Assembly: GCF_900104795.1 (NCBI RefSeq)
Contig: NZ_FNTG01000001.1
Location: 496,001 to 560,000 of the forward strand
DNA from: Burkholderia sp. WP9
GTDB lineage: Bacteria > Pseudomonadota > Gammaproteobacteria > Burkholderiales > Burkholderiaceae
Direction of reading: 5' to 3'
DNA length: 64,000 bases
Within the stretch, counting starts at the first letter, position 1, and every line of letters begins with the position of its first letter. Below are positions 1-64,000 of this stretch, in pieces. The notes below the pieces were generated by a model that saw nothing but the letters and a program-made list of their open reading frames with translations, was not told the origin of the DNA and searched no databases. Position numbers and translations under genes: made by a program.

Positions 1-138
1 AGATCAGAAGGTGATGCGATAGTCCACTAACGGCCAGGTGAAGGGCGTGGTCATTAACCGCCTGGATGAGTACTTCGGAGAGCGGCCCTGCCGGATGCTT
101 CGGCATGGTCCGCTCGCGTTGGATCCTCGCGAGACCCG

Positions 139-354
139 TCAAAACCCGTGGTTGCGCTCACAACCGATCGCGCACGCGATCGTGCCGACAGCGCCAATCA
201 CGCCTACGCCGATGCCCAATCCAGCCCCTAATCCAAACGTTTCGAGCGTAGTCGAGCAACCTTGCAATCCGCTGGTTCCCGCGAGCGCGGCGATCAACAG
301 CAGCCACCTCACGTTTGCTCCTGATACCGGGATTTGGCGTACGCGACGATTCAT
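139..354 (-). CDS. Small putative lipoprotein (71 aa)
   Basis: This short protein has a charged N-terminus and a hydrophobic stretch (about residues 16-30). It ends in a lipobox-like LQGC with Cys33 as the candidate lipidated residue. The remainder is Gly-rich (about residues 42-57), resembling glycine-zipper small lipoproteins. The start is supported by an AAGGAAA Shine-Dalgarno-like sequence about 8 bases upstream. It would be exported by the Sec pathway and anchored in the inner or outer membrane. I do not recognise a specific family and assign no function. It lies downstream of gcd on the same strand, but a gap with a terminator-like hairpin separates them, so they are probably not one operon. 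Confidence 0.6.
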   Translation of the reverse strand: MNRRVRQIPVSGANVRWLLLIAALAGTSGLQGCSTTLETFGLGAGLGIGVGVIGAVGTIACAIGCERNHGF

Positions 355-670
355 GTTCTGGTTTCCTTTCTTGTCCCACTCTTAATATCAAAACGACAAA
401 GCAGCCTTGCTGCGCATGTTAGAGCTCGAGTCCCGGTTGCCAAAACGGGATTAGATAGCCTTAAGGCGAAGCGCTTACTAAAGCTTTCTTGCCGGGTAGA
501 TATTTGCCTGTCAGCGCAAAGGCATGATGTGAGGTTACGCGTCTTCACGAATGACCATTTTGCGATGATTGGCGGGGATCATGGACTCCTTACGATATCC
601 TCCGTAGCGTTCCAAAAGCCTTCTTCAAAGGGCGCGGATCGCGATTCTGACCCGCGCCCGACCTCCTGTG
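355..670. other. Intergenic gap between lipoprotein gene and gcd
   Basis: No convincing gene is visible in these 316 bases. The right end holds the terminator-like hairpin of gcd (627-659). The part next to 355 carries the ribosome-binding site of the small lipoprotein gene and presumably its promoter. The open frames crossing it lack a start signal and family resemblance. Confidence 0.5.
627..659 (-). terminator. Probable terminator of gcd
   Basis: An 8-bp perfect stem (GGGCGCGG at 630-637 with CCGCGCCC at 652-659) lies just beyond the gcd stop codon. Read on the minus strand it is followed by a short TTT run. The U-tract is weak, so efficiency is uncertain. Confidence 0.5.
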
Positions 671-3091
671 CTACTGCGGCAGCGCGTACGCGATCACATA
701 ATCGCCAAGCTTGGTGCCGAACGACCCGTGGCCACCCGCGGCGATCAGGATGTACTGGCGGCCATCGATCGAATAGCTCATCGGCGTGGCCTGGCCGCCC
801 GCGGGCAGACGCGCGCGCCAGACTTCCTTGCCGTTGTTGACATCGAACCCGCGGATATAGTTGTCCGCGGTCGCACCGATGAACGCGACGCCGCCCGCCG
901 TCACGATCGGCCCGCCGAGCATCGGCATGCCCATCTTGAACGGCAGCGGAATCGGCGAACTGTCGCGCACTGTGCCGATGCGCTTCTTCCACACGATCTC
1001 GTTGGTCTTCAGATCGATCGCCGAAATATAGCCCCACGCCGGCTGTTTGCATGGCAGACCGAGCGGCGAGAGGAACGGGTTCAGCGTCACGCCGTACGGC
1101 AAGCCATATTGCGGCTGGATGCCCGCTTCCGTGCCGCTGCCTTTTGCGCCCGGTTCCGGCTCCGTCGGATTGCCGGGGCCGCGCGGGATCAGACGGGAGA
1201 CGAAGGGCAGGGCGATCGGATTGGCGATGGCGAGCTGACGATCGGTGTCGACGGCAATGCCGCCCCATTCGAACATGCCGAGGTTGCCTGGAAACACCAG
1301 CGTGCCTTGTAGCGAAGGCGGCGTGAACGTGCCTTCATACCGCAGCTTGTGGAACATCACGCGGCATACAAGCTGGTCGAACATCGTCGCGCCCCACATG
1401 TCGGCGTCGGTGAGCAGGTTCTTTGGACGGAACGTGAGATCGGAAAACGGCTGCGTGGGCGAAACATGATCGCCGGGTGCGGCGCCCTGCGGCACCGGCG
1501 TTTCGGGCGCGGGCACGACCAGCGCGCCGGTACGGCGGTCCAGCACGAACAGGTTGCCGGTCTTGGCGGGCGCATACACGACGGGCACCGTCTTGCCGTC
1601 CTTGCCGGTGATATCGGCGAGCGTGGGCTGCGAGGGCTGGTCCATGTCCCACAGATCGTGGTGCGCGGTCTGGTAGAACCACGCCAGCTTGCCTGTCGAT
1701 GCATGCAGCGCCAGCAGGCCGCTCGCATAGCGCTCCTGCAAGGCCGTGCGGTTGCCACCCCAGATGTCCGGCGTCGTCACGCCCATCGGCAAATAGATGA
1801 GGTCGAGTTTCGCGTCGTAGGCGGAGGGCGCCCACGAGTTCGGCGAATTGATGGTGTAGTTTTCGCCCGCGCCCGGAATCTTGTTCGGGTCTTGCGCGCC
1901 CGGATCGAATGCCCACAGCAACTGGCCGGTGCGCACGTCGAAGCCGCGGATCACGCCGGAAGGCTCGCGCGTCGAGAAGTTGTCTTCCACCGCGCCCGCC
2001 ACGATGATTGCCGTGTTCGTCACGATCGGTGGCGAGGTCGGCTCGTACATGCCCGGCGTCTTGACCGGCTGCGCGTGTTGCAGATCGAGGTCGCCGTTGT
2101 TGCCGAAGCCCGCGCAGCGCTCGCCCGTCTGCGCATCGAGCGCGTACAGGTGGCCGTCGTTGACAGGCAGATAGATGCGGCGCGTACACGCGCCATTGGC
2201 CGTGGACGCCACCGTGGCTGCCGCGGCGGCGTCGCTCGTGGGCGTGGCGGGCTGCGCGGTCGCGGCGCTTGCCGAGAGATCGAGATACGACACGCCGCGG
2301 CAGGTCACGTGCTGGAACGACGGGTCGGCCCGCAGCTTCGGATCGAACTTCCATTTCTGCTCGCCCGTCTTTGCATCGAGCGCGAACAGGATCTGGTGGG
2401 GCGAGCACAGATACAGCAGATTGCCGATCTTGATCGGCGTGACTTCATTGGTGATTTCGACGGGGTCGTTCGGACCTTTCATGTCGCCGGTGCGGAAGGT
2501 CCAGGCCACCTGCAGGTTCTTGACGTTCTCGGGCGTGATCTGCTGCAGCGGCGAATAGCGCGTGCCTTCCTGGGTGCGGCCATACGCGGGCCAGTCGGAC
2601 GGATCGATACCGTTCGGGTTGGCCGCGGGCGTCGTGGCCGCCGCGCTCAGCGTGCCGTTGAGCGTCTGCGGATCGTTGAAGCTCGCATAGACGAGCACGC
2701 CGGCCCAGATCACGAGCGCGCCGATGAGCGACGTCACGCCGAGCTTGCGCGGCGCGTCGAGGCGCCGGCTCACGAGCAGCAACAGCCACACGCCGAACAC
2801 GACGAGCACGCCGGAGCGCGGCGCGAGCGCCCAGAAGTCGGGGCCCGACTCCCACAGCGCCCAGACCGCAGTGCCGACTAGCACAAGCGCGTAGAGCGCG
2901 AGCGCCGCGGCGCTGCGACGGTACAGCAGCCAGCTCACACCGAGCAGCACGATGCCGGTCACGACGTAATACGCGGAGCCGCCGAGCGAGAGCAGCCATG
3001 CCCCGCCTATCAGCAGATAGAGCGCGGTGAGCGCAGTGAACAGCAACGTGATGACGGCGATGAAACCCGGCGATGTCGATTGTCTGTACAT
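671..3091 (-). CDS. gcd: Membrane-bound PQQ-dependent glucose dehydrogenase
   Basis: Quinoprotein that oxidises glucose to gluconolactone on the periplasmic face of the inner membrane and passes electrons to ubiquinone. The first ~140 residues contain five hydrophobic segments, as in the E. coli Gcd membrane anchor. A PQQ beta-propeller domain follows from about residue 165 (DWPAYGRTQEGTRYSPL) to the C-terminus. Long stretches match the E. coli enzyme closely, for example HHDLWDMDQPSQPTLADIT, YAPAKTGNLFVLDRR, WGATMFDQLVCRVMFH and the terminal GGHGSFGTKLGDYVIAYALP. The length, 806 aa, is normal for the family. The start has GAGG a few bases upstream. No PQQ biosynthesis genes are nearby. In soil Burkholderiaceae this enzyme acidifies the surroundings and helps dissolve mineral phosphate. 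Confidence 0.96.
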   Translation of the reverse strand: MYRQSTSPGFIAVITLLFTALTALYLLIGGAWLLSLGGSAYYVVTGIVLLGVSWLLYRRSAAALALYALVLVGTAVWALWESGPDFWALAPRSGVLVVFGVWLLLLVSRRLDAPRKLGVTSLIGALVIWAGVLVYASFNDPQTLNGTLSAAATTPAANPNGIDPSDWPAYGRTQEGTRYSPLQQITPENVKNLQVAWTFRTGDMKGPNDPVEITNEVTPIKIGNLLYLCSPHQILFALDAKTGEQKWKFDPKLRADPSFQHVTCRGVSYLDLSASAATAQPATPTSDAAAAATVASTANGACTRRIYLPVNDGHLYALDAQTGERCAGFGNNGDLDLQHAQPVKTPGMYEPTSPPIVTNTAIIVAGAVEDNFSTREPSGVIRGFDVRTGQLLWAFDPGAQDPNKIPGAGENYTINSPNSWAPSAYDAKLDLIYLPMGVTTPDIWGGNRTALQERYASGLLALHASTGKLAWFYQTAHHDLWDMDQPSQPTLADITGKDGKTVPVVYAPAKTGNLFVLDRRTGALVVPAPETPVPQGAAPGDHVSPTQPFSDLTFRPKNLLTDADMWGATMFDQLVCRVMFHKLRYEGTFTPPSLQGTLVFPGNLGMFEWGGIAVDTDRQLAIANPIALPFVSRLIPRGPGNPTEPEPGAKGSGTEAGIQPQYGLPYGVTLNPFLSPLGLPCKQPAWGYISAIDLKTNEIVWKKRIGTVRDSSPIPLPFKMGMPMLGGPIVTAGGVAFIGATADNYIRGFDVNNGKEVWRARLPAGGQATPMSYSIDGRQYILIAAGGHGSFGTKLGDYVIAYALPQ

Positions 3092-3580
3092 GGTGACCTC
3101 AATCTTTTTCTTAAGGTGCTGCTTGCATCGCCTGTTACGCGATGCCCGCAGCGCTCATACGCCGACGCGAACGCAAGCGCGGCATCCGGCCGGTGCGCCG
3201 CGCTCGTACAAGGCGGTAAAACAGTCACGCCAACACCTGCGTTACCCCAATGTTGGACGGCCCGCGATCCGCAGGCGGCCCGGTTTGATTCCGACAGGGC
3301 CGCGGATGCCGCGAAGGTGCGGTGCCCGCCGTCTTTCAACTGCCGTCTTTCAATTTATGCAACCGTACCGCACAAGGAGGGGCGCGCGTTCAAATTGTAG
3401 GTTGTAGGCGGCGAAGTGCATCAAGCATCACGTGGCCGACTCGGCATGGCGATGCGCCGCCGCTTCCTGCCCGAATGCAGCCGACGCCGTGGCTCCAGCA
3501 CTTCTGCACGCGCCCAAGTTCGCGCCCACGAAGCGCTCGCGCGAGCCTAAACTACGCATTCCGTCAGCCCTCCCGGACTC
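3092..3580. other. Divergent regulatory gap between gcd and the AraC-type regulator
   Basis: These 489 bases separate divergently transcribed genes and should hold both promoters. The part next to gcd (about 3095-3115) is locally AT-rich. I could not assign -35/-10 boxes or operators with confidence. The open frames here show no family resemblance. Confidence 0.4.
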
Positions 3581-4123
3581 ATGCCTCCTCGCAAAGACCC
3601 TCGCGCCCGGCCGCTTGCCTCGTCCCCCGCACCGGGCGGCGCTGACGCGTTGCAAGATCCGGTCCTGCTGCGCCGGCTGCTGCGCGCCAAGGACCGCATG
3701 GACGCCGCGTCGCACGAGGCTTGGCCCGTCAAGCGCCTTGCCGAGGTGAGCGGCGTCACTGAAGCTCATTTCGCGCGCTCCTTCAAACGGGCCTTCGGGG
3801 TCCCGCCGCACCGCTACCTGCTGACGCGCCGCATCGAGCAGGCCGTCACCCTGTTGCGCGACACCGGGCTCAGCATCACGGAAATTGCCTTTGCCACCGG
3901 CTGGGAGAGCCTGGGGACCTTCGGCAGAATCTTCCACGACATCACCGGGAAAAGCCCCAGCGCCATGCGCGTCGAGAGCCAGGCCAACATGCCGCGACTC
4001 GAGCTCATGCCCGCCTGCGTGGCGAAGGCCGCGCAGCGCCCCGATCTCACCACCGCAGTTTCGGAGAAGCGCCGCCGCGCGGCCGACGATACAGTCTGGC
4101 CATCAACCAGGGAGGTGTCATGA
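3581..4123 (+). CDS. Short AraC-family transcriptional regulator
   Basis: DNA-binding protein of 180 aa consisting essentially of one AraC-type domain with two helix-turn-helix units (about residues 30-130). Visible signatures include LAEVSGVTEAHFARSFKRAF, the PHRYLLTRRIEQA segment and the second-helix region FATGWESLGTFGRIFHDITG. The usual N-terminal effector-binding domain is absent, so it resembles the MarA/SoxS size class with extra tails. Its stop codon overlaps the start of the downstream VOC gene (ATGA at 4120-4123), showing translational coupling, so it may regulate its own operon. Target and inducer are unknown. Confidence 0.85.
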   Translation: MPPRKDPRARPLASSPAPGGADALQDPVLLRRLLRAKDRMDAASHEAWPVKRLAEVSGVTEAHFARSFKRAFGVPPHRYLLTRRIEQAVTLLRDTGLSITEIAFATGWESLGTFGRIFHDITGKSPSAMRVESQANMPRLELMPACVAKAAQRPDLTTAVSEKRRRAADDTVWPSTREVS

Positions 4124-4536
4124 ACGAGGGTATCAATGTGGTGGGCCTGTACGTCGACAACCAGGACGAAGCGCTCACTTTCTACGTCGACAAGCTCGGA
4201 TTTCGTGTCCACACGGACGTGCGCAACGGCGCTTATCGCTGGCTCACGGTCCAGCATCCCGATCAGCCCGCGTTTCAGCTCGGGCTGTTCACACCCGGCC
4301 CGCCCATCCACGACGAAGCCACCGCGCAAACCTTGCGCGCCATGGTCGCCAAAGGGGCGATGCCGCCTCTGGTTCTCTCCGTGGACGACTGCCGTGCGAG
4401 CTACGCCCGCCTGAAAGCGCGCGGCGTGGAATTCACCCAGGAGCCGGTGGACCGCTTCGGCAGCGTCGATGCCGGTTTTCGCGACCCTGCCGGCAATGGC
4501 TGGAAGATGATCCAGGCACCGAGGAACTCGACGTGA
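4120..4536 (+). CDS. VOC-superfamily (glyoxalase/dioxygenase-like) protein
   Basis: A 138-aa protein with the paired beta-alpha-beta-beta-beta layout of the vicinal oxygen chelate fold. It opens with GLYVDNQDEALTFYVDKLGF, typical of glyoxalase I or bleomycin-resistance-like proteins, and ends with the DRFGSVDAGFRDPAGNGWKMI motif that normally provides a Glu/Asp metal ligand. A GGAGG ribosome-binding site lies at 4111-4115, inside the upstream regulator gene, and the ATG overlaps its stop. It may detoxify an electrophile or bind a small molecule, with synthesis tied to the AraC-type regulator. The substrate cannot be read from sequence. Confidence 0.85.
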   Translation: MNEGINVVGLYVDNQDEALTFYVDKLGFRVHTDVRNGAYRWLTVQHPDQPAFQLGLFTPGPPIHDEATAQTLRAMVAKGAMPPLVLSVDDCRASYARLKARGVEFTQEPVDRFGSVDAGFRDPAGNGWKMIQAPRNST

Positions 4537-4742
4537 CGCCAGTAGCGGGATCGTCGTTTCGGGTGGCCGGGTATCCAACGGCGTTGCGCTGGCGGATAAG
4601 CGGCGGCACCGTTATTCGCCGGGAACGAGCCTGTGCTGCCGACTCGCATGAGCAGGCGATTGTCTTTGAGAGGGAATGTCGTGATGGGAATTAGCTTGCC
4701 CTGCTTATCTGGAAGCATCGACTACAAGCAGGAAGCATAGGC

Positions 4743-5552
4743 ATGCTGCTCGCGCTCAAACTCGTGCTGGTGCCCGCGTTTCTCGCCGCGCTGACGGTGG
4801 CGGGACGCATATGGGGGCCGACGGTGGCGGGGTGGCTCGCGGGGCTGCCGGTCGTTGCCGGGCCGATCGTTTTGCTGCTTGCGCTGGAGCGCGGCTCGAC
4901 GTTCGCGGCGCAGGCGTCGGCGGCCTCGATTGCGGCGATCGCCGCGTCGGAAGCGTTCAATTTCGCCTACGCGTGGACCTGCCGGCGCTTTGCGTGGCCC
5001 CTCGCGCTGGTTGTCGGGATGGTGGGTTGGGTCGGCGTGGCAAGTTTGCTGACGCAGCTTCCCGCCGGCCTCGCATGCGCGGCGGTGGCGGCCTGCGTGG
5101 CCGTGGCGGTGTCGCAAAGCGGCTTGCCGCGCGTGAACGGTCACGTACCGGCGGCGCGCCTCGGACTCGGCGACCTCGCTGTGCGCATGCTCGCCGGCGC
5201 GCTGCTGACGGTCGCGGTGACCACCCTGTCCGCGTCGATGGGCGCGACATGGAGCGGACTGCTCTCAGTGTTTCCTTTGCTCGGCATCGTGCTCGCGGTC
5301 TCGGCGCAGCGCGCGCACGGCGCGGACTTCGTCGCGTTGCTGATGCGCGGCATGGTAATCGGCCGTGCGTCGTTCGCGACATTCTTCGCCGTGACCGCGA
5401 GCATGCTGCCGCGGTACGGCGTGTGGCTGAGCTTTCTGTGCGCGGCGGTGGTTTCGATCCTCGTGCATGGCGCGACGAGGCGGATGCTCAACGCGACGCG
5501 GCCGGCGCAGGTTGCGGCGCGTGAGATCGTGGAGCGGCAGGCGGCGGATTGA
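4743..5552 (+). CDS. Polytopic membrane protein of unknown function
   Basis: A 269-aa, very Ala/Leu/Val-rich protein with about eight predicted transmembrane segments spread over residues 1-250 and a short charged C-terminal tail. Short runs such as GRIWGPTVAGWLAGLPVVAGP near the start and TWSGLLSVFPLLGIVLAVS in the middle suggest two similar halves, as in small integral membrane transporters. The start follows an AGGA-containing stretch. It stands alone, about 200 bases after the VOC gene and before a phosphoesterase gene. I do not recognise a named family. Confidence 0.75.
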   Translation: MLLALKLVLVPAFLAALTVAGRIWGPTVAGWLAGLPVVAGPIVLLLALERGSTFAAQASAASIAAIAASEAFNFAYAWTCRRFAWPLALVVGMVGWVGVASLLTQLPAGLACAAVAACVAVAVSQSGLPRVNGHVPAARLGLGDLAVRMLAGALLTVAVTTLSASMGATWSGLLSVFPLLGIVLAVSAQRAHGADFVALLMRGMVIGRASFATFFAVTASMLPRYGVWLSFLCAAVVSILVHGATRRMLNATRPAQVAAREIVERQAAD

Positions 5553-5690
5553 GCGCGAGGGTTCGCCGAGACTTGCGGCGGGTCATCGCAGTTCTTAGCC
5601 GCTCGTTGCGTTCGGAGCGGTTCAAGGCCCACCTCCGCATGAGCAAAACGACCGCGCACACGTCTCACCCATTTGCCCGATACTGCCAAC

Positions 5691-6179
5691 ATGACTTCGC
5701 GCGATCGACCCTCCACCCGCACAAGAATCGGCCTGATTTCCGATACGCACAACCTCGTACGCCCGGAGGCATTGCACTATCTTGCCGGTTGCGACGCGAT
5801 CATCCACGCGGGCGATATCTGCAACCCGGCCGTGCTCGAAGCGCTAACGCAAATTGCGCCGGTCACGGCCGTGCGCGGCAACAACGACACCGGCGGCTGG
5901 GCCGTGTCGCTGCCGACTCACGTCACGCTCACCGTGCAGCAGGTGGCGATTCTCGTCGTGCACGACATCGCCGATGTGGGTGCCGATCCGCGCAGCCGGG
6001 GAATCGGCGTGGTGGTGACGGGCCATTCGCACAAACCGTCGATCAGCGAGCGCGACGGCGTGCTGTTCGTCAATCCGGGCAGCGCCGGGCCACGGCGTTT
6101 CAAACTGCCGGTTTCGGCCGCAATCCTGATCGTCGAAGGGGCGAGCGCAAGCGCGAGCTTCGATTCGCTGGTGCCATAA
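5691..6179 (+). CDS. YfcE/MJ0936-type metallophosphoesterase
   Basis: Small calcineurin-like phosphoesterase, expected to bind two divalent metals and hydrolyse phosphodiester or phosphomonoester bonds in the cytoplasm. All family blocks are present in order: LISDTHN, IIHAGDI, RGNNDTG, VVHDIAD and TGHSHKP, followed by NPGSAGPRR. That is the full set of metal ligands. The natural substrate is unknown. The frame can be extended six codons to a TTG at 5673. I prefer the ATG at 5691, since the region before the TTG has no clear ribosome-binding site. A hairpin terminator follows directly. Confidence 0.9.
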   Translation: MTSRDRPSTRTRIGLISDTHNLVRPEALHYLAGCDAIIHAGDICNPAVLEALTQIAPVTAVRGNNDTGGWAVSLPTHVTLTVQQVAILVVHDIADVGADPRSRGIGVVVTGHSHKPSISERDGVLFVNPGSAGPRRFKLPVSAAILIVEGASASASFDSLVP

Positions 6180-6181
6180 AA

Positions 6182-6211
6182 AACGGGCCGGCAAAGATTT
6201 GCCGGCCCGTT
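6182..6211. terminator. Bidirectional terminator between phosphoesterase and MFS genes
   Basis: A perfect inverted repeat with arms AACGGGCCGGCAAA and TTTGCCGGCCCGTT meets almost at a 2-base centre, so the inner A/T pairs probably form the loop. It starts two bases after the phosphoesterase stop and sits between two convergent genes. An A-tract on the left flank gives a T-run in the minus direction. Confidence 0.75.
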
Positions 6212-6251
6212 CTCACAACTCAGTTTGCGCTAACCGGGGCGCACCGCGTGC

Positions 6252-7721
6252 TCAGGCACGCGCCGTGGCGGTTGCCGCATAGCCTTCGTCGATCTCCGCG
6301 GCTTCACGCTCGCCACGCAGCACGGCATGCGCTTCCGCACGCGTCGCCACGCACGGGCCCGAGCCGAGCAGCGGCTTACGGGCGGTCTCGCGCAGCGCGA
6401 GCACCGAGACGACACCGATCAGCGAAGCGCCCATCAGATAGTACGCGGGCATCATCAGATTGCCGGTGCTGTTCACCAGCCACGCCGTAACGAGCGGCGT
6501 CGTCCCGCCGAACAGCGACACCGAAACATTGAAGCCGATCGCGAGCGCGCCGTAGCGGATCCTGGTCGGGAACAGCGCCGGCAGCGCCGACGGCATCACG
6601 CCGGTAAAGCACGACAGCAGCACGCCGAGAATCATCAGGCCGCCGAACACCGGCAGCACCGTGCCCATGCGGATCAGCAGCAGGGCGGGAATCGACAGCG
6701 CGAACAGACCCACGCAACCGAACAGCATGACCGGCTTGCGGCCGATCGTGTCGGACAGGCGGCCGGCGGCGAGCGTCATCGGCATCATCAGCACCATGAC
6801 GAGCAGCACGAGGAACAGGCCATGCGTTTCGTTGAAGTGCAGCGTGGCCGACAGATAGCTCGGCAGATACGAAAGCGCCATGTAATCAGTGACGTTGAAG
6901 ATCAGCACGAGGCCAACGCACAGCAGAAGCGGCTTCCATTGCTGCATGAGCAATTCGCGAAACGACTGCTTGGGCAGCGCCTTGTCTTCGGCTTCGCGTT
7001 GTTCCGCCTGCTTCTTGAACGCAGGCGTTTCTTCGAGCTTCATCCGGATGTACAGACCCACCAGACCCAGCGGACCCGCGATCAGGAACGGCACACGCCA
7101 GCCCCATGAGAGCAGCGCCTCGTTGGAGAGCGTCGCGGTCAGCACGGCCACCGTGCCCGCGCCGAGCACGTAGCCGATCAGCGTGCCGAACTCGAGGAAG
7201 CTGCCCATGAAGCCGCGGCGCTTGTCCGTCGAGAATTCGGCGATGAAGGTCGCCGCGCCGCCGTACTCGCCGCCGGTCGAGAAGCCTTGCACCAGACGCG
7301 CCACCAAGAGCAGCACCGGCGCGAAAATGCCGATACTCGTGTAGCTGGGGATCAGGCCGATCGCGAAGGTGCCGAGTGCCATCATGATCATGGTCATCGC
7401 CAGCACGCGTTGTCGGCCGATGCGATCGCCGAGCGGCCCGAACACCATGCCGCCGACCGGCCGCACGAGGAACGCCGCGGCGAACGTGCCGAAGGTGGCG
7501 ATCAACTGCGCCGCGGGGCTCGCCGACGGAAAGAACACTTTGCCGAGCGTGACAGCGATATAGCTGTACACGCCGAAATCGAACCATTCCATCGCGTTGC
7601 CGAGCGCCATGGCGCCGACGGCCCGCTTGAGGAGAGATTTGTCGACGACGGTGATGTCGTCCAGAGAGAGGCGTTGTTCTTCTTTGTGATGTCGCCAGAA
7701 GCCGTTGCTGGAAGCGGTCAA
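6252..7721 (-). CDS. ProP-like MFS transporter (proline/betaine or organic-acid symporter type)
   Basis: Twelve-helix major facilitator of the metabolite:H+ symporter branch (ProP, KgtP, ShiA relatives). Hallmarks are GNAMEWFDFGVYSYIAVTLG in helix 1, the loop 2-3 motif GPLGDRIGRQRVL, VQGFSTGGEYGGAATFIAEF and the second-half motif GRLSDTIGRKPVM. ProP of E. coli carries proline, betaine and ectoine, but the substrate here cannot be fixed and 'proP' is not certain. The frame extends to 7865 (537 aa). I chose the TTG at 7721 because GGAG lies 8 bases upstream and the extra 48 residues look unlike this family. ATG at 7763 is the alternative. Confidence 0.85.
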   Translation of the reverse strand: MTASSNGFWRHHKEEQRLSLDDITVVDKSLLKRAVGAMALGNAMEWFDFGVYSYIAVTLGKVFFPSASPAAQLIATFGTFAAAFLVRPVGGMVFGPLGDRIGRQRVLAMTMIMMALGTFAIGLIPSYTSIGIFAPVLLLVARLVQGFSTGGEYGGAATFIAEFSTDKRRGFMGSFLEFGTLIGYVLGAGTVAVLTATLSNEALLSWGWRVPFLIAGPLGLVGLYIRMKLEETPAFKKQAEQREAEDKALPKQSFRELLMQQWKPLLLCVGLVLIFNVTDYMALSYLPSYLSATLHFNETHGLFLVLLVMVLMMPMTLAAGRLSDTIGRKPVMLFGCVGLFALSIPALLLIRMGTVLPVFGGLMILGVLLSCFTGVMPSALPALFPTRIRYGALAIGFNVSVSLFGGTTPLVTAWLVNSTGNLMMPAYYLMGASLIGVVSVLALRETARKPLLGSGPCVATRAEAHAVLRGEREAAEIDEGYAATATARA

Positions 7722-8420
7722 GGTGAAAACTCCAATGACTGCGACGAAACTCATGATGCGCATGAACGTTCCGCCACGGTTGCTGGGAAGTGAAGTGTCG
7801 CGAGCAAGGCGAAAGGCGTCTTCGTCACCGTCGAAGGGCAACAGAGTTGGGCGCGAAAAAAACACAACGCCCGTGCCTCGCGAGACAGGTCGCGAAAAAA
7901 CACTCGTCTAGATTGTGCTGACTGTTGCACCTGCGTGGCCGTGGAAGGGGGGCAGATGCATGAGGACGCTGGGTGGCTGAAAGCTGGCCCACGCGCCGCT
8001 GGAAGGCTTGAAACGAAAAAGGCCGGTGCTGTATTCGCCGCTCATGCCGAGGCATGGGACGGGAAACGACCGACAAGCCTTCTTGTATAAAAACTGTTCA
8101 ATTCGGAGTGGCAACACATTGCCATGCGCACTATGTACGCACTGCGCGCCAGATTGAAGAGAACGTGAATGAAGGTGAAATGCTGTTGGAACGATGCACA
8201 TAATAGCACGATAACGGAGGATCGTGCAAACCGGGTGTCCGCGAGGGACCTCGGTGGGGGCATTCAATCCCTTGCGGGGCGGGGGATTGCGCGGATCCTG
8301 GCGGTCTGAAGAAGCGGCTTAAAAATGGCCTGAAATGTACCGTTTGGAGAATTTTGCCGCTTCGTTCGAGCGATCAAACAAACGTTGCGTGATGGAGCAG
8401 ATTTGCAGCGGCGCGGACGA
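7722..8420. other. Long gap upstream of the MFS gene
   Basis: About 700 bases between the MFS start and the yggX terminator. It must contain the MFS promoter. A locally AT-rich stretch around 8195-8220 is the best candidate, but no -35/-10 pair stands out. I see no gene. The short frames (for example 7908-8267) look like chance open frames of GC-rich DNA. Confidence 0.4.
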
Positions 8421-8448
8421 AAAAAATCCGCGCCCGTGGCGCGGATTT
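8421..8448 (-). terminator. Strong intrinsic terminator of argA-yggX
   Basis: A 10-bp perfect stem (AAATCCGCGC at 8424-8433 with GCGCGGATTT at 8439-8448) has a 5-base loop. On the minus strand it continues into a T-tract (the A-run at 8421-8426). It lies about 35 bases beyond the yggX stop. Confidence 0.85.
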
Positions 8449-8481
8449 CGGTGATGCGGCCTGAAGCGCGAAAGAGCGCGA

Positions 8482-8754
8482 TTAGGCCGAAGGCGGCACG
8501 TAACCTTGCGCTGTATCCGCGCCTTCGCCGAAAAAGAACTTTTCGGTCTGCTTCATCAGGTATTGGCGTGCGCGCGGATCAGCCATGTTCAGGCGGTTTT
8601 CGTTGATCAGCATGGTTTGCTGCTTCAACCAGGCCTGCCAGGCTTCCTTCGAAATGCTTTCGTAGATCCGCTTGCCGAGTTCGCCCGGCAGCGGCGGGAA
8701 ATCGAGGCCTTCGGCTTCCTTGCCGAGCTTCGCGCATTGAACCATACGAGTCAT
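8482..8754 (-). CDS. yggX: Oxidative damage protection / Fe(2+)-trafficking protein YggX
   Basis: A 90-aa protein matching the YggX family over its whole length: [18 protein letters not shown] with the conserved N-terminal Cys, [19 protein letters not shown], then [16 protein letters not shown] and KFFFGE. YggX proteins are linked to iron trafficking and to protecting Fe-S clusters from oxidants. GGAG lies about 10 bases before the ATG. The gene follows argA on the same strand after about 109 bases and is closed by a strong terminator, so both may share a transcript. Confidence 0.95.
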
Positions 8755-8863
8755 GCTGTGCTTCTCCTTTGTCGACCGGGTGAGTGCTTCAGCACTGACT
8801 CCGGTCCCGTAAAAATGGGTTGATGTGTCGATGCCGGGACAGGCAGTTGCTATATAGGGCCGC

Positions 8864-10252
8864 TCAGAGCTGTTTCATCAGCACGAGCGACTTGCGCTGC
8901 CAGTTATAGAGTCTGCGGCGGTCTTCCGGCAAATCGTCGACGGTGACCTTGACGAAACCGCGCTTGAGGAACCAGTGCTCGGTACGCGTGGTGAGCACGA
9001 AAATGCGCGTCAGGCCGCGCGCCCGCGCGCGCTGCTCGATGCGCTTCAACAGGCGCTCGCCGTCGCCGGTGCCTTGCGCTTCGGGCGAGACCGTGAGGCA
9101 CGCCATTTCGCCGATGCGCTCTGACGTGTACGGATACAACGCCGCGCAGCCGAACAGCACGCCATCGTGCTCGATCACCGAGAAATGGTCGATGTCGCGC
9201 TCGATCTGATGACGGCCGCGCCGCACCAGCGTGCCGTCCGATTCGAGCGGCTCGATCAGCGCGAGAATGCCGCCGACGTCGTCCGGCGTGGCTTCGCGCA
9301 GGCTTTCCAGATTCTCGTACGAGATCATCGTGCCCACGCCGTCATGCAGGAACAGTTCGAGCAGCAGGCTGCCGTCGAGCGCGTAAGGGATGATGTGCGC
9401 CCGCGCCACGCCGCCGCGACAGGCGCGAATCGAGTGCTTCAGATAGAAGCCGGCGTCGCCGGTGACCTCGCCGCTTTCATGCAGCTTGTAGGCGTCGTCG
9501 AGCGAGAGTTCGCGCACCAGTACGGGGCCGTCTTCGCCGGCTTCCATCAGGCCCGGCGTCTCGGTCAGAAACACGATCTTGTCGGCGCGCAGCGCGATCG
9601 CCGCGGCGGACGCGACGTCTTCCATGGCCAGATTGAAGGCCTCGCCGGTGGGCGAGAAGCCGAGCGGCGAGAGCAGCACCAGCTTGCGGCTCGCGAGCGA
9701 GTGACGGATCGAATCGGCGTCGATCTTGCGCACCACACCGGTGTGGGCGAAATCGACACCGTCCAGAATGCCGACCGGCCGCGCCGTCACGAAGTTGCCC
9801 GACACCACGCTGATGTGCGCGTGCGCCATGGGCGTATTCGGCAGACCCTGGCTGATCGCGGCCTCGATATCCAGACGCACTTCGCCTGCCGCCTCTTTTG
9901 CGGACTCCAATGCGCGCGCGTCGGTAATGCGCATGCCGTGCGAAAACTCGGACTCCACGCCGTGCAGGCTCATCTGCTCTTCGACCTGCGGCCGCGAGCC
10001 ATGCACCAGTACGATCTGGATGCCCATGGCCTGCAGCAGCGCGATATCGGACACGAGCGCATTCAGGAGCCCCTGATGCACCACCTCGCCGCCGAAACCG
10101 ACAACAAACGTCTTGTTACGGAATGCATGGATGTAAGGGGCGACTGAGCGCATCCAGTCGACGAATTGCGCGTGCTGTGCGAGGTTTTCCGTTGCTCCGG
10201 CGGGGGCCGGAGCGCTCGCGGGCGCGGGGACGAGGTCGGTTTGGGAATTCAT
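8864..10252 (-). CDS. argA: N-acetylglutamate synthase (amino-acid N-acetyltransferase)
   Basis: First step of arginine biosynthesis: acetyl-CoA plus glutamate gives N-acetylglutamate. The N-terminal part (about residues 25-300) is an amino-acid-kinase-like domain ([31 protein letters not shown]), where arginine feedback inhibition acts in this family. The C-terminal GNAT domain (about residues 310-460) shows [17 protein letters not shown] for acetyl-CoA binding and [11 protein letters not shown]. The 462-aa length is near the 443 aa of E. coli ArgA. The frame is open to 10639, but the ATG at 10252 gives the family N-terminus, and the extra residues would run into hrpA. There is almost no leader before hrpA's start, and no good ribosome-binding site. 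Confidence 0.93.
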
Positions 10253-10275
10253 GCCGGGGATTATAATGCGCCCCC
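10253..10275. promoter_or_regulatory. Compact divergent argA/hrpA promoter with palindromic -10
   Basis: Only 23 bases separate the two start codons. Their centre is the palindrome ATTATAAT (10260-10267), which gives a TATAAT hexamer on each strand. Transcripts from these boxes would start at or within a few bases of each ATG, implying leaderless or nearly leaderless mRNAs. Neither gene has a clear Shine-Dalgarno sequence here. The -35 boxes are poor by eye. The promoter assignment is inference. Confidence 0.5.
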
Positions 10276-13200
10276 ATGTCGAATGTACCCAAAAGTCCCG
10301 CTGCGGCGAACGAGAATCCGGCGCCGGCCGCCGATCAACCGAAGGCCGGCGACGCCGCACGCCGCACAGCACCGGACGCTCAACCGAACGCGCCGCACAC
10401 GGCGCGCGAGCCGCGGCGCGCCGCAGAAAATGCGCAAGCGTCAGCGCAGAGAAATCATCCGCGCCGCGAAGCCCGCAATCATGAAAGTGGCGAGGTGGCA
10501 AAACCCACTGGAAGTGGCGAGCCGCAGCCGCGTGAGGGCAGGGAAGGCCGAAGGTCAGACCACAACCCCGGGCGTGCGCGGCAGCAGAGCGCGTCTGGCG
10601 CGAACCAGCAGAAAAGCGCCGCTCGTGGCGATCAGCCACGTCAAGCGGACTCGCGAGACGGCGGGTCGCGCCGCGAGCAAGCGCCGCCCCGCGCCGCGCG
10701 CGCAGCGCGTGTCGTCGAGCCCAATCCGATTCCGCCGATCACCTATCCGGAAGCGTTGCCCGTATCGGGCCGCCGTGAGGAAATCGCCAAGGCGATCGCA
10801 CAGAATCAGGTCGTGATCGTCTGCGGCGAGACCGGCTCCGGCAAAACCACCCAGCTGCCGAAGATCTGCCTCGAACTCGGCCGCGGGCTCGGTGCGGGCG
10901 GCTCCGGTCTGATCGGCCACACGCAGCCGCGCCGGATCGCCGCTTCGGCGACGGGCCGCCGCATCGCCGAAGAACTCGGCACGCCGTTCGGCGAGGTGGT
11001 CGGCTACAAGGTGCGCTTTACCGACAATCTGTCGCCGGGCGCCTCCGTCAAGCTGATGACCGACGGTATCCTGCTCGCCGAAACGCAGACCGATCCGTTG
11101 CTGAAAGCGTATGACACGCTGATCATCGACGAGGCGCACGAGCGCAGCCTGAACATCGACTTTCTGCTCGGCTATCTGAAGGAAATCCTCGTCAAGCGTC
11201 CCGATCTGAAGCTGATCGTGACCTCGGCGACGATCGACGCGGACCGTTTCGCGCGCCACTTCGGCAGCGAAGAGAAGCCCGCGCCGGTGATCGAGGTGAG
11301 CGGGCGGCTTTATCCGGTCGAGGTGCGCTACCGCCCCGTCGCGGAAGACAGCCCCGCCGTGAAAGCCGCGGAAGGCAGCGCGCCGTCTTCCGCCTCGCGA
11401 GGCGAGCGGCCGAAAACCCAGCGCGAAACCGATCGCGATCTGATGGAAGCCATCGTCGACGCCGTCGACGAACTCTGCCGCGAAGGTCCGGGCGACGTGC
11501 TCGTGTTCCTGCCCGGCGAGCGCGAAATTCGCGACGCCGCCGAGGCGCTGCGCAAGCACCATCCGCCGCATACAGAAATTCTGCCGCTGTTCGCCCGTCT
11601 TTCCGCGGCCGAACAGGAGCGCGTGTTCCGCACGTCGAACGCGCGGCGTATCGTGCTGGCCACCAACGTCGCCGAAACCTCGCTGACGGTGCCGGGCATT
11701 CGCTACGTGGTCGACACCGGGCTCGCGCGGGTGAAGCGCTACTCGTATCGCAACAAGGTCGAGCAGTTGCAGGTCGAGTCGATCTCGCAGGCCGCCGCCA
11801 ATCAGCGGGCCGGGCGTTGCGGCCGGGTCGCCGACGGCATCTGCATTCGCCTGTACGAAGAAAGCGACTACCAGGGCCGCGTGCGTTTCACGGATCCGGA
11901 AATTCTGCGCTCGTCTCTGGCCTCGGTGATTCTGCGGATGAAGTCGCTGCATCTGACGGCGATCGAGACGTTCCCGTTCATCGAACCGCCGCCGGGCCGT
12001 GCCATCGCCGACGGTTATCAGCTGCTCAACGAACTCGGCGCCGTCGACGACGACAACCAGCTCACGCCGCTCGGCCGCGAACTCGCGCGCTTGCCGCTCG
12101 ACCCGCGCGTCGGCCGGATGATTCTGGCCGCCCGCGACCAGCAGGCGCTGAAGGAAGTGTTGATCATCGCCAGCGCCTTGTCCGTGCAGGATCCGCGCGA
12201 CCGGCCGATCGAAGCGCAGGAGCAGGCCGATCAGGCGCATCGCCGGTTCGCCGACGAGCGTTCGGAATTCCTGCAATGGCTGAAAATCTGGAACTGGTTC
12301 GAAGAAGCGATCGCGCACAAGAAGTCGAACAAACAGTTGCACGAGGAGTGCCGCAAGAACTTCCTGTCGCAGCTGCGTCTTCGCGAGTGGCGCGATGTGC
12401 ACTCGCAACTGCTCACAGTGGTGCGTGAGCACGGCTGGCGCTTGAACGAAGCGGAAGCGACCTTCGAGCAGATCCATCTCGCGCTGCTGACCGGTTTGCT
12501 CGGCAACATCGGCCTGAAAGCCGACGACGAACCGTATTACCTCGGCGCGCGCAGCATCAAGTTTTATCTGTGGCCGGGCTCGGCGCTGGTGAAGAAAGCC
12601 GGCAAGTGGGTGATGGCCGCCGAACTGGTCGAGACGAGCCGGCTGTACGCGCGTTGCATCGCGAAGATCGAGCCGGAGTGGATCGAGAAGATCGGCTCGC
12701 ATCTGTTGAAGAAGTCGCTTTCCGAGCCGCATTGGGAAAAGCGCGCGGCGCAGGTCTCGGCATTCGAGCGCGCGGTGCTGTATGGCCTGCCGATCTATCA
12801 CCGGCGGCGCGTGAGCTTCGGCAAACAGGATCCGGCACGCGCCCGCGAACTATTCATTCGCGGCGCGCTGGTGGAAGGCGAGTTCGATACAAAGCTCGCG
12901 TTCTTCGCGCACAACCGCAAGCTGCTCGCCGATATCGAGCAGCTCGAACACAAGTCGCGCCGTCAGGACGTGCTGGTCGACGACGAGCTGATTTTTGCCT
13001 ACTACGATCAGGCGCTGCCGAAGGGCATCTACACCGGCGCGTCGTTCGAGCGCTGGTATCGCGACGAGGTGAAAAAGAGCGGTCAGCCGGAAGACAAGTT
13101 GCGCCTGCTGTACCTGTCTCGCGACGATCTGATGCGGCACGAAGCCGCCGGCGTGACCACCGACCTGTTCCCGAAACGGATGACGATGGCGGGCGTCGAG

Positions 13201-14670
13201 ATGGCGCTCACCTATCACTTCGAACCGGGTTCGCCGCGCGACGGCGTCACGCTCGCCGTGCCGCTGTATGCGCTGAACCAGGTCGACGCGCGCCGCTGCG
13301 AATGGCTCGTGCCCGGCATGCTGAAGGAGAAGGCGCAGCTGCTGCTGAAATCCCTGCCGCAGAAACTGCGCCGTCATTGCGTGCCGCTGCCTGAGTTCGC
13401 GGCGGGCTTCGTCGAACGGCATAGTGGTCCGCGCTTCGGCGCGGGCGGCTTGCTCGAGTCCCTGATCGCCGATATTCGCGAGCAGACCCAGGTCGCGATG
13501 AAGCAATCGGACTTCAAGCTGGAGACCTTGCCGCCGCATCTGTTCATGAACTTCAAGGTCGTCGACGAGCATGGGCGTCAGCTCTCGATGGGCCGCAATC
13601 TGTCGCAACTGCGCGCCGAACTCGGCGGCCAGGCGCAGCAGCATTTCCAGAAGATCGCTTCGAGCGCGGCGGGCGCGGCGTTGGCGGACGCGGGCGGCGG
13701 CAGTGTCGCGACGCCGTCGCAAGCGTCTGGCCTGGCAAACGCCGCGGCGCAGCGCGGCAAGGGCGCTCCGGCGTCGGGTCCGCAGACCGCGCCGCAAGAC
13801 GGTGCGCAGGGCACGGCGCTGTATGAAAAGCTGACGACCTGGAACTTCGGCAAGCTCCCCGAGCTGCTTGAAATCCGTCGCGGCGGCCAGACGCTATTCG
13901 GCTATCCGGCGCTGGTGGATCGCGCCACGCATTGCGACGTGGAAGTGTTCGATTCACCCGACGAAGCCGCGCGGATCCATCGCGCGGGATTGCGCCGGTT
14001 GTTCGCGTTGCAGTTGAAGGAACCGATCAAGTATCTGGAAAAGAATCTGCCGGGCTTGCGCGAAATGGCGATGCAGTTCATGCCGCGCGGCACCCAGGAA
14101 GAGTTGCGCGATCAGTTGATCGACACCGCGCTCGACCGTGCCTGCCTGCAAGACCCGTTGCCCGACGACGACGTCACTTTCCACACGCGCCGTGACGAGG
14201 GCCGCAGCCGCCTGACATTGCTGGCTCAGGAAATTGCCCGGCTGGTCGGACAGATTCTCGGCGAATACGCGACGGTGACCAAGAAGCTGGTGCAGGCGAA
14301 GTCGTTCACGGCGGCGCATGCGGACCTGCACAATCAGCTCGACGGACTGATCGGCAAGCGCTTCGTGGTCGATACGCCGTACACGCAACTGGCGCATTTC
14401 CCGCGCTACCTGAAAGGGATTGCGCTGCGCATCGACAAGCTGAAAGCGGACCCCGCGCGCGACGCCCGTCAGTTCGCCGAGTTCCAGCCGCTGTTGCAGA
14501 ACTATCAGCGCGCGGTGGCGCAGCGTGGCGGCGTGCTGGATCCGCGTCTGTCGGAATTCCGCTGGCTGTTGGAGGAGTTGCGCATCTCCCTGTTTGCTCA
14601 GGAATTGCGCACGCCGATGCCGGTGTCGGTGAAGCGCCTTCATAAGGTGTGGGAGTCGATGCAGCGCTGA
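10276..14670 (+). CDS. hrpA: ATP-dependent RNA helicase HrpA (DEAH box)
   Basis: Large DEAH-box helicase that unwinds RNA and, in E. coli, acts in mRNA processing and the rescue of stalled ribosomes. The first ~145 residues are a low-complexity, charged and probably disordered extension. The helicase core follows: Walker A GETGSGKTTQ, motif Ib region TDGILLAET, DEAHERS, the SAT motif, ETSLTVPGIRYVVDTG and QRAGRCGR. The HA2/OB region and the HrpA-specific C-terminal domain complete the protein. A second Ala/Gly-rich linker lies at about residues 1132-1180. The 1464-aa length exceeds the ~1300 of E. coli because of these two insertions. Confidence 0.95.
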   Translation: MSNVPKSPAAANENPAPAADQPKAGDAARRTAPDAQPNAPHTAREPRRAAENAQASAQRNHPRREARNHESGEVAKPTGSGEPQPREGREGRRSDHNPGRARQQSASGANQQKSAARGDQPRQADSRDGGSRREQAPPRAARAARVVEPNPIPPITYPEALPVSGRREEIAKAIAQNQVVIVCGETGSGKTTQLPKICLELGRGLGAGGSGLIGHTQPRRIAASATGRRIAEELGTPFGEVVGYKVRFTDNLSPGASVKLMTDGILLAETQTDPLLKAYDTLIIDEAHERSLNIDFLLGYLKEILVKRPDLKLIVTSATIDADRFARHFGSEEKPAPVIEVSGRLYPVEVRYRPVAEDSPAVKAAEGSAPSSASRGERPKTQRETDRDLMEAIVDAVDELCREGPGDVLVFLPGEREIRDAAEALRKHHPPHTEILPLFARLSAAEQERVFRTSNARRIVLATNVAETSLTVPGIRYVVDTGLARVKRYSYRNKVEQLQVESISQAAANQRAGRCGRVADGICIRLYEESDYQGRVRFTDPEILRSSLASVILRMKSLHLTAIETFPFIEPPPGRAIADGYQLLNELGAVDDDNQLTPLGRELARLPLDPRVGRMILAARDQQALKEVLIIASALSVQDPRDRPIEAQEQADQAHRRFADERSEFLQWLKIWNWFEEAIAHKKSNKQLHEECRKNFLSQLRLREWRDVHSQLLTVVREHGWRLNEAEATFEQIHLALLTGLLGNIGLKADDEPYYLGARSIKFYLWPGSALVKKAGKWVMAAELVETSRLYARCIAKIEPEWIEKIGSHLLKKSLSEPHWEKRAAQVSAFERAVLYGLPIYHRRRVSFGKQDPARARELFIRGALVEGEFDTKLAFFAHNRKLLADIEQLEHKSRRQDVLVDDELIFAYYDQALPKGIYTGASFERWYRDEVKKSGQPEDKLRLLYLSRDDLMRHEAAGVTTDLFPKRMTMAGVEMALTYHFEPGSPRDGVTLAVPLYALNQVDARRCEWLVPGMLKEKAQLLLKSLPQKLRRHCVPLPEFAAGFVERHSGPRFGAGGLLESLIADIREQTQVAMKQSDFKLETLPPHLFMNFKVVDEHGRQLSMGRNLSQLRAELGGQAQQHFQKIASSAAGAALADAGGGSVATPSQASGLANAAAQRGKGAPASGPQTAPQDGAQGTALYEKLTTWNFGKLPELLEIRRGGQTLFGYPALVDRATHCDVEVFDSPDEAARIHRAGLRRLFALQLKEPIKYLEKNLPGLREMAMQFMPRGTQEELRDQLIDTALDRACLQDPLPDDDVTFHTRRDEGRSRLTLLAQEIARLVGQILGEYATVTKKLVQAKSFTAAHADLHNQLDGLIGKRFVVDTPYTQLAHFPRYLKGIALRIDKLKADPARDARQFAEFQPLLQNYQRAVAQRGGVLDPRLSEFRWLLEELRISLFAQELRTPMPVSVKRLHKVWESMQR

Positions 14671-14824
14671 TCGCCGCGACTAGCGGGGCGGGGCGCCATG
14701 CCTGCTCCGCCTCGCGGACGTCTCGCGGGCGGCTGAGGTGGCGGCTCACGTGGCGCCGGCACGCGGTCGCGGCACGGATAAAAAGGCGCGCGACGCCATG
14801 CCTTTTGAGAATGACGTCACGCGC

Positions 14825-14856
14825 AAAAGGCGCGGGCCTTTGTTCGGACCCGCGCC
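14825..14856 (-). terminator. Terminator of the autotransporter gene
   Basis: An 8-bp GC stem (GGCGCGGG at 14829-14836 with CCCGCGCC at 14849-14856) is followed by TTTT on the minus strand. It lies about 75 bases past the adhesin stop codon. Confidence 0.7.
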
Positions 14857-14930
14857 TGAGACACCCGCTAGATCGATCCCCGGCCCATGGCCGCCATGAG
14901 CTTTGACCGGACTCGTCCTGCCGGTTTGGC

Positions 14931-17702
14931 CTACCAGTGCATGCCGGCGCCGATCGACGCGCCGAACTGGCCGCGCGAATCCGTGGTGCCTTGCAGCTTG
15001 TATACCCACTTGCCCGTTTCCGAGAGCTGCGATACGCCAATGGCGAACGCCGACTGGCCGGCATAGGTGCCGCCGGCCATGGCGACCATGCCGTGACCCG
15101 GTAGCACAGCCTGCGGCAAGCCGGCCATGGCCATGGCGGATGCCGTGCCGCCGTAGGCGTCGCGGCGCGCCGAGCGGATCTGGTCGTCGGTATAGCTGTT
15201 CGCCTGGCTGACCGCGCCACTGGTGCTTTGCTGCAACTGGCTGACGTTGACGGCGTCGGTCGCTTGCACGCCGGCTGCGACCTGGGTGATCTGACGCTCT
15301 TGCCCCGCCGCGCCGACCGACACCGTGTTCGCCCGATCGGCGACCGAGCCCTGGCCTAGCGCGACGGAGTTGTCGGCGCCGGCATTCGCCGCCGCGCCGA
15401 GCGCGGTGGCGTTGTTGCCGTTGGCAACCGAGCTTGCGCCGATGGCGATGGCGTTGGAGCCGGTGGCCTGAGCGCTCGCACCCATGGCGATGGCGTTGGA
15501 GCCGGTGGCCTGCGCGCTCGCACCCATGGCGACGGCGTGCGCGCCGGATGACACGGCGGCTTCGGTATCGCGATTGCCTTGCGCGCTGAAGAACGGATCG
15601 GCGGCTTCGACCACGGCGTTGTTGACGGCGCCCGAGATGGCCGCGTTCAGCTGATCCACGTTGACCGCGTCGGTCCCGGCGACGCCCGCCGCGAGGTTGT
15701 GAATCATGGTGCCGCCGCTCGCCGCGTTCAGACCTGCCGCGAAGCTGGTGGGCACGGTGCCGCCGCCCGAGTTGTCGCCGCCGAGGGTGACGCTGTTGCG
15801 GTTCACGCTGCCGTCGGGGTTCTTGTCGTACATCACCGCGCCGTCGAGCTTCGCGGCGGTGGCCGCGCCTTGGGCGCTCACGGCTTTCAATTGCGCGACA
15901 TTGACGGCGTCGGTGTCGGCGGCACCCGCCGCGACGTTCGTAATCTGGCGCTCCTGGCCGGCGGCGCCCACGGAGACGGTGCGCGCCCGGTCGGCTATCG
16001 AGCCCTGGCCGACTGCGACGGAGTTGGCGGCTACCGCGCTGGATTGATAGCCGAGCGCGGTGGAATTCGCGGCTGAGGCGGTGGCTTGATAGCCAAGTGC
16101 GGTGGAGTTGGTGGCTGAGGCGGTGGCTTGATAACCGAGCGCGGTGGAATTGACTGCTGAGGCCGTGGCTTGATACCCAAGCGCGCTGGAGTTGGCCGCC
16201 ATTGCGCTCGCCTGATTGCCAATAGAAGTGGAACCGTCCGCCTGAGCGGTGGCGAAGCCGCCGATTGCCGTGCTGAAATCGCCGTTTGCCTGCGAACCGG
16301 TGCCGACGGCAACACTCGCTTGTCCCGCGGCGAGCCCCGCACTGCCGATGGCGACTGCGTTGGCGCCGGTGGCCGATGCGTCGTCGGTTCCGTCGTTCAG
16401 GCCGTTTGCCTTGAAATAGCGTGACGCGTTTGCGCTAACGGCTTGCAGTTGGCTCAGGTTGACGGCGTCGGTCGCCTGGGTGCCGGCTGCGACGTTCGTG
16501 ACCTGCCGTTCGTTGCCTGCGGAGCCGACTGAGACGGTATTGGCGCGGTCGGCCAGCGAACCCTGGCCCAAGGCGACCGAACCGTCCGCCGACGCATGCG
16601 CGTCACGGCCGAGCGCAATCGAGTCGGCGTTGTTGGCAACGGCGGCGTAACCAATCGCGATGCTGCCGGCCGACGCTGCGGATGCGTAGGAGCCGAGCGC
16701 GGCCGCGCCTGTTCCCGCGGCTGCGGAATTGGCGCCGAGTGCTGCCGCGCCTGCTCCTGAGGCAGAGGAACTGGCGCCGAGCGCGGCCGAGCCTGCTCCT
16801 GAGGCAGAGGAATTAACCCCGAGCGCAGCTGAGCCTGGTCCTGAGGCAGAGGAATTGGCGCCGAGCGCGGCCGAGCCTGCTCCTGAGGCAGAGGCATTAA
16901 CCCCGAGCGCAGCTGAGCCGGTTCCCGAGGCACTCGAACTGGCGCCGAGCGCCGTGGCGTTCTCGCCGGTCGCTTGCGCGAACGCGCCCAATGCCATCGC
17001 CCCCACGCCGTTCGCGAAGGCCTGATTGCCGATCGCCGTGCTGTAGTCAGCCGCCGCCAGCGCCAGATTGCCGCCCGCGAAGGCACTCGTGCCGAGCGCG
17101 GTCGACAGGTAGCCGATCGCGACAGAACTCGTACCGATCGCCCTCGCTTGCGCGCCTGTCGCGACGGAACTGTCGCCCTCGGCGTCGGCCTGAAGGCCTA
17201 TCGCGCTCGATTTGTCGCCCAGCGCACTCGCTTGCACGCCTGTCGCAATCGAGCCGAAGCCCAGCGCGTTCGACTGCACGCCCGTTGCAATCGAGAAGGT
17301 GGCTGCCGCCGTGGCCTGAAAGCCCATTGCAATCGAGCTTTCGTTCAGCGCTTGCGAGCCCGCGCCGAGTGCTACCGAATGGCTGCCGCCCGCGTTCGCC
17401 TGCATGCCGTAGGCAATGGAATAGGGGCCCACCGACTGTGCCGCGATACCCGCTGCAATCGAGCCTGCACCGATGGCCATCGCATTCGTGTCCGTAGCGG
17501 GATTGAACGGCGCCGCCGCGAAATAGATGGTGGCGGCATGCGCCGCCGGCGCGCCCGCTGCCAATACCGTCAGCAGCAGTACTGCCTGGGCAATCGCTTT
17601 CTTCCGGGACGTTACTCGCTTTGTCTTGGATCTTGCCGGCGCCGGTGCCGCCAGCGACGTTTGCGTCGCGTCACACCAGGTCAATGGGTTATTGCAATTC
17701 AT
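14931..17702 (-). CDS. Trimeric autotransporter adhesin (YadA/Hia type)
   Basis: Surface adhesin expected to form a trimeric stalk on the outer membrane. From the ATG at 17702 it starts with an extended signal peptide (charged KTKRVTSRKKAIAQA, then a hydrophobic core ending AAHA). Many YadA-head repeats of the SxAxGxxAxA type follow. At least three neck/stalk modules (VSVGxAGxERQxTxVAAG...DAVNxSQLQ) are present. A C-terminal YadA membrane anchor of about 90 residues ends FGASIGAGMHW. Codons upstream to 17867 are open but add an unlikely N-terminus. The final aromatic residue fits BAM-dependent insertion. It is probably involved in attachment or biofilm; the host ligand is unknown. Confidence 0.92.
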   Translation of the reverse strand: MNCNNPLTWCDATQTSLAAPAPARSKTKRVTSRKKAIAQAVLLLTVLAAGAPAAHAATIYFAAAPFNPATDTNAMAIGAGSIAAGIAAQSVGPYSIAYGMQANAGGSHSVALGAGSQALNESSIAMGFQATAAATFSIATGVQSNALGFGSIATGVQASALGDKSSAIGLQADAEGDSSVATGAQARAIGTSSVAIGYLSTALGTSAFAGGNLALAAADYSTAIGNQAFANGVGAMALGAFAQATGENATALGASSSASGTGSAALGVNASASGAGSAALGANSSASGPGSAALGVNSSASGAGSAALGASSSASGAGAAALGANSAAAGTGAAALGSYASAASAGSIAIGYAAVANNADSIALGRDAHASADGSVALGQGSLADRANTVSVGSAGNERQVTNVAAGTQATDAVNLSQLQAVSANASRYFKANGLNDGTDDASATGANAVAIGSAGLAAGQASVAVGTGSQANGDFSTAIGGFATAQADGSTSIGNQASAMAANSSALGYQATASAVNSTALGYQATASATNSTALGYQATASAANSTALGYQSSAVAANSVAVGQGSIADRARTVSVGAAGQERQITNVAAGAADTDAVNVAQLKAVSAQGAATAAKLDGAVMYDKNPDGSVNRNSVTLGGDNSGGGTVPTSFAAGLNAASGGTMIHNLAAGVAGTDAVNVDQLNAAISGAVNNAVVEAADPFFSAQGNRDTEAAVSSGAHAVAMGASAQATGSNAIAMGASAQATGSNAIAIGASSVANGNNATALGAAANAGADNSVALGQGSVADRANTVSVGAAGQERQITQVAAGVQATDAVNVSQLQQSTSGAVSQANSYTDDQIRSARRDAYGGTASAMAMAGLPQAVLPGHGMVAMAGGTYAGQSAFAIGVSQLSETGKWVYKLQGTTDSRGQFGASIGAGMHW
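15430..15545. repeat. 42-bp tandem repeat in the adhesin head
   Basis: Two near-identical 42-base units encode the 14-residue repeat ATGSNAIAMGASAQ, with a diverged third unit beside them. They are internal to the adhesin gene. Confidence 0.7.
16030..16205. repeat. 42-bp tandem repeat array in the adhesin
   Basis: About four consecutive 42-base units encode the 14-residue unit NSTALGYQATASA plus one variable residue. Near-identity at DNA level makes slippage or recombination plausible. Confidence 0.8.
16690..16950. repeat. Second 42-bp tandem repeat array in the adhesin
   Basis: Six or so 42-base units encode the pattern SAALGxxSSASGxG. Neighbouring copies differ at only a few bases (for example around 16740-16930). 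Confidence 0.8.
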
Positions 17703-18294
17703 TGTTTTAGAAACTCCGCGGTATTGCGTAAGTGGACGGCGCATCAACGCGGGGGAGCCAATTAAGGATTCATCGCCCTGATAAATTGCACAAAAAATAA
17801 AGGCCCGCAGGTTTCGGTTTTCCTGGCAATGCCTTGAGTTTTTGCGCGCACGAAACGCCCGCGACATGCCTGCGCGTCCACCGGGCTGATTGCGTGGGCG
17901 ATGAGGCTGCGGGATTGTCTAATCCGGCGGTGCGGCGAGAATTCAGTTAAATCCGAAGGCAGCGAGGAAAAATCCTTTTGTGTGTTTAACGCTCGATTCG
18001 CTGGTGTGGGAAAATAAATTAAACAAGGAATGGTCGCATTCGATCTGATAATTATTTTTATAATCTGAGTGTGTTCTTGTATTTATACGTCTTTCGTGAG
18101 ATTCGAAATCTCAAGCGCGCTGCTCATTGACGATCGTTTCAGAATGACTTGAGCGCCCATCGCGATGGCGCCCGGCGAGCGGCGGTAGGCGGCATCGCGT
18201 CCCCGATTTCTCTTGTGCGCGGATAGCGACCTACGTCAACCGCTGGCCCTGGCAAACGTTCTACAATGATGGCTGTTCTCCGAAGTGAGTTTTC
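17703..18294. other. AT-rich divergent gap between adhesin and beta-propeller gene
   Basis: Nearly 600 bases with no convincing gene. The stretch 17985-18100 is markedly AT-rich for this genome and includes a TATAAT at 18059-18064 on the plus strand. A 15-base inverted repeat, GAGATTCGAAATCTC, lies at 18098-18112. It presumably carries the adhesin promoter and possible regulator-binding sites. Low GC next to a surface adhesin could indicate silencing by H-NS-like proteins, which is inference. Confidence 0.45.
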
Positions 18295-19314
18295 ATGCGC
18301 AAATTTTTTCTTCCCGGCTTGACTGCCACGTTCGCCGCGGCTACGGCGCTGGTCGCTGCCGCAGGTTTTTTTTCTCCGGCGGCCCACGCCAACAACGTGA
18401 TCGTGCTCAACTCCGGCGAAGCCACGCTGAGCCTGATCGACGAGACCAGCCGCCAGGTCATCGGCACCGTGCCCACGGGCAAGGAGCCGCATCACCTGAT
18501 GGCCACGCCGGACAATTCGTCGCTAATCGTCGCGAATTCGGTGTCGAACAATCTGATGTTCGTCGATCCGAAAACCGGCCAGGTGCAGCGTTGGGTCGAA
18601 AACATCGAAGATCCCTATCAGATCGGCTTCTCGCCTGACCGCAAATGGCTGGTCACTACCGGCCTGCGTCTGGACCGTCTCGATATCTATCACTACGACG
18701 GCCAGAAGAACCAGATGACGCTGGCCTCGCGCCTGCCGCTCGCGGTCATGCCGAGCCATATGGCGTTCACGGCCGACAGCAAGACGGTCTTCGTCACGCT
18801 GCAGGTTTCGGGCGAACTGGCCGCGATCGACCTTGCCACGCAAACCGTCAAGTGGAAGATGAAGGTCGGCAAGGTGCCGGCGGGCCTGTGGATGACGCCG
18901 GGCGAGAAATACCTGCTGATCGGTATGACCGGCGCGGATTACGTCGCGGTAGTCGACTGGCGCAACCAGAAGATCGTCAAGACGATCCACACGGGCAACG
19001 GCGCGCATAACTTCCGTTCGCTGGCCGACGGCAAGCACGTCGCGGTGTCGAACCGCGTGGCGAGCACCATCAGCATCATCGACGAAGACTCGCTTACCAA
19101 CGTCGGCGACATCACCGGCTTGATGCCCGGACCCGACGACATGGAACTTTCCGCCGACAAACGCTATCTGTGGGTTACGTTCCGCTTCGCCAAGCACGTC
19201 GGCATCATCGACCTGACAACGCGTAAGCTGATCCAGACGATTGCCGTAGGCCGCTCGCCGCACGGCATCTATTTCTTCAATCGCGCGCCGATCATGGCGC
19301 CGAACGGCGCCTGA
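18295..19314 (+). CDS. Periplasmic YVTN-type beta-propeller protein
   Basis: A 339-aa exported protein with a clear Sec signal peptide (residues 1-32, ending AAHA). Repeated blades of about 40 residues follow (NVIVLNSGEATLSLIDETSR, HLMATPDNSSLIVANSVSN, DYVAVVDWRNQKIVKTIHTG, FAKHVGIIDLTTRKLIQTIA). This is the YVTN/NHL-like propeller pattern, probably seven blades. Such proteins act as periplasmic binding or scaffold proteins and some accompany redox enzymes. It is followed after 58 bases by the fatty-acid-hydroxylase-like gene on the same strand, suggesting a shared role. Function unknown. Confidence 0.82.
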   Translation: MRKFFLPGLTATFAAATALVAAAGFFSPAAHANNVIVLNSGEATLSLIDETSRQVIGTVPTGKEPHHLMATPDNSSLIVANSVSNNLMFVDPKTGQVQRWVENIEDPYQIGFSPDRKWLVTTGLRLDRLDIYHYDGQKNQMTLASRLPLAVMPSHMAFTADSKTVFVTLQVSGELAAIDLATQTVKWKMKVGKVPAGLWMTPGEKYLLIGMTGADYVAVVDWRNQKIVKTIHTGNGAHNFRSLADGKHVAVSNRVASTISIIDEDSLTNVGDITGLMPGPDDMELSADKRYLWVTFRFAKHVGIIDLTTRKLIQTIAVGRSPHGIYFFNRAPIMAPNGA

Positions 19315-19372
19315 TGCAGGGGCTCACGCTGCACCAGGCGAACCGACACGGATGAAGTAACAGGCCAGCACC

Positions 19373-20371
19373 ATGTTCCATCTGATTTTTTCTTCTCTCG
19401 ACAGCTTCGTCTCGGCCGTGCAGACGTTGCTGTACGTCGACGTGGTGCAGCCGCTGCTGTTCCGCTTCAACCTGATGGACTACGACGAAGACACTTACGA
19501 CAGCCTGTATTGGGTGATCGTGGGCGTTTTCGAAGTGCTGGCCATGTACGCGATCCTGCGCCCGCTCGAAGCGCTGCGTCCGGTGGAGCAGTGGGAGAGC
19601 CGCAAGGCGGTGCGCGTCGACGTGATCTACACGTGGATCGCCAAGCTCGGCATTCTCAACCTGTTCTTTTTCTTCGCGCTGCAGCCGTTCTTCGACAACG
19701 TGCAGGCGTGGCTGCGGCTGCACAACATCTCGAATATCGAGTTCGACAATCTGTGGCCGGGCGTCACCACGCAGCCGCTCGTCACGTTCGTGATGTATCT
19801 GCTCGTGCTCGACTTCGCCGGTTACTGGTATCACCGCTGGGAACACCGGATCGGCGTGTGGTGGGAACTGCACGCGGTGCACCACAGCCAGCAGCAGATG
19901 TCGCTGTGGTCCGACGACCGTAACCATCTGCTCGACGGTCTGCTGCAGGCCTCGTTCTTCGCGGTGATCGCGCTGGTGATCGGCGTGCCGCCGTCGCAGT
20001 TCGTCGTGCTGGTGGCCATCACGAATCTCGCGCAGAGCGTCCAGCATGCGAATATCCGTCTGTATTTCGGCTGGCTCGGCGAGCGTCTGCTGGTCAGTCC
20101 GACCTTCCATCGCCGTCACCATGCCATCGGCTACGGTCATGAAGGCTTGAAATACGGTTGCAACTTCGGCGTGCTGTTTCCGTGGTGGGACATGCTGTTT
20201 CGCAGCGTGTCCTGGAGCCGCGAGATGGAGCCGACCGGCATCAGCGATCAGCTCGAAGGCCGCCGCTATGGCGACGGTTTCTGGGCGCAGCACTGGCTCG
20301 CCTTTGTGCGCATCGCCGGGCGCCTTTCGCCGAAGCGCCGCACCGAAAGTAACGACGCCGCCGCCGTTTGA
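19373..20371 (+). CDS. Fatty acid hydroxylase / sterol desaturase family membrane enzyme
   Basis: A 332-aa integral membrane protein with the di-iron histidine clusters of this superfamily: HRWEH, HAVHHS and HRRHHAIG, embedded between hydrophobic helices (for example VTFVMYLLVLDFAGYWY and FFAVIALVIGV). These enzymes insert oxygen into, or desaturate, lipids; bacterial members modify fatty acids, sterol-like lipids or alkylglycerols. The substrate is not predictable here. It probably shares a transcript with the preceding propeller gene. The C-terminus is short and polar. Confidence 0.88.
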   Translation: MFHLIFSSLDSFVSAVQTLLYVDVVQPLLFRFNLMDYDEDTYDSLYWVIVGVFEVLAMYAILRPLEALRPVEQWESRKAVRVDVIYTWIAKLGILNLFFFFALQPFFDNVQAWLRLHNISNIEFDNLWPGVTTQPLVTFVMYLLVLDFAGYWYHRWEHRIGVWWELHAVHHSQQQMSLWSDDRNHLLDGLLQASFFAVIALVIGVPPSQFVVLVAITNLAQSVQHANIRLYFGWLGERLLVSPTFHRRHHAIGYGHEGLKYGCNFGVLFPWWDMLFRSVSWSREMEPTGISDQLEGRRYGDGFWAQHWLAFVRIAGRLSPKRRTESNDAAAV

Positions 20372-20386
20372 GCGCGCCTCCTCCCA

Positions 20387-20409
20387 CGCCGCCGGTTTCC
20401 CCGGCGGCG
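20387..20409. terminator. GC-rich hairpin after the hydroxylase gene
   Basis: A perfect 9-bp stem (CGCCGCCGG/CCGGCGGCG) with a 5-base loop TTTCC lies 16 bases after the hydroxylase stop. There is no T-tract after it, so it may attenuate, stabilise or terminate by another route. Confidence 0.4.
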
Positions 20410-20572
20410 CGTCACGTGGTTTATCCTGTTCACGTTTGCGCACGTCCCGCGGTAAATCCCCTCGAGGGCCGCGCCACGGGATGTCCCTGCGTGGGGCGAG
20501 CGGCGGGCCGCATGGCCGGTTCGTCGCGCGGTTCTCTTTGTTCCACTGTTTCGCTCACCGGCACTGGCTCGC

Positions 20573-21406
20573 ATGAATGATCTGTTGCGCTCGTTCGGGC
20601 GCGCGCTCGCAAGCGCGCTCCACCCGCGCATGCTCTGGCTGACCTTCATGCCGTTTCTCGCGGCAACGGTCGGGTGGGGCGTGATCCTGTGGTTTTCCTG
20701 GCAGACGCTGATCGGCGCGACCCGCACCTGGCTCGAAGGCTGGTCGTTCACGCTCACGCTTTATCATCTGTTCGACTGGCTGGGTTTTGCGGCGCTGCAC
20801 ACGGCAATCGCGCCGTTTATCGTGATCGCGATGGCGATTCCGCTGATCGTCGTCACCGTGCTGCTGCTGATCGCCACGCTGTCGATGCCCTCGGTGATCC
20901 GCTTCCTGTCCGCGCGCCAATTCCCCAGCCTGGAAATGCGTCGCGGCGGAACGTGGTACGGTAGCCTCGCTCAGGCGTTATGGACCACGCTGGTCTGTCT
21001 GGTGCTGCTGATCGTCACGCTGCCGCTGTGGCTCGTGCCGCCGTTCTTCGCACTGATTCCGCCGCTGCTGTGGGGCTGGCTCACGTATCGTGTGATGACC
21101 TACGACGCGCTCGCGCTGCATGCCACGCGCGACGAGCGGCGCGCGCTGGTGCGGCGATTCCGCCTGCCGCTGCTGCTGATCGGCATTGCGAGCGGTTTGC
21201 TGGGTTCGCTGCCCACGCTGCTGTGGGCGTCGTCGGTCTGGCTGATCGTGCTGTTCCCGGTGATCACGGCCGTGACGATCTGGATCTATGCGTTCATCCT
21301 CGTGTTCTCGGCGCTGTGGTTCGGCTACTACTGTTTGCGCGCGCTGCAACGCATGCGCGCGGAAGAGCACGGCGGCGTGCGGCACGCGGCGCCGGTTCCT
21401 TACTGA
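20573..21406 (+). CDS. EI24-domain (CysZ-like) membrane protein
   Basis: A 277-aa protein with about six hydrophobic segments and the layout of the EI24/CysZ superfamily. It begins with an amphipathic stretch (LRSFGRALASALHPRMLWLT), followed by paired helices, a central FLSARQFPSLEMRRGGTWYG loop and a long hydrophobic C-terminal half. E. coli CysZ is a sulfate permease, but similarity here is only at superfamily level. The next gene starts 30 bases after its stop, so co-transcription is likely. Confidence 0.75.
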   Translation: MNDLLRSFGRALASALHPRMLWLTFMPFLAATVGWGVILWFSWQTLIGATRTWLEGWSFTLTLYHLFDWLGFAALHTAIAPFIVIAMAIPLIVVTVLLLIATLSMPSVIRFLSARQFPSLEMRRGGTWYGSLAQALWTTLVCLVLLIVTLPLWLVPPFFALIPPLLWGWLTYRVMTYDALALHATRDERRALVRRFRLPLLLIGIASGLLGSLPTLLWASSVWLIVLFPVITAVTIWIYAFILVFSALWFGYYCLRALQRMRAEEHGGVRHAAPVPY

Positions 21407-21436
21407 TGAATTACTGACTAAGCAGAAGAGGCGGCA

Positions 21437-22273
21437 ATGGCATTTGGCGTCATCATCATCGGCGATGAAATCCTGTCCGGCAGGCGTATCGACAAGCATC
21501 TGCCGAAGGTCATCGAATTGCTCGGCGCGCGTGGGCTGTCGCTCGGCTGGGCGGAATACATCGGCGACGACCCCGAGCGCATCACGGCGACGCTGCGGCG
21601 CACGTTCGCTTCGGGCGATATCGTGTTCTCCACGGGCGGCATCGGTGCCACGCCGGACGACCACACGCGCCAATGCGCGGCGGCCGCGCTCGGTGTGCCG
21701 CTCGAACTGCACCCGGAGGCCGCGAGGCTGATTCAGGAGCGCATCCGCGACATGCATCCGGCTAACTCGGCGGCGCCGCTCGATCTGCAGTCGCCGGAGA
21801 ACCTGCATCGTCTGAATATGGGCACTTATCCGCAGGGCGCGTCGATCATTCCGAACGGCTACAACAAGATCCCGGGCTTTTCGATTCGCCAGCATCACTT
21901 CGTACCGGGCTTTCCGGTCATGGCGTGGCCGATGATCGAATGGGTGCTGGATACGCAGTACGCGCATCTGCATCACGCCATGCCGCACGCGGAGAAGTCG
22001 CTACTGGTGTTCGAGTTGCCGGAGTCGCGCGTCACGCCGCTGATGGAAAAGATCGAACACGATTTCCCGGGCGTGCGCGTCTTCAGCCTGCCGAGCGTGG
22101 GCGATGCGGAACGCGGCGGCGTGTACGCGCGGCATCACATCGATCTGGGTGTGAAGGGCGAGCCCGAGGCGGTAGCGGCGGCGTTCGTCAAGCTGCGCGA
22201 GGGGGTGCACCTGCTGGGCGGCGATATCGTCGAACCCGAGGCGGCGGCCGCGGCGGCGAAACCGCGCGCCTGA
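21437..22273 (+). CDS. Molybdopterin-binding-fold protein (MoaB/CinA N-domain type)
   Basis: The first ~170 residues are a MoCF-biosynthesis fold: MAFGVIIIGDEILSGRRIDKH, then FSTGGIGATPDDHTR, the region that in MogA/MoeA/CinA binds molybdopterin or nucleotide. A further ~100 residues follow (LLVFELPESRVTPLMEKI), as in the family of 'competence/damage-inducible protein A' relatives lacking the deamidase domain. Function in these free-standing versions is not established. A GAGG ribosome-binding site precedes the ATG. Two hairpins with T-runs follow immediately. Confidence 0.83.
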   Translation: MAFGVIIIGDEILSGRRIDKHLPKVIELLGARGLSLGWAEYIGDDPERITATLRRTFASGDIVFSTGGIGATPDDHTRQCAAAALGVPLELHPEAARLIQERIRDMHPANSAAPLDLQSPENLHRLNMGTYPQGASIIPNGYNKIPGFSIRQHHFVPGFPVMAWPMIEWVLDTQYAHLHHAMPHAEKSLLVFELPESRVTPLMEKIEHDFPGVRVFSLPSVGDAERGGVYARHHIDLGVKGEPEAVAAAFVKLREGVHLLGGDIVEPEAAAAAAKPRA

Positions 22274-22322
22274 GCCGCGCGGCATTTTTCAGGTGGGTTC
22301 GGGCGCTGCGGCGCCCATTTTT
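22262..22322 (+). terminator. Tandem terminators after the molybdopterin-binding gene
   Basis: First hairpin: CCGCGCG (22262-22268) with CGCGCGG (22276-22282), followed by CATTTTTC, overlapping the stop codon. Second hairpin: GGGCGC TGCG GCGCCC (22301-22316) followed by ATTTTT. Both are good intrinsic terminators for plus-strand transcription. Confidence 0.75.
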
Positions 22323-22536
22323 CACCGCGCCCGTCTTTGATTCGAGCGCGGCTTGAGCGCATCATCGGCCTGTCACATTCGGCGCAGACGATGTGCCTGT
22401 TCTCACAGGCGCGCCTGCATCAAGGCGGTATTGCACCGGCCTCGACGAACCTCGGCAACAGCCAGGGATCAGGCAACACCTGCGCGAACACTTCAGGCAA
22501 AAACGAGGCCGCAATCGCGGTGCGACATCCCGTCAT

Positions 22537-23001
22537 TCATGCGCCGATCCACGGCAACCCGCGAAAGCACCAGCCCGACACTGTCTTACGATGCCCTTGG
22601 CCGTCCTTGTCGCCTTCGAAGCCTTCCAGCAGGTCGTATGCCTTGTTGAAGCCGGCTTGCGTGGCGGCAATCGCGGCGAGCTTGGAGCGCGCGGCGCTGC
22701 GGCACAGGAACAGCACCGGCGTATCGGGCGTGGCGACCTGGTTCAATTGCTGGAGGAATTCCTGATTCGGCACCGCGCCCGGATAACGTGTCCATTCGAC
22801 GTGCGCGTATTGTCCGTCGCCGATAACCGGCCGGCCGACCCAATCGAGTTCGGCGCGGGTACGCACGTCGACGAGGCGGGCGCGCGGATCGAGCTGCAAC
22901 AGTTCGAATGCTTCCGCCGGCGACACTGCGCCCGCGTACGGCAACTGGTTCTCGTTGCGGCGCTTGTCCGCGACTGCGTACAACTGTTCGAGCGAGCTCA
23001 T
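22537..23001 (-). CDS. Rhodanese-domain protein
   Basis: A single-domain sulfurtransferase-like protein of 154 aa. It has the domain entry pattern VSPAEAFELLQLDPRARLVDVRT and the active-site loop LFLCRSAARSKLAA with Cys100 as the predicted persulfide-carrying residue. The loop length suits small sulfur-transfer rhodaneses rather than Cdc25-like phosphatases. The frame opens 8 codons earlier (23025), but AAGGAGA lies inside that extension, properly placed for the ATG at 23001. Transcribed away from glnA. Partner unknown. Confidence 0.88.
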   Translation of the reverse strand: MSSLEQLYAVADKRRNENQLPYAGAVSPAEAFELLQLDPRARLVDVRTRAELDWVGRPVIGDGQYAHVEWTRYPGAVPNQEFLQQLNQVATPDTPVLFLCRSAARSKLAAIAATQAGFNKAYDLLEGFEGDKDGQGHRKTVSGWCFRGLPWIGA

Positions 23002-23176
23002 GAGCGCAAATCTCCTTCGGGCCAAATAATCATTCTAGCGCGCGGCAAGGTCGCGCATGCATGGCTCGAACGGCGCAGAACGGCGTGATCGTCGCGACGG
23101 GAGGTGCGCGCGAACTTGGTGCAGATTTCCGTGAATGCACCAAAATAAAGAAGATGAATGTTGCCGATTTGGCGAA

Positions 23177-23193
23177 TGCACGTATTTGGTGCG
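23177..23193 (+). promoter_or_regulatory. NtrC (GlnG) binding site
   Basis: TGCACGTATTTGGTGCG matches the enteric NtrC dyad pattern TGCAC-N5-TGGTGC; only the last base breaks the symmetric 17-mer. It is about 100 bases upstream of the sigma-54 promoter, normal for an enhancer. The cognate regulator gene, glnG, lies downstream in this window. Confidence 0.8.
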
Positions 23194-23291
23194 ACGCAGA
23201 GCCCAAAGTTTTTAGGGCTGCATGTGGCGCGGTGCGCCCATTCCCCGCAAACGCGCGCGTGGTGTGGTTTTGCGCCGGGTTGGCGCATACA

Positions 23292-23307
23292 TGGCACAGA
23301 AGCTGCT
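23292..23307 (+). promoter_or_regulatory. Sigma-54 promoter of glnA
   Basis: TGGCACAGAAGCTGCT fits the -24/-12 consensus TGGCACR-N4-TTGCW with the invariant GG (23293-23294) and GC (23305-23306) at the correct spacing. The only deviation is C for T just before the -12 TGC. It points towards glnA, with transcription expected to begin near 23318. Confidence 0.82.
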
Positions 23308-23442
23308 TTATTGGTGCCGATCGATTTGTCCGAGCATAGTTTTATATTCATCCTGAGGCATTGAGGGGTGGACGTGCCGGGACGGGTCAGCTAGATTGGG
23401 CGGCGGCTGAATCCGCCGAATTCGTTAATCAGGAGATAGGTT

Positions 23443-24858
23443 ATGAGTAAATCCGTGGCCGACGTCGTTCAACTCGTCAAAGACGAAGACGTCAAGTTTG
23501 TCGACTTCCGTTTCACCGACACGCGCGGCAAAGAGCAACACGTTTCGGTGCCGGTGTCGGCATTCGATGAAGACAAGTTCGAAAGCGGCCATGCGTTTGA
23601 CGGTTCGTCGATTGCCGGCTGGAAAGGCATCGAAGCATCGGACATGTTGCTGGTCCCGGACGCGAACACGGCCTTCATCGACCCGTTCTACGAAGAATCG
23701 ACCCTCGTGCTGACCTGCGACGTCGTCGAACCGGCGGACGGCAAGGGCTATGAGCGCGACCCGCGCTCGCTGGCAAAGCGCGCTGAAGCGTATCTGAAGA
23801 GCACGGGCCTCGGCGACACGGCATTCTTCGGTCCGGAACCCGAATTCTTCATTTTCGACTCGATCAAGTGGGGCACGGATCAGTCGGGCACGTTCGTCAA
23901 GATCGGTTCGGAAGAAGCACCGTGGTCGTCGTCCATGGACTTCGAAGGCGGCAACACCGGCCACCGTCCGGGCACGAAGGGCGGCTATTTCCCGGTCGCT
24001 CCGGTCGACACGTTCCAGGACATCCGTTCGGAAATGTGTCTGCTGCTCGAACAGATCGGCATTCCGGTCGAAGTGCACCACCACGAAGTCGCGGGCCAAG
24101 GCCAGAACGAAATCGGCACGAAGTTCTCGACGCTGGTGCAACGCGCTGACTGGCTGCAGCAAATGAAGTACATCATCCACAACGTCGCGCACACGTACGG
24201 CAAGACGGCAACGTTCATGCCGAAGCCGGTGGTCGGTGACAACGGTTCGGGCATGCACGTTCACCAGTCGATCTGGAAAGACGGCACGAACCTGTTCGCA
24301 GGCAACGGTTACGCAGGTCTGTCGGAATTCGCGCTGTTCTACATCGGCGGCATCATCAAGCATGCTCGCGCGCTGAACGCGATCACGAACCCGTCGACGA
24401 ACTCGTACAAGCGCCTCGTGCCGCACTTCGAAGCACCGGTCAAGCTGGCTTACTCGGCTCGCAACCGTTCGGCATCGATCCGCATTCCGCACGTGTCGAA
24501 CCCGAAGGGCCGCCGTATCGAAACGCGTTTCCCGGATCCGATGGCGAATCCGTACCTGTGCTTCTCCGCGCTGATGATGGCGGGTCTGGACGGCGTGCAG
24601 AACAAGATTCACCCGGGCGAAGCCGCCGACAAGAATCTGTACGACCTGCCGCCGGAAGAGGATGCAAAGATCCCGACCGTGTGCGCCGGCCTCGACCAGG
24701 CTCTGGACGCGCTGGACGGCGACCGCGAGTTCCTGACGCGCGGTGGCGTGTTCACGGATTCGATGCTCGACGCGTACATCGAACTGAAGACGGGCGAGCT
24801 GCAACGCTATCGTCAGTCGGTGCACCCGATCGAATTCGAAATGTACTACTCGCTGTAA
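23443..24858 (+). CDS. glnA: Glutamine synthetase, type I
   Basis: Makes glutamine from glutamate, ammonia and ATP; the central nitrogen-assimilation enzyme, a dodecamer in the cytoplasm. The 471-aa length and sequence are typical of GSI-beta. Signatures: [16 protein letters not shown] near the N-terminus, the ATP-site stretch [29 protein letters not shown] and the adenylylation loop NLYDLPPEE with Tyr400 as the modified residue. AdeninylylTransferase (GlnE) control is therefore expected. AGGAGA precedes the ATG. Transcription is predicted from the sigma-54/NtrC control region upstream, and a strong terminator separates it from glnL. Confidence 0.98.
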
Positions 24859-24924
24859 GCGGCAATGGCGCTTCGCCCTTCACACGGCGAAGCGCTTTGC
24901 CCGACGCTCGCGATCGGTCACGAA

Positions 24925-24949
24925 GGGACGGCGGCGCCGTCCCTTTTTT
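24925..24949 (+). terminator. Strong intrinsic terminator after glnA
   Basis: A perfect stem GGGACGGC/GCCGTCCC (24925-24932 with 24936-24943) with a GGC loop is followed by six T residues. It should separate glnA from glnL/glnG, allowing different expression levels. Confidence 0.92.
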
Positions 24950-25057
24950 GTTAGGCCGAGCACAACGTTTGCGGCGTACGGGCGTGGTAGAGGTATCGAG
25001 CAAGGCAACACGCGGACTACCTGATTTATCACCATCTCCTATCGGCCAGACTGCAAG

Positions 25058-26200
25058 ATGGTTCTAAAGAATCTGATCAAGGCAAGGAAAGGGCACGAGC
25101 AGACGCTCTCGGACGACGCTCAACTCGTCAGCTCCGGTTTGCTGCCCGGCTTCGAGGCGCTGCCGACGGTCGTGCTGGTGCTCGAAAAGCGTACGCTGCG
25201 CGTCGCGTTTGCGAATCCGTCGGCGGAGTCGATGCTGGATCTTTCGCGCCGGCAACTCACGCAGATGGCGTGGCCGGACATCTTTTCGAATGCCGACGAA
25301 CTGGTCGCGACCATTTCCGCGATCGCCGCCCACCGTTTTCACGCGACGCATCTGGACGCCGTGCTCGAGCGTCCGGGCCATGAGCCGCTGCATGTGCATG
25401 CGATCGTCGGCTTTCTGGAAAGCGCGCAAGACTATGTGCTGCTCGAGCTGTTCGAGAACGAGCGGCATTTACGCACCGACCGTGAGGAGCGCATCAACGA
25501 TCTCACGGCGGTCAACAAGCAACTGATCCGCAATCTCGCGCACGAGATCAAGAACCCGCTTGGCGGGATTCGCGGCGCGGCGCAACTGCTCGAGTTCGAA
25601 CTCGGCGAGCGTCAGCGCGATGAGTTGCGCGAGTACACGCAGGTCATCATCAAGGAATCGGATCGTCTGCAAACGCTGGTCGACCGTTTGCTCGAACCGC
25701 ACCGCCATCCGCATATCGTCGGCGACGTGAATATTCACGAGGTGTGCGAGCGCGTGCGCCAGGTGATTCTCGCGGAGTTTCCGCGCGGTCTCACCATCGA
25801 GCGCGATTACGACGTGAGCGTGCCGGACCTGCGCGGCGACAAGGAGCAACTGATCCAGGCGCTCCTGAACATCGTGCGCAACGCGGCCGAAGCGCTGCGT
25901 GAACGGATTTCGCAAGGCGATGCGCGGATCGAATTGCGCACTCGCGTGGCCCGCAAGATTACCGTGTCGAAACGTTTATGTAAGCTGGCATTGGACTTGC
26001 GTATTACTGACAACGGCCCAGGCATTCCCGAAGAAATCCGTGACCGCATTTTCTATCCGCTCGTGTCGGGGCGCGAGGACGGCAGCGGTCTCGGACTGAC
26101 GCTCGCGCAGACATTCGTGCAACAGCACGACGGTTTGATCGAAGTGGATAGCCGCCCGGGCCACACCGAGTTTCAGATTCTGCTGCCGCTCGACTGCTAA
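25058..26200 (+). CDS. glnL: Nitrogen-regulation sensor histidine kinase NtrB
   Basis: Cytoplasmic two-component kinase/phosphatase that phosphorylates NtrC under nitrogen limitation, with PII protein setting the balance. Domain order: N-terminal PAS-like sensing domain (about residues 30-135), HisKA domain with H-box NLAHEIKNPLGGIRGAAQLL (His162), then an HATPase domain with N-box NIVRNAAEAL, ITDNGPGIPEEI and GSGLGLTLAQ. No membrane segment is present, as expected for NtrB. It follows glnA after a terminator and precedes glnG by 35 bases. Confidence 0.96.
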   Translation: MVLKNLIKARKGHEQTLSDDAQLVSSGLLPGFEALPTVVLVLEKRTLRVAFANPSAESMLDLSRRQLTQMAWPDIFSNADELVATISAIAAHRFHATHLDAVLERPGHEPLHVHAIVGFLESAQDYVLLELFENERHLRTDREERINDLTAVNKQLIRNLAHEIKNPLGGIRGAAQLLEFELGERQRDELREYTQVIIKESDRLQTLVDRLLEPHRHPHIVGDVNIHEVCERVRQVILAEFPRGLTIERDYDVSVPDLRGDKEQLIQALLNIVRNAAEALRERISQGDARIELRTRVARKITVSKRLCKLALDLRITDNGPGIPEEIRDRIFYPLVSGREDGSGLGLTLAQTFVQQHDGLIEVDSRPGHTEFQILLPLDC

Positions 26201-26235
26201 CACGATATGTATCTCAAGACTTCTGACCGACCCAT

Positions 26236-27750
26236 ATGAAGCCGATCTGGATAGTAGACGACGATCAATCGATTCGCTGGGTGCTCGAAAAAGCACTGGC
26301 CCGCGAAAACTTCGCGACCCGCAGCTTCGCGAACGTGCGCGAAGCGTCGGCCGCGCTCGATCACGACAGCCCGCAGGTGCTGGTTTCCGATATCCGGATG
26401 CCTGGCGGCTCGGGCCTCGAATTGCTGCAAACCGTCCGTGACAAGGTGCCGGGCTTGCCCGTCATCATCATGACGGCATTCTCCGATCTGGATAGCGCGG
26501 TCGCCGCATTCCAGGGCGGTGCGTTCGAATACCTCGCCAAACCTTTCGACGTCGACAAGGCGGTCGAACTGATTCGCCGCGCGGTGGACGAAAGCATGCG
26601 CGGCGAACAGACGTGGGACGAGCGCGTCACCGAAACACCGGAAATGCTCGGCCAGGCGCCGGCCATGCAGGACATGTTTCGCGCGATCGGCCGACTGTCC
26701 CATTCTGCTGCAACCGTGCTCATTACCGGCGAATCAGGCACCGGGAAGGAACTGGTCGCGCGTGCGTTGCACCGACATAGCCCACGCGCGAACGGTCCCT
26801 TCATCGCGCTGAACACCGCGGCGATTCCAAAGGATCTGTTGGAATCCGAATTGTTCGGTCATGAACGGGGTGCTTTCACCGGCGCGCAGGCCATGCGCCA
26901 GGGGCGCTTCGAGCAGGCTGAGAACGGCACGCTCTTTCTCGACGAAATCGGCGACATGCCGTTCGATTTGCAGACGCGGTTGTTGCGCGTGCTGTCGGAC
27001 GGGCAGTTTTATCGCGTCGGCGGCCACAATCCGTTGCGCGCCAATGTGCGCGTGATCGCGGCGACGCACCAGAATCTCGAATCGCGTGTTCGTCAGGGTC
27101 TGTTTCGGGAAGACTTGTATCACCGTCTCAATGTGATCCGCTTGCGTTTGCCGGCTTTGCGCGAACGCAGCGAAGACATTCCGCTCCTCACGCGCCACTT
27201 TCTGCAAAAGAGCGCGCGCGATCTCGGCGTCGAGCCGAAGCGCGTGTCCGAAGAGGCGCTGGCCTATCTCGCTTCGCTTCCGTTTCCGGGCAACGTGCGT
27301 CAGTTGGAGAACCTCGCCAACTGGCTGACGGTGATGGCGCCCGCGCAGACCATCGAGATCAAGGACTTGCCGCCCGACCTCGGACCCGCACAAGCAGGCG
27401 TGACCGATCTGGCTGGTGGCGGCGGCGCGATCGGTGCGGGGGAGGCGAGCCTGGCCGGCGGCGCGCCGGTCAACGGCGCGAGCGCTGCGGTGCATCCGGC
27501 CGCGGCGGGCGGATTGCCGGTTGCGAGCCCTGTCAGCGCCTGGGAAGGCGGCTTGCGCACCGAAGTCGCGCGCATGTTGCGCGAGAACGCGGCGGACGTC
27601 ATGGACGAACTCGCGCGCCGGTTCGAAGCAGCGGTGATTCGCGAGGCGCTGGACTTCACGCGCGGCCGCAAGGTGGAAGCGGCCGAGCGTCTTGGCATCG
27701 GCCGCAATACGATTACTCGCAAGATTCAGGAACTGAATCTCGAGCCTTAA
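26236..27750 (+). CDS. glnG: Nitrogen-regulation response regulator NtrC
   Basis: Sigma-54-dependent activator. Receiver domain at residues 1-120 with WIVDDDQ and the phosphoacceptor Asp52 in [11 protein letters not shown]. The AAA+ domain has [15 protein letters not shown] (Walker A), the sigma-54-contacting loop [16 protein letters not shown] (Walker B) and [15 protein letters not shown]. The C-terminal Fis-type helix-turn-helix is [27 protein letters not shown]. The linker between the AAA+ and DNA-binding domains carries an Ala/Gly-rich insertion of about 45 residues, explaining the 504-aa length (E. coli 469). The start has no good Shine-Dalgarno, hinting at coupling with glnL. Confidence 0.97.
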
Positions 27751-27752
27751 AG

Positions 27753-27773
27753 GGATTGCCTGGTCGGTAATCC
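27753..27773 (+). terminator. Weak hairpin after glnG
   Basis: GGATTGCC and GGTAATCC form an 8-bp stem with one G-U pair and a 5-base loop, directly after the glnG stop. The following bases are only modestly T-rich. Confidence 0.4.
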
Positions 27774-27904
27774 TATCTATTCTGAACTTGATGTCTGGCA
27801 CCATGGGCGCTTTGGCGCGCATGGTGCGGCACGATGTCGCCTTAACGAGTTCACCTGCAGAGCGAGCGGCATAATCGGTTCTCCTTTCTATTTCGGGAGC
27901 CGTT

Positions 27905-29986
27905 ATGTCGACGCCGTTTTCCTGGCCTCTTTCCCCCGACACCTTCCTCGCACTCGAAGCGCTCGACGATCCGGTGGTGCTCGATTGGGTGGGGCGGCAG
28001 AACGCGCGTACGCTTGCGGCATGGGGGAGCGGGGCGCGCTTTGACGCGTTCAAAGACCGGCTCGCCGCGATTTACTTGCGTGACGATCGCCCGGTCATCC
28101 CCGGGCGATGGCGGGATTGGGCTTACGATCTCTGGCAAGACGAACACAATCCCCGAGGTATCTGGCGCCGCACTTCATGGGCGAATTGGCGTGCAGGCCA
28201 ATCCGACTGGCAGACATTGCTCGATTTCGATCTGCTTTGTGAAGAAGAGCAGACGCCGTGGGTCTGCGTCAACGAGAAGATCCTCGATCCGGATGGCGAC
28301 CGGGCGCTGATTTTCCTCTCGCCCGGTGGGTCGGATGCGCTCGTCGTGCGCGAGTTCGATCTGGAAACACTGCGTTTTGTCGATGATGGATTCGCGCTTC
28401 CCGGACCAGGCAAGCATTCGATTTTCTGGATCGACCGCGACACTGTCTATGTTGGTTGGGACAACGGCGGCGCGAGTCTGACGCGTTCCGGCTATCCGCG
28501 CGAAGTGCGGCGCTGGGCGCGCGGCACACCGATAACGGACGCACCGGTCGTGTTCCGCGCAGAATTCGACGATGTCTCGGTTTGCGCCTTTTACGATCCC
28601 GTCGATCGGCGCCACGCGCTGTCCGTCGCCGTCGATTCATTTGATTCGGAGACCTACTATCTTTCCGCTTCGCAGGAGTGGCAGCGTTTCGACGCGCCGA
28701 CGCACGTCGCAATCGAGGCGTGGGCCGGCTGGCTGCTGCTTCAACCGCGCCTTCCCTGGGATTGCGGCGGGGTGGTCTATGCCGGCGGGACATTGCTGGC
28801 CGTTCGCGAGGCGGTATTCTTGCGCGGCGAGCGCGATTGCGTGCCACTCTTCGTGCCCACGCCGACAACTTCGGGCTGCGGCTACTCGATCACGCAGCAC
28901 CAGCTGATCGTTTCATATCTCGACGACGTGCAGCAGCGCACGGTTCTGTGGCATGCAAGACCGTCGGGCGATGCGTCCTGGGAGTGGGTGTCGCGCGAGT
29001 TTCCATTGCAGGAGAACGTGCAGGTCGGTGTTTCGCCGATCGAGTCGACCATCGGCGACGAGGCGTATGTCAGTGTGGAGGACTATCTTCAGCCGGGTGG
29101 TTGCTGGATTGTCGATCTCGCGCAGGATGATCTCTCGCAGTGGCAATTGATTGACCGATACCCTGCCAGTTTCGATGCCACGCCTTTCGCGGTGACGCGC
29201 GCTCACGCGGTGTCGGCGGACGGCACCCGGGTGCCCTATACCCTGATCGGGCCGCGAGAGCGCACAGAGCAACCGCGGCCGTGTTTGCTGAACGGGTATG
29301 GCGGCTTCGCGATTTCGCTGACGTCGGGCTACATGAGCGGGGTCGGTCTCGGTTGGTTGGAGGCCGGCGGTGTCTACGTGGTGGCGAATACGCGTGGTGG
29401 CGGGGAGTTCGGCCCTGCCTGGCATACCGCGGCGGTGGGTCCCAACCGGCAGCGCGCGTTCGACGACTTCATCGCTGTCGCGCAGGCGCTCATTGACACC
29501 GGGGTGACGACGCCTGCGCAACTGGGCATTCAGGGCGGCAGCAACGGTGGTCTGCTGGTGGCGGCTTGCATGGTGCAACGGCCCGAGTTGTTCGGTGCCG
29601 TGGTCAGTCAGATGCCGCTGCTGGACATGAGCCGCTACCATCTTCTGCACGCAGGGGCATCATGGCTCGAAGAATACGGCGATCCGGATGTGCCCGGGGA
29701 CGCGAGCGTGCTCGCCGCGTATTCGCCTTACCATCGGGTATCGGCTAACCGGCAGTACCCGCCCGTGCTGTTCATGACATCCACCGACGACGACCGTGTA
29801 CACCCCGGCCATGCCCGCAAGATGGCCGCACGATTGCAGGCGCTCGGCGCCGTGCAGGTCTGGTACTTCGAGGACACGCAGGGCGGCCACGCAGCCGCGG
29901 ACGGGCTGCAAATGGCGGTGCAGGACGCTCTTGTCCTCGAGTTCTTGTGGTCGTGCCTGGGTGACGGCGAGCGGCGTGTCACCTGA
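27905..29986 (+). CDS. Prolyl oligopeptidase family serine peptidase (S9A)
   Basis: A 693-aa peptidase cleaving short peptides after proline or a similar residue. The N-terminal ~400 residues match the regulatory beta-propeller (WRDWAYDLWQDEHNPRGIWRRT near residue 70), and the C-terminal alpha/beta-hydrolase domain carries the catalytic set. The nucleophile is Ser546 in GGSNGGLL, the Asp lies in STDDDRVHPGHA and the His in GGHAA. The oxyanion-side motif YGGFAIS is also present. There is no signal peptide, so it is probably cytoplasmic. Specificity (prolyl oligopeptidase versus oligopeptidase B) is not settled. GGGAG precedes the ATG. Confidence 0.92.
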   Translation: MSTPFSWPLSPDTFLALEALDDPVVLDWVGRQNARTLAAWGSGARFDAFKDRLAAIYLRDDRPVIPGRWRDWAYDLWQDEHNPRGIWRRTSWANWRAGQSDWQTLLDFDLLCEEEQTPWVCVNEKILDPDGDRALIFLSPGGSDALVVREFDLETLRFVDDGFALPGPGKHSIFWIDRDTVYVGWDNGGASLTRSGYPREVRRWARGTPITDAPVVFRAEFDDVSVCAFYDPVDRRHALSVAVDSFDSETYYLSASQEWQRFDAPTHVAIEAWAGWLLLQPRLPWDCGGVVYAGGTLLAVREAVFLRGERDCVPLFVPTPTTSGCGYSITQHQLIVSYLDDVQQRTVLWHARPSGDASWEWVSREFPLQENVQVGVSPIESTIGDEAYVSVEDYLQPGGCWIVDLAQDDLSQWQLIDRYPASFDATPFAVTRAHAVSADGTRVPYTLIGPRERTEQPRPCLLNGYGGFAISLTSGYMSGVGLGWLEAGGVYVVANTRGGGEFGPAWHTAAVGPNRQRAFDDFIAVAQALIDTGVTTPAQLGIQGGSNGGLLVAACMVQRPELFGAVVSQMPLLDMSRYHLLHAGASWLEEYGDPDVPGDASVLAAYSPYHRVSANRQYPPVLFMTSTDDDRVHPGHARKMAARLQALGAVQVWYFEDTQGGHAAADGLQMAVQDALVLEFLWSCLGDGERRVT

Positions 29987-30042
29987 GTGCCACCTGAGCG
30001 CCATGCGGGCGCGTGAGGTCCAGTCAGTCGGCCAGGCGAGCG

Positions 30043-30819
30043 TCAGCCGAGTTGCGCGACAACCGGCGCGTGGTCCGACGGCTGATCCCACTTGCGAGGC
30101 ACCTTGTCGATGTCGCATGACGAGCACACTTCAGCCAGCGCCTTCGACAGCAGAATGTGATCGATGCGCAACCCGGCGTTACGGCGGAACGCCATCATCC
30201 GGTAGTCCCACCACGAGTAGAGCTTCTCCGGCTGCTCGAACTGGCGGAATGCGTCGACGAGGCCGAGTTCGATCAGACGCACGAACTCCGCGCGCTCTTC
30301 CGGCGACACCAGATTCTGGCCTTCCCACGCTTTCGGATCGTGCACGTCGCGATCTTCCGGCGCGATGTTGTAGTCGCCGAGCAGCGCGAGCTTCGGATGC
30401 AATGCCATCTCGCTCGCGATCCAGTCGTGCAGTGCGGCGAGCCAGCGCAGCTTGTAGGCGAACTTGTCGGTGCCCGGCGCCTGGCCGTTCGGGAAGTAGG
30501 CGGAGATAACGCGCGTGCCTTCAATGGTCGCTGCAATTACGCGTTGCTGCGGATCCTCGAACCCGGGAATATTGCGCACGACGCTGTCTTCGTCGACCGT
30601 CAGGCCGTCGCGCACCAGAATGCCGACGCCGTTGTAAGTCTTCTGACCGGCAAACCAGCTCCGGTAACCTTTCTCCGCGAGTTCGGCGCGGGGAAATTTT
30701 TCGTCTGGCAACTTCAGTTCCTGAAGGCACAACACGTCGGTGCCGCTGGTTTCGAGCCAGTCGATCACATGCTGCTGGCGGACTTTGAGGGAGTTGACGT
30801 TCCAGGTAGCGATTTTCAT
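30043..30819 (-). CDS. xth: Exodeoxyribonuclease III
   Basis: Base-excision-repair enzyme with AP-endonuclease and 3'-5' exonuclease activity. The 258-aa protein has the family signature from its first residues: MKIATWNVNSLKVRQQHVIDW, LQELKLPD with the metal-binding Glu34, GDYNIAPEDRDVHDP and the catalytic SDHAPVVAQL near the end. The frame is open to 30906, but the conserved N-terminus begins at the ATG at 30819. It is convergent with the peptidase gene and divergent from the small gene to its right. Confidence 0.96.
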   Translation of the reverse strand: MKIATWNVNSLKVRQQHVIDWLETSGTDVLCLQELKLPDEKFPRAELAEKGYRSWFAGQKTYNGVGILVRDGLTVDEDSVVRNIPGFEDPQQRVIAATIEGTRVISAYFPNGQAPGTDKFAYKLRWLAALHDWIASEMALHPKLALLGDYNIAPEDRDVHDPKAWEGQNLVSPEERAEFVRLIELGLVDAFRQFEQPEKLYSWWDYRMMAFRRNAGLRIDHILLSKALAEVCSSCDIDKVPRKWDQPSDHAPVVAQLG

Positions 30820-30990
30820 GACATTCTCACAAGCTTGCGTGATTCCGATAGTCCCGCATCTTATCGCGCGGAAGAGGGGGTGGTGAAAATGGCCCTGGCG
30901 CGGCAACGAAAATAAAAGGGCGGTGCCGTCCCGCTGCGGCGTATAGTGGGATCACACACACTCGCATTCTTGCGCATCGGGGGAGGCATC

Positions 30991-31278
30991 ATGGCTGAAC
31001 TTTATCCGGCTCTTTATAAGGACTTCGAAGTGCACCCGTTGGTGTTTTCGCGGACGTTCGACAAGTTCGACGGCCACAAGCGTCATGCCGAAGGTTACGA
31101 CGTCGCGGTACGCGTTTGCCGGCCCGGCGCGATTAGCGGCTCGACGGCGAGCCGCGTGTTTCGTCTCGTGCGGCCGTCCACGTTTTCCGATTTTGGTGTG
31201 GCCAAGCGCAGCGCGAGCCAGTACGGCGCGGATATCATCGACGGCAAGGTGGAAGGCGCGACGGTCCAGGATCTGTGA
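30991..31278 (+). CDS. Conserved small hypothetical protein (95 aa)
   Basis: A soluble, basic 95-aa protein without signal peptide or membrane segment, beginning MAELYPALYKDFEVHPLVFS. The frame extends upstream to a GTG at 30946, but GGGGGAGG lies just before the ATG at 30991, which is clearly the start. I do not recognise a family. The uniform codon use and strong ribosome-binding site support a real gene. The initiator tRNA gene follows 78 bases later, behind its own promoter. Confidence 0.75.
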   Translation: MAELYPALYKDFEVHPLVFSRTFDKFDGHKRHAEGYDVAVRVCRPGAISGSTASRVFRLVRPSTFSDFGVAKRSASQYGADIIDGKVEGATVQDL

Positions 31279-31314
31279 GTCGTTTCGCGAGCGCGAAATA
31301 ATTCGCGCGTTTGT

Positions 31315-31343
31315 TTGACGTATTGAGAACATCTCTATACAAT
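31315..31343 (+). promoter_or_regulatory. Sigma-70 promoter of the initiator tRNA gene
   Basis: TTGACG (31315-31320) and TACAAT (31338-31343) are separated by exactly 17 bases. The expected start, near 31350, lies a few bases before the mature tRNA. Confidence 0.82.
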
Positions 31344-31356
31344 TCGTTTTCTCTGA

Positions 31357-31433
<77 letters not shown>

Positions 31434-31548
31434 AAGCCCAGTAGTGAGTGTCGCGATAGCTGGGTGGCATGCAAAAGGTTCTTTGTTTGCTTGCAGGGCA
31501 ATCGCCGTGTCGTTCAAGCGTGAGTGTCCAAAAATATCGCAAAACATC

Positions 31549-31571
31549 AAACCCGCTACGGCGGGTTTTTT
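31549..31571 (+). terminator. Terminator downstream of tRNA-fMet
   Basis: The AAACCCGC/GCGGGTTT stem with loop TACG continues into a run of T residues. It is about 115 bases after the tRNA 3' end. Confidence 0.85.
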
Positions 31572-31810
31572 GTTTTCCGCATCTGACCTATTGAGACCCG
31601 CTGGCTAACGCATTCGACAACTGCTCGTGCGAAAGTGCGTGCATTGCAACCATTCGCGGCAGCGGGCTTGCAAAGGAAGGGATATCACTTGATCGTCGTG
31701 AGCGATCTCAACGCGCTACACCACCGCGCGCCAGACGCGGGCGCGGATTAACGCAAATTCGCGCCGTACGCTGCGTTCGCGATGGATGGCGTCACCTGAG
31801 CCGCACCAGC

Positions 31811-32557
31811 TCAATCATTGTCCTGTCTCCCTATCTTGGTCGTTCGTACCGACTCGCTTGCCGCGGAAGCAGGGAAGGGGTTGGTCAAGTCGCGGTTGCG
31901 AAGCCATCCGGTCACGATCTTACGAGAGTCTGTTTCATCAATCGACATATCGGGACTCACGTATCGCGCGTACGAGTAACCTTCGCGCCGGCTAAGTAAT
32001 GTGACGAGATCTCCTGGCAAAATATACTGCCGCCGTTTGCCGATGCCCGGTTTTTCATAGAAATAGGTTTTGTTGGTGGAAACGGCGATACCAACGGCGT
32101 CGAATCGTTCAGTCGCCGAATACTGACTTGCGCCACGTTCTCCGGGCGCCGCATTAAACAAGCCCGCTGCACTCTGACACCCCGCGTGCGGACGATCTGT
32201 TTTTAGCGCGATTTCATTGTCGTGCAGATACAGCGTGCCGTCGATTTCCGCCCGTGGGTCGCGTTGAGCATAGGAGAACATTCCTTTATAGGGAATGAAG
32301 TCGAACGTCTTCATTCGCAACACCGCTGTTCCGTCCGCGCTTTTGACTCCCTCATCTCTGTTCGCCATGAACAGGAACCCGCATGAGAATGGGGTTTCCT
32401 GGGCGCGGTAATAGCCGACGATATCCTCTCCCGACTGATACGTTACGAAACTCAGTTCGTCGTATGTCGTCGCGACACCGGCGGTGGCGATTTGGCAGGC
32501 CAACATAAGGAAGCAGGATGCAATCGCTTTGAAAAGCCCTCTATTTGAATTTTTCAT
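31811..32557 (-). CDS. Secreted SH3-like protein, candidate immunity protein of the muramidase effector
   Basis: A 248-aa protein with an N-terminal export signal (KAIASCFLMLACQIATAG). A Cys at residue 21 is a non-canonical lipobox candidate, so it is periplasmic or a lipoprotein. The C-terminal third (TYFYEKPGIGKRRQYILPGD to VTGWLRNRDL) resembles bacterial SH3 domains that bind peptidoglycan peptides. Its start overlaps the end of the effector gene by 17 bases, the tight coupling expected for effector-immunity pairs. A cell-wall-degrading effector needs a periplasmic antidote, which this protein could be. The immunity role is inferred from position and export. The gene looks AT-richer than its neighbours, suggesting transfer. 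Confidence 0.7.
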   Translation of the reverse strand: MKNSNRGLFKAIASCFLMLACQIATAGVATTYDELSFVTYQSGEDIVGYYRAQETPFSCGFLFMANRDEGVKSADGTAVLRMKTFDFIPYKGMFSYAQRDPRAEIDGTLYLHDNEIALKTDRPHAGCQSAAGLFNAAPGERGASQYSATERFDAVGIAVSTNKTYFYEKPGIGKRRQYILPGDLVTLLSRREGYSYARYVSPDMSIDETDSRKIVTGWLRNRDLTNPFPASAASESVRTTKIGRQDND

Positions 32558-33983
32558 AAAATTTTCTCATCGATTCAGGATATTTTTGAGGATAATGTTG
32601 GCCGTTGTAATAATATGCAAAAGACTCCCAGTTCTTCTCTTGCAGTGCTTTTTTTGCTGAACTGTTCATGTTGACGTAGGCGACAAAAAGATCAAATTGC
32701 TCGTCAACGCCCTGCATTTCGAGGTTGGCTAACTCGATGGGACTTGCGTAGCCCATTTCTTCGTAGAAAAAGGCCAACACCTGGAATGCTCCCCATGAGC
32801 AGGCCATGATCGCGGCATCACGATTCAACGCGCATGCCTGAACAAAACGCTCGTATTGGTGCATGACTTTTTCATCGCTGTGCGACCAGCCATGATCGTC
32901 AGTTTCGCCAGCCGTGTATCCGCCTTGAATCGGCAGGCAAAGATTAGGAAATGCCGGGAAAGGATTCGGCTGCTTTTTTAATAAAGCCGGCTTTTCATTT
33001 CTCTTGTCCTTCGGCAAGAGGGATCGAAAGAAGACATGACGTTCGTAGCGAATTTTTGGCAAGCCGTTGTCACAGAATCCCACCCCATCGCTTTCGGTCA
33101 TCGCGACCGCCTTGATGGCAGCCGCCTCACAGCCGAGAGTCTTCGCCGCCTCAGCGTATTTCTTCTCGCTTATTTCGAGCGTTTTGGGATAGTTGAGCTT
33201 TGATCCGAGCACGTTGAATGCGACAGTGGTCGGCTTGCCGGTATCGACAACCGTGTAGTAGTGGTCAATGGTCACGGTCGTCTTTTCCTTTTTCGTCTTA
33301 CCGTCGATCGTGGTTTCCTTATGGCGTGTCGGCGTATCCCTTTTGACTTTGCCCTGCTCAGTGACTTTCTGCGACCAACCGATATAAGGCCCAAACTCGC
33401 CCACGAGCCGCTCGACGGTCATGACTTCATCGTGTTGCACCACAGGAACGTTCAATTCCTGCTCGAATTCCTCCTTCGGCGTGAGCTTCGTCGTGGCTTC
33501 CAGGTGGTATTCGGGGCTGGTGACCGTAAATACGCTGATGTCTTTCTTCGGTGTGACCGTGGCCTTCCAGACGAACTCGCCTCGACGGTTCTTCACCAGC
33601 ACGTCAATCGGCTGGTTGCGTGCGGCATTGCGAATCGTGATCGCGTAGCCGTCTTTGTCCGTTGTCGCTTCAATGGTGTTTGCAATCGCAGGCGGAGGAG
33701 GCGCGGTAGTCGCGGAGGCGACGGCGGGAGCGGACGTGGCTAGCGTTGCCGATGCGTCGGCAGCGTCGGTCTGCGCGCCGGTTGTCCATTGCGGAGCGGG
33801 CCGCGCGCCCGCACCCGCCTTGATCTGCACGGAGAGTCCTTCAATGGGCTTCTGCAGGACGTCACGAAAGACAAGGGTAGCTTGCACGTAGGGCGCAGCC
33901 GATGCCTTCGGCTGACTTGCTGGATGCTTGTGATGAGCCATAGGTTCTTGCAGGTTCGTTGTTCGTTTGCACACACGACTCAC
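32541..33983 (-). CDS. Type VI secretion effector with N-acetylmuramidase (DUF3380-like) domain
   Basis: Predicted cell-wall hydrolase delivered by the VgrG spike. Residues about 30-165 form an Ig/transthyretin-like beta domain interrupted by an Ala/Pro linker (about 70-100), probably the VgrG-docking part. Residues about 270-480 match the N-acetylmuramidase family: AAAIKAVAMTESDGVGF with candidate catalytic Glu297, IRYERHVFFR, and AAIMACSWGAFQVLAFFYEEMG. There is no signal peptide, as expected for T6SS cargo. The GTG start overlaps the vgrG stop (GTGA); an ATG at 33941 is the alternative start. The immunity-candidate gene overlaps its end by 17 bases. Confidence 0.82.
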   Translation of the reverse strand: MSRVCKRTTNLQEPMAHHKHPASQPKASAAPYVQATLVFRDVLQKPIEGLSVQIKAGAGARPAPQWTTGAQTDAADASATLATSAPAVASATTAPPPPAIANTIEATTDKDGYAITIRNAARNQPIDVLVKNRRGEFVWKATVTPKKDISVFTVTSPEYHLEATTKLTPKEEFEQELNVPVVQHDEVMTVERLVGEFGPYIGWSQKVTEQGKVKRDTPTRHKETTIDGKTKKEKTTVTIDHYYTVVDTGKPTTVAFNVLGSKLNYPKTLEISEKKYAEAAKTLGCEAAAIKAVAMTESDGVGFCDNGLPKIRYERHVFFRSLLPKDKRNEKPALLKKQPNPFPAFPNLCLPIQGGYTAGETDDHGWSHSDEKVMHQYERFVQACALNRDAAIMACSWGAFQVLAFFYEEMGYASPIELANLEMQGVDEQFDLFVAYVNMNSSAKKALQEKNWESFAYYYNGQHYPQKYPESMRKFYEKFK

Positions 33984-36739
33984 GCCGACGCGTCGCTATC
34001 GTCGGACTCGTCATGGTCGTACGCGTCTTCCGCGACGCGCCAGTCGCCCGCGCCAACTTCGCACTTCACTTGGGTCGATGCCGGCGTGGTGACGGTGAGC
34101 GTGGCCCCGTTCGTCAACATCCCCTGCTGCTGGATCGTGCCGTCGGGCAGATAAATTCGATAAGACTGGTCTGCCAGCCTTAGGCCGACGCCATGATTCC
34201 TGGCGACGGTACTCACGTCGAACGTCTGGGTGTAAATGCCGGCCGGATTCTGAACGAGCGGGGCGAGCGGAAGGACGGGCAGTGGCGCGCGCATCGACGA
34301 TGCGTCCGGTTTGCCCCAGTGAGGGGTCTTTTCGAGAATGGGCCCGGGCGAGCCGTTGACGATGCCGCCCGCGCTGATCTGGATGTACGAACCGCCCGCG
34401 CCAATCCAGACTTCCTTCGCGGCGGTGAGAACAATCTTGCCGTCTGTGCTGCCAATGGTGATGTCCTTGAGAGCGGCAAGCGCCAGTTCATCGCTTTGCG
34501 CCTGGATGTCTATCCTGCCTTTCGCCGCGATCAGCTTCATGCCGAGCGCGTAGGCGAACATGGAGATCGCACCGCGCACCGAGGCGAGTAAAGACCTCCC
34601 TGATGACACGCTCACGTCGCGGCCCGCCGTGACCGCATGATCATTTGCGCTCGCCATGTGCGTGCCGTCGGCCGCCGAGGTCGCGATGCCCGCGCTACTC
34701 ACCAGCAGCAAATCGGGGCGCGTCATTTCCGGTGACGGGTTCTCGCAGGTTCTTGCGCCGCCGTTGAGCGCGTTGTTCTGCGCGCCGATCGAGCGGGCTG
34801 CGTCGTTCTGGTTTGCTTCGATGGGTTGGGCGTTGTGCCGCTGCGCAAGCTGCGCGAGGTCTTCATGCTGTTCGCGCGCCCGCGTTAGACGCTGCACCGT
34901 TTCACCCATGTCCTTGACGGGCGACATTGCCCCGGCCCGTGGTTCGGTCGTCACCAGCATGCCCTGGTTTGCACGCACCACGCCGTGCGCCTGCGTTGCC
35001 AGTTCGAAGCCTTCACCGCGCGCCTCGTCGCGTCCTTGGTGTCCGTCGATACGCGTGTTAAAGCCAAGCACGAGCCGCGACTGCGCGTGGTCACTTGCAA
35101 CCTGAACCTGCAACTGTCCAGGAGTGTCGTCCGTCACGACGCTGTTGGCCAAGTGGCCTTTCAGTTCCCGGCTGCGCCAGCCCGACAGCGCATCGTTCTT
35201 CGGCAAGGCCCACGGAGCCTGGTGAAGCTCTGTCGTATGCTCGGACATGATGTAGGGCCGGTCCGGGTCGCTGTCGTAGTAGCCCACCAGTACGTGGTGT
35301 CCGACGCGCGGCAGCCACATTGCGCCGTGTTCGGCGCCATGCCAGGGCGACGCGACCCGCAGCCAGCAGCTTGCGTCCTGGTCGGTCGGCCCGATCCTGT
35401 CCCAGACAAAATGAGCTTTGACGCGCCCGTACTGGTCACAGTAAGTTGACTCTTCCCCGTACCCCGTGATGACGGCCGCTTCGGCGTAGGCGCGGGGCTT
35501 CTTCGCTTTTTGCGGCGTACGGTAGAACGTAGCGGCGGGCACGGCCATAAACTTCGTTTCGCAACTGTACGGGCGCATGAGACTGCCGTGCTGCGAGACG
35601 GTATCGTTGTTGACGATTTCGGTATCGGTGGACACGACCAGGTATTCGCCGTCGCCGGGCGTCAGCGGATAGCCCTGGAGGGCAAACGTATAGCCCGTCA
35701 TCAGTCCGCGCAGGTTGCCTTTGCCTTTCGCGCTCAGACTCTTCGACCGGTGTGCTTCGACTTTCACGCGTGCGAGGTGCTTGCTGTCGAAGTCGGGATC
35801 ATTGCGCCACGAAGGATCGACACCGTTCGGTCCTTCCATGGGCTGCGAGTAGTCGCCCCACGCATATTCCTCGGCGTTGTCGCATGAGCGCTGACTGTGG
35901 TCCGCCTGTTCGACCGTCAGCGCCGAAAGTGACTGCGTGTAGTCGTAGTCGACCAGCGTCACCTGGCCCGTCGTCAGTTGCCGGGAAACGCGAAACGCGT
36001 GGACATGTTCTTCGTCGATGCGCTGGCCGTCGCGGTCGAGAAAGCGCAGCGTCTGATAAGCGGGCGGGTGCTTCTGGTAGGAGCCAGGCGAGTCGCACAA
36101 CACCAGCGTGCTCTCGTTGAAGAAGAACGTGATGCCCCATTCCTGCCACAGCCGGGACAGCCACGCGAAATCCGACTCCCACCACTGCCGCTGATACTCG
36201 CGCTTCGGATAGGGGCGGCGCGCAGCGCCGGGACCGGCGAGGCGCATGTCGAACGGGTACGGGTATTTCTGCAGTACCTCGCGCGTTATCTCGGTCACGT
36301 CCTTGTCTTGCAGGATCCGGCTATCACGGTTCAACGTGGCGAGATATAACCAGGGGCGAATGTTGAGCCGGTAGTACGCACGCCGCTCATCCGCGCCGAC
36401 GCACTTCGCCGAGACGATCAGCCCTGTCAGCTTGCGCACGTCCCCGCCGCAGTTCGCTGCCGCGCCCGAGCGGCCCGGATCCGAGGCGCCACTGCCCTCG
36501 ATAGCGATGTTGACGGTGACCTCCTTGCCGATCAGCGAGTCGACGTCGACTAGCCGCTGCGCCTCGACAACGCTCAGCCGCGCGTCATCCATCGTGCTGA
36601 CATCGACATCGTAGTCGTACAGACGGCCGAGCTTCTCTTTCCCCGCCAGCCGGCCAACGACGAACAGTGATTCGCCTGCCCATTGCGGCAGCGCCTTGCC
36701 GCTCATTTCCAGCGTGCGCGGCTGTTTAAACCAGGACAT
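33980..36739 (-). CDS. vgrG: Type VI secretion spike protein VgrG
   Basis: Trimeric spike tip of the T6SS, homologous to phage gp27-gp5. Order: gp27-like Phage_GPD domain (about residues 10-420; RPWLYLATLNRDSRILQDKDV, WWESDFAWLSRLWQEWGI), gp5 OB-fold (VITGYGEESTYCDQYGRVKAHF, WLRVASPWHGAEHGAMWLPR, HHVLVGYYDSDPDRPYI), then DUF2345 needle repeats (about 640-800). A C-terminal extension of about 100 residues resembles a transthyretin-like adaptor (YRIYLPDGTIQQQGMLTNG) and ends in an acidic tail. The ATG at 36739 has GGAG six bases upstream. The 919-aa length is that of an evolved or adaptor-bearing VgrG, and the effector gene overlaps its stop. Confidence 0.95.
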   Translation of the reverse strand: MSWFKQPRTLEMSGKALPQWAGESLFVVGRLAGKEKLGRLYDYDVDVSTMDDARLSVVEAQRLVDVDSLIGKEVTVNIAIEGSGASDPGRSGAAANCGGDVRKLTGLIVSAKCVGADERRAYYRLNIRPWLYLATLNRDSRILQDKDVTEITREVLQKYPYPFDMRLAGPGAARRPYPKREYQRQWWESDFAWLSRLWQEWGITFFFNESTLVLCDSPGSYQKHPPAYQTLRFLDRDGQRIDEEHVHAFRVSRQLTTGQVTLVDYDYTQSLSALTVEQADHSQRSCDNAEEYAWGDYSQPMEGPNGVDPSWRNDPDFDSKHLARVKVEAHRSKSLSAKGKGNLRGLMTGYTFALQGYPLTPGDGEYLVVSTDTEIVNNDTVSQHGSLMRPYSCETKFMAVPAATFYRTPQKAKKPRAYAEAAVITGYGEESTYCDQYGRVKAHFVWDRIGPTDQDASCWLRVASPWHGAEHGAMWLPRVGHHVLVGYYDSDPDRPYIMSEHTTELHQAPWALPKNDALSGWRSRELKGHLANSVVTDDTPGQLQVQVASDHAQSRLVLGFNTRIDGHQGRDEARGEGFELATQAHGVVRANQGMLVTTEPRAGAMSPVKDMGETVQRLTRAREQHEDLAQLAQRHNAQPIEANQNDAARSIGAQNNALNGGARTCENPSPEMTRPDLLLVSSAGIATSAADGTHMASANDHAVTAGRDVSVSSGRSLLASVRGAISMFAYALGMKLIAAKGRIDIQAQSDELALAALKDITIGSTDGKIVLTAAKEVWIGAGGSYIQISAGGIVNGSPGPILEKTPHWGKPDASSMRAPLPVLPLAPLVQNPAGIYTQTFDVSTVARNHGVGLRLADQSYRIYLPDGTIQQQGMLTNGATLTVTTPASTQVKCEVGAGDWRVAEDAYDHDESDDSDASA

Positions 36740-36827
36740 CGGCGACTCCAATCATCAGCAACTCCCTTGGCGAGCAACTCAGATAGGGTGGTAAATCAGG
36801 CACTGGAAAATGAGATCGTCACGCTGC

Positions 36828-38714
36828 TCAAACCGCGTCGCGCGTGCCGGCGCGCGGTGGCCAGCGTCCAATTCGCCCGCGCTGCTTCGAGCGCAGTACG
36901 GTCGTGGTGAACGAACGAGGCGACACATGGCGTGCCACGTAGCGTTCCAGCACGAGCGCAAGCGTGTACGGGCTCACGCCACCGAACTCCGTTTCGTCGA
37001 AAGTCAGCTCGCATTCAATCCCGCGGCCGAACATGTGATCGCCGTCGAGCGCCAGACGACGGTTGACAGGCGTGGCGGTTGCGCCCACGAGCCCCGCGAC
37101 CTGACGCCGCAATTCATGAGACTCGGTGCCCAGGTACAGGTCCATCAGCGTGCGCAGTGCGTCGCCGGCGCACGGTTGATCCGGCCGGCCATCGAACGCC
37201 CTGTAGGTGAAGCTCAGTTGTCCGATCAACTGCCATGCGCGCCTACCGAACGCAAGCGGTGGCCGTGGCGTCGTCGGCGCGCGTAGCAGGCCAATGCTCT
37301 TTTGGGGAATCGAGCTCGCCACAGACAGGTCGGACACGCCGTTGCGCGGCACCACGCACGGGAGGTCACGATTGGTCAGGAGCGCTTCGAGCGACACATT
37401 GCGAATGCCTTCGGCATCCGGCATTCCGTTTTCGTCCAACAGCGAGAGGAACGTGCGTGTTTCCGTGAACGGCCGGCGGCTGCCGTAGTGGCGGGAGTCA
37501 TCAGCCGGGCGGGCCAACTCGCGCCGTATCGTAAAGTAGCGCCCGCTTTGACCATCGCCATCCCGGTAGCGCGCGTGCAGTGGATGGAATCGCAGCGCTT
37601 CGGCATGTTCCGAAACCTGTCCCCAGGCACCCGATACCGAATACACCTCGTAGTCGCGCGGAAATTTGGCCACAGGCACGAGCGGGTGGTCAGCTGCCCG
37701 AGCGCCAAGCGCCAGCCACTCGGTGCGCCGTGGAAACAGGTTGATGATGGGCGTGCAGAACAGCGCGAAATGCGACGCGTCGACCGTCTCTGCCAGCTTG
37801 TCCACGCGGCGGTCGAGTAACACGATGATTTCAGCCTCAGTGCTGCCGATGGCGGACAACCCCTTGCCAAGGCCGGTGAGCGTGAAAAACCAGAAGCGTG
37901 CGGGACAGCTGAAATACTCCTGCAACAGGTTGTGCCCGTGAAACTTGTGAGGAACGGCGGGCAGCAGGCTCTGTTCCGGTTCGAGTGCATCATGCACGAC
38001 CGCATTCTCGGTGACGACATGCAGCGTGCCGGTCGTGAACTCGCCGGGTACGCCCGTGATGGTGGCCACGCCGGCCGCGTGAACCAGTTCGAACAGGTGT
38101 GAGGCGCTCGCTTCGGCGCCGGCCAGGCAGACCGTCAGCCGGTCGAGTTCCGCGAGACTTGAGATCGGTGCGCCGTTGATCGTTCGCAGAAGAAGCCGCA
38201 GCGCGCCCTGTATCTGCACGTCTTGGGCGACGTAGCGGCCGAGCCCCGGAATGTCGGGCGGGATGCCGGTTAGCCGTGCCTGCGCGATTTCCAGTGGATA
38301 CAACGTCACGTCCTGGCTGCTGCGGAACTCACAGGCCGTCAACTCACCGTCTGGCACGCGTGACATGAAGGCGGTGCCGCGCGGCACCACGGTTGCGTTG
38401 GCGAACTGCTTTCCTCGTACGAGCGGGAACACACGCGCGACAGCCATTGAGGGAGTCTGGCTGACATAGTTCGGATAGAGGGTTTGCAGCAGCGGCTGGG
38501 TGAACTCCGCGAAGGTTTCATCGAGGCGCATCTGCATGCGCGCGGTCGAGAAGGCCGATGACTGGAGCAAGCGCTCGACGAAGGGATCGCCGACTTCGCC
38601 CGCCTGCATGCCGAGTCGCTTCGCGATCTTCGGATGCGCGTTGGCAAACTCCTGCGCCAGTTCGTGCATGTAGAGCAGTTCGGCGTTGTAGTGCTCAAGA
38701 AGTCGCGGATGCAT
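36828..38714 (-). CDS. tssF: Type VI secretion baseplate protein TssF
   Basis: Baseplate component that, with TssG, TssE and TssK, forms the wedge around the VgrG spike. The 628-aa sequence runs the full family length: MHPRLLEHYNAELLYMHELA, the characteristic GDPFVERLLQSSAF, LYPNYVSQTPSMAVARVFP, YFSCPARFWFFTLTGL, and the C-terminal RSKQRGRIGRWPPRAGTR. It appears intact. Unusually, tssG does not follow; the gap of 88 bases leads to vgrG. A complete T6SS must therefore be encoded elsewhere, or this copy is a relic carried with the spike. Start support is weak, with no good ribosome-binding site seen. Confidence 0.93.
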   Translation of the reverse strand: MHPRLLEHYNAELLYMHELAQEFANAHPKIAKRLGMQAGEVGDPFVERLLQSSAFSTARMQMRLDETFAEFTQPLLQTLYPNYVSQTPSMAVARVFPLVRGKQFANATVVPRGTAFMSRVPDGELTACEFRSSQDVTLYPLEIAQARLTGIPPDIPGLGRYVAQDVQIQGALRLLLRTINGAPISSLAELDRLTVCLAGAEASASHLFELVHAAGVATITGVPGEFTTGTLHVVTENAVVHDALEPEQSLLPAVPHKFHGHNLLQEYFSCPARFWFFTLTGLGKGLSAIGSTEAEIIVLLDRRVDKLAETVDASHFALFCTPIINLFPRRTEWLALGARAADHPLVPVAKFPRDYEVYSVSGAWGQVSEHAEALRFHPLHARYRDGDGQSGRYFTIRRELARPADDSRHYGSRRPFTETRTFLSLLDENGMPDAEGIRNVSLEALLTNRDLPCVVPRNGVSDLSVASSIPQKSIGLLRAPTTPRPPLAFGRRAWQLIGQLSFTYRAFDGRPDQPCAGDALRTLMDLYLGTESHELRRQVAGLVGATATPVNRRLALDGDHMFGRGIECELTFDETEFGGVSPYTLALVLERYVARHVSPRSFTTTVLRSKQRGRIGRWPPRAGTRDAV

Positions 38715-39564
38715 CTGTGCACATTATCTCGGGCAGCGCCTTGGCAAGGCAAACGGAAGGGTGCGTCCGTTGCAGGGGTGGACACGCGTGTCCTCTACAT
38801 ATCCCATCGCTATGTCATCCTTATTATTTGAGTTGAAAGACAGACCGGAACCGTCATTGAAGCGTAAGCCGGCCCATCCTGCCATCGGAAAATTCACAAA
38901 AGGGCGGGAGATATTTCCCTTAGGGCGCACGCGTCGAACACAGTGCGAATTGACTGCGCGAGGTCAGCGCGCACTGCTTTCCTGATCGGTCCCATTAGCG
39001 TTGCAATGATTTGCCTTGCGTCGTTGGTCGAGTCAGCGGTTACGGCCTCTCCAGGCTCCTGTGTTTTGCCCTGACCCGTTGCGACACTTCGTCAAACCGG
39101 CCGTCGACAATCTGGGTTCGTGCCGTTTAAATATGACGTGTACGACGCAGATGAATCAGCAAAGCGATGCTGTCGCCGTGAGCGCTGTGAGAACCTGCAT
39201 GATTCGCGATGAGCGAAATCTGATCGCTACCTTCGATAGCGGCACGGTGATTCTTATCCCGCGGCGCACAGCGAGGCTGCATAGCTAGCCGGGAACCGAT
39301 TCACGTCGTGACCGCTTCCGCTCATGGGCGTTGCCGCTGCGGACAAGCCACCACCGTTCAGCAAGACAATCCATTTACCAATTAAGGTGTTCGTCAACGG
39401 CCTTGTTCCGAGTCGTGCATATGCCGGCCAGGTGTTGGGAAGCGAAGCGGGTGAGCAAACACCACCCGTGCGAGAAACAGATCGGCACACTCCATCTTGT
39501 CGCGCCAGGCGCGCGGCCCTCTCGCGCTACGTGCACAGGCAAGCGGATCGCGAGAGGCTCCTCA
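38715..39564. other. Long divergent gap between tssF and the zincin gene
   Basis: About 850 bases. It probably contains the promoters of the tssF-vgrG cassette and of the zincin gene, with an AT-rich stretch around 38815-38840. Within it one short frame (39133-39288) is a possible small gene, listed separately. I see no transposase, tssG remnant or PAAR gene in any frame. Confidence 0.4.
39133..39288 (+). CDS. Possible small protein, DUF2442-like fragment (51 aa)
   Basis: The frame from ATG 39133 encodes 51 aa. Its second half, IRDERNLIATFDSGTVIL, faintly resembles the beta-strand pattern (LxVxFxDGxxxxV) of DUF2442 proteins. There is no clear ribosome-binding site, and an in-frame ATG at 39151 is another possible start. 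It may be a real small gene or a remnant. Confidence 0.2.
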   Translation: MTCTTQMNQQSDAVAVSAVRTCMIRDERNLIATFDSGTVILIPRRTARLHS

Positions 39565-40971
39565 ATGGCTAACGGATGGATGGATATGGCATCGAACTTG
39601 AGTGTGGGAACGAACGTGGTCACTGGTCAGGAATCCTACTTTGGTGACGTGAAGCTGAAACCCGAGCAGATCAGGCTCGTCAATGCGAGCCCCCAGTTTC
39701 AATCCCAATTATTCGATTATGGCAGTGACGTGAGTTCGGGCAATATGGATCCGATGAGCAGGGGTAAAGACATCGCCACGTATTTCGACGGCAGGCACAT
39801 CGTAATCGGTCAATATCAACACTCGACGATGTCAGACGCTGCTGTGCTGGGTCATTTGTCGCATGAAATTGGTCACTACGAGAATCGCGCGAACGATAAA
39901 GCGTTCAAGTCGCAGTATGCCGTCAATCCGCGCGATCCCCAGGCCTATAACGTGGCGGCGCTAATCGGTGCTCATCAAGAAGGGGAGGCGGTCGCGAATA
40001 ACTATCAGATTCAACAGGAAATCCAGAAAAACACGGCCTCTGGGAACGCGCCTGCAACCCAGATCGACGTTAGCGGACTCCGAGGCGTCCAGGAAAAACT
40101 CGATGCGCTGCACGCAGTCGATGTAGGCGCAGGCAAGTCGAGCGCGGAGGATCGCAATAATCTTATCGTTGCCGGGATGAACGCCTATGTTAATGCAAAT
40201 CCTTCCACCGCGACCGGTAAGTCCTACTACCAATACTACGGGGAGGGCAGTCGCGCGCCGGCACCTGAAACCGGCAGTATCAAGCAGGTAGAGTTCACCG
40301 GCGACGAGCAGGGTGACATTAATTCGATGACTGAGCATTGGGCGTCCGGCGATGTCGGCACGCAGACGTTCTCAAGAGGCAAAATCCAGACTGCAGAACT
40401 CGCGGACGCTCACGGCGAATTAACCTCGACAGCGGCCTATAGTTACGCAAAGGACGGTGCCTATTCGGTCGACGTCAGGAACGGCGCGGGGCGTGAAACT
40501 GAGCGTGCCGAGTTCAATGCGGACAGGTCAGGAACAGTGCGCGATTATGCGAGCGATAACTCGTCTCAAGCCACTTCGTTCGATGCGAAAAACCGCAACA
40601 CGCAGATTGCCCAATTCGACGGCAAGGGAGAGAAAATCGAAGCGAATTACATCGTTCCAGAAACGGGGAAGTTCGCAGTTCAGGATCGCAAGTCAACGGA
40701 CGGCGGGCGTACGGTGTCCAACTATGATGCAGAAGGACGTGTTCGGGCGCAGTTCCAGTACGATCGCGATGGACAGCCCGTATTGTCGCGTGACCTTGAC
40801 GAGAATGGTAAGGATACGTTCCTGGTGGAGTACCACAAAGACGGTAGCCGGACAGTCGCAACTGTCAATGCCGACGGTTCCGAGACTGCCCATATAGTTG
40901 ACAGGAACGGCATGCGTGGCAAGGACGTCACGTTGCAGCCGCCAAAGGAAGCGGGCGCGGCTGAAGCCTGA
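39565..40971 (+). CDS. Putative zincin metallopeptidase with YD-like repeat tail
   Basis: A 468-aa protein with no signal peptide. The N-terminal third contains HEIGH (residues 100-104) within LGHLSHEIGHYENRAND, an HExxH zinc site. HQEGEA, about 36 residues on, may supply the third ligand. Residues ~240-450 are short Asp/Gly/Tyr repeats such as FDAKNRNTQIAQFDGKGEK, NYDAEGRVRAQFQYDRDGQ and NADGSETAHIVDRNG. They resemble the YD/RHS repeats of polymorphic toxins but are placed after the enzyme domain. GAGAGG lies before the ATG at 39565; the frame is open from 39331, but that part looks non-coding. Its divergence from tssF/vgrG suggests T6SS cargo. No immunity gene is visible beside it. Family assignment is uncertain. 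Confidence 0.62.
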   Translation: MANGWMDMASNLSVGTNVVTGQESYFGDVKLKPEQIRLVNASPQFQSQLFDYGSDVSSGNMDPMSRGKDIATYFDGRHIVIGQYQHSTMSDAAVLGHLSHEIGHYENRANDKAFKSQYAVNPRDPQAYNVAALIGAHQEGEAVANNYQIQQEIQKNTASGNAPATQIDVSGLRGVQEKLDALHAVDVGAGKSSAEDRNNLIVAGMNAYVNANPSTATGKSYYQYYGEGSRAPAPETGSIKQVEFTGDEQGDINSMTEHWASGDVGTQTFSRGKIQTAELADAHGELTSTAAYSYAKDGAYSVDVRNGAGRETERAEFNADRSGTVRDYASDNSSQATSFDAKNRNTQIAQFDGKGEKIEANYIVPETGKFAVQDRKSTDGGRTVSNYDAEGRVRAQFQYDRDGQPVLSRDLDENGKDTFLVEYHKDGSRTVATVNADGSETAHIVDRNGMRGKDVTLQPPKEAGAAEA

Positions 40972-40993
40972 CGGGTTGTTTGACCGGTGCGCG

Positions 40994-41013
40994 GGGCAGC
41001 CGAGCCGCTGCCC
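40994..41013. terminator. Hairpin after the zincin gene
   Basis: GGGCAGC (40994-41000) and GCTGCCC (41007-41013) form a 7-bp perfect stem with a 6-base loop, 23 bases past the stop. There is no T-tract, so terminator function is uncertain. Confidence 0.35.
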
Positions 41014-41158
41014 TGCACGCAAGGCAATCAAACCGTACGCCCAGCCAATAGGATGATATGGTCGTCCGCGCCGCGCATGGTCATATGCCTTGAGCGCCGC
41101 CAGCGGCAGTTGGGCGCGGACGCGTGCGCCGAAGTTTTCCGCTCCGCCCGTGCGGCCC

Positions 41159-41857
41159 TCACTCCCCACCAATCGCCCACTCCACCGCCGCTTGCGCATG
41201 CAACGCGGTCGTATCGAACACGGGCAACACCGAGTCTTCCGGCTTGATCAGCAACGTAATTTCCGTGCAGCCGAGAATCACCGCCTGCGCGCCACGGGCG
41301 GCCAGCGCCTCGATCACACGCCGATACACCGCGCGTGAAGCGTCATTCACCTTACCGTGGCACAGCTCGTCGTAGATGATGCGGTGCACCTCAGCACGTT
41401 CGGCTTCATCCGGAACCAGTGTTGTCAGGCCATAGCGCTCGCGCAGGCGCCCTGTGTAGAAAGTCTGCTCCATCGTATAGCGCGTGCCGAGCAAACCCAC
41501 TCGCTCGACGCCGGCCGCACGCAACGCGTTGCCGGTCGGGTCGGCGATATGCAGGAACGGCACGTCGATCGCCGCTTCGATCGATTCATACACGCGATGC
41601 ATCGTATTGGTTGCGAGCAGCACCAGACCGGCGCCGCCGCGTTCGAGTTGGCGCGCGGCATCGGCCAACTGTCGGCCAAGCGTGTCCCAGTCGCCCGCGC
41701 GCTGGAGCGCTTCGATCGGCGCGAAGTCGACGGTGAGCATCAGGCTGCGGGCGTTGTGGTGGCCGCCCAGGCGCGCTTTGGCGTGGCGGTTCAGGAGCCT
41801 GTAATACTCGGTGGACGATTCCCAACTCATCCCGCCGATCACCCCAATTGTTTTCAT
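41159..41857 (-). CDS. Aspartate/glutamate racemase family protein (YgeA type)
   Basis: A 232-aa protein with the family fold: MKTIGVIGGMSWESSTEYYR at the start, LLATNTMHRVY in the middle and ILGCTEITLLI near the end. Most racemases use two Cys residues. Here the first is Thr83 and the second Cys197, the same pair and numbering as E. coli YgeA, a racemase with broad L-amino-acid activity. A similar broad-specificity racemase or epimerase activity is likely. GGAGCAGG precedes the ATG. The gene is divergent from the deaminase gene. Confidence 0.88.
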   Translation of the reverse strand: MKTIGVIGGMSWESSTEYYRLLNRHAKARLGGHHNARSLMLTVDFAPIEALQRAGDWDTLGRQLADAARQLERGGAGLVLLATNTMHRVYESIEAAIDVPFLHIADPTGNALRAAGVERVGLLGTRYTMEQTFYTGRLRERYGLTTLVPDEAERAEVHRIIYDELCHGKVNDASRAVYRRVIEALAARGAQAVILGCTEITLLIKPEDSVLPVFDTTALHAQAAVEWAIGGE

Positions 41858-42070
41858 GGGCCTGCTCCCTGAGTGAATGACGGCGCGGCATCGACCGTCT
41901 GTCCGGCGAGTATAGGCGGGCGGCCGGACGCGCAGCCGGTACGGATCGCGCGCCGCTCGCCGGTACGGCCAGATGAAAAAACGCGCAAAAAACGCCGGAT
42001 AAACGTCGCCACGCGCTTTCTGACGCCGATAAAATCGTGATCAATCAGGAAGGGCCAAAGGGAGCGATAC

Positions 42071-43363
42071 ATGGATCTGATCATCCGCCGCGCGACGTTG
42101 CCAGCGGGCGCCGCGCCGCAGCACAAGGAGCCGGTCGACATCGGCATCGAAGCGGGCCGCATCGTCGCCGTCGAACCGAATCTGGCCGCGAGCGCGCGCG
42201 AAGAAATCGATGCCGCCGGTTCACTTGTCACGCCGCCGTTCGTCGATCCGCATTTCCATATGGACGCGACGCTCTCGTACGGATTGCCACGCGTGAACGC
42301 ATCGGGCACGCTGCTGGAGGGCATCGCGCTATGGGGCGAACTGAAGCCGGACCTCACGCAGGAGGCGCTGATCGAGCGCGCGCTGCAGTATTGCGACTGG
42401 GCCGTCGCGCGCGGGCTGCTGGCCATCCGCAGCCACGTGGATGTGTGTGATCCGCGCCTGCTCGCGGTCGAGGCGCTGGTCGAAGTGAAACGCCGCGTCG
42501 CGCCGTATCTCGACCTGCAACTGGTGGCCTTTCCACAAGACGGTGTGTTGCGCAGCGCGGGCGCTTTCGAGAATCTCAAACGGTCGATCTCGATGGGCGT
42601 GGATGTGGTCGGCGGCATTCCGCATTTCGAGCGCACCATGGCCGACGGCGCGCAGTCCGTGCGTCTCTTGTGCGAGTACGCGGCGGAGCAGGGCTTGCGC
42701 GTGGACATGCATTGCGATGAATCGGACGACCCTTTGTCGCGTCACATCGAGACGCTCGCGGCCGAAACGCATCGGCTCGACTTGCAGGGGCGCGTGACCG
42801 GCTCGCATCTGACCTCGATGCATTCCATGGACAACTACTACGTCAGCAAACTCCTGCCGCTAATGCGCGAGGCGGGCGTCGCGGCGATTGCGAATCCGCT
42901 GATCAACATCACGCTGCAAGGCCGCAGCGACACCTATCCGAAACGTCGCGGCATGACACGCGTGCCGGAAATGATGGCAGCGGGCATCAACGTCGCGTTC
43001 GGCCACGATTGCGTGATGGACCCGTGGTACAGCCTCGGCTCGGGCGACATGCTGGAAGTCGCGCACATGGGTTTGCATGTGGCGCAGATGACGGGCGTCG
43101 AAGGCATGCGCGCCTGCTTCGACGCGGTGACGGTGAACGCCGCGCGCATTCTCGGCCTCGAAGGCTACGGCATCGCGCCGGGCTGCGCGGCCAATCTCGT
43201 GTTGCTCGACGCGCGCGATCCGGTGGAAGCAATCCGCTTGCGCGCGGCGCGTCTTGCTGTGGTGAGTCGCGGCAAGGTGGTAAGCCACGCGCCGGCTGCG
43301 CGTGCCGCGTTGTCGCTCGAAGGGCGGCCATCGGAAGTGGATTTCAAACTGCATCGCGCCTAG
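42071..43363 (+). CDS. Cytosine-deaminase-like amidohydrolase (CodA family)
   Basis: Metal-dependent deaminase of the amidohydrolase superfamily. Alignment by eye keeps E. coli CodA numbering: His61 and His63 in VDPHFHMDAT, HCDESDD for the distal site, and Asp313 in FGHDCVMDPWYSLG. In CodA residue 314 is an Asp lining the pyrimidine pocket; here it is Cys314. Substrate preference may therefore differ from cytosine, for example towards another N-heterocycle. The 430-aa length is normal. GGGAG lies close before the ATG. No purine or pyrimidine transport gene is adjacent. Confidence 0.88.
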   Translation: MDLIIRRATLPAGAAPQHKEPVDIGIEAGRIVAVEPNLAASAREEIDAAGSLVTPPFVDPHFHMDATLSYGLPRVNASGTLLEGIALWGELKPDLTQEALIERALQYCDWAVARGLLAIRSHVDVCDPRLLAVEALVEVKRRVAPYLDLQLVAFPQDGVLRSAGAFENLKRSISMGVDVVGGIPHFERTMADGAQSVRLLCEYAAEQGLRVDMHCDESDDPLSRHIETLAAETHRLDLQGRVTGSHLTSMHSMDNYYVSKLLPLMREAGVAAIANPLINITLQGRSDTYPKRRGMTRVPEMMAAGINVAFGHDCVMDPWYSLGSGDMLEVAHMGLHVAQMTGVEGMRACFDAVTVNAARILGLEGYGIAPGCAANLVLLDARDPVEAIRLRAARLAVVSRGKVVSHAPAARAALSLEGRPSEVDFKLHRA

Positions 43364-43388
43364 CTGCGCGTTCAGCGCTGACAAAGAA

Positions 43389-43424
43389 AAAGCCGGTGCT
43401 TGCGTTAAGCAAGTCACCGGCTTT
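43389..43424. terminator. Bidirectional terminator between codA-like gene and prlC
   Basis: A long hairpin: AAAGCCGGTG plus CTTGC pairs with GCAAG plus CACCGGCTTT, with one unpaired T and the loop GTTAA. The A-rich left flank gives a T-run in the other direction. It sits between two convergent genes. Confidence 0.85.
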
Positions 43425-43462
43425 CATCGGCTCACCCAAGCGCCGACGCTCGCATTAACCCC

Positions 43463-45571
43463 TCAATGCGCCGCGCCCGGCGTCATGCCGTTGTGACGCA
43501 GCAGTGCGTCGATATTCGGCTCGCGGCCGCGGAATGCCTTGAACGATTCCATCGCCGGACGGCTGCCGCCCACTTCCAGAATCTCCTTGCGATAACGCAT
43601 GCCGGTCGCCTGATCGAGCACGCTGCCGCTCGCCGCTTGCGCCGCTTCTTCAAATGCCGCGTAGGCGTCGGCAGAGAGCACTTCAGCCCATTTATAGCTG
43701 TAGTAGCCCGCCGCATAGCCGCCCGCGAAAATATGGCTGAACGTATTCGGCCAGCGCGAGAACGGCGCTTGCGGCACGACGTGGAAGCGCTCGTTGATTT
43801 CGCTCGCGAGTTCGGTGGCGTTCTTCGTGCCGGAGGCGTCGAAGCCGGTATGCAGTTGCATGTCGAACATCGAGAATACGATCTGGCGCAGCGTGCCCAG
43901 ACCGCTCTGGAAGTTCTTCGCGGCGAGCATCTTGTCGAACAGTTCGCGCGGCAACGGCTTGGCGGTTTCGACGTGCGAAGTCATGTCGCTCAGCACGTCC
44001 CACTCCCAACAGAAATTCTCCATGAATTGCGACGGCAGTTCGACCGCGTCCCACTCCACGCCGTTGATGCCCGACACGCCCAGCTCATCCACACGCGTGA
44101 GCATGTGATGCAAGCCGTGACCGAACTCGTGGAACAGCGTGATCACTTCGTCGTGCGTGAAGCAGGCGGGCTTGCCGCCGACCGGCGCCGAGAAGTTGCA
44201 GGTCAGATACGCGACCGGCGTTTGCACGCTGCCATGCGTGTGCTTGTGACGGCCGCGCGCGTCGTCCATCCAGGCGCCGCCGCGTTTGCCTTCACGCGCA
44301 TACAGATCGAGGTAGAACTGCGCGACGAGCCCGCCGTCCTGATTCTCGACGCGGAAAAAGCGCACGTCCGGATGCCACACGGCCGCTTCGTCGCGGCGGA
44401 TGCGCACGCCGAACAGCGTTTCCGTGACCTTGAAAAGACCCTTGAAGACAGCGTCTTCCGGTAAGTACTGTTTGACCTCGTTCTCGGAGAACGAATAGCG
44501 CTTCTGACGCAGACGCTCCGCGGCAAACGTCATGTCCCACGGTTGCAGCTCGCTCATGCCGAGTTCGTTCGCGGCGAATTCGCGCAGCTCCTTCCAGTCC
44601 TGCTCCGCATGCGGACGCGCACGCGTGGCGAGGTCTTCGAGGAAGCTCATGACCTGGGCGGGCGACTCGGCCATTTTCGGCGCGAGCGAGACTTCGGCGA
44701 AGTTGTTGAAGCCGAGCATGTGCGCTTCTTCGGCGCGCAGCTTCAACTGCTCGGCGAGCACCGCCGTGTTGTCCCACTCGGGCTTGCCGTTGCCGTATTG
44801 CGGGCCGAGCTCCGAGGCGCGCGTCACGTATGCGCGATACATCGCCTCGCGCATGGGGCGATTTTCCGAGTACTGCATCACCGGGAAATACGACGGGAAA
44901 TGCAGCGTGAATTTGTAGCCGGTTTTGCCTTCGCGCTCGGCCGCTTCCCTGGCGGCTTCGACCACGTCTTCGGGCAGGCCGGCCAGTTGCGCTTCATTGC
45001 CGGCTTCGACGATATACGCATACGCATTGGTCGCGTCGAGCACGTGATCCGAAAACGCTTTCGAGAGCGCCGCCTGACGTTCCTGCAATTCGGCGAAATG
45101 CGGCTTCTGGTCTTCCGGCAATTCCGCGCCGGACAGGCGGAAATCGCGCAGCGCATTGCCGAGGATCTTCTTGCGTTCGCCGGTCAGCGAGGCGAAATCG
45201 CTACTGGCATGCAGCGCCTTGTACTTCTCGTACAGCGCGAGATTCTGTCCAACGCTCGACCAGAATTCGGTGACACGCGGCAGATTCTCGCCATACACGG
45301 CGCGCAACTCGGGCGTATCGGCGACGGCGTTCAGATGGCCGACCACGCTCCAGGCGCGCGACAGCGGTTCGGTCGCGCGCTCGACCGGTTCGACCACGTC
45401 GGCCCACGAGGCGGGCGTGATCGGCTGGGCGGCGCGCTCGACGGCGGCGGCAGCGTCGGCGAGCAGCACATCGAGGGCGGGCGTGACGTGTTCGGGACGG
45501 ATTTGGCCAAAGCGCGGCAGGTCGGAGAAATCGAGGAGCGGATTGTCGTGATTCGAGGCGGTAGTGGACAT
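43463..45571 (-). CDS. prlC: Oligopeptidase A (M3 metallopeptidase)
   Basis: Cytoplasmic zinc endopeptidase that degrades signal-peptide fragments and other short peptides. The 702-aa sequence shows the thimet-family zinc site in LFHEFGHGLHHMLTRV and the second zinc-ligand helix in GVEWDAVELPSQFMENFCWE. The N-terminus PLLDFSDLPRFGQIRPEHV is typical of bacterial PrlC. The frame is open to 45775, but AGGAAG lies just before the ATG at 45571, which gives the family start. Convergent with the codA-like gene. Confidence 0.95.
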   Translation of the reverse strand: MSTTASNHDNPLLDFSDLPRFGQIRPEHVTPALDVLLADAAAAVERAAQPITPASWADVVEPVERATEPLSRAWSVVGHLNAVADTPELRAVYGENLPRVTEFWSSVGQNLALYEKYKALHASSDFASLTGERKKILGNALRDFRLSGAELPEDQKPHFAELQERQAALSKAFSDHVLDATNAYAYIVEAGNEAQLAGLPEDVVEAAREAAEREGKTGYKFTLHFPSYFPVMQYSENRPMREAMYRAYVTRASELGPQYGNGKPEWDNTAVLAEQLKLRAEEAHMLGFNNFAEVSLAPKMAESPAQVMSFLEDLATRARPHAEQDWKELREFAANELGMSELQPWDMTFAAERLRQKRYSFSENEVKQYLPEDAVFKGLFKVTETLFGVRIRRDEAAVWHPDVRFFRVENQDGGLVAQFYLDLYAREGKRGGAWMDDARGRHKHTHGSVQTPVAYLTCNFSAPVGGKPACFTHDEVITLFHEFGHGLHHMLTRVDELGVSGINGVEWDAVELPSQFMENFCWEWDVLSDMTSHVETAKPLPRELFDKMLAAKNFQSGLGTLRQIVFSMFDMQLHTGFDASGTKNATELASEINERFHVVPQAPFSRWPNTFSHIFAGGYAAGYYSYKWAEVLSADAYAAFEEAAQAASGSVLDQATGMRYRKEILEVGGSRPAMESFKAFRGREPNIDALLRHNGMTPGAAH

Positions 45572-45897
45572 GAGGCTTCCTGTCTGACGCGGGTGAACGG
45601 GTAATCGGTGCATGGACGGGTATTCCCTTGGGCAACGCCCTTCGGGGCGCGCGCGACGACGCCCTGTCGCAGCCGATACAGACATTATTGGGGCAGGGCG
45701 CGCCGATTCCAATCCGTCGGCAGACAAATTATCAGATGTCGCCGTGCCGTGCGGGTTGCAGGACAAGCGGGACAAGCGCGGCGCGGGGGCAAAAGCGCCA
45801 CTGTGCTTTGTGCGAAAACGAACGGTTCCAATTGCTGCTATGCGGCAAGGTGGGGTGTCGCTACCGGTCAGCGGCGTTTTTCGTAAAAGAGGTATGG

Positions 45898-47013
45898 ATG
45901 AACCCGCTTTCGGATGCGTTATCGCGCAAGGGCAACAACTTTGATCTCGTGCGGCTGCTGGCCGCTATCGCCGTCGTCTACGGTCATTCCTATCTGCTCC
46001 AGGCGCCGGACGGCACCACGGATTGGGTCCAGAACGCGCTGGGTTTCGACGGTTTTGGCGCGCTCGGCGTGTACGCCTTTTTCCTCTTGAGCGGCATGCT
46101 GGTCACCGCCAGCTTCGACCGGCAGCGCTCGGTGCCGCGCTTCGCCGTCTTGCGCATCGCGCGCCTGTGGCCGGCGGTCGCGGCCGGTTCGCTGGTGACG
46201 GTGTTCATCGTTGGCCCGCTGTTTACGACGCTGCCGCTGCGCGAGTATTTCGCCTCCGGCATGACGTGGGCCAACCTCGACAATTTCTCGACCATCGTGC
46301 TGAAAACCGGCTGGGCGCTGCCGGGCGTGTTCGAGCACAACCGCTTTCCCGTCGACGTCTGCGCCCCGCTCTGGACGCTGCCGCTCGAAGTAAGGTGCTA
46401 TCTGATCGTGCTCGTGACCGGCATGGTCGGACTGCTGTCCAGTTCGCGCGGCGTGGCGCTCGCTGCCGCGCTGGGTTGCGCCGCGTTCGTACTGCGCGTG
46501 AATCTGTCGCATTGGCAGGTCGGCTTGCGCGATTTCAGCGAAACGCCCGGCGGGTATTCATTCTGGCCGGAGCCGTTTTTCATGCTGGGCATGCTGCTGT
46601 ACGGCTGGCGTGAACGCATCGACATCAACGGTCTGACGGCGCTGGCGCTCACGATGGTGTTTCTGGTGTTCCGCGACACGGCCGGCGCGCAGCCGCTGTT
46701 TTATCTGGCCTTCGTGTATGGCGTGCTGTGGGTCGGAACGACGCCGTTGTTGCGGCGCCTCGTGCCGCGTCACGATTACTCGTACGGCATCTATCTGTAC
46801 GGCTTCATGGTGCAGCAATGCGTTGCGAATCTCGCGCCGCAATTGAGCCATGTGGCGGCGGTCCTGATCGCCGCGCCGTTCATCCTGCTGTGCGCGGCGC
46901 TGTCGTGGCACTTCGTGGAACGGCCCGTGCTGAAGTGGTGCCGCGGGCGTCTGGCGCGCCGCTCGACGCCGCTAGCGACGGGTATGCCGGCAAGCGATCA
47001 AGCCGTGCGCTGA
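45898..47013 (+). CDS. Acyltransferase family 3 membrane protein (OafA/YrhL-like)
   Basis: A 371-aa polytopic protein beginning with the acyltransferase-3 signature NNFDLVRLLAAIAVVYGHSY, whose His is part of the conserved R-x10-H motif, followed by LSGMLVTASFDRQRS and further helices. Members transfer acetyl or other acyl groups to lipopolysaccharide O-antigen, exopolysaccharide or related glycans at the inner membrane. The frame opens at 45628, but GAGG ends five bases before the ATG at 45898 and the family N-terminus begins there. The acceptor is unknown and no glycan-synthesis genes are adjacent. Confidence 0.88.
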   Translation: MNPLSDALSRKGNNFDLVRLLAAIAVVYGHSYLLQAPDGTTDWVQNALGFDGFGALGVYAFFLLSGMLVTASFDRQRSVPRFAVLRIARLWPAVAAGSLVTVFIVGPLFTTLPLREYFASGMTWANLDNFSTIVLKTGWALPGVFEHNRFPVDVCAPLWTLPLEVRCYLIVLVTGMVGLLSSSRGVALAAALGCAAFVLRVNLSHWQVGLRDFSETPGGYSFWPEPFFMLGMLLYGWRERIDINGLTALALTMVFLVFRDTAGAQPLFYLAFVYGVLWVGTTPLLRRLVPRHDYSYGIYLYGFMVQQCVANLAPQLSHVAAVLIAAPFILLCAALSWHFVERPVLKWCRGRLARRSTPLATGMPASDQAVR

Positions 47014-47183
47014 GATATGCGGCGCGTGTGGGGCGGGTATATGGCGCGAAGGTGGCGCGGTGTGGCGCCGATCATGGTCGATGCCTGGCGCGAGGCCAGG
47101 GGCTGCAAGGTTTCGATGCCGGCGGAGCGGCTCTGCGCTCTGCCGGCTTTCCGCCCGACGTTCACCGCCCGACGTTCTCCGCT

Positions 47184-48044
47184 TTACGCGCTCGCTGCCG
47201 CTTCGCGCTCGGCGGCTTCGATCGTGTTGACGAGCAGCATGGTGATGGTCATCGGGCCGACGCCGCCCGGCACCGGCGTGATATAGCCGGCCACTTCCTT
47301 GACGCCCGCGAAGTCGACGTCGCCGCACAGTTTGCCGGCTTCGTCGCGGTTCATGCCCACGTCGATCACCGCCGCGCCGGGCTTCACCATGTCGGCCGTG
47401 AGAATGTTGCGCAAACCCGTGGCGGCGACCACCACGTCGGCGTTGCGCGTGTGGGCGGCCAGGTCGCGCGTCTTGCTGTGGCAGATCGTCACAGTCGCGC
47501 CGGCTTCGAGCAGCAGCAGCGCCATCGGCTTGCCGACGATGTTCGAGCGGCCGATCACCACCGCGTTCGCGCCCTGCAGCGGAATCTCGTAGGCCGCGAG
47601 CATTTTCATGACGCCGTACGGCGTGCACGGGCGAAACAGCGGCTGGCCGGTCATCAGCGCGCCGGCGTTGGCGACGTGAAAGCCGTCCACGTCCTTTTCC
47701 GGCGCGATCGCCTCGATCACCTTATGGCTGTCGATGTGCGGCGGCAGCGGCAGCTGCACCAGAATGCCGTGGATGCGCGGGTCGTGATTCAGTTCGTCGA
47801 TGCGCGCGAGCAGTTCGGCTTCCGGCAGGTCGGCCGGATAACGGTCGAACGACGAGCCGAGGCCATTGTCGTGGCACGCCTTGACCTTGTTGCGCACGTA
47901 CACTTCGCTAGCCGGATTGTCGCCGACCAGCACCACGGCGAGGCCTGGCTGATGGCCGCGGGCGGTGAGGGCGGCGGCGCGTGCGGCGACGTCCGCGCGC
48001 AGGGTCTTGGAAAGGGCGAGGCCGTCGATCAGTTTGGCAGTCAT
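47184..48044 (-). CDS. folD: Methylenetetrahydrofolate dehydrogenase/cyclohydrolase
   Basis: Bifunctional enzyme of one-carbon metabolism, converting 5,10-methylene-THF to 10-formyl-THF with NADP. The 286-aa sequence contains the catalytic lysine region [49 protein letters not shown], and the C-terminal [15 protein letters not shown]. The frame is open to 48224, but the family start is at 48044. No strong ribosome-binding site is seen before it. Confidence 0.97.
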
Positions 48045-48284
48045 GGTCGGGTCGAGATGGGCAGTTTGGAAAGCGGGGCAGGGCGCAGACGCTCGAGCGG
48101 GCCACGCGCGATGGCGCTTTTCATCGGGAATAGGTCGGCACGTGAAAAGCGCGCGGCGCGAATCGGGGTTAAGCGGCGCTGCAAAGTCCGACATTATACC
48201 GGCCCTGCCTCGTGCGCCGCGCACGGATGGCCGGTTGCATCGCGGCGTTGCGGGGGGAGACGCGTACGCCGTCGCGCCGGCTCG

Positions 48285-49226
48285 CTACGGCTGGACCGCT
48301 TGCCAACCCGAGTCCGGATCGAACGTCTTGATCGCCGCCGCCGCACGCGTGGTTTGCGGCCCGAGGTTCTTCTGATACACCTGCCCCTCCTGGTTGACGA
48401 TGAAACTCATCACACCGGTCTTGCCGTATCCGGCCGGCGAGGCGATCAGCCCGAAGCCTTTGGACAGCACGCCGTGTTCGAAGTAGTTCTGCGCGCCACC
48501 CTTCGCGTGCGGCCCTTGCGCCGTGAGGATGCGGTAGTGATAACCGTGATAGGCCTCCTGAGGCAGCGTGCCGTTCGGCATGGTGGCGGCGAGCGGTCCA
48601 AAGGGGCTTTCCGGTTCGCCTGGCGCCGTTGTCCAATACAGTCCGTCATGCTGTCCCGGCGTACTGACGAAGCGTTGTGCGTAGCGCTGGGTCAGATTGC
48701 GATAGTCGTATTGCGCATCCAGGTAGGCGAGCGAAGTCAGGATCGCGGCGCGCTCATTGCGGCCGATGCGGCGCGTCAGCATCTCGTCGCGTGCCGCCGG
48801 CAGGTCGAAGCGCCAACCGTTGCCTGCCTGCACGAGCGGAATCGGCAGGTTCCAGCCACTGTAGCCCACCGTCAGATGCGCGGTGACGCGCCCCCTGTCG
48901 ATAGCCGGCTCCTCGATGATCTGATGGTTTTTCGACCATTCGCCGAGGAACTGGTAGATGTCGTCCTCGCCGATGCCTTCGGTCGGAATGACGCGTTGAA
49001 AGTCGCTGCCGAGCACGTGCTTGAGCGCGTCCTCGTCGTTACGGGCGAGCGCTTCGACGAATGCATTGGCGGCGTCGTTGGCGCTAGGGTAGATCGCCTG
49101 GGCATGGGCCGGGACCGTGCTGATCAGCAGCACCGGAGCAAGGAGCAGCGTGGCAGTGGTGCCGAGAGCGACCGCCACTGTCAGGACGTTGGCGCGCAGC
49201 GTGCGCGTTGAGAATAGACGCATCAT
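48285..49226 (-). CDS. DUF2950 secreted protein
   Basis: An exported 313-aa protein: signal peptide at residues 1-43 ending PAHA, then a mature part matching DUF2950 (ANDAANAFVEALARNDEDALKHVLGSDF, YWTTAPGEPESPFGPL, YHGYHYRILTAQGPHAKGG, GVMSFIVNQEGQVYQKNLG). Function unknown. GGAG lies six bases before the first ATG; an ATG one codon later is equally possible. It begins 18 bases after the DUF3300 gene ends, so the two are almost certainly one operon. Confidence 0.9.
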   Translation of the reverse strand: MMRLFSTRTLRANVLTVAVALGTTATLLLAPVLLISTVPAHAQAIYPSANDAANAFVEALARNDEDALKHVLGSDFQRVIPTEGIGEDDIYQFLGEWSKNHQIIEEPAIDRGRVTAHLTVGYSGWNLPIPLVQAGNGWRFDLPAARDEMLTRRIGRNERAAILTSLAYLDAQYDYRNLTQRYAQRFVSTPGQHDGLYWTTAPGEPESPFGPLAATMPNGTLPQEAYHGYHYRILTAQGPHAKGGAQNYFEHGVLSKGFGLIASPAGYGKTGVMSFIVNQEGQVYQKNLGPQTTRAAAAIKTFDPDSGWQAVQP

Positions 49227-49244
49227 CAGAGACTCCTTTTTTGT

Positions 49245-50606
49245 TCAACGGCCGCGGCCGAAGTGGTGCTCACCTGCGCCGCCGCCGCCCAATCCGCCAC
49301 TCCAATTGCCGATTCCGCTGCCATGCTGGCCGCTGCCGTTTGCACCGAGACCTGCCGACGTGCGCTGCTGGCCGCTGCCGTTTGCACCGGGCGCGGCGTG
49401 CGAGTGTTGCAGGCCGCCCGCGTTCGCACCGCGATCTCCTGCCGCGTACTGCTGGCCATTGCGGCTGGCGAGCGCGTCGCGGCTTGTCTGACCGCGCTGC
49501 GTGTCCTGTCGCGCGGCGTTGCCGTCGCCGGCGCCGCGCAGCGCGTTGTCGCGATTGGCGTTCTGCGCGCGGTTTTGCAATTCGGGGTTCGCCGTGCCGC
49601 CGTGGCGGATCCCTTGCAGGCGCTCGCTCGCGCTGCCGCCCAGATTCTGGCCGGTGCGGCTCTGCAAGGTCTGCTGTGCCTGAGCGCGGGCGTTGTCCCG
49701 GCCGCGATACGCCTCGCGCTGCGTGCCGCCGACGTTGTTGTTCAGGTTGCGTTCGAGATTCGCGTTGTTGACGTTGCGGTTGACGTTGCTATTGCGATTC
49801 CAGTTCGTCGTGCTGCCGTTCACGTTGAGCCGGTTGTTCACGTTGATCGTGTTGTACCGGTTCACGTTGATATTGACGTCATGCGAGTTCCAGTTGAAGC
49901 CGCCCCACAGTGCGTTCGCGACGGCGATACCCGTGCCGAATGCGAGGCCGGCCATGAAGCTGGTGGCGATGGTGTAGCCGGGCGGCGGCGGCACATACAC
50001 CGGCGGATAAGCGGGATAGGGCCATACACCGTAGACCACCGTGGGGTTATAGGTCGGCACGTACACCACCTGCGGATTGGCCGGCACGATCTGAATCGTG
50101 CTCTGCTCGACCACAATCGTTTGTTGCGCACTCGTTTTCAGATTGCCGGCCGCTTGCGCTTGCCTGCGCAGACGCTGAACGGAGTCCATCACGTCACCAG
50201 GCTGGGCAAGGAACGCGGTGCCGAGTTGCGCGACCCAATCGGATTTCGAGGCCATGGTGGCGAGCACCTGCGGAAAAGCGACGAGCGACTGTACGCTCGC
50301 GTCCCACGGCTCGGCTGCGACCGCTCTGACCGCGTCGTCGCCCTGCAGCCTGGCGTTCGCTTTGGACCATGCGGCCGCAGCCCGCACGTCTTGCGGAAAG
50401 GTCGAGGCCATCAGCACCTGGGCGAGCAGGGCGTCCGGATAAAGCGCGACGGGAGCGGCCAGCGAATCGAGCTGCTGGTTCGACATTCTGGTGGCGGCTT
50501 GCGCACGGACGGCGTCCGGCGTGGCGAGCCCGCTGAAGAGTGGCGCGCCCGCGAGAACCGCGCAGACGAACAACGCACGCGAGCGGTGTGCTCCGGATCG
50601 TTTCAC
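49245..50606 (-). CDS. DUF3300 secreted protein with Asn-rich and Gly/Gln-rich tail
   Basis: An exported 453-aa protein. After the signal peptide (about residues 1-36) a DUF3300 domain spans about residues 40-250 (LAAPVALYPDALLAQVLMAST, PQVVYVPTYNPTVVYGVW). The rest is low complexity: an Asn-rich segment (about 250-300) followed by an Arg/Gln/Gly-rich tail. DUF3300 proteins occur in envelopes of proteobacteria and their role is unknown. The start codon is GTG, chosen because GGAGG lies eight bases upstream. First gene of the DUF3300-DUF2950 operon. Confidence 0.88.
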   Translation of the reverse strand: MKRSGAHRSRALFVCAVLAGAPLFSGLATPDAVRAQAATRMSNQQLDSLAAPVALYPDALLAQVLMASTFPQDVRAAAAWSKANARLQGDDAVRAVAAEPWDASVQSLVAFPQVLATMASKSDWVAQLGTAFLAQPGDVMDSVQRLRRQAQAAGNLKTSAQQTIVVEQSTIQIVPANPQVVYVPTYNPTVVYGVWPYPAYPPVYVPPPPGYTIATSFMAGLAFGTGIAVANALWGGFNWNSHDVNINVNRYNTINVNNRLNVNGSTTNWNRNSNVNRNVNNANLERNLNNNVGGTQREAYRGRDNARAQAQQTLQSRTGQNLGGSASERLQGIRHGGTANPELQNRAQNANRDNALRGAGDGNAARQDTQRGQTSRDALASRNGQQYAAGDRGANAGGLQHSHAAPGANGSGQQRTSAGLGANGSGQHGSGIGNWSGGLGGGGAGEHHFGRGR

Positions 50607-51176
50607 GATGAATTCCTCCCGGTGGTGTTGATAAGACGCGACGTGGATTCGCAGTACTGACTGCGTCGGTTCGTCGCAATGGAATCTGCCATGGAGTGGC
50701 GGAGCGAGCAGGTGTCCGGTTTGCCGTCAAGTGGCTCGGCGAAAACACGTGCTGCTAGAGGGAAACATTCGATCCTATCCGATTGTTTCGCACCACCAGG
50801 CGATACGGCGTGCGGCGTTTTGCAGCACGCCATTCCCGCGTTGATCGCGCTATCGACGACAACCGCTAAGGAGTTCTGCGTAAATTAAAGGGTGCGGATC
50901 AGTCCGTCAATCTTGTCTGAGGAAAGAAATTGTTGCGAAATCGGGTAAGCATTTGCTGAGTAATGCGTATTATTTTCCGGGAGATGCGTCGATTTAACGC
51001 AGTTCGCGTTGATGGCCGTGAGAAGTGTGCGAGGCGCTGAAGGGCGCTGAGGGAATAACAGGCGGGAGAGGGCGAGGCGGGCCGGACTCGTGGATAGTCC
51101 GGCCATTGATGCGCGGCACTGTTCCGGTGGCGAGTCCCACGAGGGGACTTCCTTCGGGCGTGCCGGCAGGTGCGGC
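50607..51176. other. Gap upstream of the DUF3300 operon
   Basis: About 570 bases without a convincing gene. The section 50870-51000 is notably AT-rich and may hold promoters. It also contains the hairpin at 51080-51104 after the response-regulator gene. The open frames here show no family resemblance. Confidence 0.4.
51080..51104 (-). terminator. Hairpin after the response-regulator gene
   Basis: A 9-bp perfect stem GGCCGGACT/AGTCCGGCC with a 7-base loop, about 70 bases past the regulator stop. No T-tract follows on the minus strand, so its role is uncertain. Confidence 0.4.
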
Positions 51177-51821
51177 TTATTGCGCCGGTTGCGGCTTGTT
51201 CGACAGCGCGAGTCGCAGCAGGTCGGCGACCGTGTTGACGTTGAGCTTTTCCATGATGTTCGCGCGGTGCGCTTCGACCGTCTTGATGCTGATGCCGAGG
51301 TCGTCGGCGATCTGCTTGTTCAGGCGGCCCGCGATGATGCGTTCGAGCACCTGGTGCTCACGCGCGGTCAGCTTGCCCAGACGCTCGGCGGCGGCGCGCT
51401 GCTGCTGCACGCTGCTGCTTTCGCTGCGCGCCTTGTCGAGCATGCGCTCGACCAGCTTGCGCAACTCGGCTTCGTCGAACGGCTTTTCGATGAAGTCCAT
51501 CGCGCCTTTTTTCATCGTGGACACAGCCATCGGCACATCGCCGTGGCCCGTCACGAAGATGATCGGCAGCGACGCGTTGTCGGCGATCAGGCGTTCCTGC
51601 AACTCGAGCCCGCTCATGCCGGACATCCGCACGTCGAGGATCAGGCAGGCGATCTGGCCCGGATGCGTGTGCGGCTGCCATGCGTCGATGAACTGCTCGG
51701 CGCTGGAGAAGCATTGCACGCGGTAGCCGTTCGCCTCCAGCAGCCAGCGCAGCGAATCTCGCACGGCCTCGTCGTCGTCGACGACAAAGACAGTTTCCTG
51801 TGTGGTGACTGGGCTGTTCAT
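51177..51821 (-). CDS. FixJ-family two-component response regulator
   Basis: Receiver domain (residues ~8-125) with the acidic pocket VVDDDEAV and phosphoacceptor Asp63 in LILDVRMSG. A LuxR/FixJ-type helix-turn-helix (LTAREHQVLERIIAGRLNKQ, then IKTVEAHRANIMEKL) fills the C-terminal half. The 214-aa length is standard. Its ATG overlaps the stop of the kinase gene (51818-51821), so the two are translated together and form a pair. Targets are unknown, but the kinase is divergent from the PDH operon. Confidence 0.93.
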   Translation of the reverse strand: MNSPVTTQETVFVVDDDEAVRDSLRWLLEANGYRVQCFSSAEQFIDAWQPHTHPGQIACLILDVRMSGMSGLELQERLIADNASLPIIFVTGHGDVPMAVSTMKKGAMDFIEKPFDEAELRKLVERMLDKARSESSSVQQQRAAAERLGKLTAREHQVLERIIAGRLNKQIADDLGISIKTVEAHRANIMEKLNVNTVADLLRLALSNKPQPAQ

Positions 51822-54343
51822 AGCTCTCCCGTAACGGTTTGTGGTGTCGGCGCCTGTGACCCGCCGTTGCTCGGGCCGTCAGGCTCTCCAATAGGCAGAC
51901 TGCAATGGAACGTGGCGCCCGTGATGTGGCCGTCAGATTCGACGTTGTTCACCACCCACAGACGACCGCGGTGCGATTCGATAATCGAACGGCAAATATT
52001 CAGCCCCATGCCCATACCATCGGACTTGGTGCTGTAAAACGGTTCGAACAGCCGCTCGGCTGTTGCTTCGTCGACGCCCGGCCCCTGGTCGACGACGCTG
52101 ATGCAGACAAACCCGCCTTCCAGCCGCACGACCACGCGGATCACCGGATCAACCGCGTTCGGACGGGCTTCGGCCATCGCTTCGGCGCCATTCTTCAGCA
52201 GGTTGACCAGCACCTGCTCGATCAGCACCGGATCGACGTAGATCACCGGCAGGCGCGCGCGCAGATCCGTAACGATGCGAATGCGGCGCTTTCTCGCCTC
52301 AAGTTCGGCCAGACCCACCGCGTCCGCGACGATATCGGCCACGCGCGTGGCCTGACGCTTCGGCTCGCTGCGCTTCACGAACTCGCGAATGCGCTTGATG
52401 ATCATGCCGGCACGCACCGCCTGCTGGGCCGTCTTTTCGAGCACGGGCAGCAGATTGTCAGGTGTCGTCCGACCGGATTTAACCAGTGCGACGGTTCCGG
52501 AGCAATAGTTATTGATCGCGGCGAGCGGCTGGTTCAACTCGTGGGCGAGCGAGGAGGCCATTTCACCCATCGTCATGAGACGGCTGGTGAACTGCAGCTT
52601 TTCGTCCTGCTGGCGCGACAATTCCTGCGCCTGCTTGCGCGTCGTGATGTCGGTTGCGATCTGCATCTGCGCGAGGTGGCCGTCCACCCACTGGATGTAC
52701 TGGCGGCGCACTTCGAACCATTTCTGGATGCTTTGCACGTAGACTTCCTGCGCATCGGCGGTGCTTTCGGTCAACGCCGCGGCGGGCAGCCCGGCATAGG
52801 TGTCCACCATATCGATCGAATCGGACGACGCCTGTGCGCTATCGAACCCGCCGCCCGCCAATTCCAGATGTCCGTCCGGGCGAATCCCGAACAGGTGCCG
52901 GTAATAGCGGTTGGCGAACAGCAGTTCGGCTTCGTCGGCGGCCAGCACGGACACGGCCGCGTCGAGGCTTTCGAGCACGGTGGTGAAGCGCTCGTGCGCG
53001 GCGGCGAGTTCTTCGCGCGCGCGTTTCGGCTCGGTGATGTCGGTCATCGACGACATCCAGCCGGTCTGGCGGCCCGAGCTGTCGATCAGCGGCGATACAT
53101 AAAGGCGGGCGTGGAACAGCGAGCCGTCCTTGCGGCGCACCCGCAATTCGAAGCCCGACGAGGGCGCCTTGCCGCGCAGCGTCATGTCGAGCTGGCGCTG
53201 CATTTCCGGATAAGCGTCGCGCGGCCAGTAGGCGAACGGCGCGTTCTTGCCGACCAGATCGCTTTCGTCCCAGCCGGTCATGCGGCAAAACGCTGGATTG
53301 ACGTGGGTGATGCGCCCGTGCATGTCGAGCACGCGCATGCCGATCAGCACCGAGTTTTCCATCGCGCGGCGGAAGAACGCCTCGGCGTACAGCGCCTGCT
53401 GCGCCTCGAAGCGTTGGCGCGTGTGTTTCCACAAGCTCCACAGGCTCCACAACACGAAACAGGACAGACCCGCCACCAGCCACACCAGTGTGTTGTTGGT
53501 GAAGTTGGTCATCTGCGGGAACGCGTAGACGCGCACCGAGACGCCCTGGCCCGGCGGGTCGAGCGGCAGGTCGTAGAACATGTCGCGCGGCAGGCGCGGG
53601 CGGGTCGACGTGGTGGTCAACTCGCGGTTGTTCACATCGATGATCGAGATTTTGTATTTCGCCGAGAGCTCGGGCGGAATGTCGTGCTTGAGGATCCCTT
53701 CCACCGAGAACACCGCGGCGATCGTGCCGAGGAAGTCGCGGTCGCGGAACACCGGCGTTTGCAGCGTGATGTAGCCGTTGCCGAGGTCGTCGTAGATGAG
53801 CGGCGAATAGACCTGGCGGCGCGTATTGCGCGCCTCGGTGAAGGCGGCTTTGACCGCTTCGTCCATCTGCGTGTCGTTCGGCCTCGCGAGCCGCTGGCCG
53901 AACACCGGCAGCGCGGTATTGGGCCAGCGCGGCTGCTGCTGGCTCGTGTACCAGTTCATGTAGAGGATCTCGGGATGCCCCTGCATGATGTCCGTGGTGG
54001 ACACCTGGAACGAATGCGGATCGGCGTGACCGGCGACCAGATCGCGCGCGAGCGCCTGGATCTGTTCCTGCGCGCCGGTCATGGAAAGACGGATCTGCTG
54101 CTGCGCCCACGCGACATTACGGTAAAGCGTGTCTTCCTGCTGTTGCTGTTCGCGCCGGTTCAGGCTCCACAGAATCAGACTCATGACGACCAGAAACACC
54201 AGGATCGACAGGAGCGGCGTGAGCAAATAGGAATTGGACCACCACGGTCCGTGGTGCCAGCGGGAGGACGGCGTCGAATCCGCAGGCGAACCGGCGGTGC
54301 GCGCCGAGCGTGCGAAAAGCCGTTCGGTCAACATGCGAGGCAT
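51818..54343 (-). CDS. Membrane sensor histidine kinase with periplasmic and PAS sensing domains
   Basis: Partner kinase of the FixJ-type regulator. Layout: a transmembrane helix near residue 40, a periplasmic sensing region of about 230 residues, a second membrane helix (NNTLVWLVAGLSCFVLW), two PAS domains (around ALYAEAFFRRAMENSVLIG and ERFTTVLESLDAAVSVLA), then HisKA with MASSLAHELNQPLAAINNY and an HATPase domain with FEPFYSTKSDGMGMGLNICR. The HELNQPLAAI H-box is typical of FixL/DctB-type kinases. The frame begins at 54376; I take the ATG at 54343, though 54334 is also possible. The stimulus is unknown; an intermediate around pyruvate is a guess from position. Confidence 0.88.
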   Translation of the reverse strand: MPRMLTERLFARSARTAGSPADSTPSSRWHHGPWWSNSYLLTPLLSILVFLVVMSLILWSLNRREQQQQEDTLYRNVAWAQQQIRLSMTGAQEQIQALARDLVAGHADPHSFQVSTTDIMQGHPEILYMNWYTSQQQPRWPNTALPVFGQRLARPNDTQMDEAVKAAFTEARNTRRQVYSPLIYDDLGNGYITLQTPVFRDRDFLGTIAAVFSVEGILKHDIPPELSAKYKISIIDVNNRELTTTSTRPRLPRDMFYDLPLDPPGQGVSVRVYAFPQMTNFTNNTLVWLVAGLSCFVLWSLWSLWKHTRQRFEAQQALYAEAFFRRAMENSVLIGMRVLDMHGRITHVNPAFCRMTGWDESDLVGKNAPFAYWPRDAYPEMQRQLDMTLRGKAPSSGFELRVRRKDGSLFHARLYVSPLIDSSGRQTGWMSSMTDITEPKRAREELAAAHERFTTVLESLDAAVSVLAADEAELLFANRYYRHLFGIRPDGHLELAGGGFDSAQASSDSIDMVDTYAGLPAAALTESTADAQEVYVQSIQKWFEVRRQYIQWVDGHLAQMQIATDITTRKQAQELSRQQDEKLQFTSRLMTMGEMASSLAHELNQPLAAINNYCSGTVALVKSGRTTPDNLLPVLEKTAQQAVRAGMIIKRIREFVKRSEPKRQATRVADIVADAVGLAELEARKRRIRIVTDLRARLPVIYVDPVLIEQVLVNLLKNGAEAMAEARPNAVDPVIRVVVRLEGGFVCISVVDQGPGVDEATAERLFEPFYSTKSDGMGMGLNICRSIIESHRGRLWVVNNVESDGHITGATFHCSLPIGEPDGPSNGGSQAPTPQTVTGEL

Positions 54344-54452
54344 TGTAGCGCAGCGTGAAGCTAGTAAATGGCGCAAAAAAGCGCTGAAAGTGCCATTAAT
54401 CGGCGCAAACTAGCCGACGTATCCGTCGATCGGCAGTCAAATCAGGTTGCGT

Positions 54453-54508
54453 CGCAACAATTTTCCGCATTATGAGAATCGATCTCGTAATTCGAAAATT
54501 TTGTTGCG
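54453..54508. promoter_or_regulatory. Composite inverted repeat upstream of aceE, candidate operator
   Basis: Two 8-bp perfect arms, CGCAACAA (54453-54460) and TTGTTGCG (54501-54508), enclose an inner dyad GAGA-ATCGA-TCTC (54474-54486). The right arm overlaps the -35 position of the predicted aceE promoter. The dyads suggest one or two dimeric regulators. The regulator is not known; the site does not obviously match the E. coli PdhR sequence. Confidence 0.5.
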
Positions 54509-54533
54509 CGGACGTCGGGACCCTTATTACAAT
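54504..54533 (+). promoter_or_regulatory. Candidate sigma-70 promoter of the PDH operon
   Basis: TACAAT (54528-54533) is a good -10 box, and TTGCGC (54504-54509) is a moderate -35 at 18 bases. Transcription would start around 54540, giving a leader of about 70 bases before aceE. Confidence 0.5.
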
Positions 54534-54609
54534 CGGCCGAAGCTGCCGCGGCCGTGCTTCGTCCGCGTCGTCTGTTCAAAGAGCGTTCCTCTACATCCAG
54601 GAGACGAGC

Positions 54610-57306
<2,697 letters not shown>

Positions 57307-57393
57307 GGCATCCTTCCCCGTGTGCCATGGCGTGCGCGCCCGACCCCTGATCGACAGGGGTTGGGCGCGTGCGCGGCCCAGGAGACACTAACA

Positions 57394-59052
57394 ATGAGTC
57401 AAGCGATCGAAGTCAAGGTGCCGGACATCGGCGATTACAAGGACATCCCTGTGATCGAGGTGCTGGTGAAGGCGGGTGACACCGTCGAGAAAGAGCAATC
57501 GCTCGTTACGCTGGAATCCGACAAGGCGACCATGGACGTGCCGAGCTCGGCCGCCGGCGTCGTCAAGGAAGTGAAGGTCAAGGTCGGCGACAACGTCTCG
57601 GAAGGTTCGTTGATCGTCGTGCTGGAAGGCGCTGAAGGCGGCGCGGCTGCGCCTGCTCCGGCGCCTGCCGCTGCACCGGCTGCGGCTGCGGCTGCGGCTG
57701 CGGCGCCGGCACCAGCTGCCGCACCCGCGGCCGCCGCGGGCGGCGGTCTGCAGGAAGTCAAAGTACCGGATATCGGCGACTACAAAGATATTCCCGTGAT
57801 CGAAGTCGCGGTGAAGGTCGGCGATCGCGTCGAGAAAGAGCAGTCGCTCGTGACGCTCGAATCCGACAAGGCGACCATGGACGTGCCGAGCTCGGCTGCC
57901 GGTATTGTCAAGGAACTGAAGGTCAAGGTCGGCGATACCGTCTCGGAAGGCTCGGTGATCGTGGTGGTGGAAGCGGAAGGCGGCGCGGCTGCGCCGGCTC
58001 CGGCTCCGAAGCAGGAAGCCGTCGAGAAGCCGTCCGATGCGCCGGCCACGCCGTCGCCGGCTCCGGCGGCGCCGTCGGCGCTCGCTCAGGCACCGGTCAT
58101 TCCGGCCGGCGAAGGTGGCGCGCGTCACGCGAGCCATGCGTCGCCGTCGGTGCGCAAGTTCGCGCGCGAACTCGGCGTCGACGTGACACAGGTGCAGGGC
58201 ACGGGTCCGAAGGGCCGCATCACGCAAGCCGACGTGACCGCCTTTATCAAGGGCGTCATGACCGGCCAGCGTGCGGCGCCGGCCGGTGCTGCCGCACCGG
58301 CTGCGGCAGGTGGTGGCGAACTGAACCTGCTGCCGTGGCCGAAGGTCGACTTCACGAAATTCGGTCCGATCGATCCGAAGCCGCTGTCGCGCATCAAGAA
58401 AATTTCGGGCGCGAATCTGCATCGCAACTGGGTCATGATTCCGCACGTCACCAACAACGACGAAGCGGACATCACCGATCTCGAAGCGCTGCGCGTGCAG
58501 TTGAACAAGGAGAACGAAAAGGCCGGCGTGAAGATCACCATGCTGGCTTTCGTGATCAAAGCTGTTGTTTCGGCCTTGAAGCAGTTCCCGACGTTCAATG
58601 CCAGCCTCGACGGCGACAACCTGGTGTTCAAGCAGTACTTCCATATCGGGTTTGCGGCTGACACGCCGAATGGTCTGGTCGTTCCTGTCATTCGCGATGC
58701 GGACAAGAAGGGCTTGATCGATATCGCCAAGGAAATGGCCGAGCTGTCGAAGGCCGCCCGCGACGGCAAGTTGAAGCCGGATCAGATGCAAGGCGGGTGC
58801 TTCTCGATTTCGTCTTTGGGTGGCATTGGCGGCACGAACTTCACGCCGATTATCAATGCGCCTGAAGTCGCCATTCTTGGTCTGTCGCGCGGTGCGATGA
58901 AGCCGGTTTGGGATGGTAAGCAGTTCGTGCCGCGTTTGATCCTGCCGCTTTCTTTGTCGTATGACCATCGGGTGATTGATGGTGCTGCGGCGGCCAGGTT
59001 CAATGCGTATCTTGGGGCGCTTCTTGCCGATTTCCGGCGTGTGATTCTTTGA
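57394..59052 (+). CDS. aceF: Dihydrolipoamide acetyltransferase (PDH E2)
   Basis: Core of the PDH complex, moving acetyl groups from E1 to CoA. Two lipoyl domains (lipoyl-lysines Lys44 and Lys159 within [16 protein letters not shown]) are nearly identical, separated by an Ala/Pro linker. A peripheral-subunit-binding domain follows (about residues 245-285, [16 protein letters not shown]) and then the catalytic domain ending with [15 protein letters not shown]. The 552-aa length fits the two-lipoyl type. AGGAGA lies before the ATG at 57394. The last ~45 codons use noticeably more T-ending and rare codons than the rest of the gene. Confidence 0.97.
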
Positions 59053-59157
59053 TCGTGGGGTTGCGCGGGGCGCGGGTGGGTTTTTCTGTGATCCGCGTCT
59101 CTCTGTAGAACCTGTTTTCGCGTCGGTCTATTAGCGTTGCCCCTGTGCGGGGCGGCA

Positions 59158-59215
59158 CCTACTTTTCTTTGTCCCACAGGGACTACCTTCGGGTCGTCTT
59201 CCAAAGAAAAGTAGG
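59158..59215. repeat. REP-like nested inverted repeat between aceF and lpdA
   Basis: Perfect 14-bp arms CCTACTTTTCTTTG (59158-59171) and CAAAGAAAAGTAGG (59202-59215) enclose a second hairpin, GACTACC-TTCG-GGTCGTC (59181-59198), with a UUCG tetraloop and one mismatch. The element resembles dispersed intergenic repeats I recall from Burkholderia genomes. It sits in the 286-base gap inside the PDH cluster. Confidence 0.75.
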
Positions 59216-59338
59216 CAAAAGAAAGGCGCGTCCTTGGGCGGACAGCAAAGGCTGATTCTGTCCACGGCGTTGCCAGCTTTTAGGCTGCTGTGGGGTGGGG
59301 TTCTTCTTCATCACGGTCAATAAGAGAAGGGGACACTA

Positions 59339-61147
59339 ATGAGTCTCGTCGAAGTAAAAGTGCCGGATATCGGCGACTTCAAAGACGTCGATGTCATCGA
59401 AGTCAATATCAAACCGGGCGATGTCATCGAGAATGAACAGGCGCTGATGACGCTCGAGTCCGACAAGGCCTCCATCGAAGTGCCGAGCGATACCGCCGGC
59501 ACGGTCAAGGAAGTCCGCGTCAAAGCCGGCGACAAAGTCTCGCAAGGTACGGTGATCGCGCTCGTCGAAACATCGGCAGACGCGGCGCCCGCGAAAGATG
59601 CACCGAAGGCTCCGGCCAAAGAACCCGAGAAAGCGCCCGCTCAAGCGGAAGCCAAACCGCAGGCGGCCCAGGCTGCGGCGGCTCCGGCCAAGGCGGCAGC
59701 ACCCGCGCCGCAAGCCGGCAGCTATTCCGGCAGCGCGGATATCGAATGCGACATGCTCGTGCTCGGTTCGGGCCCCGGTGGTTATTCCGCCGCGTTCCGT
59801 TCCGCCGACCTCGGCATGAAGACCGTGCTCGTGGAGCGTTACTCGACGCTCGGCGGCGTGTGTCTGAACGTCGGCTGTATTCCGTCGAAGGCGCTGTTGC
59901 ACACCGCGCTCGTGATCGACGAAGCCGAGGCGCTCGGCGCGCACGGCATCACGTTCGGCAAGCCGCAAATCGATCTCGACAAGCTGCGCGACTTCAAGTC
60001 TGGCGTCGTCAAGAAGCTCACCGGCGGTCTCGCCGGCATGGCGAAGATGCGCAAGGTCGAAGTCGTAACGGGTAACGGCTCGTTCGTCGATCCGTATCAC
60101 ATGGAAGTGCAGACCGAGGGCGGCAAGAAGGTCGTCAAGTTCAAGCAGGCGATCATCGCCGCGGGCTCGGAAGCGGTGAAGCTGCCGTTCATTCCGGAAG
60201 ATCCGCGTGTGGTCGATTCGACCGGCGCGCTCGAACTGCGTCAGATTCCGCAGCGCATGCTGGTGATCGGCGGCGGCATCATCGGTCTGGAAATGGCCAC
60301 CGTGTACGCCACGCTCGGCGCGAAGATCGATGTGGTCGAAATGCTCGACGGTCTGATGGCCGGCGCGGACCGCGATCTGGTCAAGGTCTGGGAGAAGTAC
60401 AACAGCAAGCGTTTCGCCAACGTCATGCTGAAGACCAAGACTACCGGTGCGCAAGCCAAAGACGACGGCATCTACGTGTCGTTCGAAGGCGAAAAAGCCC
60501 CGGCCGAAGCGCAGCGTTACGACCTCGTGCTGGTCGCCGTCGGCCGTACGCCGAACGGCAAGAAGATCGGCGCGGACAAGGCCGGCGTCGCGGTGACGGA
60601 TCGCGGCTTCATCGACGTCGACAAGCAGATGCGCACCAATGTGCCGCACATCTTCGCGATCGGCGATATCGTCGGTCAGCCGATGCTCGCGCATAAGGCC
60701 GTGCACGAAGGCCACGTTGCCGCCGAAGCCGCGCATGGCGAGAAAGCGTACTTCGACGCGCTGCAGATTCCGTCGGTGGCCTACACCGACCCGGAAGTGG
60801 CATGGGCTGGCAAGACGGAAGACCAGTTGAAGGCAGCCGGCATCAAGTACGGCAAAGCGGTGTTCCCGTGGGCGGCTTCCGGCCGCGCGATCGCCAACGG
60901 CCGCGACGAAGGCTTCACGAAGCTGCTGTTCGACGAGGAAACGCATCGCGTGATCGGCGGCGGGATCGTCGGTCTGAATGCAGGCGACCTGATCAGCGAA
61001 GTGTGTCTCGCGGTCGAGATGGGTGCGGACGCAACGGATATCGGTAAGACGATTCACCCGCATCCGACGCTGGGCGAATCGATCGGTATGGCCGCCGAGT
61101 TGTATGAAGGCGTGTGTACCGACTTGCCGCCGCAGAAAAAGAAGTAA
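59339..61147 (+). CDS. lpdA: Dihydrolipoamide dehydrogenase (PDH E3) with N-terminal lipoyl domain
   Basis: FAD enzyme that reoxidises the lipoyl groups of AceF and reduces NAD. A lipoyl domain (residues 1-78, Lys43 in TLESDKASIEV) and an Ala/Pro/Lys linker precede the E3 core. The core shows FAD-binding LGSGPGGYSAAFRSADLG, the redox disulfide Cys175/Cys180 in GGVCLNVGCIPSK, NAD-binding VIGGGIIGLEMATVYATLG and the C-terminal HPHPTLGES, whose His serves the partner active site. The 602-aa length is due to the lipoyl extension, common in betaproteobacteria and Neisseria. A GAAGGGG sequence precedes the ATG, and a strong terminator follows. Confidence 0.97.
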   Translation: MSLVEVKVPDIGDFKDVDVIEVNIKPGDVIENEQALMTLESDKASIEVPSDTAGTVKEVRVKAGDKVSQGTVIALVETSADAAPAKDAPKAPAKEPEKAPAQAEAKPQAAQAAAAPAKAAAPAPQAGSYSGSADIECDMLVLGSGPGGYSAAFRSADLGMKTVLVERYSTLGGVCLNVGCIPSKALLHTALVIDEAEALGAHGITFGKPQIDLDKLRDFKSGVVKKLTGGLAGMAKMRKVEVVTGNGSFVDPYHMEVQTEGGKKVVKFKQAIIAAGSEAVKLPFIPEDPRVVDSTGALELRQIPQRMLVIGGGIIGLEMATVYATLGAKIDVVEMLDGLMAGADRDLVKVWEKYNSKRFANVMLKTKTTGAQAKDDGIYVSFEGEKAPAEAQRYDLVLVAVGRTPNGKKIGADKAGVAVTDRGFIDVDKQMRTNVPHIFAIGDIVGQPMLAHKAVHEGHVAAEAAHGEKAYFDALQIPSVAYTDPEVAWAGKTEDQLKAAGIKYGKAVFPWAASGRAIANGRDEGFTKLLFDEETHRVIGGGIVGLNAGDLISEVCLAVEMGADATDIGKTIHPHPTLGESIGMAAELYEGVCTDLPPQKKK

Positions 61148-61189
61148 TGCGCTCTGGCCCGCCCGCATTCATGCGGGTGGTCCGGATAA

Positions 61190-61230
61190 AAAAACGGCGC
61201 GTCCCGCAAAGGACGCGCCGTTTTTCTTTT
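61190..61230 (+). terminator. Strong terminator after lpdA
   Basis: A 15-bp perfect stem, AAAAACGGCGCGTCC (61190-61204) with GGACGCGCCGTTTTT (61211-61225), and a 6-base loop, continuing into more T residues. Confidence 0.92.
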
Positions 61231-61316
61231 GGACAGCAGGGCAGGGCCATTACCGTGCGACGACGACGGTATCAAATCGGCTGAACGACACAAGCTCCGG
61301 AACAGGCGCGGCGGGT

Positions 61317-61341
61317 AAAAAAATCCCGGCCTTGCGCCGGG
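61317..61341 (-). terminator. Intrinsic terminator of the phasin gene
   Basis: Stem CCCGGC/GCCGGG (61325-61330 with 61336-61341) and a 5-base loop, followed on the minus strand by A and seven T residues (the A-run at 61317-61323). Confidence 0.85.
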
Positions 61342-61426
61342 CAAACGATACGCTGTTCAACGTATCGGAGCGTTCGGCCAATTAACACCGTGTGAGCGGC
61401 AACGGCACGACGCTGTTGCTTGCGGT

Positions 61427-61459
61427 AACGCCGGCACAGCGGTGAGCTGTGCCGGCGTT
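61427..61459 (-). other. 14-bp perfect stem-loop just after the phasin gene
   Basis: AACGCCGGCACAGC and GCTGTGCCGGCGTT pair perfectly across the loop GGTGA, about 40 bases past the phasin stop and before its terminator. No T-tract follows. It may protect the abundant phasin mRNA from 3' decay. Confidence 0.6.
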
Positions 61460-61496
61460 GAATGCTGCCTGCAGAGGTGATGCTTGAGACGGAAGC

Positions 61497-62069
61497 TTAG
61501 ACGGCCTTCTTGGCCGAGCGCGACGCTTGTGCTGCAGCTTGCGAAGCTGCCTTCGATGCGGCCGTTGCAGCTGCATTGAAGTTGCTTTCAGCGATTTCGA
61601 CTGCTTGCTTGGTTGCCTTGTGAACCGTTTCGTATGTGGTGTTGGCGGCGGTGATAGCCGACTTCATCACGGCGACAGCGGTTTCCGAACCAGCCGGGGC
61701 ATTCTTTGCAACGTTTTCGACTAGCGATTGAACCTTGCGGTTTTGCTCTTCGAATTGCGCTTCCGCGACGCGGGCGAATTCGCCTTGCGTTGCCGAAACG
61801 ATCTCATACACGTGACGGCCATACGACAGCGCCTTTTCGGCTACCGGCTGTGCAAGGCTTGCCTGCAGTGCCAGCAGTTCCTGCGCGTCTTTCACCGACA
61901 GCGCACGTTGAGCATTTTCCTGGCTTTCCGCGAGCGTCGATTTCACGACCTGCAGGTTCAGCTCAACCAGCTTTTCGACGCCCTCGAATGCTTTGGTCGT
62001 CAGGCCGAACAGCGTTTCAAAGTTGGCTTTCTGGGCTGCGGCGAATTGCTCAGGGGTCAGCAGAGTCAT
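61497..62069 (-). CDS. phaP: Phasin (PHA-granule-associated protein)
   Basis: Coats polyhydroxyalkanoate granules and controls their size and number. The 190-aa protein has the standard N-terminus [20 protein letters not shown] and a long helical central part ([40 protein letters not shown]), typical of the phasin-2 family. The C-terminus is rich in Ala, Lys and Ser, as in PhaP proteins. AGGAG lies before the ATG. Transcription probably comes from a consensus-like promoter flanked by repeated 9-mers. No other PHA gene is in the window. Confidence 0.93.
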
Positions 62070-62161
62070 GGTTTACGCTCCTGGATCGCGGTCTGTCTGT
62101 GCGGACCGCATTGGTGGGTGGTGAGACACATTGGTGCGTCCCGCCGGACCGCGATGTATGG

Positions 62162-62170
62162 TGCATCGCA
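62162..62170. promoter_or_regulatory. Candidate PhaR-type operator, copy 1
   Basis: TGCATCGCA (TGCGATGCA on the coding strand), just downstream of the predicted phasin transcription start. A second copy matching TGCGAYGCA lies at 62221-62229. Position relative to the promoter suggests repressor binding. Confidence 0.5.
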
Positions 62171-62182
62171 GCAATGGTTCCC

Positions 62183-62210
62183 ATTTTAGGATGGCCACGA
62201 CGAATGTCAA
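62183..62210 (-). promoter_or_regulatory. Sigma-70 promoter of phaP
   Basis: On the minus strand TTGACA (62210-62205) and TAAAAT (62188-62183) are separated by 16 bases, an almost ideal vegetative promoter. The start point would fall near 62176, giving a leader of about 105 bases. Confidence 0.78.
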
Positions 62211-62220
62211 GTGTTTTTTG

Positions 62221-62229
62221 TGCGTCGCA
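62221..62229. promoter_or_regulatory. Candidate PhaR-type operator, copy 2
   Basis: TGCGTCGCA, inside the longer palindrome GTGCGTCGCAC (62220-62230), just upstream of the phaP -35 box. It pairs with the copy at 62162-62170. Confidence 0.5.
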
Positions 62230-62230
62230 C

Positions 62231-62840
62231 CATATTAAGAAACCGCTGATAAAACAAGATGTTATGCGTTGGGCATGACGTTCGCGTGACGCAGGTCAAA
62301 TTGAGCGCTGCACCGCGCTGGTGCTAACGAAATACTGTAGTTATTGCCGCGTTGTGGGGCATTTCGACCTCCCGTCACACGCCAGCAAGGGAAGCCGGTA
62401 ACATCCGACAATTAACAAAACGCCGCAAATGCAAATCGATGTAAACCGGAAAGTGTCACGGAACGTTAATGACTGAATCCGGTCGAACGCGCGTTGGCGG
62501 TTTCCAGTGGACGTTTAACACGCCCATGGATCGATCCCAATTTCGTACTGTTGCACAGCGTCGGTCCGCCCGTGCTCTGACCGTATTTCCCCTGATCAAG
62601 GTTGTCTCGAAATTGCCGTTATGCTGGAAGAATCACCTCGATTCTTGCGTATGGCGGCAGCCGCGAGGCGAAACGCCTGGGCGATCGTTTTTTTCGATCG
62701 AGGCGTGGCACTTATTCGTGTTTTTGCGATCGGAGCTTACAAGCCGGTTTAAGGAGCGCGTATAAGTGCTTCAAATTGCTAATTTTTCGTTGTTTTACTA
62801 CACTTGCGGAAAACCTCTCGCCGCTCCCTACCGAACACCC
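62231..62840. other. Divergent gap between phaP and the endopeptidase gene
   Basis: About 610 bases without a supported gene. A frame at 62469-62765 lacks a ribosome-binding site and family resemblance. The right end holds the promoter of the endopeptidase gene. Confidence 0.45.
62776..62804 (+). promoter_or_regulatory. Candidate sigma-70 promoter of the endopeptidase gene
   Basis: TTGCTA (62776-62781) and TACACT (62799-62804) are 17 bases apart in an AT-rich stretch. The start would lie about 30 bases before the ATG. Confidence 0.5.
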
Positions 62841-64000
62841 ATGAAAACCGACATGTTTTCGTCGCTAAAAGTGATCCACGGCGCGGCCCGCAGCACCGCT
62901 CTGTCGGTGGCCGCCTCCATGGTCATCGCAGCGGCGTTCGCCACGCCTGTGAGCGCTTTTGCCGCCACGCCCGCTGCACCTGCAAAAACCTCCAAACACG
63001 CGAAAGCAGCCAAAAAGCCGGCTGCCGCCCCCGCCAAGGTGTCGAAGGCATCGAAAGCGGCGGCTGCAAAGTCGGTAGCCGCTGAGGACGACGCGCCACG
63101 CGCGGGCGTCAAGCGCAAGCGCGTAACCTATACGTCGAATGGCCGTCACCACTCGGTGGTGCGCCGTGTCGCGTATGAACCGCGTTCGCCGAGCGTCGGC
63201 CAGGCTTTCGGCCTGCACGAAACGCCGGACGCGCTCATGCTGCGCTCCAGCGTCGCCTACGTGATCGATCAGAACTCCGGGGAACCGCTGTTCGACAAGA
63301 ATTCGCGCGCCGTGGTGCCGATCGCGTCGATCACGAAGCTGATGACGGCGATGGTGGTGCTCGATTCGAAAGAGCCGATGACCGATCAGATCGAAGTCAC
63401 CGACGAAGACCGCGACTACGAAAAGAACACCGGCTCGCGCCTGTCGGTGGGCTCCGTGCTCTCGCGTGAAGACATGCTGCATATCGCGCTGATGGCATCG
63501 GAAAATCGCGCGGCCGCAGCGCTGTCGCGCTACTTCCCGGGCGGCCGTCCGGCGTTTCTCGCGGCCATGAACGCGAAGGCCAAGCAACTCGGCATGACCG
63601 ACACGCACTTTGAAAACCCGACGGGTTTGACGAGCCAGAACGTATCGAGCGCGCGCGACCTCGTGAAGATGGTCAACGCCGCGTATCAGTATCCGGTGAT
63701 TCGCAAATTCTCGACAGATCACAGCTACGAGGTGTACACCGGCAAGCGTTCGCTGGCGTACAACAGCACGAATGCGCTGGTGCGTAACCCGACTTGGGAC
63801 ATCGGTCTGCAAAAGACCGGCTTCATCAACGAAGCGGGTGAGTGCCTCGTCATGCAGGCGACCATTCACGGCCGTCCGATGATCATGGTGCTGCTCGACT
63901 CGTCAGGTAAGTACTCGCGGTTCGCGGACGCAACGCGTCTGCGCACGTGGCTGGACAACGGCGGCGACCAGCCGCGCATTACCAGCGCGGACGCCGGCGG
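62841..64000 (+). CDS. pbpG: D-alanyl-D-alanine endopeptidase, PbpG/PBP7 type (3' end outside window)
   Basis: Periplasmic penicillin-binding serine peptidase of family S11 that cuts peptidoglycan cross-links. After a signal peptide (residues ~1-42, ending SAFA) comes a Lys/Ala-rich linker (about 43-105), then the S11 domain with all three active-site motifs: Ser163-Ile-Thr-Lys166 (SITK), Ser220-Glu-Asn (SEN) and Lys325-Thr-Gly (KTG). The reading frame is open from the ATG at 62841 to the window end (386 codons) with no stop, so the gene is truncated only by the window. The linker is longer than in E. coli PBP7. Start support comes from the signal peptide and upstream promoter, not from a clear ribosome-binding site. 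Confidence 0.92.
   Translation, partial: MKTDMFSSLKVIHGAARSTALSVAASMVIAAAFATPVSAFAATPAAPAKTSKHAKAAKKPAAAPAKVSKASKAAAAKSVAAEDDAPRAGVKRKRVTYTSNGRHHSVVRRVAYEPRSPSVGQAFGLHETPDALMLRSSVAYVIDQNSGEPLFDKNSRAVVPIASITKLMTAMVVLDSKEPMTDQIEVTDEDRDYEKNTGSRLSVGSVLSREDMLHIALMASENRAAAALSRYFPGGRPAFLAAMNAKAKQLGMTDTHFENPTGLTSQNVSSARDLVKMVNAAYQYPVIRKFSTDHSYEVYTGKRSLAYNSTNALVRNPTWDIGLQKTGFINEAGECLVMQATIHGRPMIMVLLDSSGKYSRFADATRLRTWLDNGGDQPRITSADAG

Follow-up and report, generated by a model that had tools for sequence, protein, structure and literature searches.

A predicted zincin gene on a tRNA-Met island of Burkholderia sp. WP9 and its probable kinship with a putative metallopeptidase family built for type I secretion

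The window, a stretch of 64,000 nucleotides from Burkholderia sp. WP9 (genome G000), carries a gene for a two-domain protein between tssF and an Asp/Glu racemase family gene (Table 1). The reading frame opens with an ATG and closes with a TGA, and an alternative in-frame TTG at 39331 is a less likely start because close relatives start at or near MANGW/MDMAS. Read by eye, the N-terminus of the protein has no hydrophobic stretch, in line with the originally predicted lack of a signal peptide. The gene and tssF point away from each other, 850 bp apart, and the intergenic region is indeed common to it and tssF/vgrG, as had been noted. Comparison with the homologue in genome G142 gave a dN of 0.22 and a dS of 0.85 (NG86), values that speak for purifying selection and thus for a gene that is maintained, and its GC3 of 0.63, against about 0.8 in most neighbours, suggests a foreign origin. 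The presence of the gene is patchy, with a match to any part of the protein in 25 of the genus's 144 genomes. When 5.8 billion proteins were searched, 12 were returned including the window's own, and the named ones were from Paraburkholderia; in this search, as in a second protein search, only the candidates with most words in common were scored. Scanning the genome contigs with the window protein gave 27 pattern matches, none of which was confirmed, and PADLOC had no match for the gene.

Table 1. Features of the zincin gene and its surroundings, in positions of the window.
Feature	Position	Strand	Basis
CDS, 468 aa: N-terminal HExxH domain and beta-repeat domain; compact member without adjacent T1SS genes	39565..40971	+	
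N-terminal HExxH domain (zincin-like, gluzincin-like), residues 12-240 as modelled	39598..40284	+	
HEIGH motif, residues 100-104	39862..39876	+	invariant in close relatives
E139 of EGEA, proposed third zinc ligand	39979..39981	+	conservation and class C alignment
Beta-repeat region, residues 239-457, about 18 strands, single-layer sheet	40279..40935	+	DSSP of model, Foldseek, profile
tRNA-Met, edge of variable island	31357..31433	+	same sequence beside island in G026
Muramidase, probable own cargo of neighbouring vgrG	32541..33983	-	PF11860; syntenic in G026
vgrG (neighbour)	33980..36751	-	TIGR03361, 352 bits
tssF (neighbour; separate unit from zincin gene)	36828..38714	-	PF05947, 621 bits; 84% orthologue in G026
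Last codons and terminator-like inverted repeat after zincin CDS	40956..41032	+	
Two short vgrG-interior-like fragments, apparently decayed	41050-41109, 41116-41157	+	blastn
Asp/Glu racemase family gene, other island edge	41159..41857	-	PF01177

The HEIGH motif had been read as a probable zinc-peptidase site, and conservation bears this out, as all 12 close relatives (the window's own protein included) have H100, E101 and H104. A Glu, His or Asp near residues 137-141 had been expected as a further ligand; E139, the first residue of EGEA (residues 139-142), is the likely third zinc ligand. Both E139 and E141 are kept in 11 of the 12 close relatives, and in the alignment to the related class C domain described below, E139 pairs with the Glu of NEG. 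In the wider family, 35 of 43 rows keep HExxH and 33 of these 35 also keep E139. Together, H100, E101, H104 and E139 match the gluzincin-type pattern of HExxH with a downstream Glu, and we regard the N-domain as a probable zinc protease.

In the AlphaFold (AF2) model, with a pLDDT of 89, the HExxH domain is helical and leads into a single-layer beta-sheet of OspA/Rhs-like form. Foldseek of the N-domain gave no match at E <= 0.001, phmmer of the window protein against the PDB gave none, and Pfam and NCBIfam assigned the protein to no curated peptidase family; in the relative P0012, Zn_peptidase_2 scores just below its cut-off. The top VIA-align row for the N-domain is 8s5f, an HExxH oxygenase domain, and 8 of the 43 family rows are without HExxH, which would fit a domain that is no peptidase and serves instead as a binding module or as another metal enzyme like the HExxH oxygenase ChlB. 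We consider this very unlikely, given that the next 21 VIA-align rows are HExxH proteins that we take to be peptidases or peptidase-like, that the clade of the window protein keeps HExxH in 17 of 17 rows and E139 in 15 of 17, and that the relatives L046 (9521-13291) and P0045 have a further peptidase, of the matrixin family (PF00413), fused close to their C-termini. The HExxH of the N-domain itself is lost in L046 and kept in P0045. The predicted zincin thus remains the likely reading on account of motif conservation, the AF2 model and the peptidase rows of VIA-align, with the fold as the weakly supported part of the claim. The VgrG2b C-terminal domain appeared neither among the VIA-align rows listed nor among the matches listed at E <= 10 in a profile search of solved structures, where no chain of it was present, an absence that proves nothing on kinship. 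The PVC-metallopeptidase signature, given as HExxHxxQ-E in the account of PMC3482391, is absent from the window protein, which reads HEIGHYEN.

Behind the enzyme, residues 240-455 are richest in D, G and A. Of 55 lags, 34 (z 3.9) and 12 (z 3.0) are the two at which self-matching stands out most from that of shuffles, in keeping with the strand spacing of the model, which is roughly 12 residues. Foldseek found the beta-repeat region to resemble OspA and Rhs cores, and a profile matched it to the engineered OspA 2af5 with an E of 8e-4. Of the Asp/Gly/Tyr-rich, YD-like repeats named in the original prediction, the Asp/Gly-rich part is real and the YD label is weak by sequence, since Pfam RHS_repeat (PF05593) reaches 7.9 bits against a cut-off of 22; the likeness to Rhs cores is at the fold level only. 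The unusual order, with the enzyme in front of the repeats and so the reverse of that in RHS/YD proteins, holds up. A Pfam scan found no RTX nonapeptide repeats in the window protein.

From 31357 to 41157, the window looks like the site of an orphan T6SS cassette (tssF, vgrG and muramidase) beside tRNA-Met, with vgrG-like debris at the far end, and no other tss genes were seen by eye among the ORFs around it. Directly after the muramidase gene lies an ORF of 248 aa (31811-32557, minus strand) with a hydrophobic start, no Pfam family and similar DNA in G026, and it is the probable immunity gene of the muramidase effector. In genome G026, the racemase gene, tssF, vgrG, the muramidase gene and tRNA-Met follow in the same order without the zincin gene, and about 400 bp separate the racemase gene from tssF at the place where the window has it. 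In G142, the zincin gene lies between racemase and amidohydrolase genes, and tssF, vgrG and the muramidase gene are missing from the site. Because G026 has the cassette alone and G142 the gene alone, the zincin gene and the T6SS cassette come and go independently. On the far side of the zincin gene, G142 carries a 229-bp copy of the racemase start region; this duplication (96%; L031, 8980-9208 and 10966-11194) flanks the gene and is a possible insertion trace.

The decayed fragments behind the zincin gene match the vgrG of G026 at 78% over 60 bases and 90% over 42 bases (blastn). The 3' end of the gene with its terminator has an 85% match at the tRNA end of the island in G026, the sole other match in G000, G026 and G142, and this is a possible relic of a zincin gene. 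An origin of the 3' flank in a dispersed repeat was rejected, as there is one copy each in G000 and G026 and none in G142. Searching the genomes with the 5' flank gave no second copy, and a smaller blast found an 82% match over 68 bases in G026. By eye, no immunity-like or exported ORF was seen among those of at least 40 aa in 38715-39564 or those of at least 80 aa 3' of the gene.

We then collected the loci of relatives from all 25 genomes matched in a first search (one of them the window's) and from 19 of the 22 matched in a second, leaving out G316, G334 and G378 for short or weak matches. About 10 kb was taken on each side, less at contig ends (L060, L062, L063 and L074), and the counts are given without the neighbourhoods of P0015, P0021, P0033, P0044, P0045 and P0048. 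Genes were called with a simple ORF script rather than a gene finder, and lipoproteins and signal peptides by eye from a lipobox or hydrophobic start. Among the resulting 40 loci, 32 have a class A N-domain, the kind present in the window protein; the other eight are L042, L060, L050, L055 and L056-L059.

VgrG and TssF had no tblastn match at 1e-5 in these 40 loci, and the same queries do find targets in L051-L054; the co-occurrence of homologues with vgrG that had been proposed as a check is not borne out. No PAAR gene was found nearby in five zincin-bearing genomes searched. Among the matches listed, a VgrG that is encoded on one contig with a class A relative outside G000 comes no closer than about 127 kb (in G074); where the relative has another head, the shortest distances are 32 kb for class B (G053) and about 112 kb for class C (G092). 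A known housekeeping context, named beforehand as a finding that would speak against the original prediction, was not seen for any homologue either.

These results bear on the proposal that the protein is a T6SS-linked effector. Its form that we weighed, in which the window protein is cargo of the neighbouring VgrG and this carriage was acquired by this lineage only, draws on the intergenic region shared with tssF, on a place one gene from vgrG, on the vgrG-like fragments between the zincin and racemase genes, and on the possible relic of the 3' end in the same T6SS island of G026. We hold it to be improbable, as this vgrG is already followed by the muramidase and 248-aa genes and no adjacent immunity-like ORF was seen, and it was ruled out as the best reading by the independent presence of gene and cassette together with the 40 relative loci free of VgrG and TssF matches and the five genomes in which no PAAR gene is near. 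The zincin gene has for some time been in one island with T6SS genes, which does not hold for the relatives examined elsewhere, and its position beside tssF/vgrG probably reflects the common tRNA-Met island.

The relatives have other neighbours. A type I secretion ABC transporter and an HlyD adaptor are carried by 21 of the 32 class A loci, 18 of the 21 also having a TolC-like match; with the near-identical loci merged (L061-L064; L043 with L044), the count is about 17 of 28. In the 21 loci, the ABC transporter is at least 58% identical to one of two queries, and HlyB-type loci match the HlyD and TolC queries less well (23-29%). In NCBIfam, representatives pass the thresholds of type_I_sec_PrtD, type_I_sec_HlyB, type_I_hlyD and type_I_sec_TolC. 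T1SS genes are also present in six of the eight non-class-A loci, L042 (a fragment) and L060 (at a contig start) being without the set. Nine of the 18 genomes tested have a PrtD-type orthologue (at least 61% identity), each of them at a locus of the repeat-protein family to which the window protein belongs; among these nine, the gene is broken in G074 and G143 and has a class B head in G122. The relative L070, in which a class A domain is fused to 21 RTX stretches, provides a second tie of this domain to type I secretion. Type I systems recognise their substrates by the C-terminus, so the enzyme stands in front, which explains the reversed domain order; C-terminal export signals of T1SS follow no firm sequence rule.

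Eleven class A loci are without a T1SS set. Six of them (L031-L034, L065 and L066) belong to the window's clade, four (L045, L047, L049 and L068) are solo or divergent, and L074 is at a contig end. Near the relative in G011, a possible T1SS was rejected, because the ABC match (51%) covers the ATPase part only and lies about 16 kb off, with no HlyD or TolC match within. In G000 itself, no listed match to either ABC type falls within the window's range (PrtD at E <= 1e-60, HlyB at E <= 1e-40), so that no T1SS operon is seen beside the window gene; in the genome as a whole, a PrtD-type orthologue is absent at E <= 1e-60 and the best HlyB-type match is 37% identical.

A small partner gene accompanies many of the T1SS-linked relatives. 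In L035, L037, L038 and L039, a lipoprotein-like gene (lipobox by eye) lies directly upstream, overlapping or within 12 bp, and Pfam has no family for the L039 protein and six like it. By tblastn, 14 of the 21 class A loci with T1SS genes have a match to this family and seven have none; there is none either in the 10 T1SS-less class A loci that are not cut near the gene, and L074, whose contig ends in the gene, has a match. The match in L073 is an artefact of an over-long query ORF start and is uncounted, and the L072 match is weak, with about 1 kb between it and the gene. Class C loci have a different exported-looking gene in the upstream place, and none was seen before class B genes. In L056 (12016-14581, minus strand), three tandem diverged copies of the exported-looking partner gene stand before one class C toxin-like gene, resembling the immunity gene arrays of other polymorphic toxins. 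An immunity protein or inhibitor is the obvious guess for the putative role of the lipoprotein-like partner. VgrG2bC-ter-like T6SS peptidases offer a precedent that includes a lipoprotein immunity protein, according to the account in PMC6899460.

The same T1SS operon accompanies repeat proteins with other N-domains, namely class B (L050 and L055), which has no HExxH, and class C (L056-L059), which has the motif AHELGH. Classes C and A are distant kin, with an hhalign probability of 96.5 and with HExxH and E139 aligned. Of eight pairs of proteins compared, the three closest at the C-terminus differ in front (no match meaning none at E <= 0.01). The C-terminal 150 aa are 99.3% identical between L036 (class A) and P0033 (a fourth N-domain) and 94.7% identical between L038 and P0021 (class B), and in neither pair do the first 230 aa match; between P0044 (class A) and P0048 (class C) the figures are 92.0% for the C-terminal 150 aa and 21.5% for the first 230 aa. 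At the level of sequence, such near-identical C-termini behind unrelated or barely related N-domains are marks of N-terminal swapping by recombination. The family would have an inverted polymorphic-toxin design, which explains the reversed order and is apparently undescribed as far as the literature was searched: the titles and abstract openings listed, mostly open-access and exclusive of bioRxiv, described no T1SS-linked YD repeat peptidases.

For the tree, we used 43 N-domains, leaving out P0004, L048, L050, L073 and L074 and adding six P rows, with a midpoint root for drawing. The clade that holds the window protein has 17 rows and a support of 97/98 and lies within a set of T1SS-linked rows, and none of its seven located members is beside T1SS genes. 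The T1SS label needs three changes on the tree, and none of 500 shuffles was as low. Like the window protein, the other proteins of the clade are without the tails of long members, and several end in low-complexity stretches; in L065, L066, P0008, P0010 and L034, long tails rich in Ser, Asp, Ala and Gln replace those of the long members. Elsewhere in the family, the solo or N-extended L045, L047 and L049 have a hydrophobic start or apparent signal peptide (by eye), have lost HExxH and have no T1SS nearby, and are possible pseudoenzymes or decoys.

Taken together, we favour the reading that the window gene is an orphan from a family of Burkholderiaceae proteins that are probably zinc metallopeptidases and are built for type I secretion, with a probability of roughly 0.68, slightly lowered because seven T1SS-linked loci have no lipoprotein match and the tails are common within groups only. 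The helical N-domain would bind zinc via H100, H104 and probably E139, with E101 as the base, and the beta-repeat sheet may serve as a stalk to keep the enzyme at a distance from the cell or the secretion tail. Most long relatives share their locus with an ABC transporter of the PrtD or HlyB type and an HlyD adaptor, and usually with a TolC-like protein as well. Proteins of the PrtD group have common C-terminal tails, which probably carry the export signal, and ancestral export would have proceeded C-terminus first through the T1SS. The upstream lipoprotein-like protein would probably shield the producer's periplasm. In the clade of the window copy the linkage to T1SS genes appears to have been lost, and the copy itself has neither this tail nor the lipoprotein; its active-site residues and purifying selection are kept.

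An intracellular peptidase, kept after separation from the T1SS and acting on proteins of its own cell, would account for the missing hydrophobic N-terminus, adjacent exporter and long-member tail, for the lack of close relatives of the dedicated PrtD- and HlyB-type transporters in G000, and for the purifying selection. Patchy presence, low GC3 and the island position are ill-suited to a housekeeping role, and extended repeat sheets are more usual in surface or secreted proteins, which makes an intracellular role unlikely in our judgement. As an orphan of the type I secretion family, the protein most likely still has its site of action outside the cytoplasm, reached by a route in trans, and less likely inside the cell; the candidate routes are a generic T1SS in trans, the T6SS, or none.

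A wider proposal, for and against which we see even odds, makes the window gene a stray member of a so far undescribed Burkholderiaceae system of inverted polymorphic toxins. Exchangeable N-terminal heads would be recombined onto a conserved back part, made of a YD-like beta-sheet stalk and a tail, with a dedicated T1SS operon as exporter and a lipoprotein or another exported partner as immunity specific to the head. The heads would comprise zincins of two related classes along with two or more unrelated domains, and the orphan clade would be either a reservoir of heads or a separately recruited peptidase. If true, this would correct the tempting guilt-by-association call of a T6SS effector, explain a domain order that seemed odd, and point to a family that bears polymorphic-toxin hallmarks in reversed orientation and uses the T1SS as exporter, a mirror image of Rhs and CDI toxins. 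It predicts that the gene upstream of each head protects against that head only.

Among known systems, the serralysin-type T1SS metalloproteases are represented by AprA/PrtB with PrtDEF and the inhibitor Inh. They have the same layout, with the peptidase first, repeats and a C-terminal signal behind it, a PrtD/HlyD/TolC operon and a small periplasmic partner gene. They differ in their peptidase domain and in having RTX repeats, where the members examined here, except L070, have an OspA/Rhs-like sheet; the partner here is lipoprotein-like without a Pfam name, and the window copy is without the operon. OspA (PDB 2fkj, 2af5) has the same single-layer repeat sheet, in a spirochaete lipoprotein without an enzyme domain. 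VgrG2bC-ter and Tpe1 of the T6SS are likewise HExxH peptidases with a periplasm-exposed partner, a lipoprotein in one case, as outlined in PMC6899460; there the enzyme is part of VgrG or a T6SS cargo, whereas the relatives examined here have no vgrG linkage. The Cdz system of Caulobacter is also a T1SS-exported inter-bacterial weapon with its own small immunity gene; it is a two-protein glycine-zipper bacteriocin whose abstract mentions neither a peptidase nor a beta-repeat stalk (PMC5380434). As sketched in PMC3482391, Rhs/YD polymorphic toxins combine YD-like beta repeats with a toxin-like enzyme, swapping of the variable domain and a small partner gene. Their variable domain is C-terminal and their route T6SS or Tc, in contrast to the N-terminal domain and T1SS found here, and they form a closed Rhs shell, whereas the OspA likeness of our model suggests an open sheet. 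Since the YD proteins described in bacterial competition by 2015 were all delivered by the T6SS, according to the statement in PMC4612132, a T1SS-coupled YD version would widen both classes.
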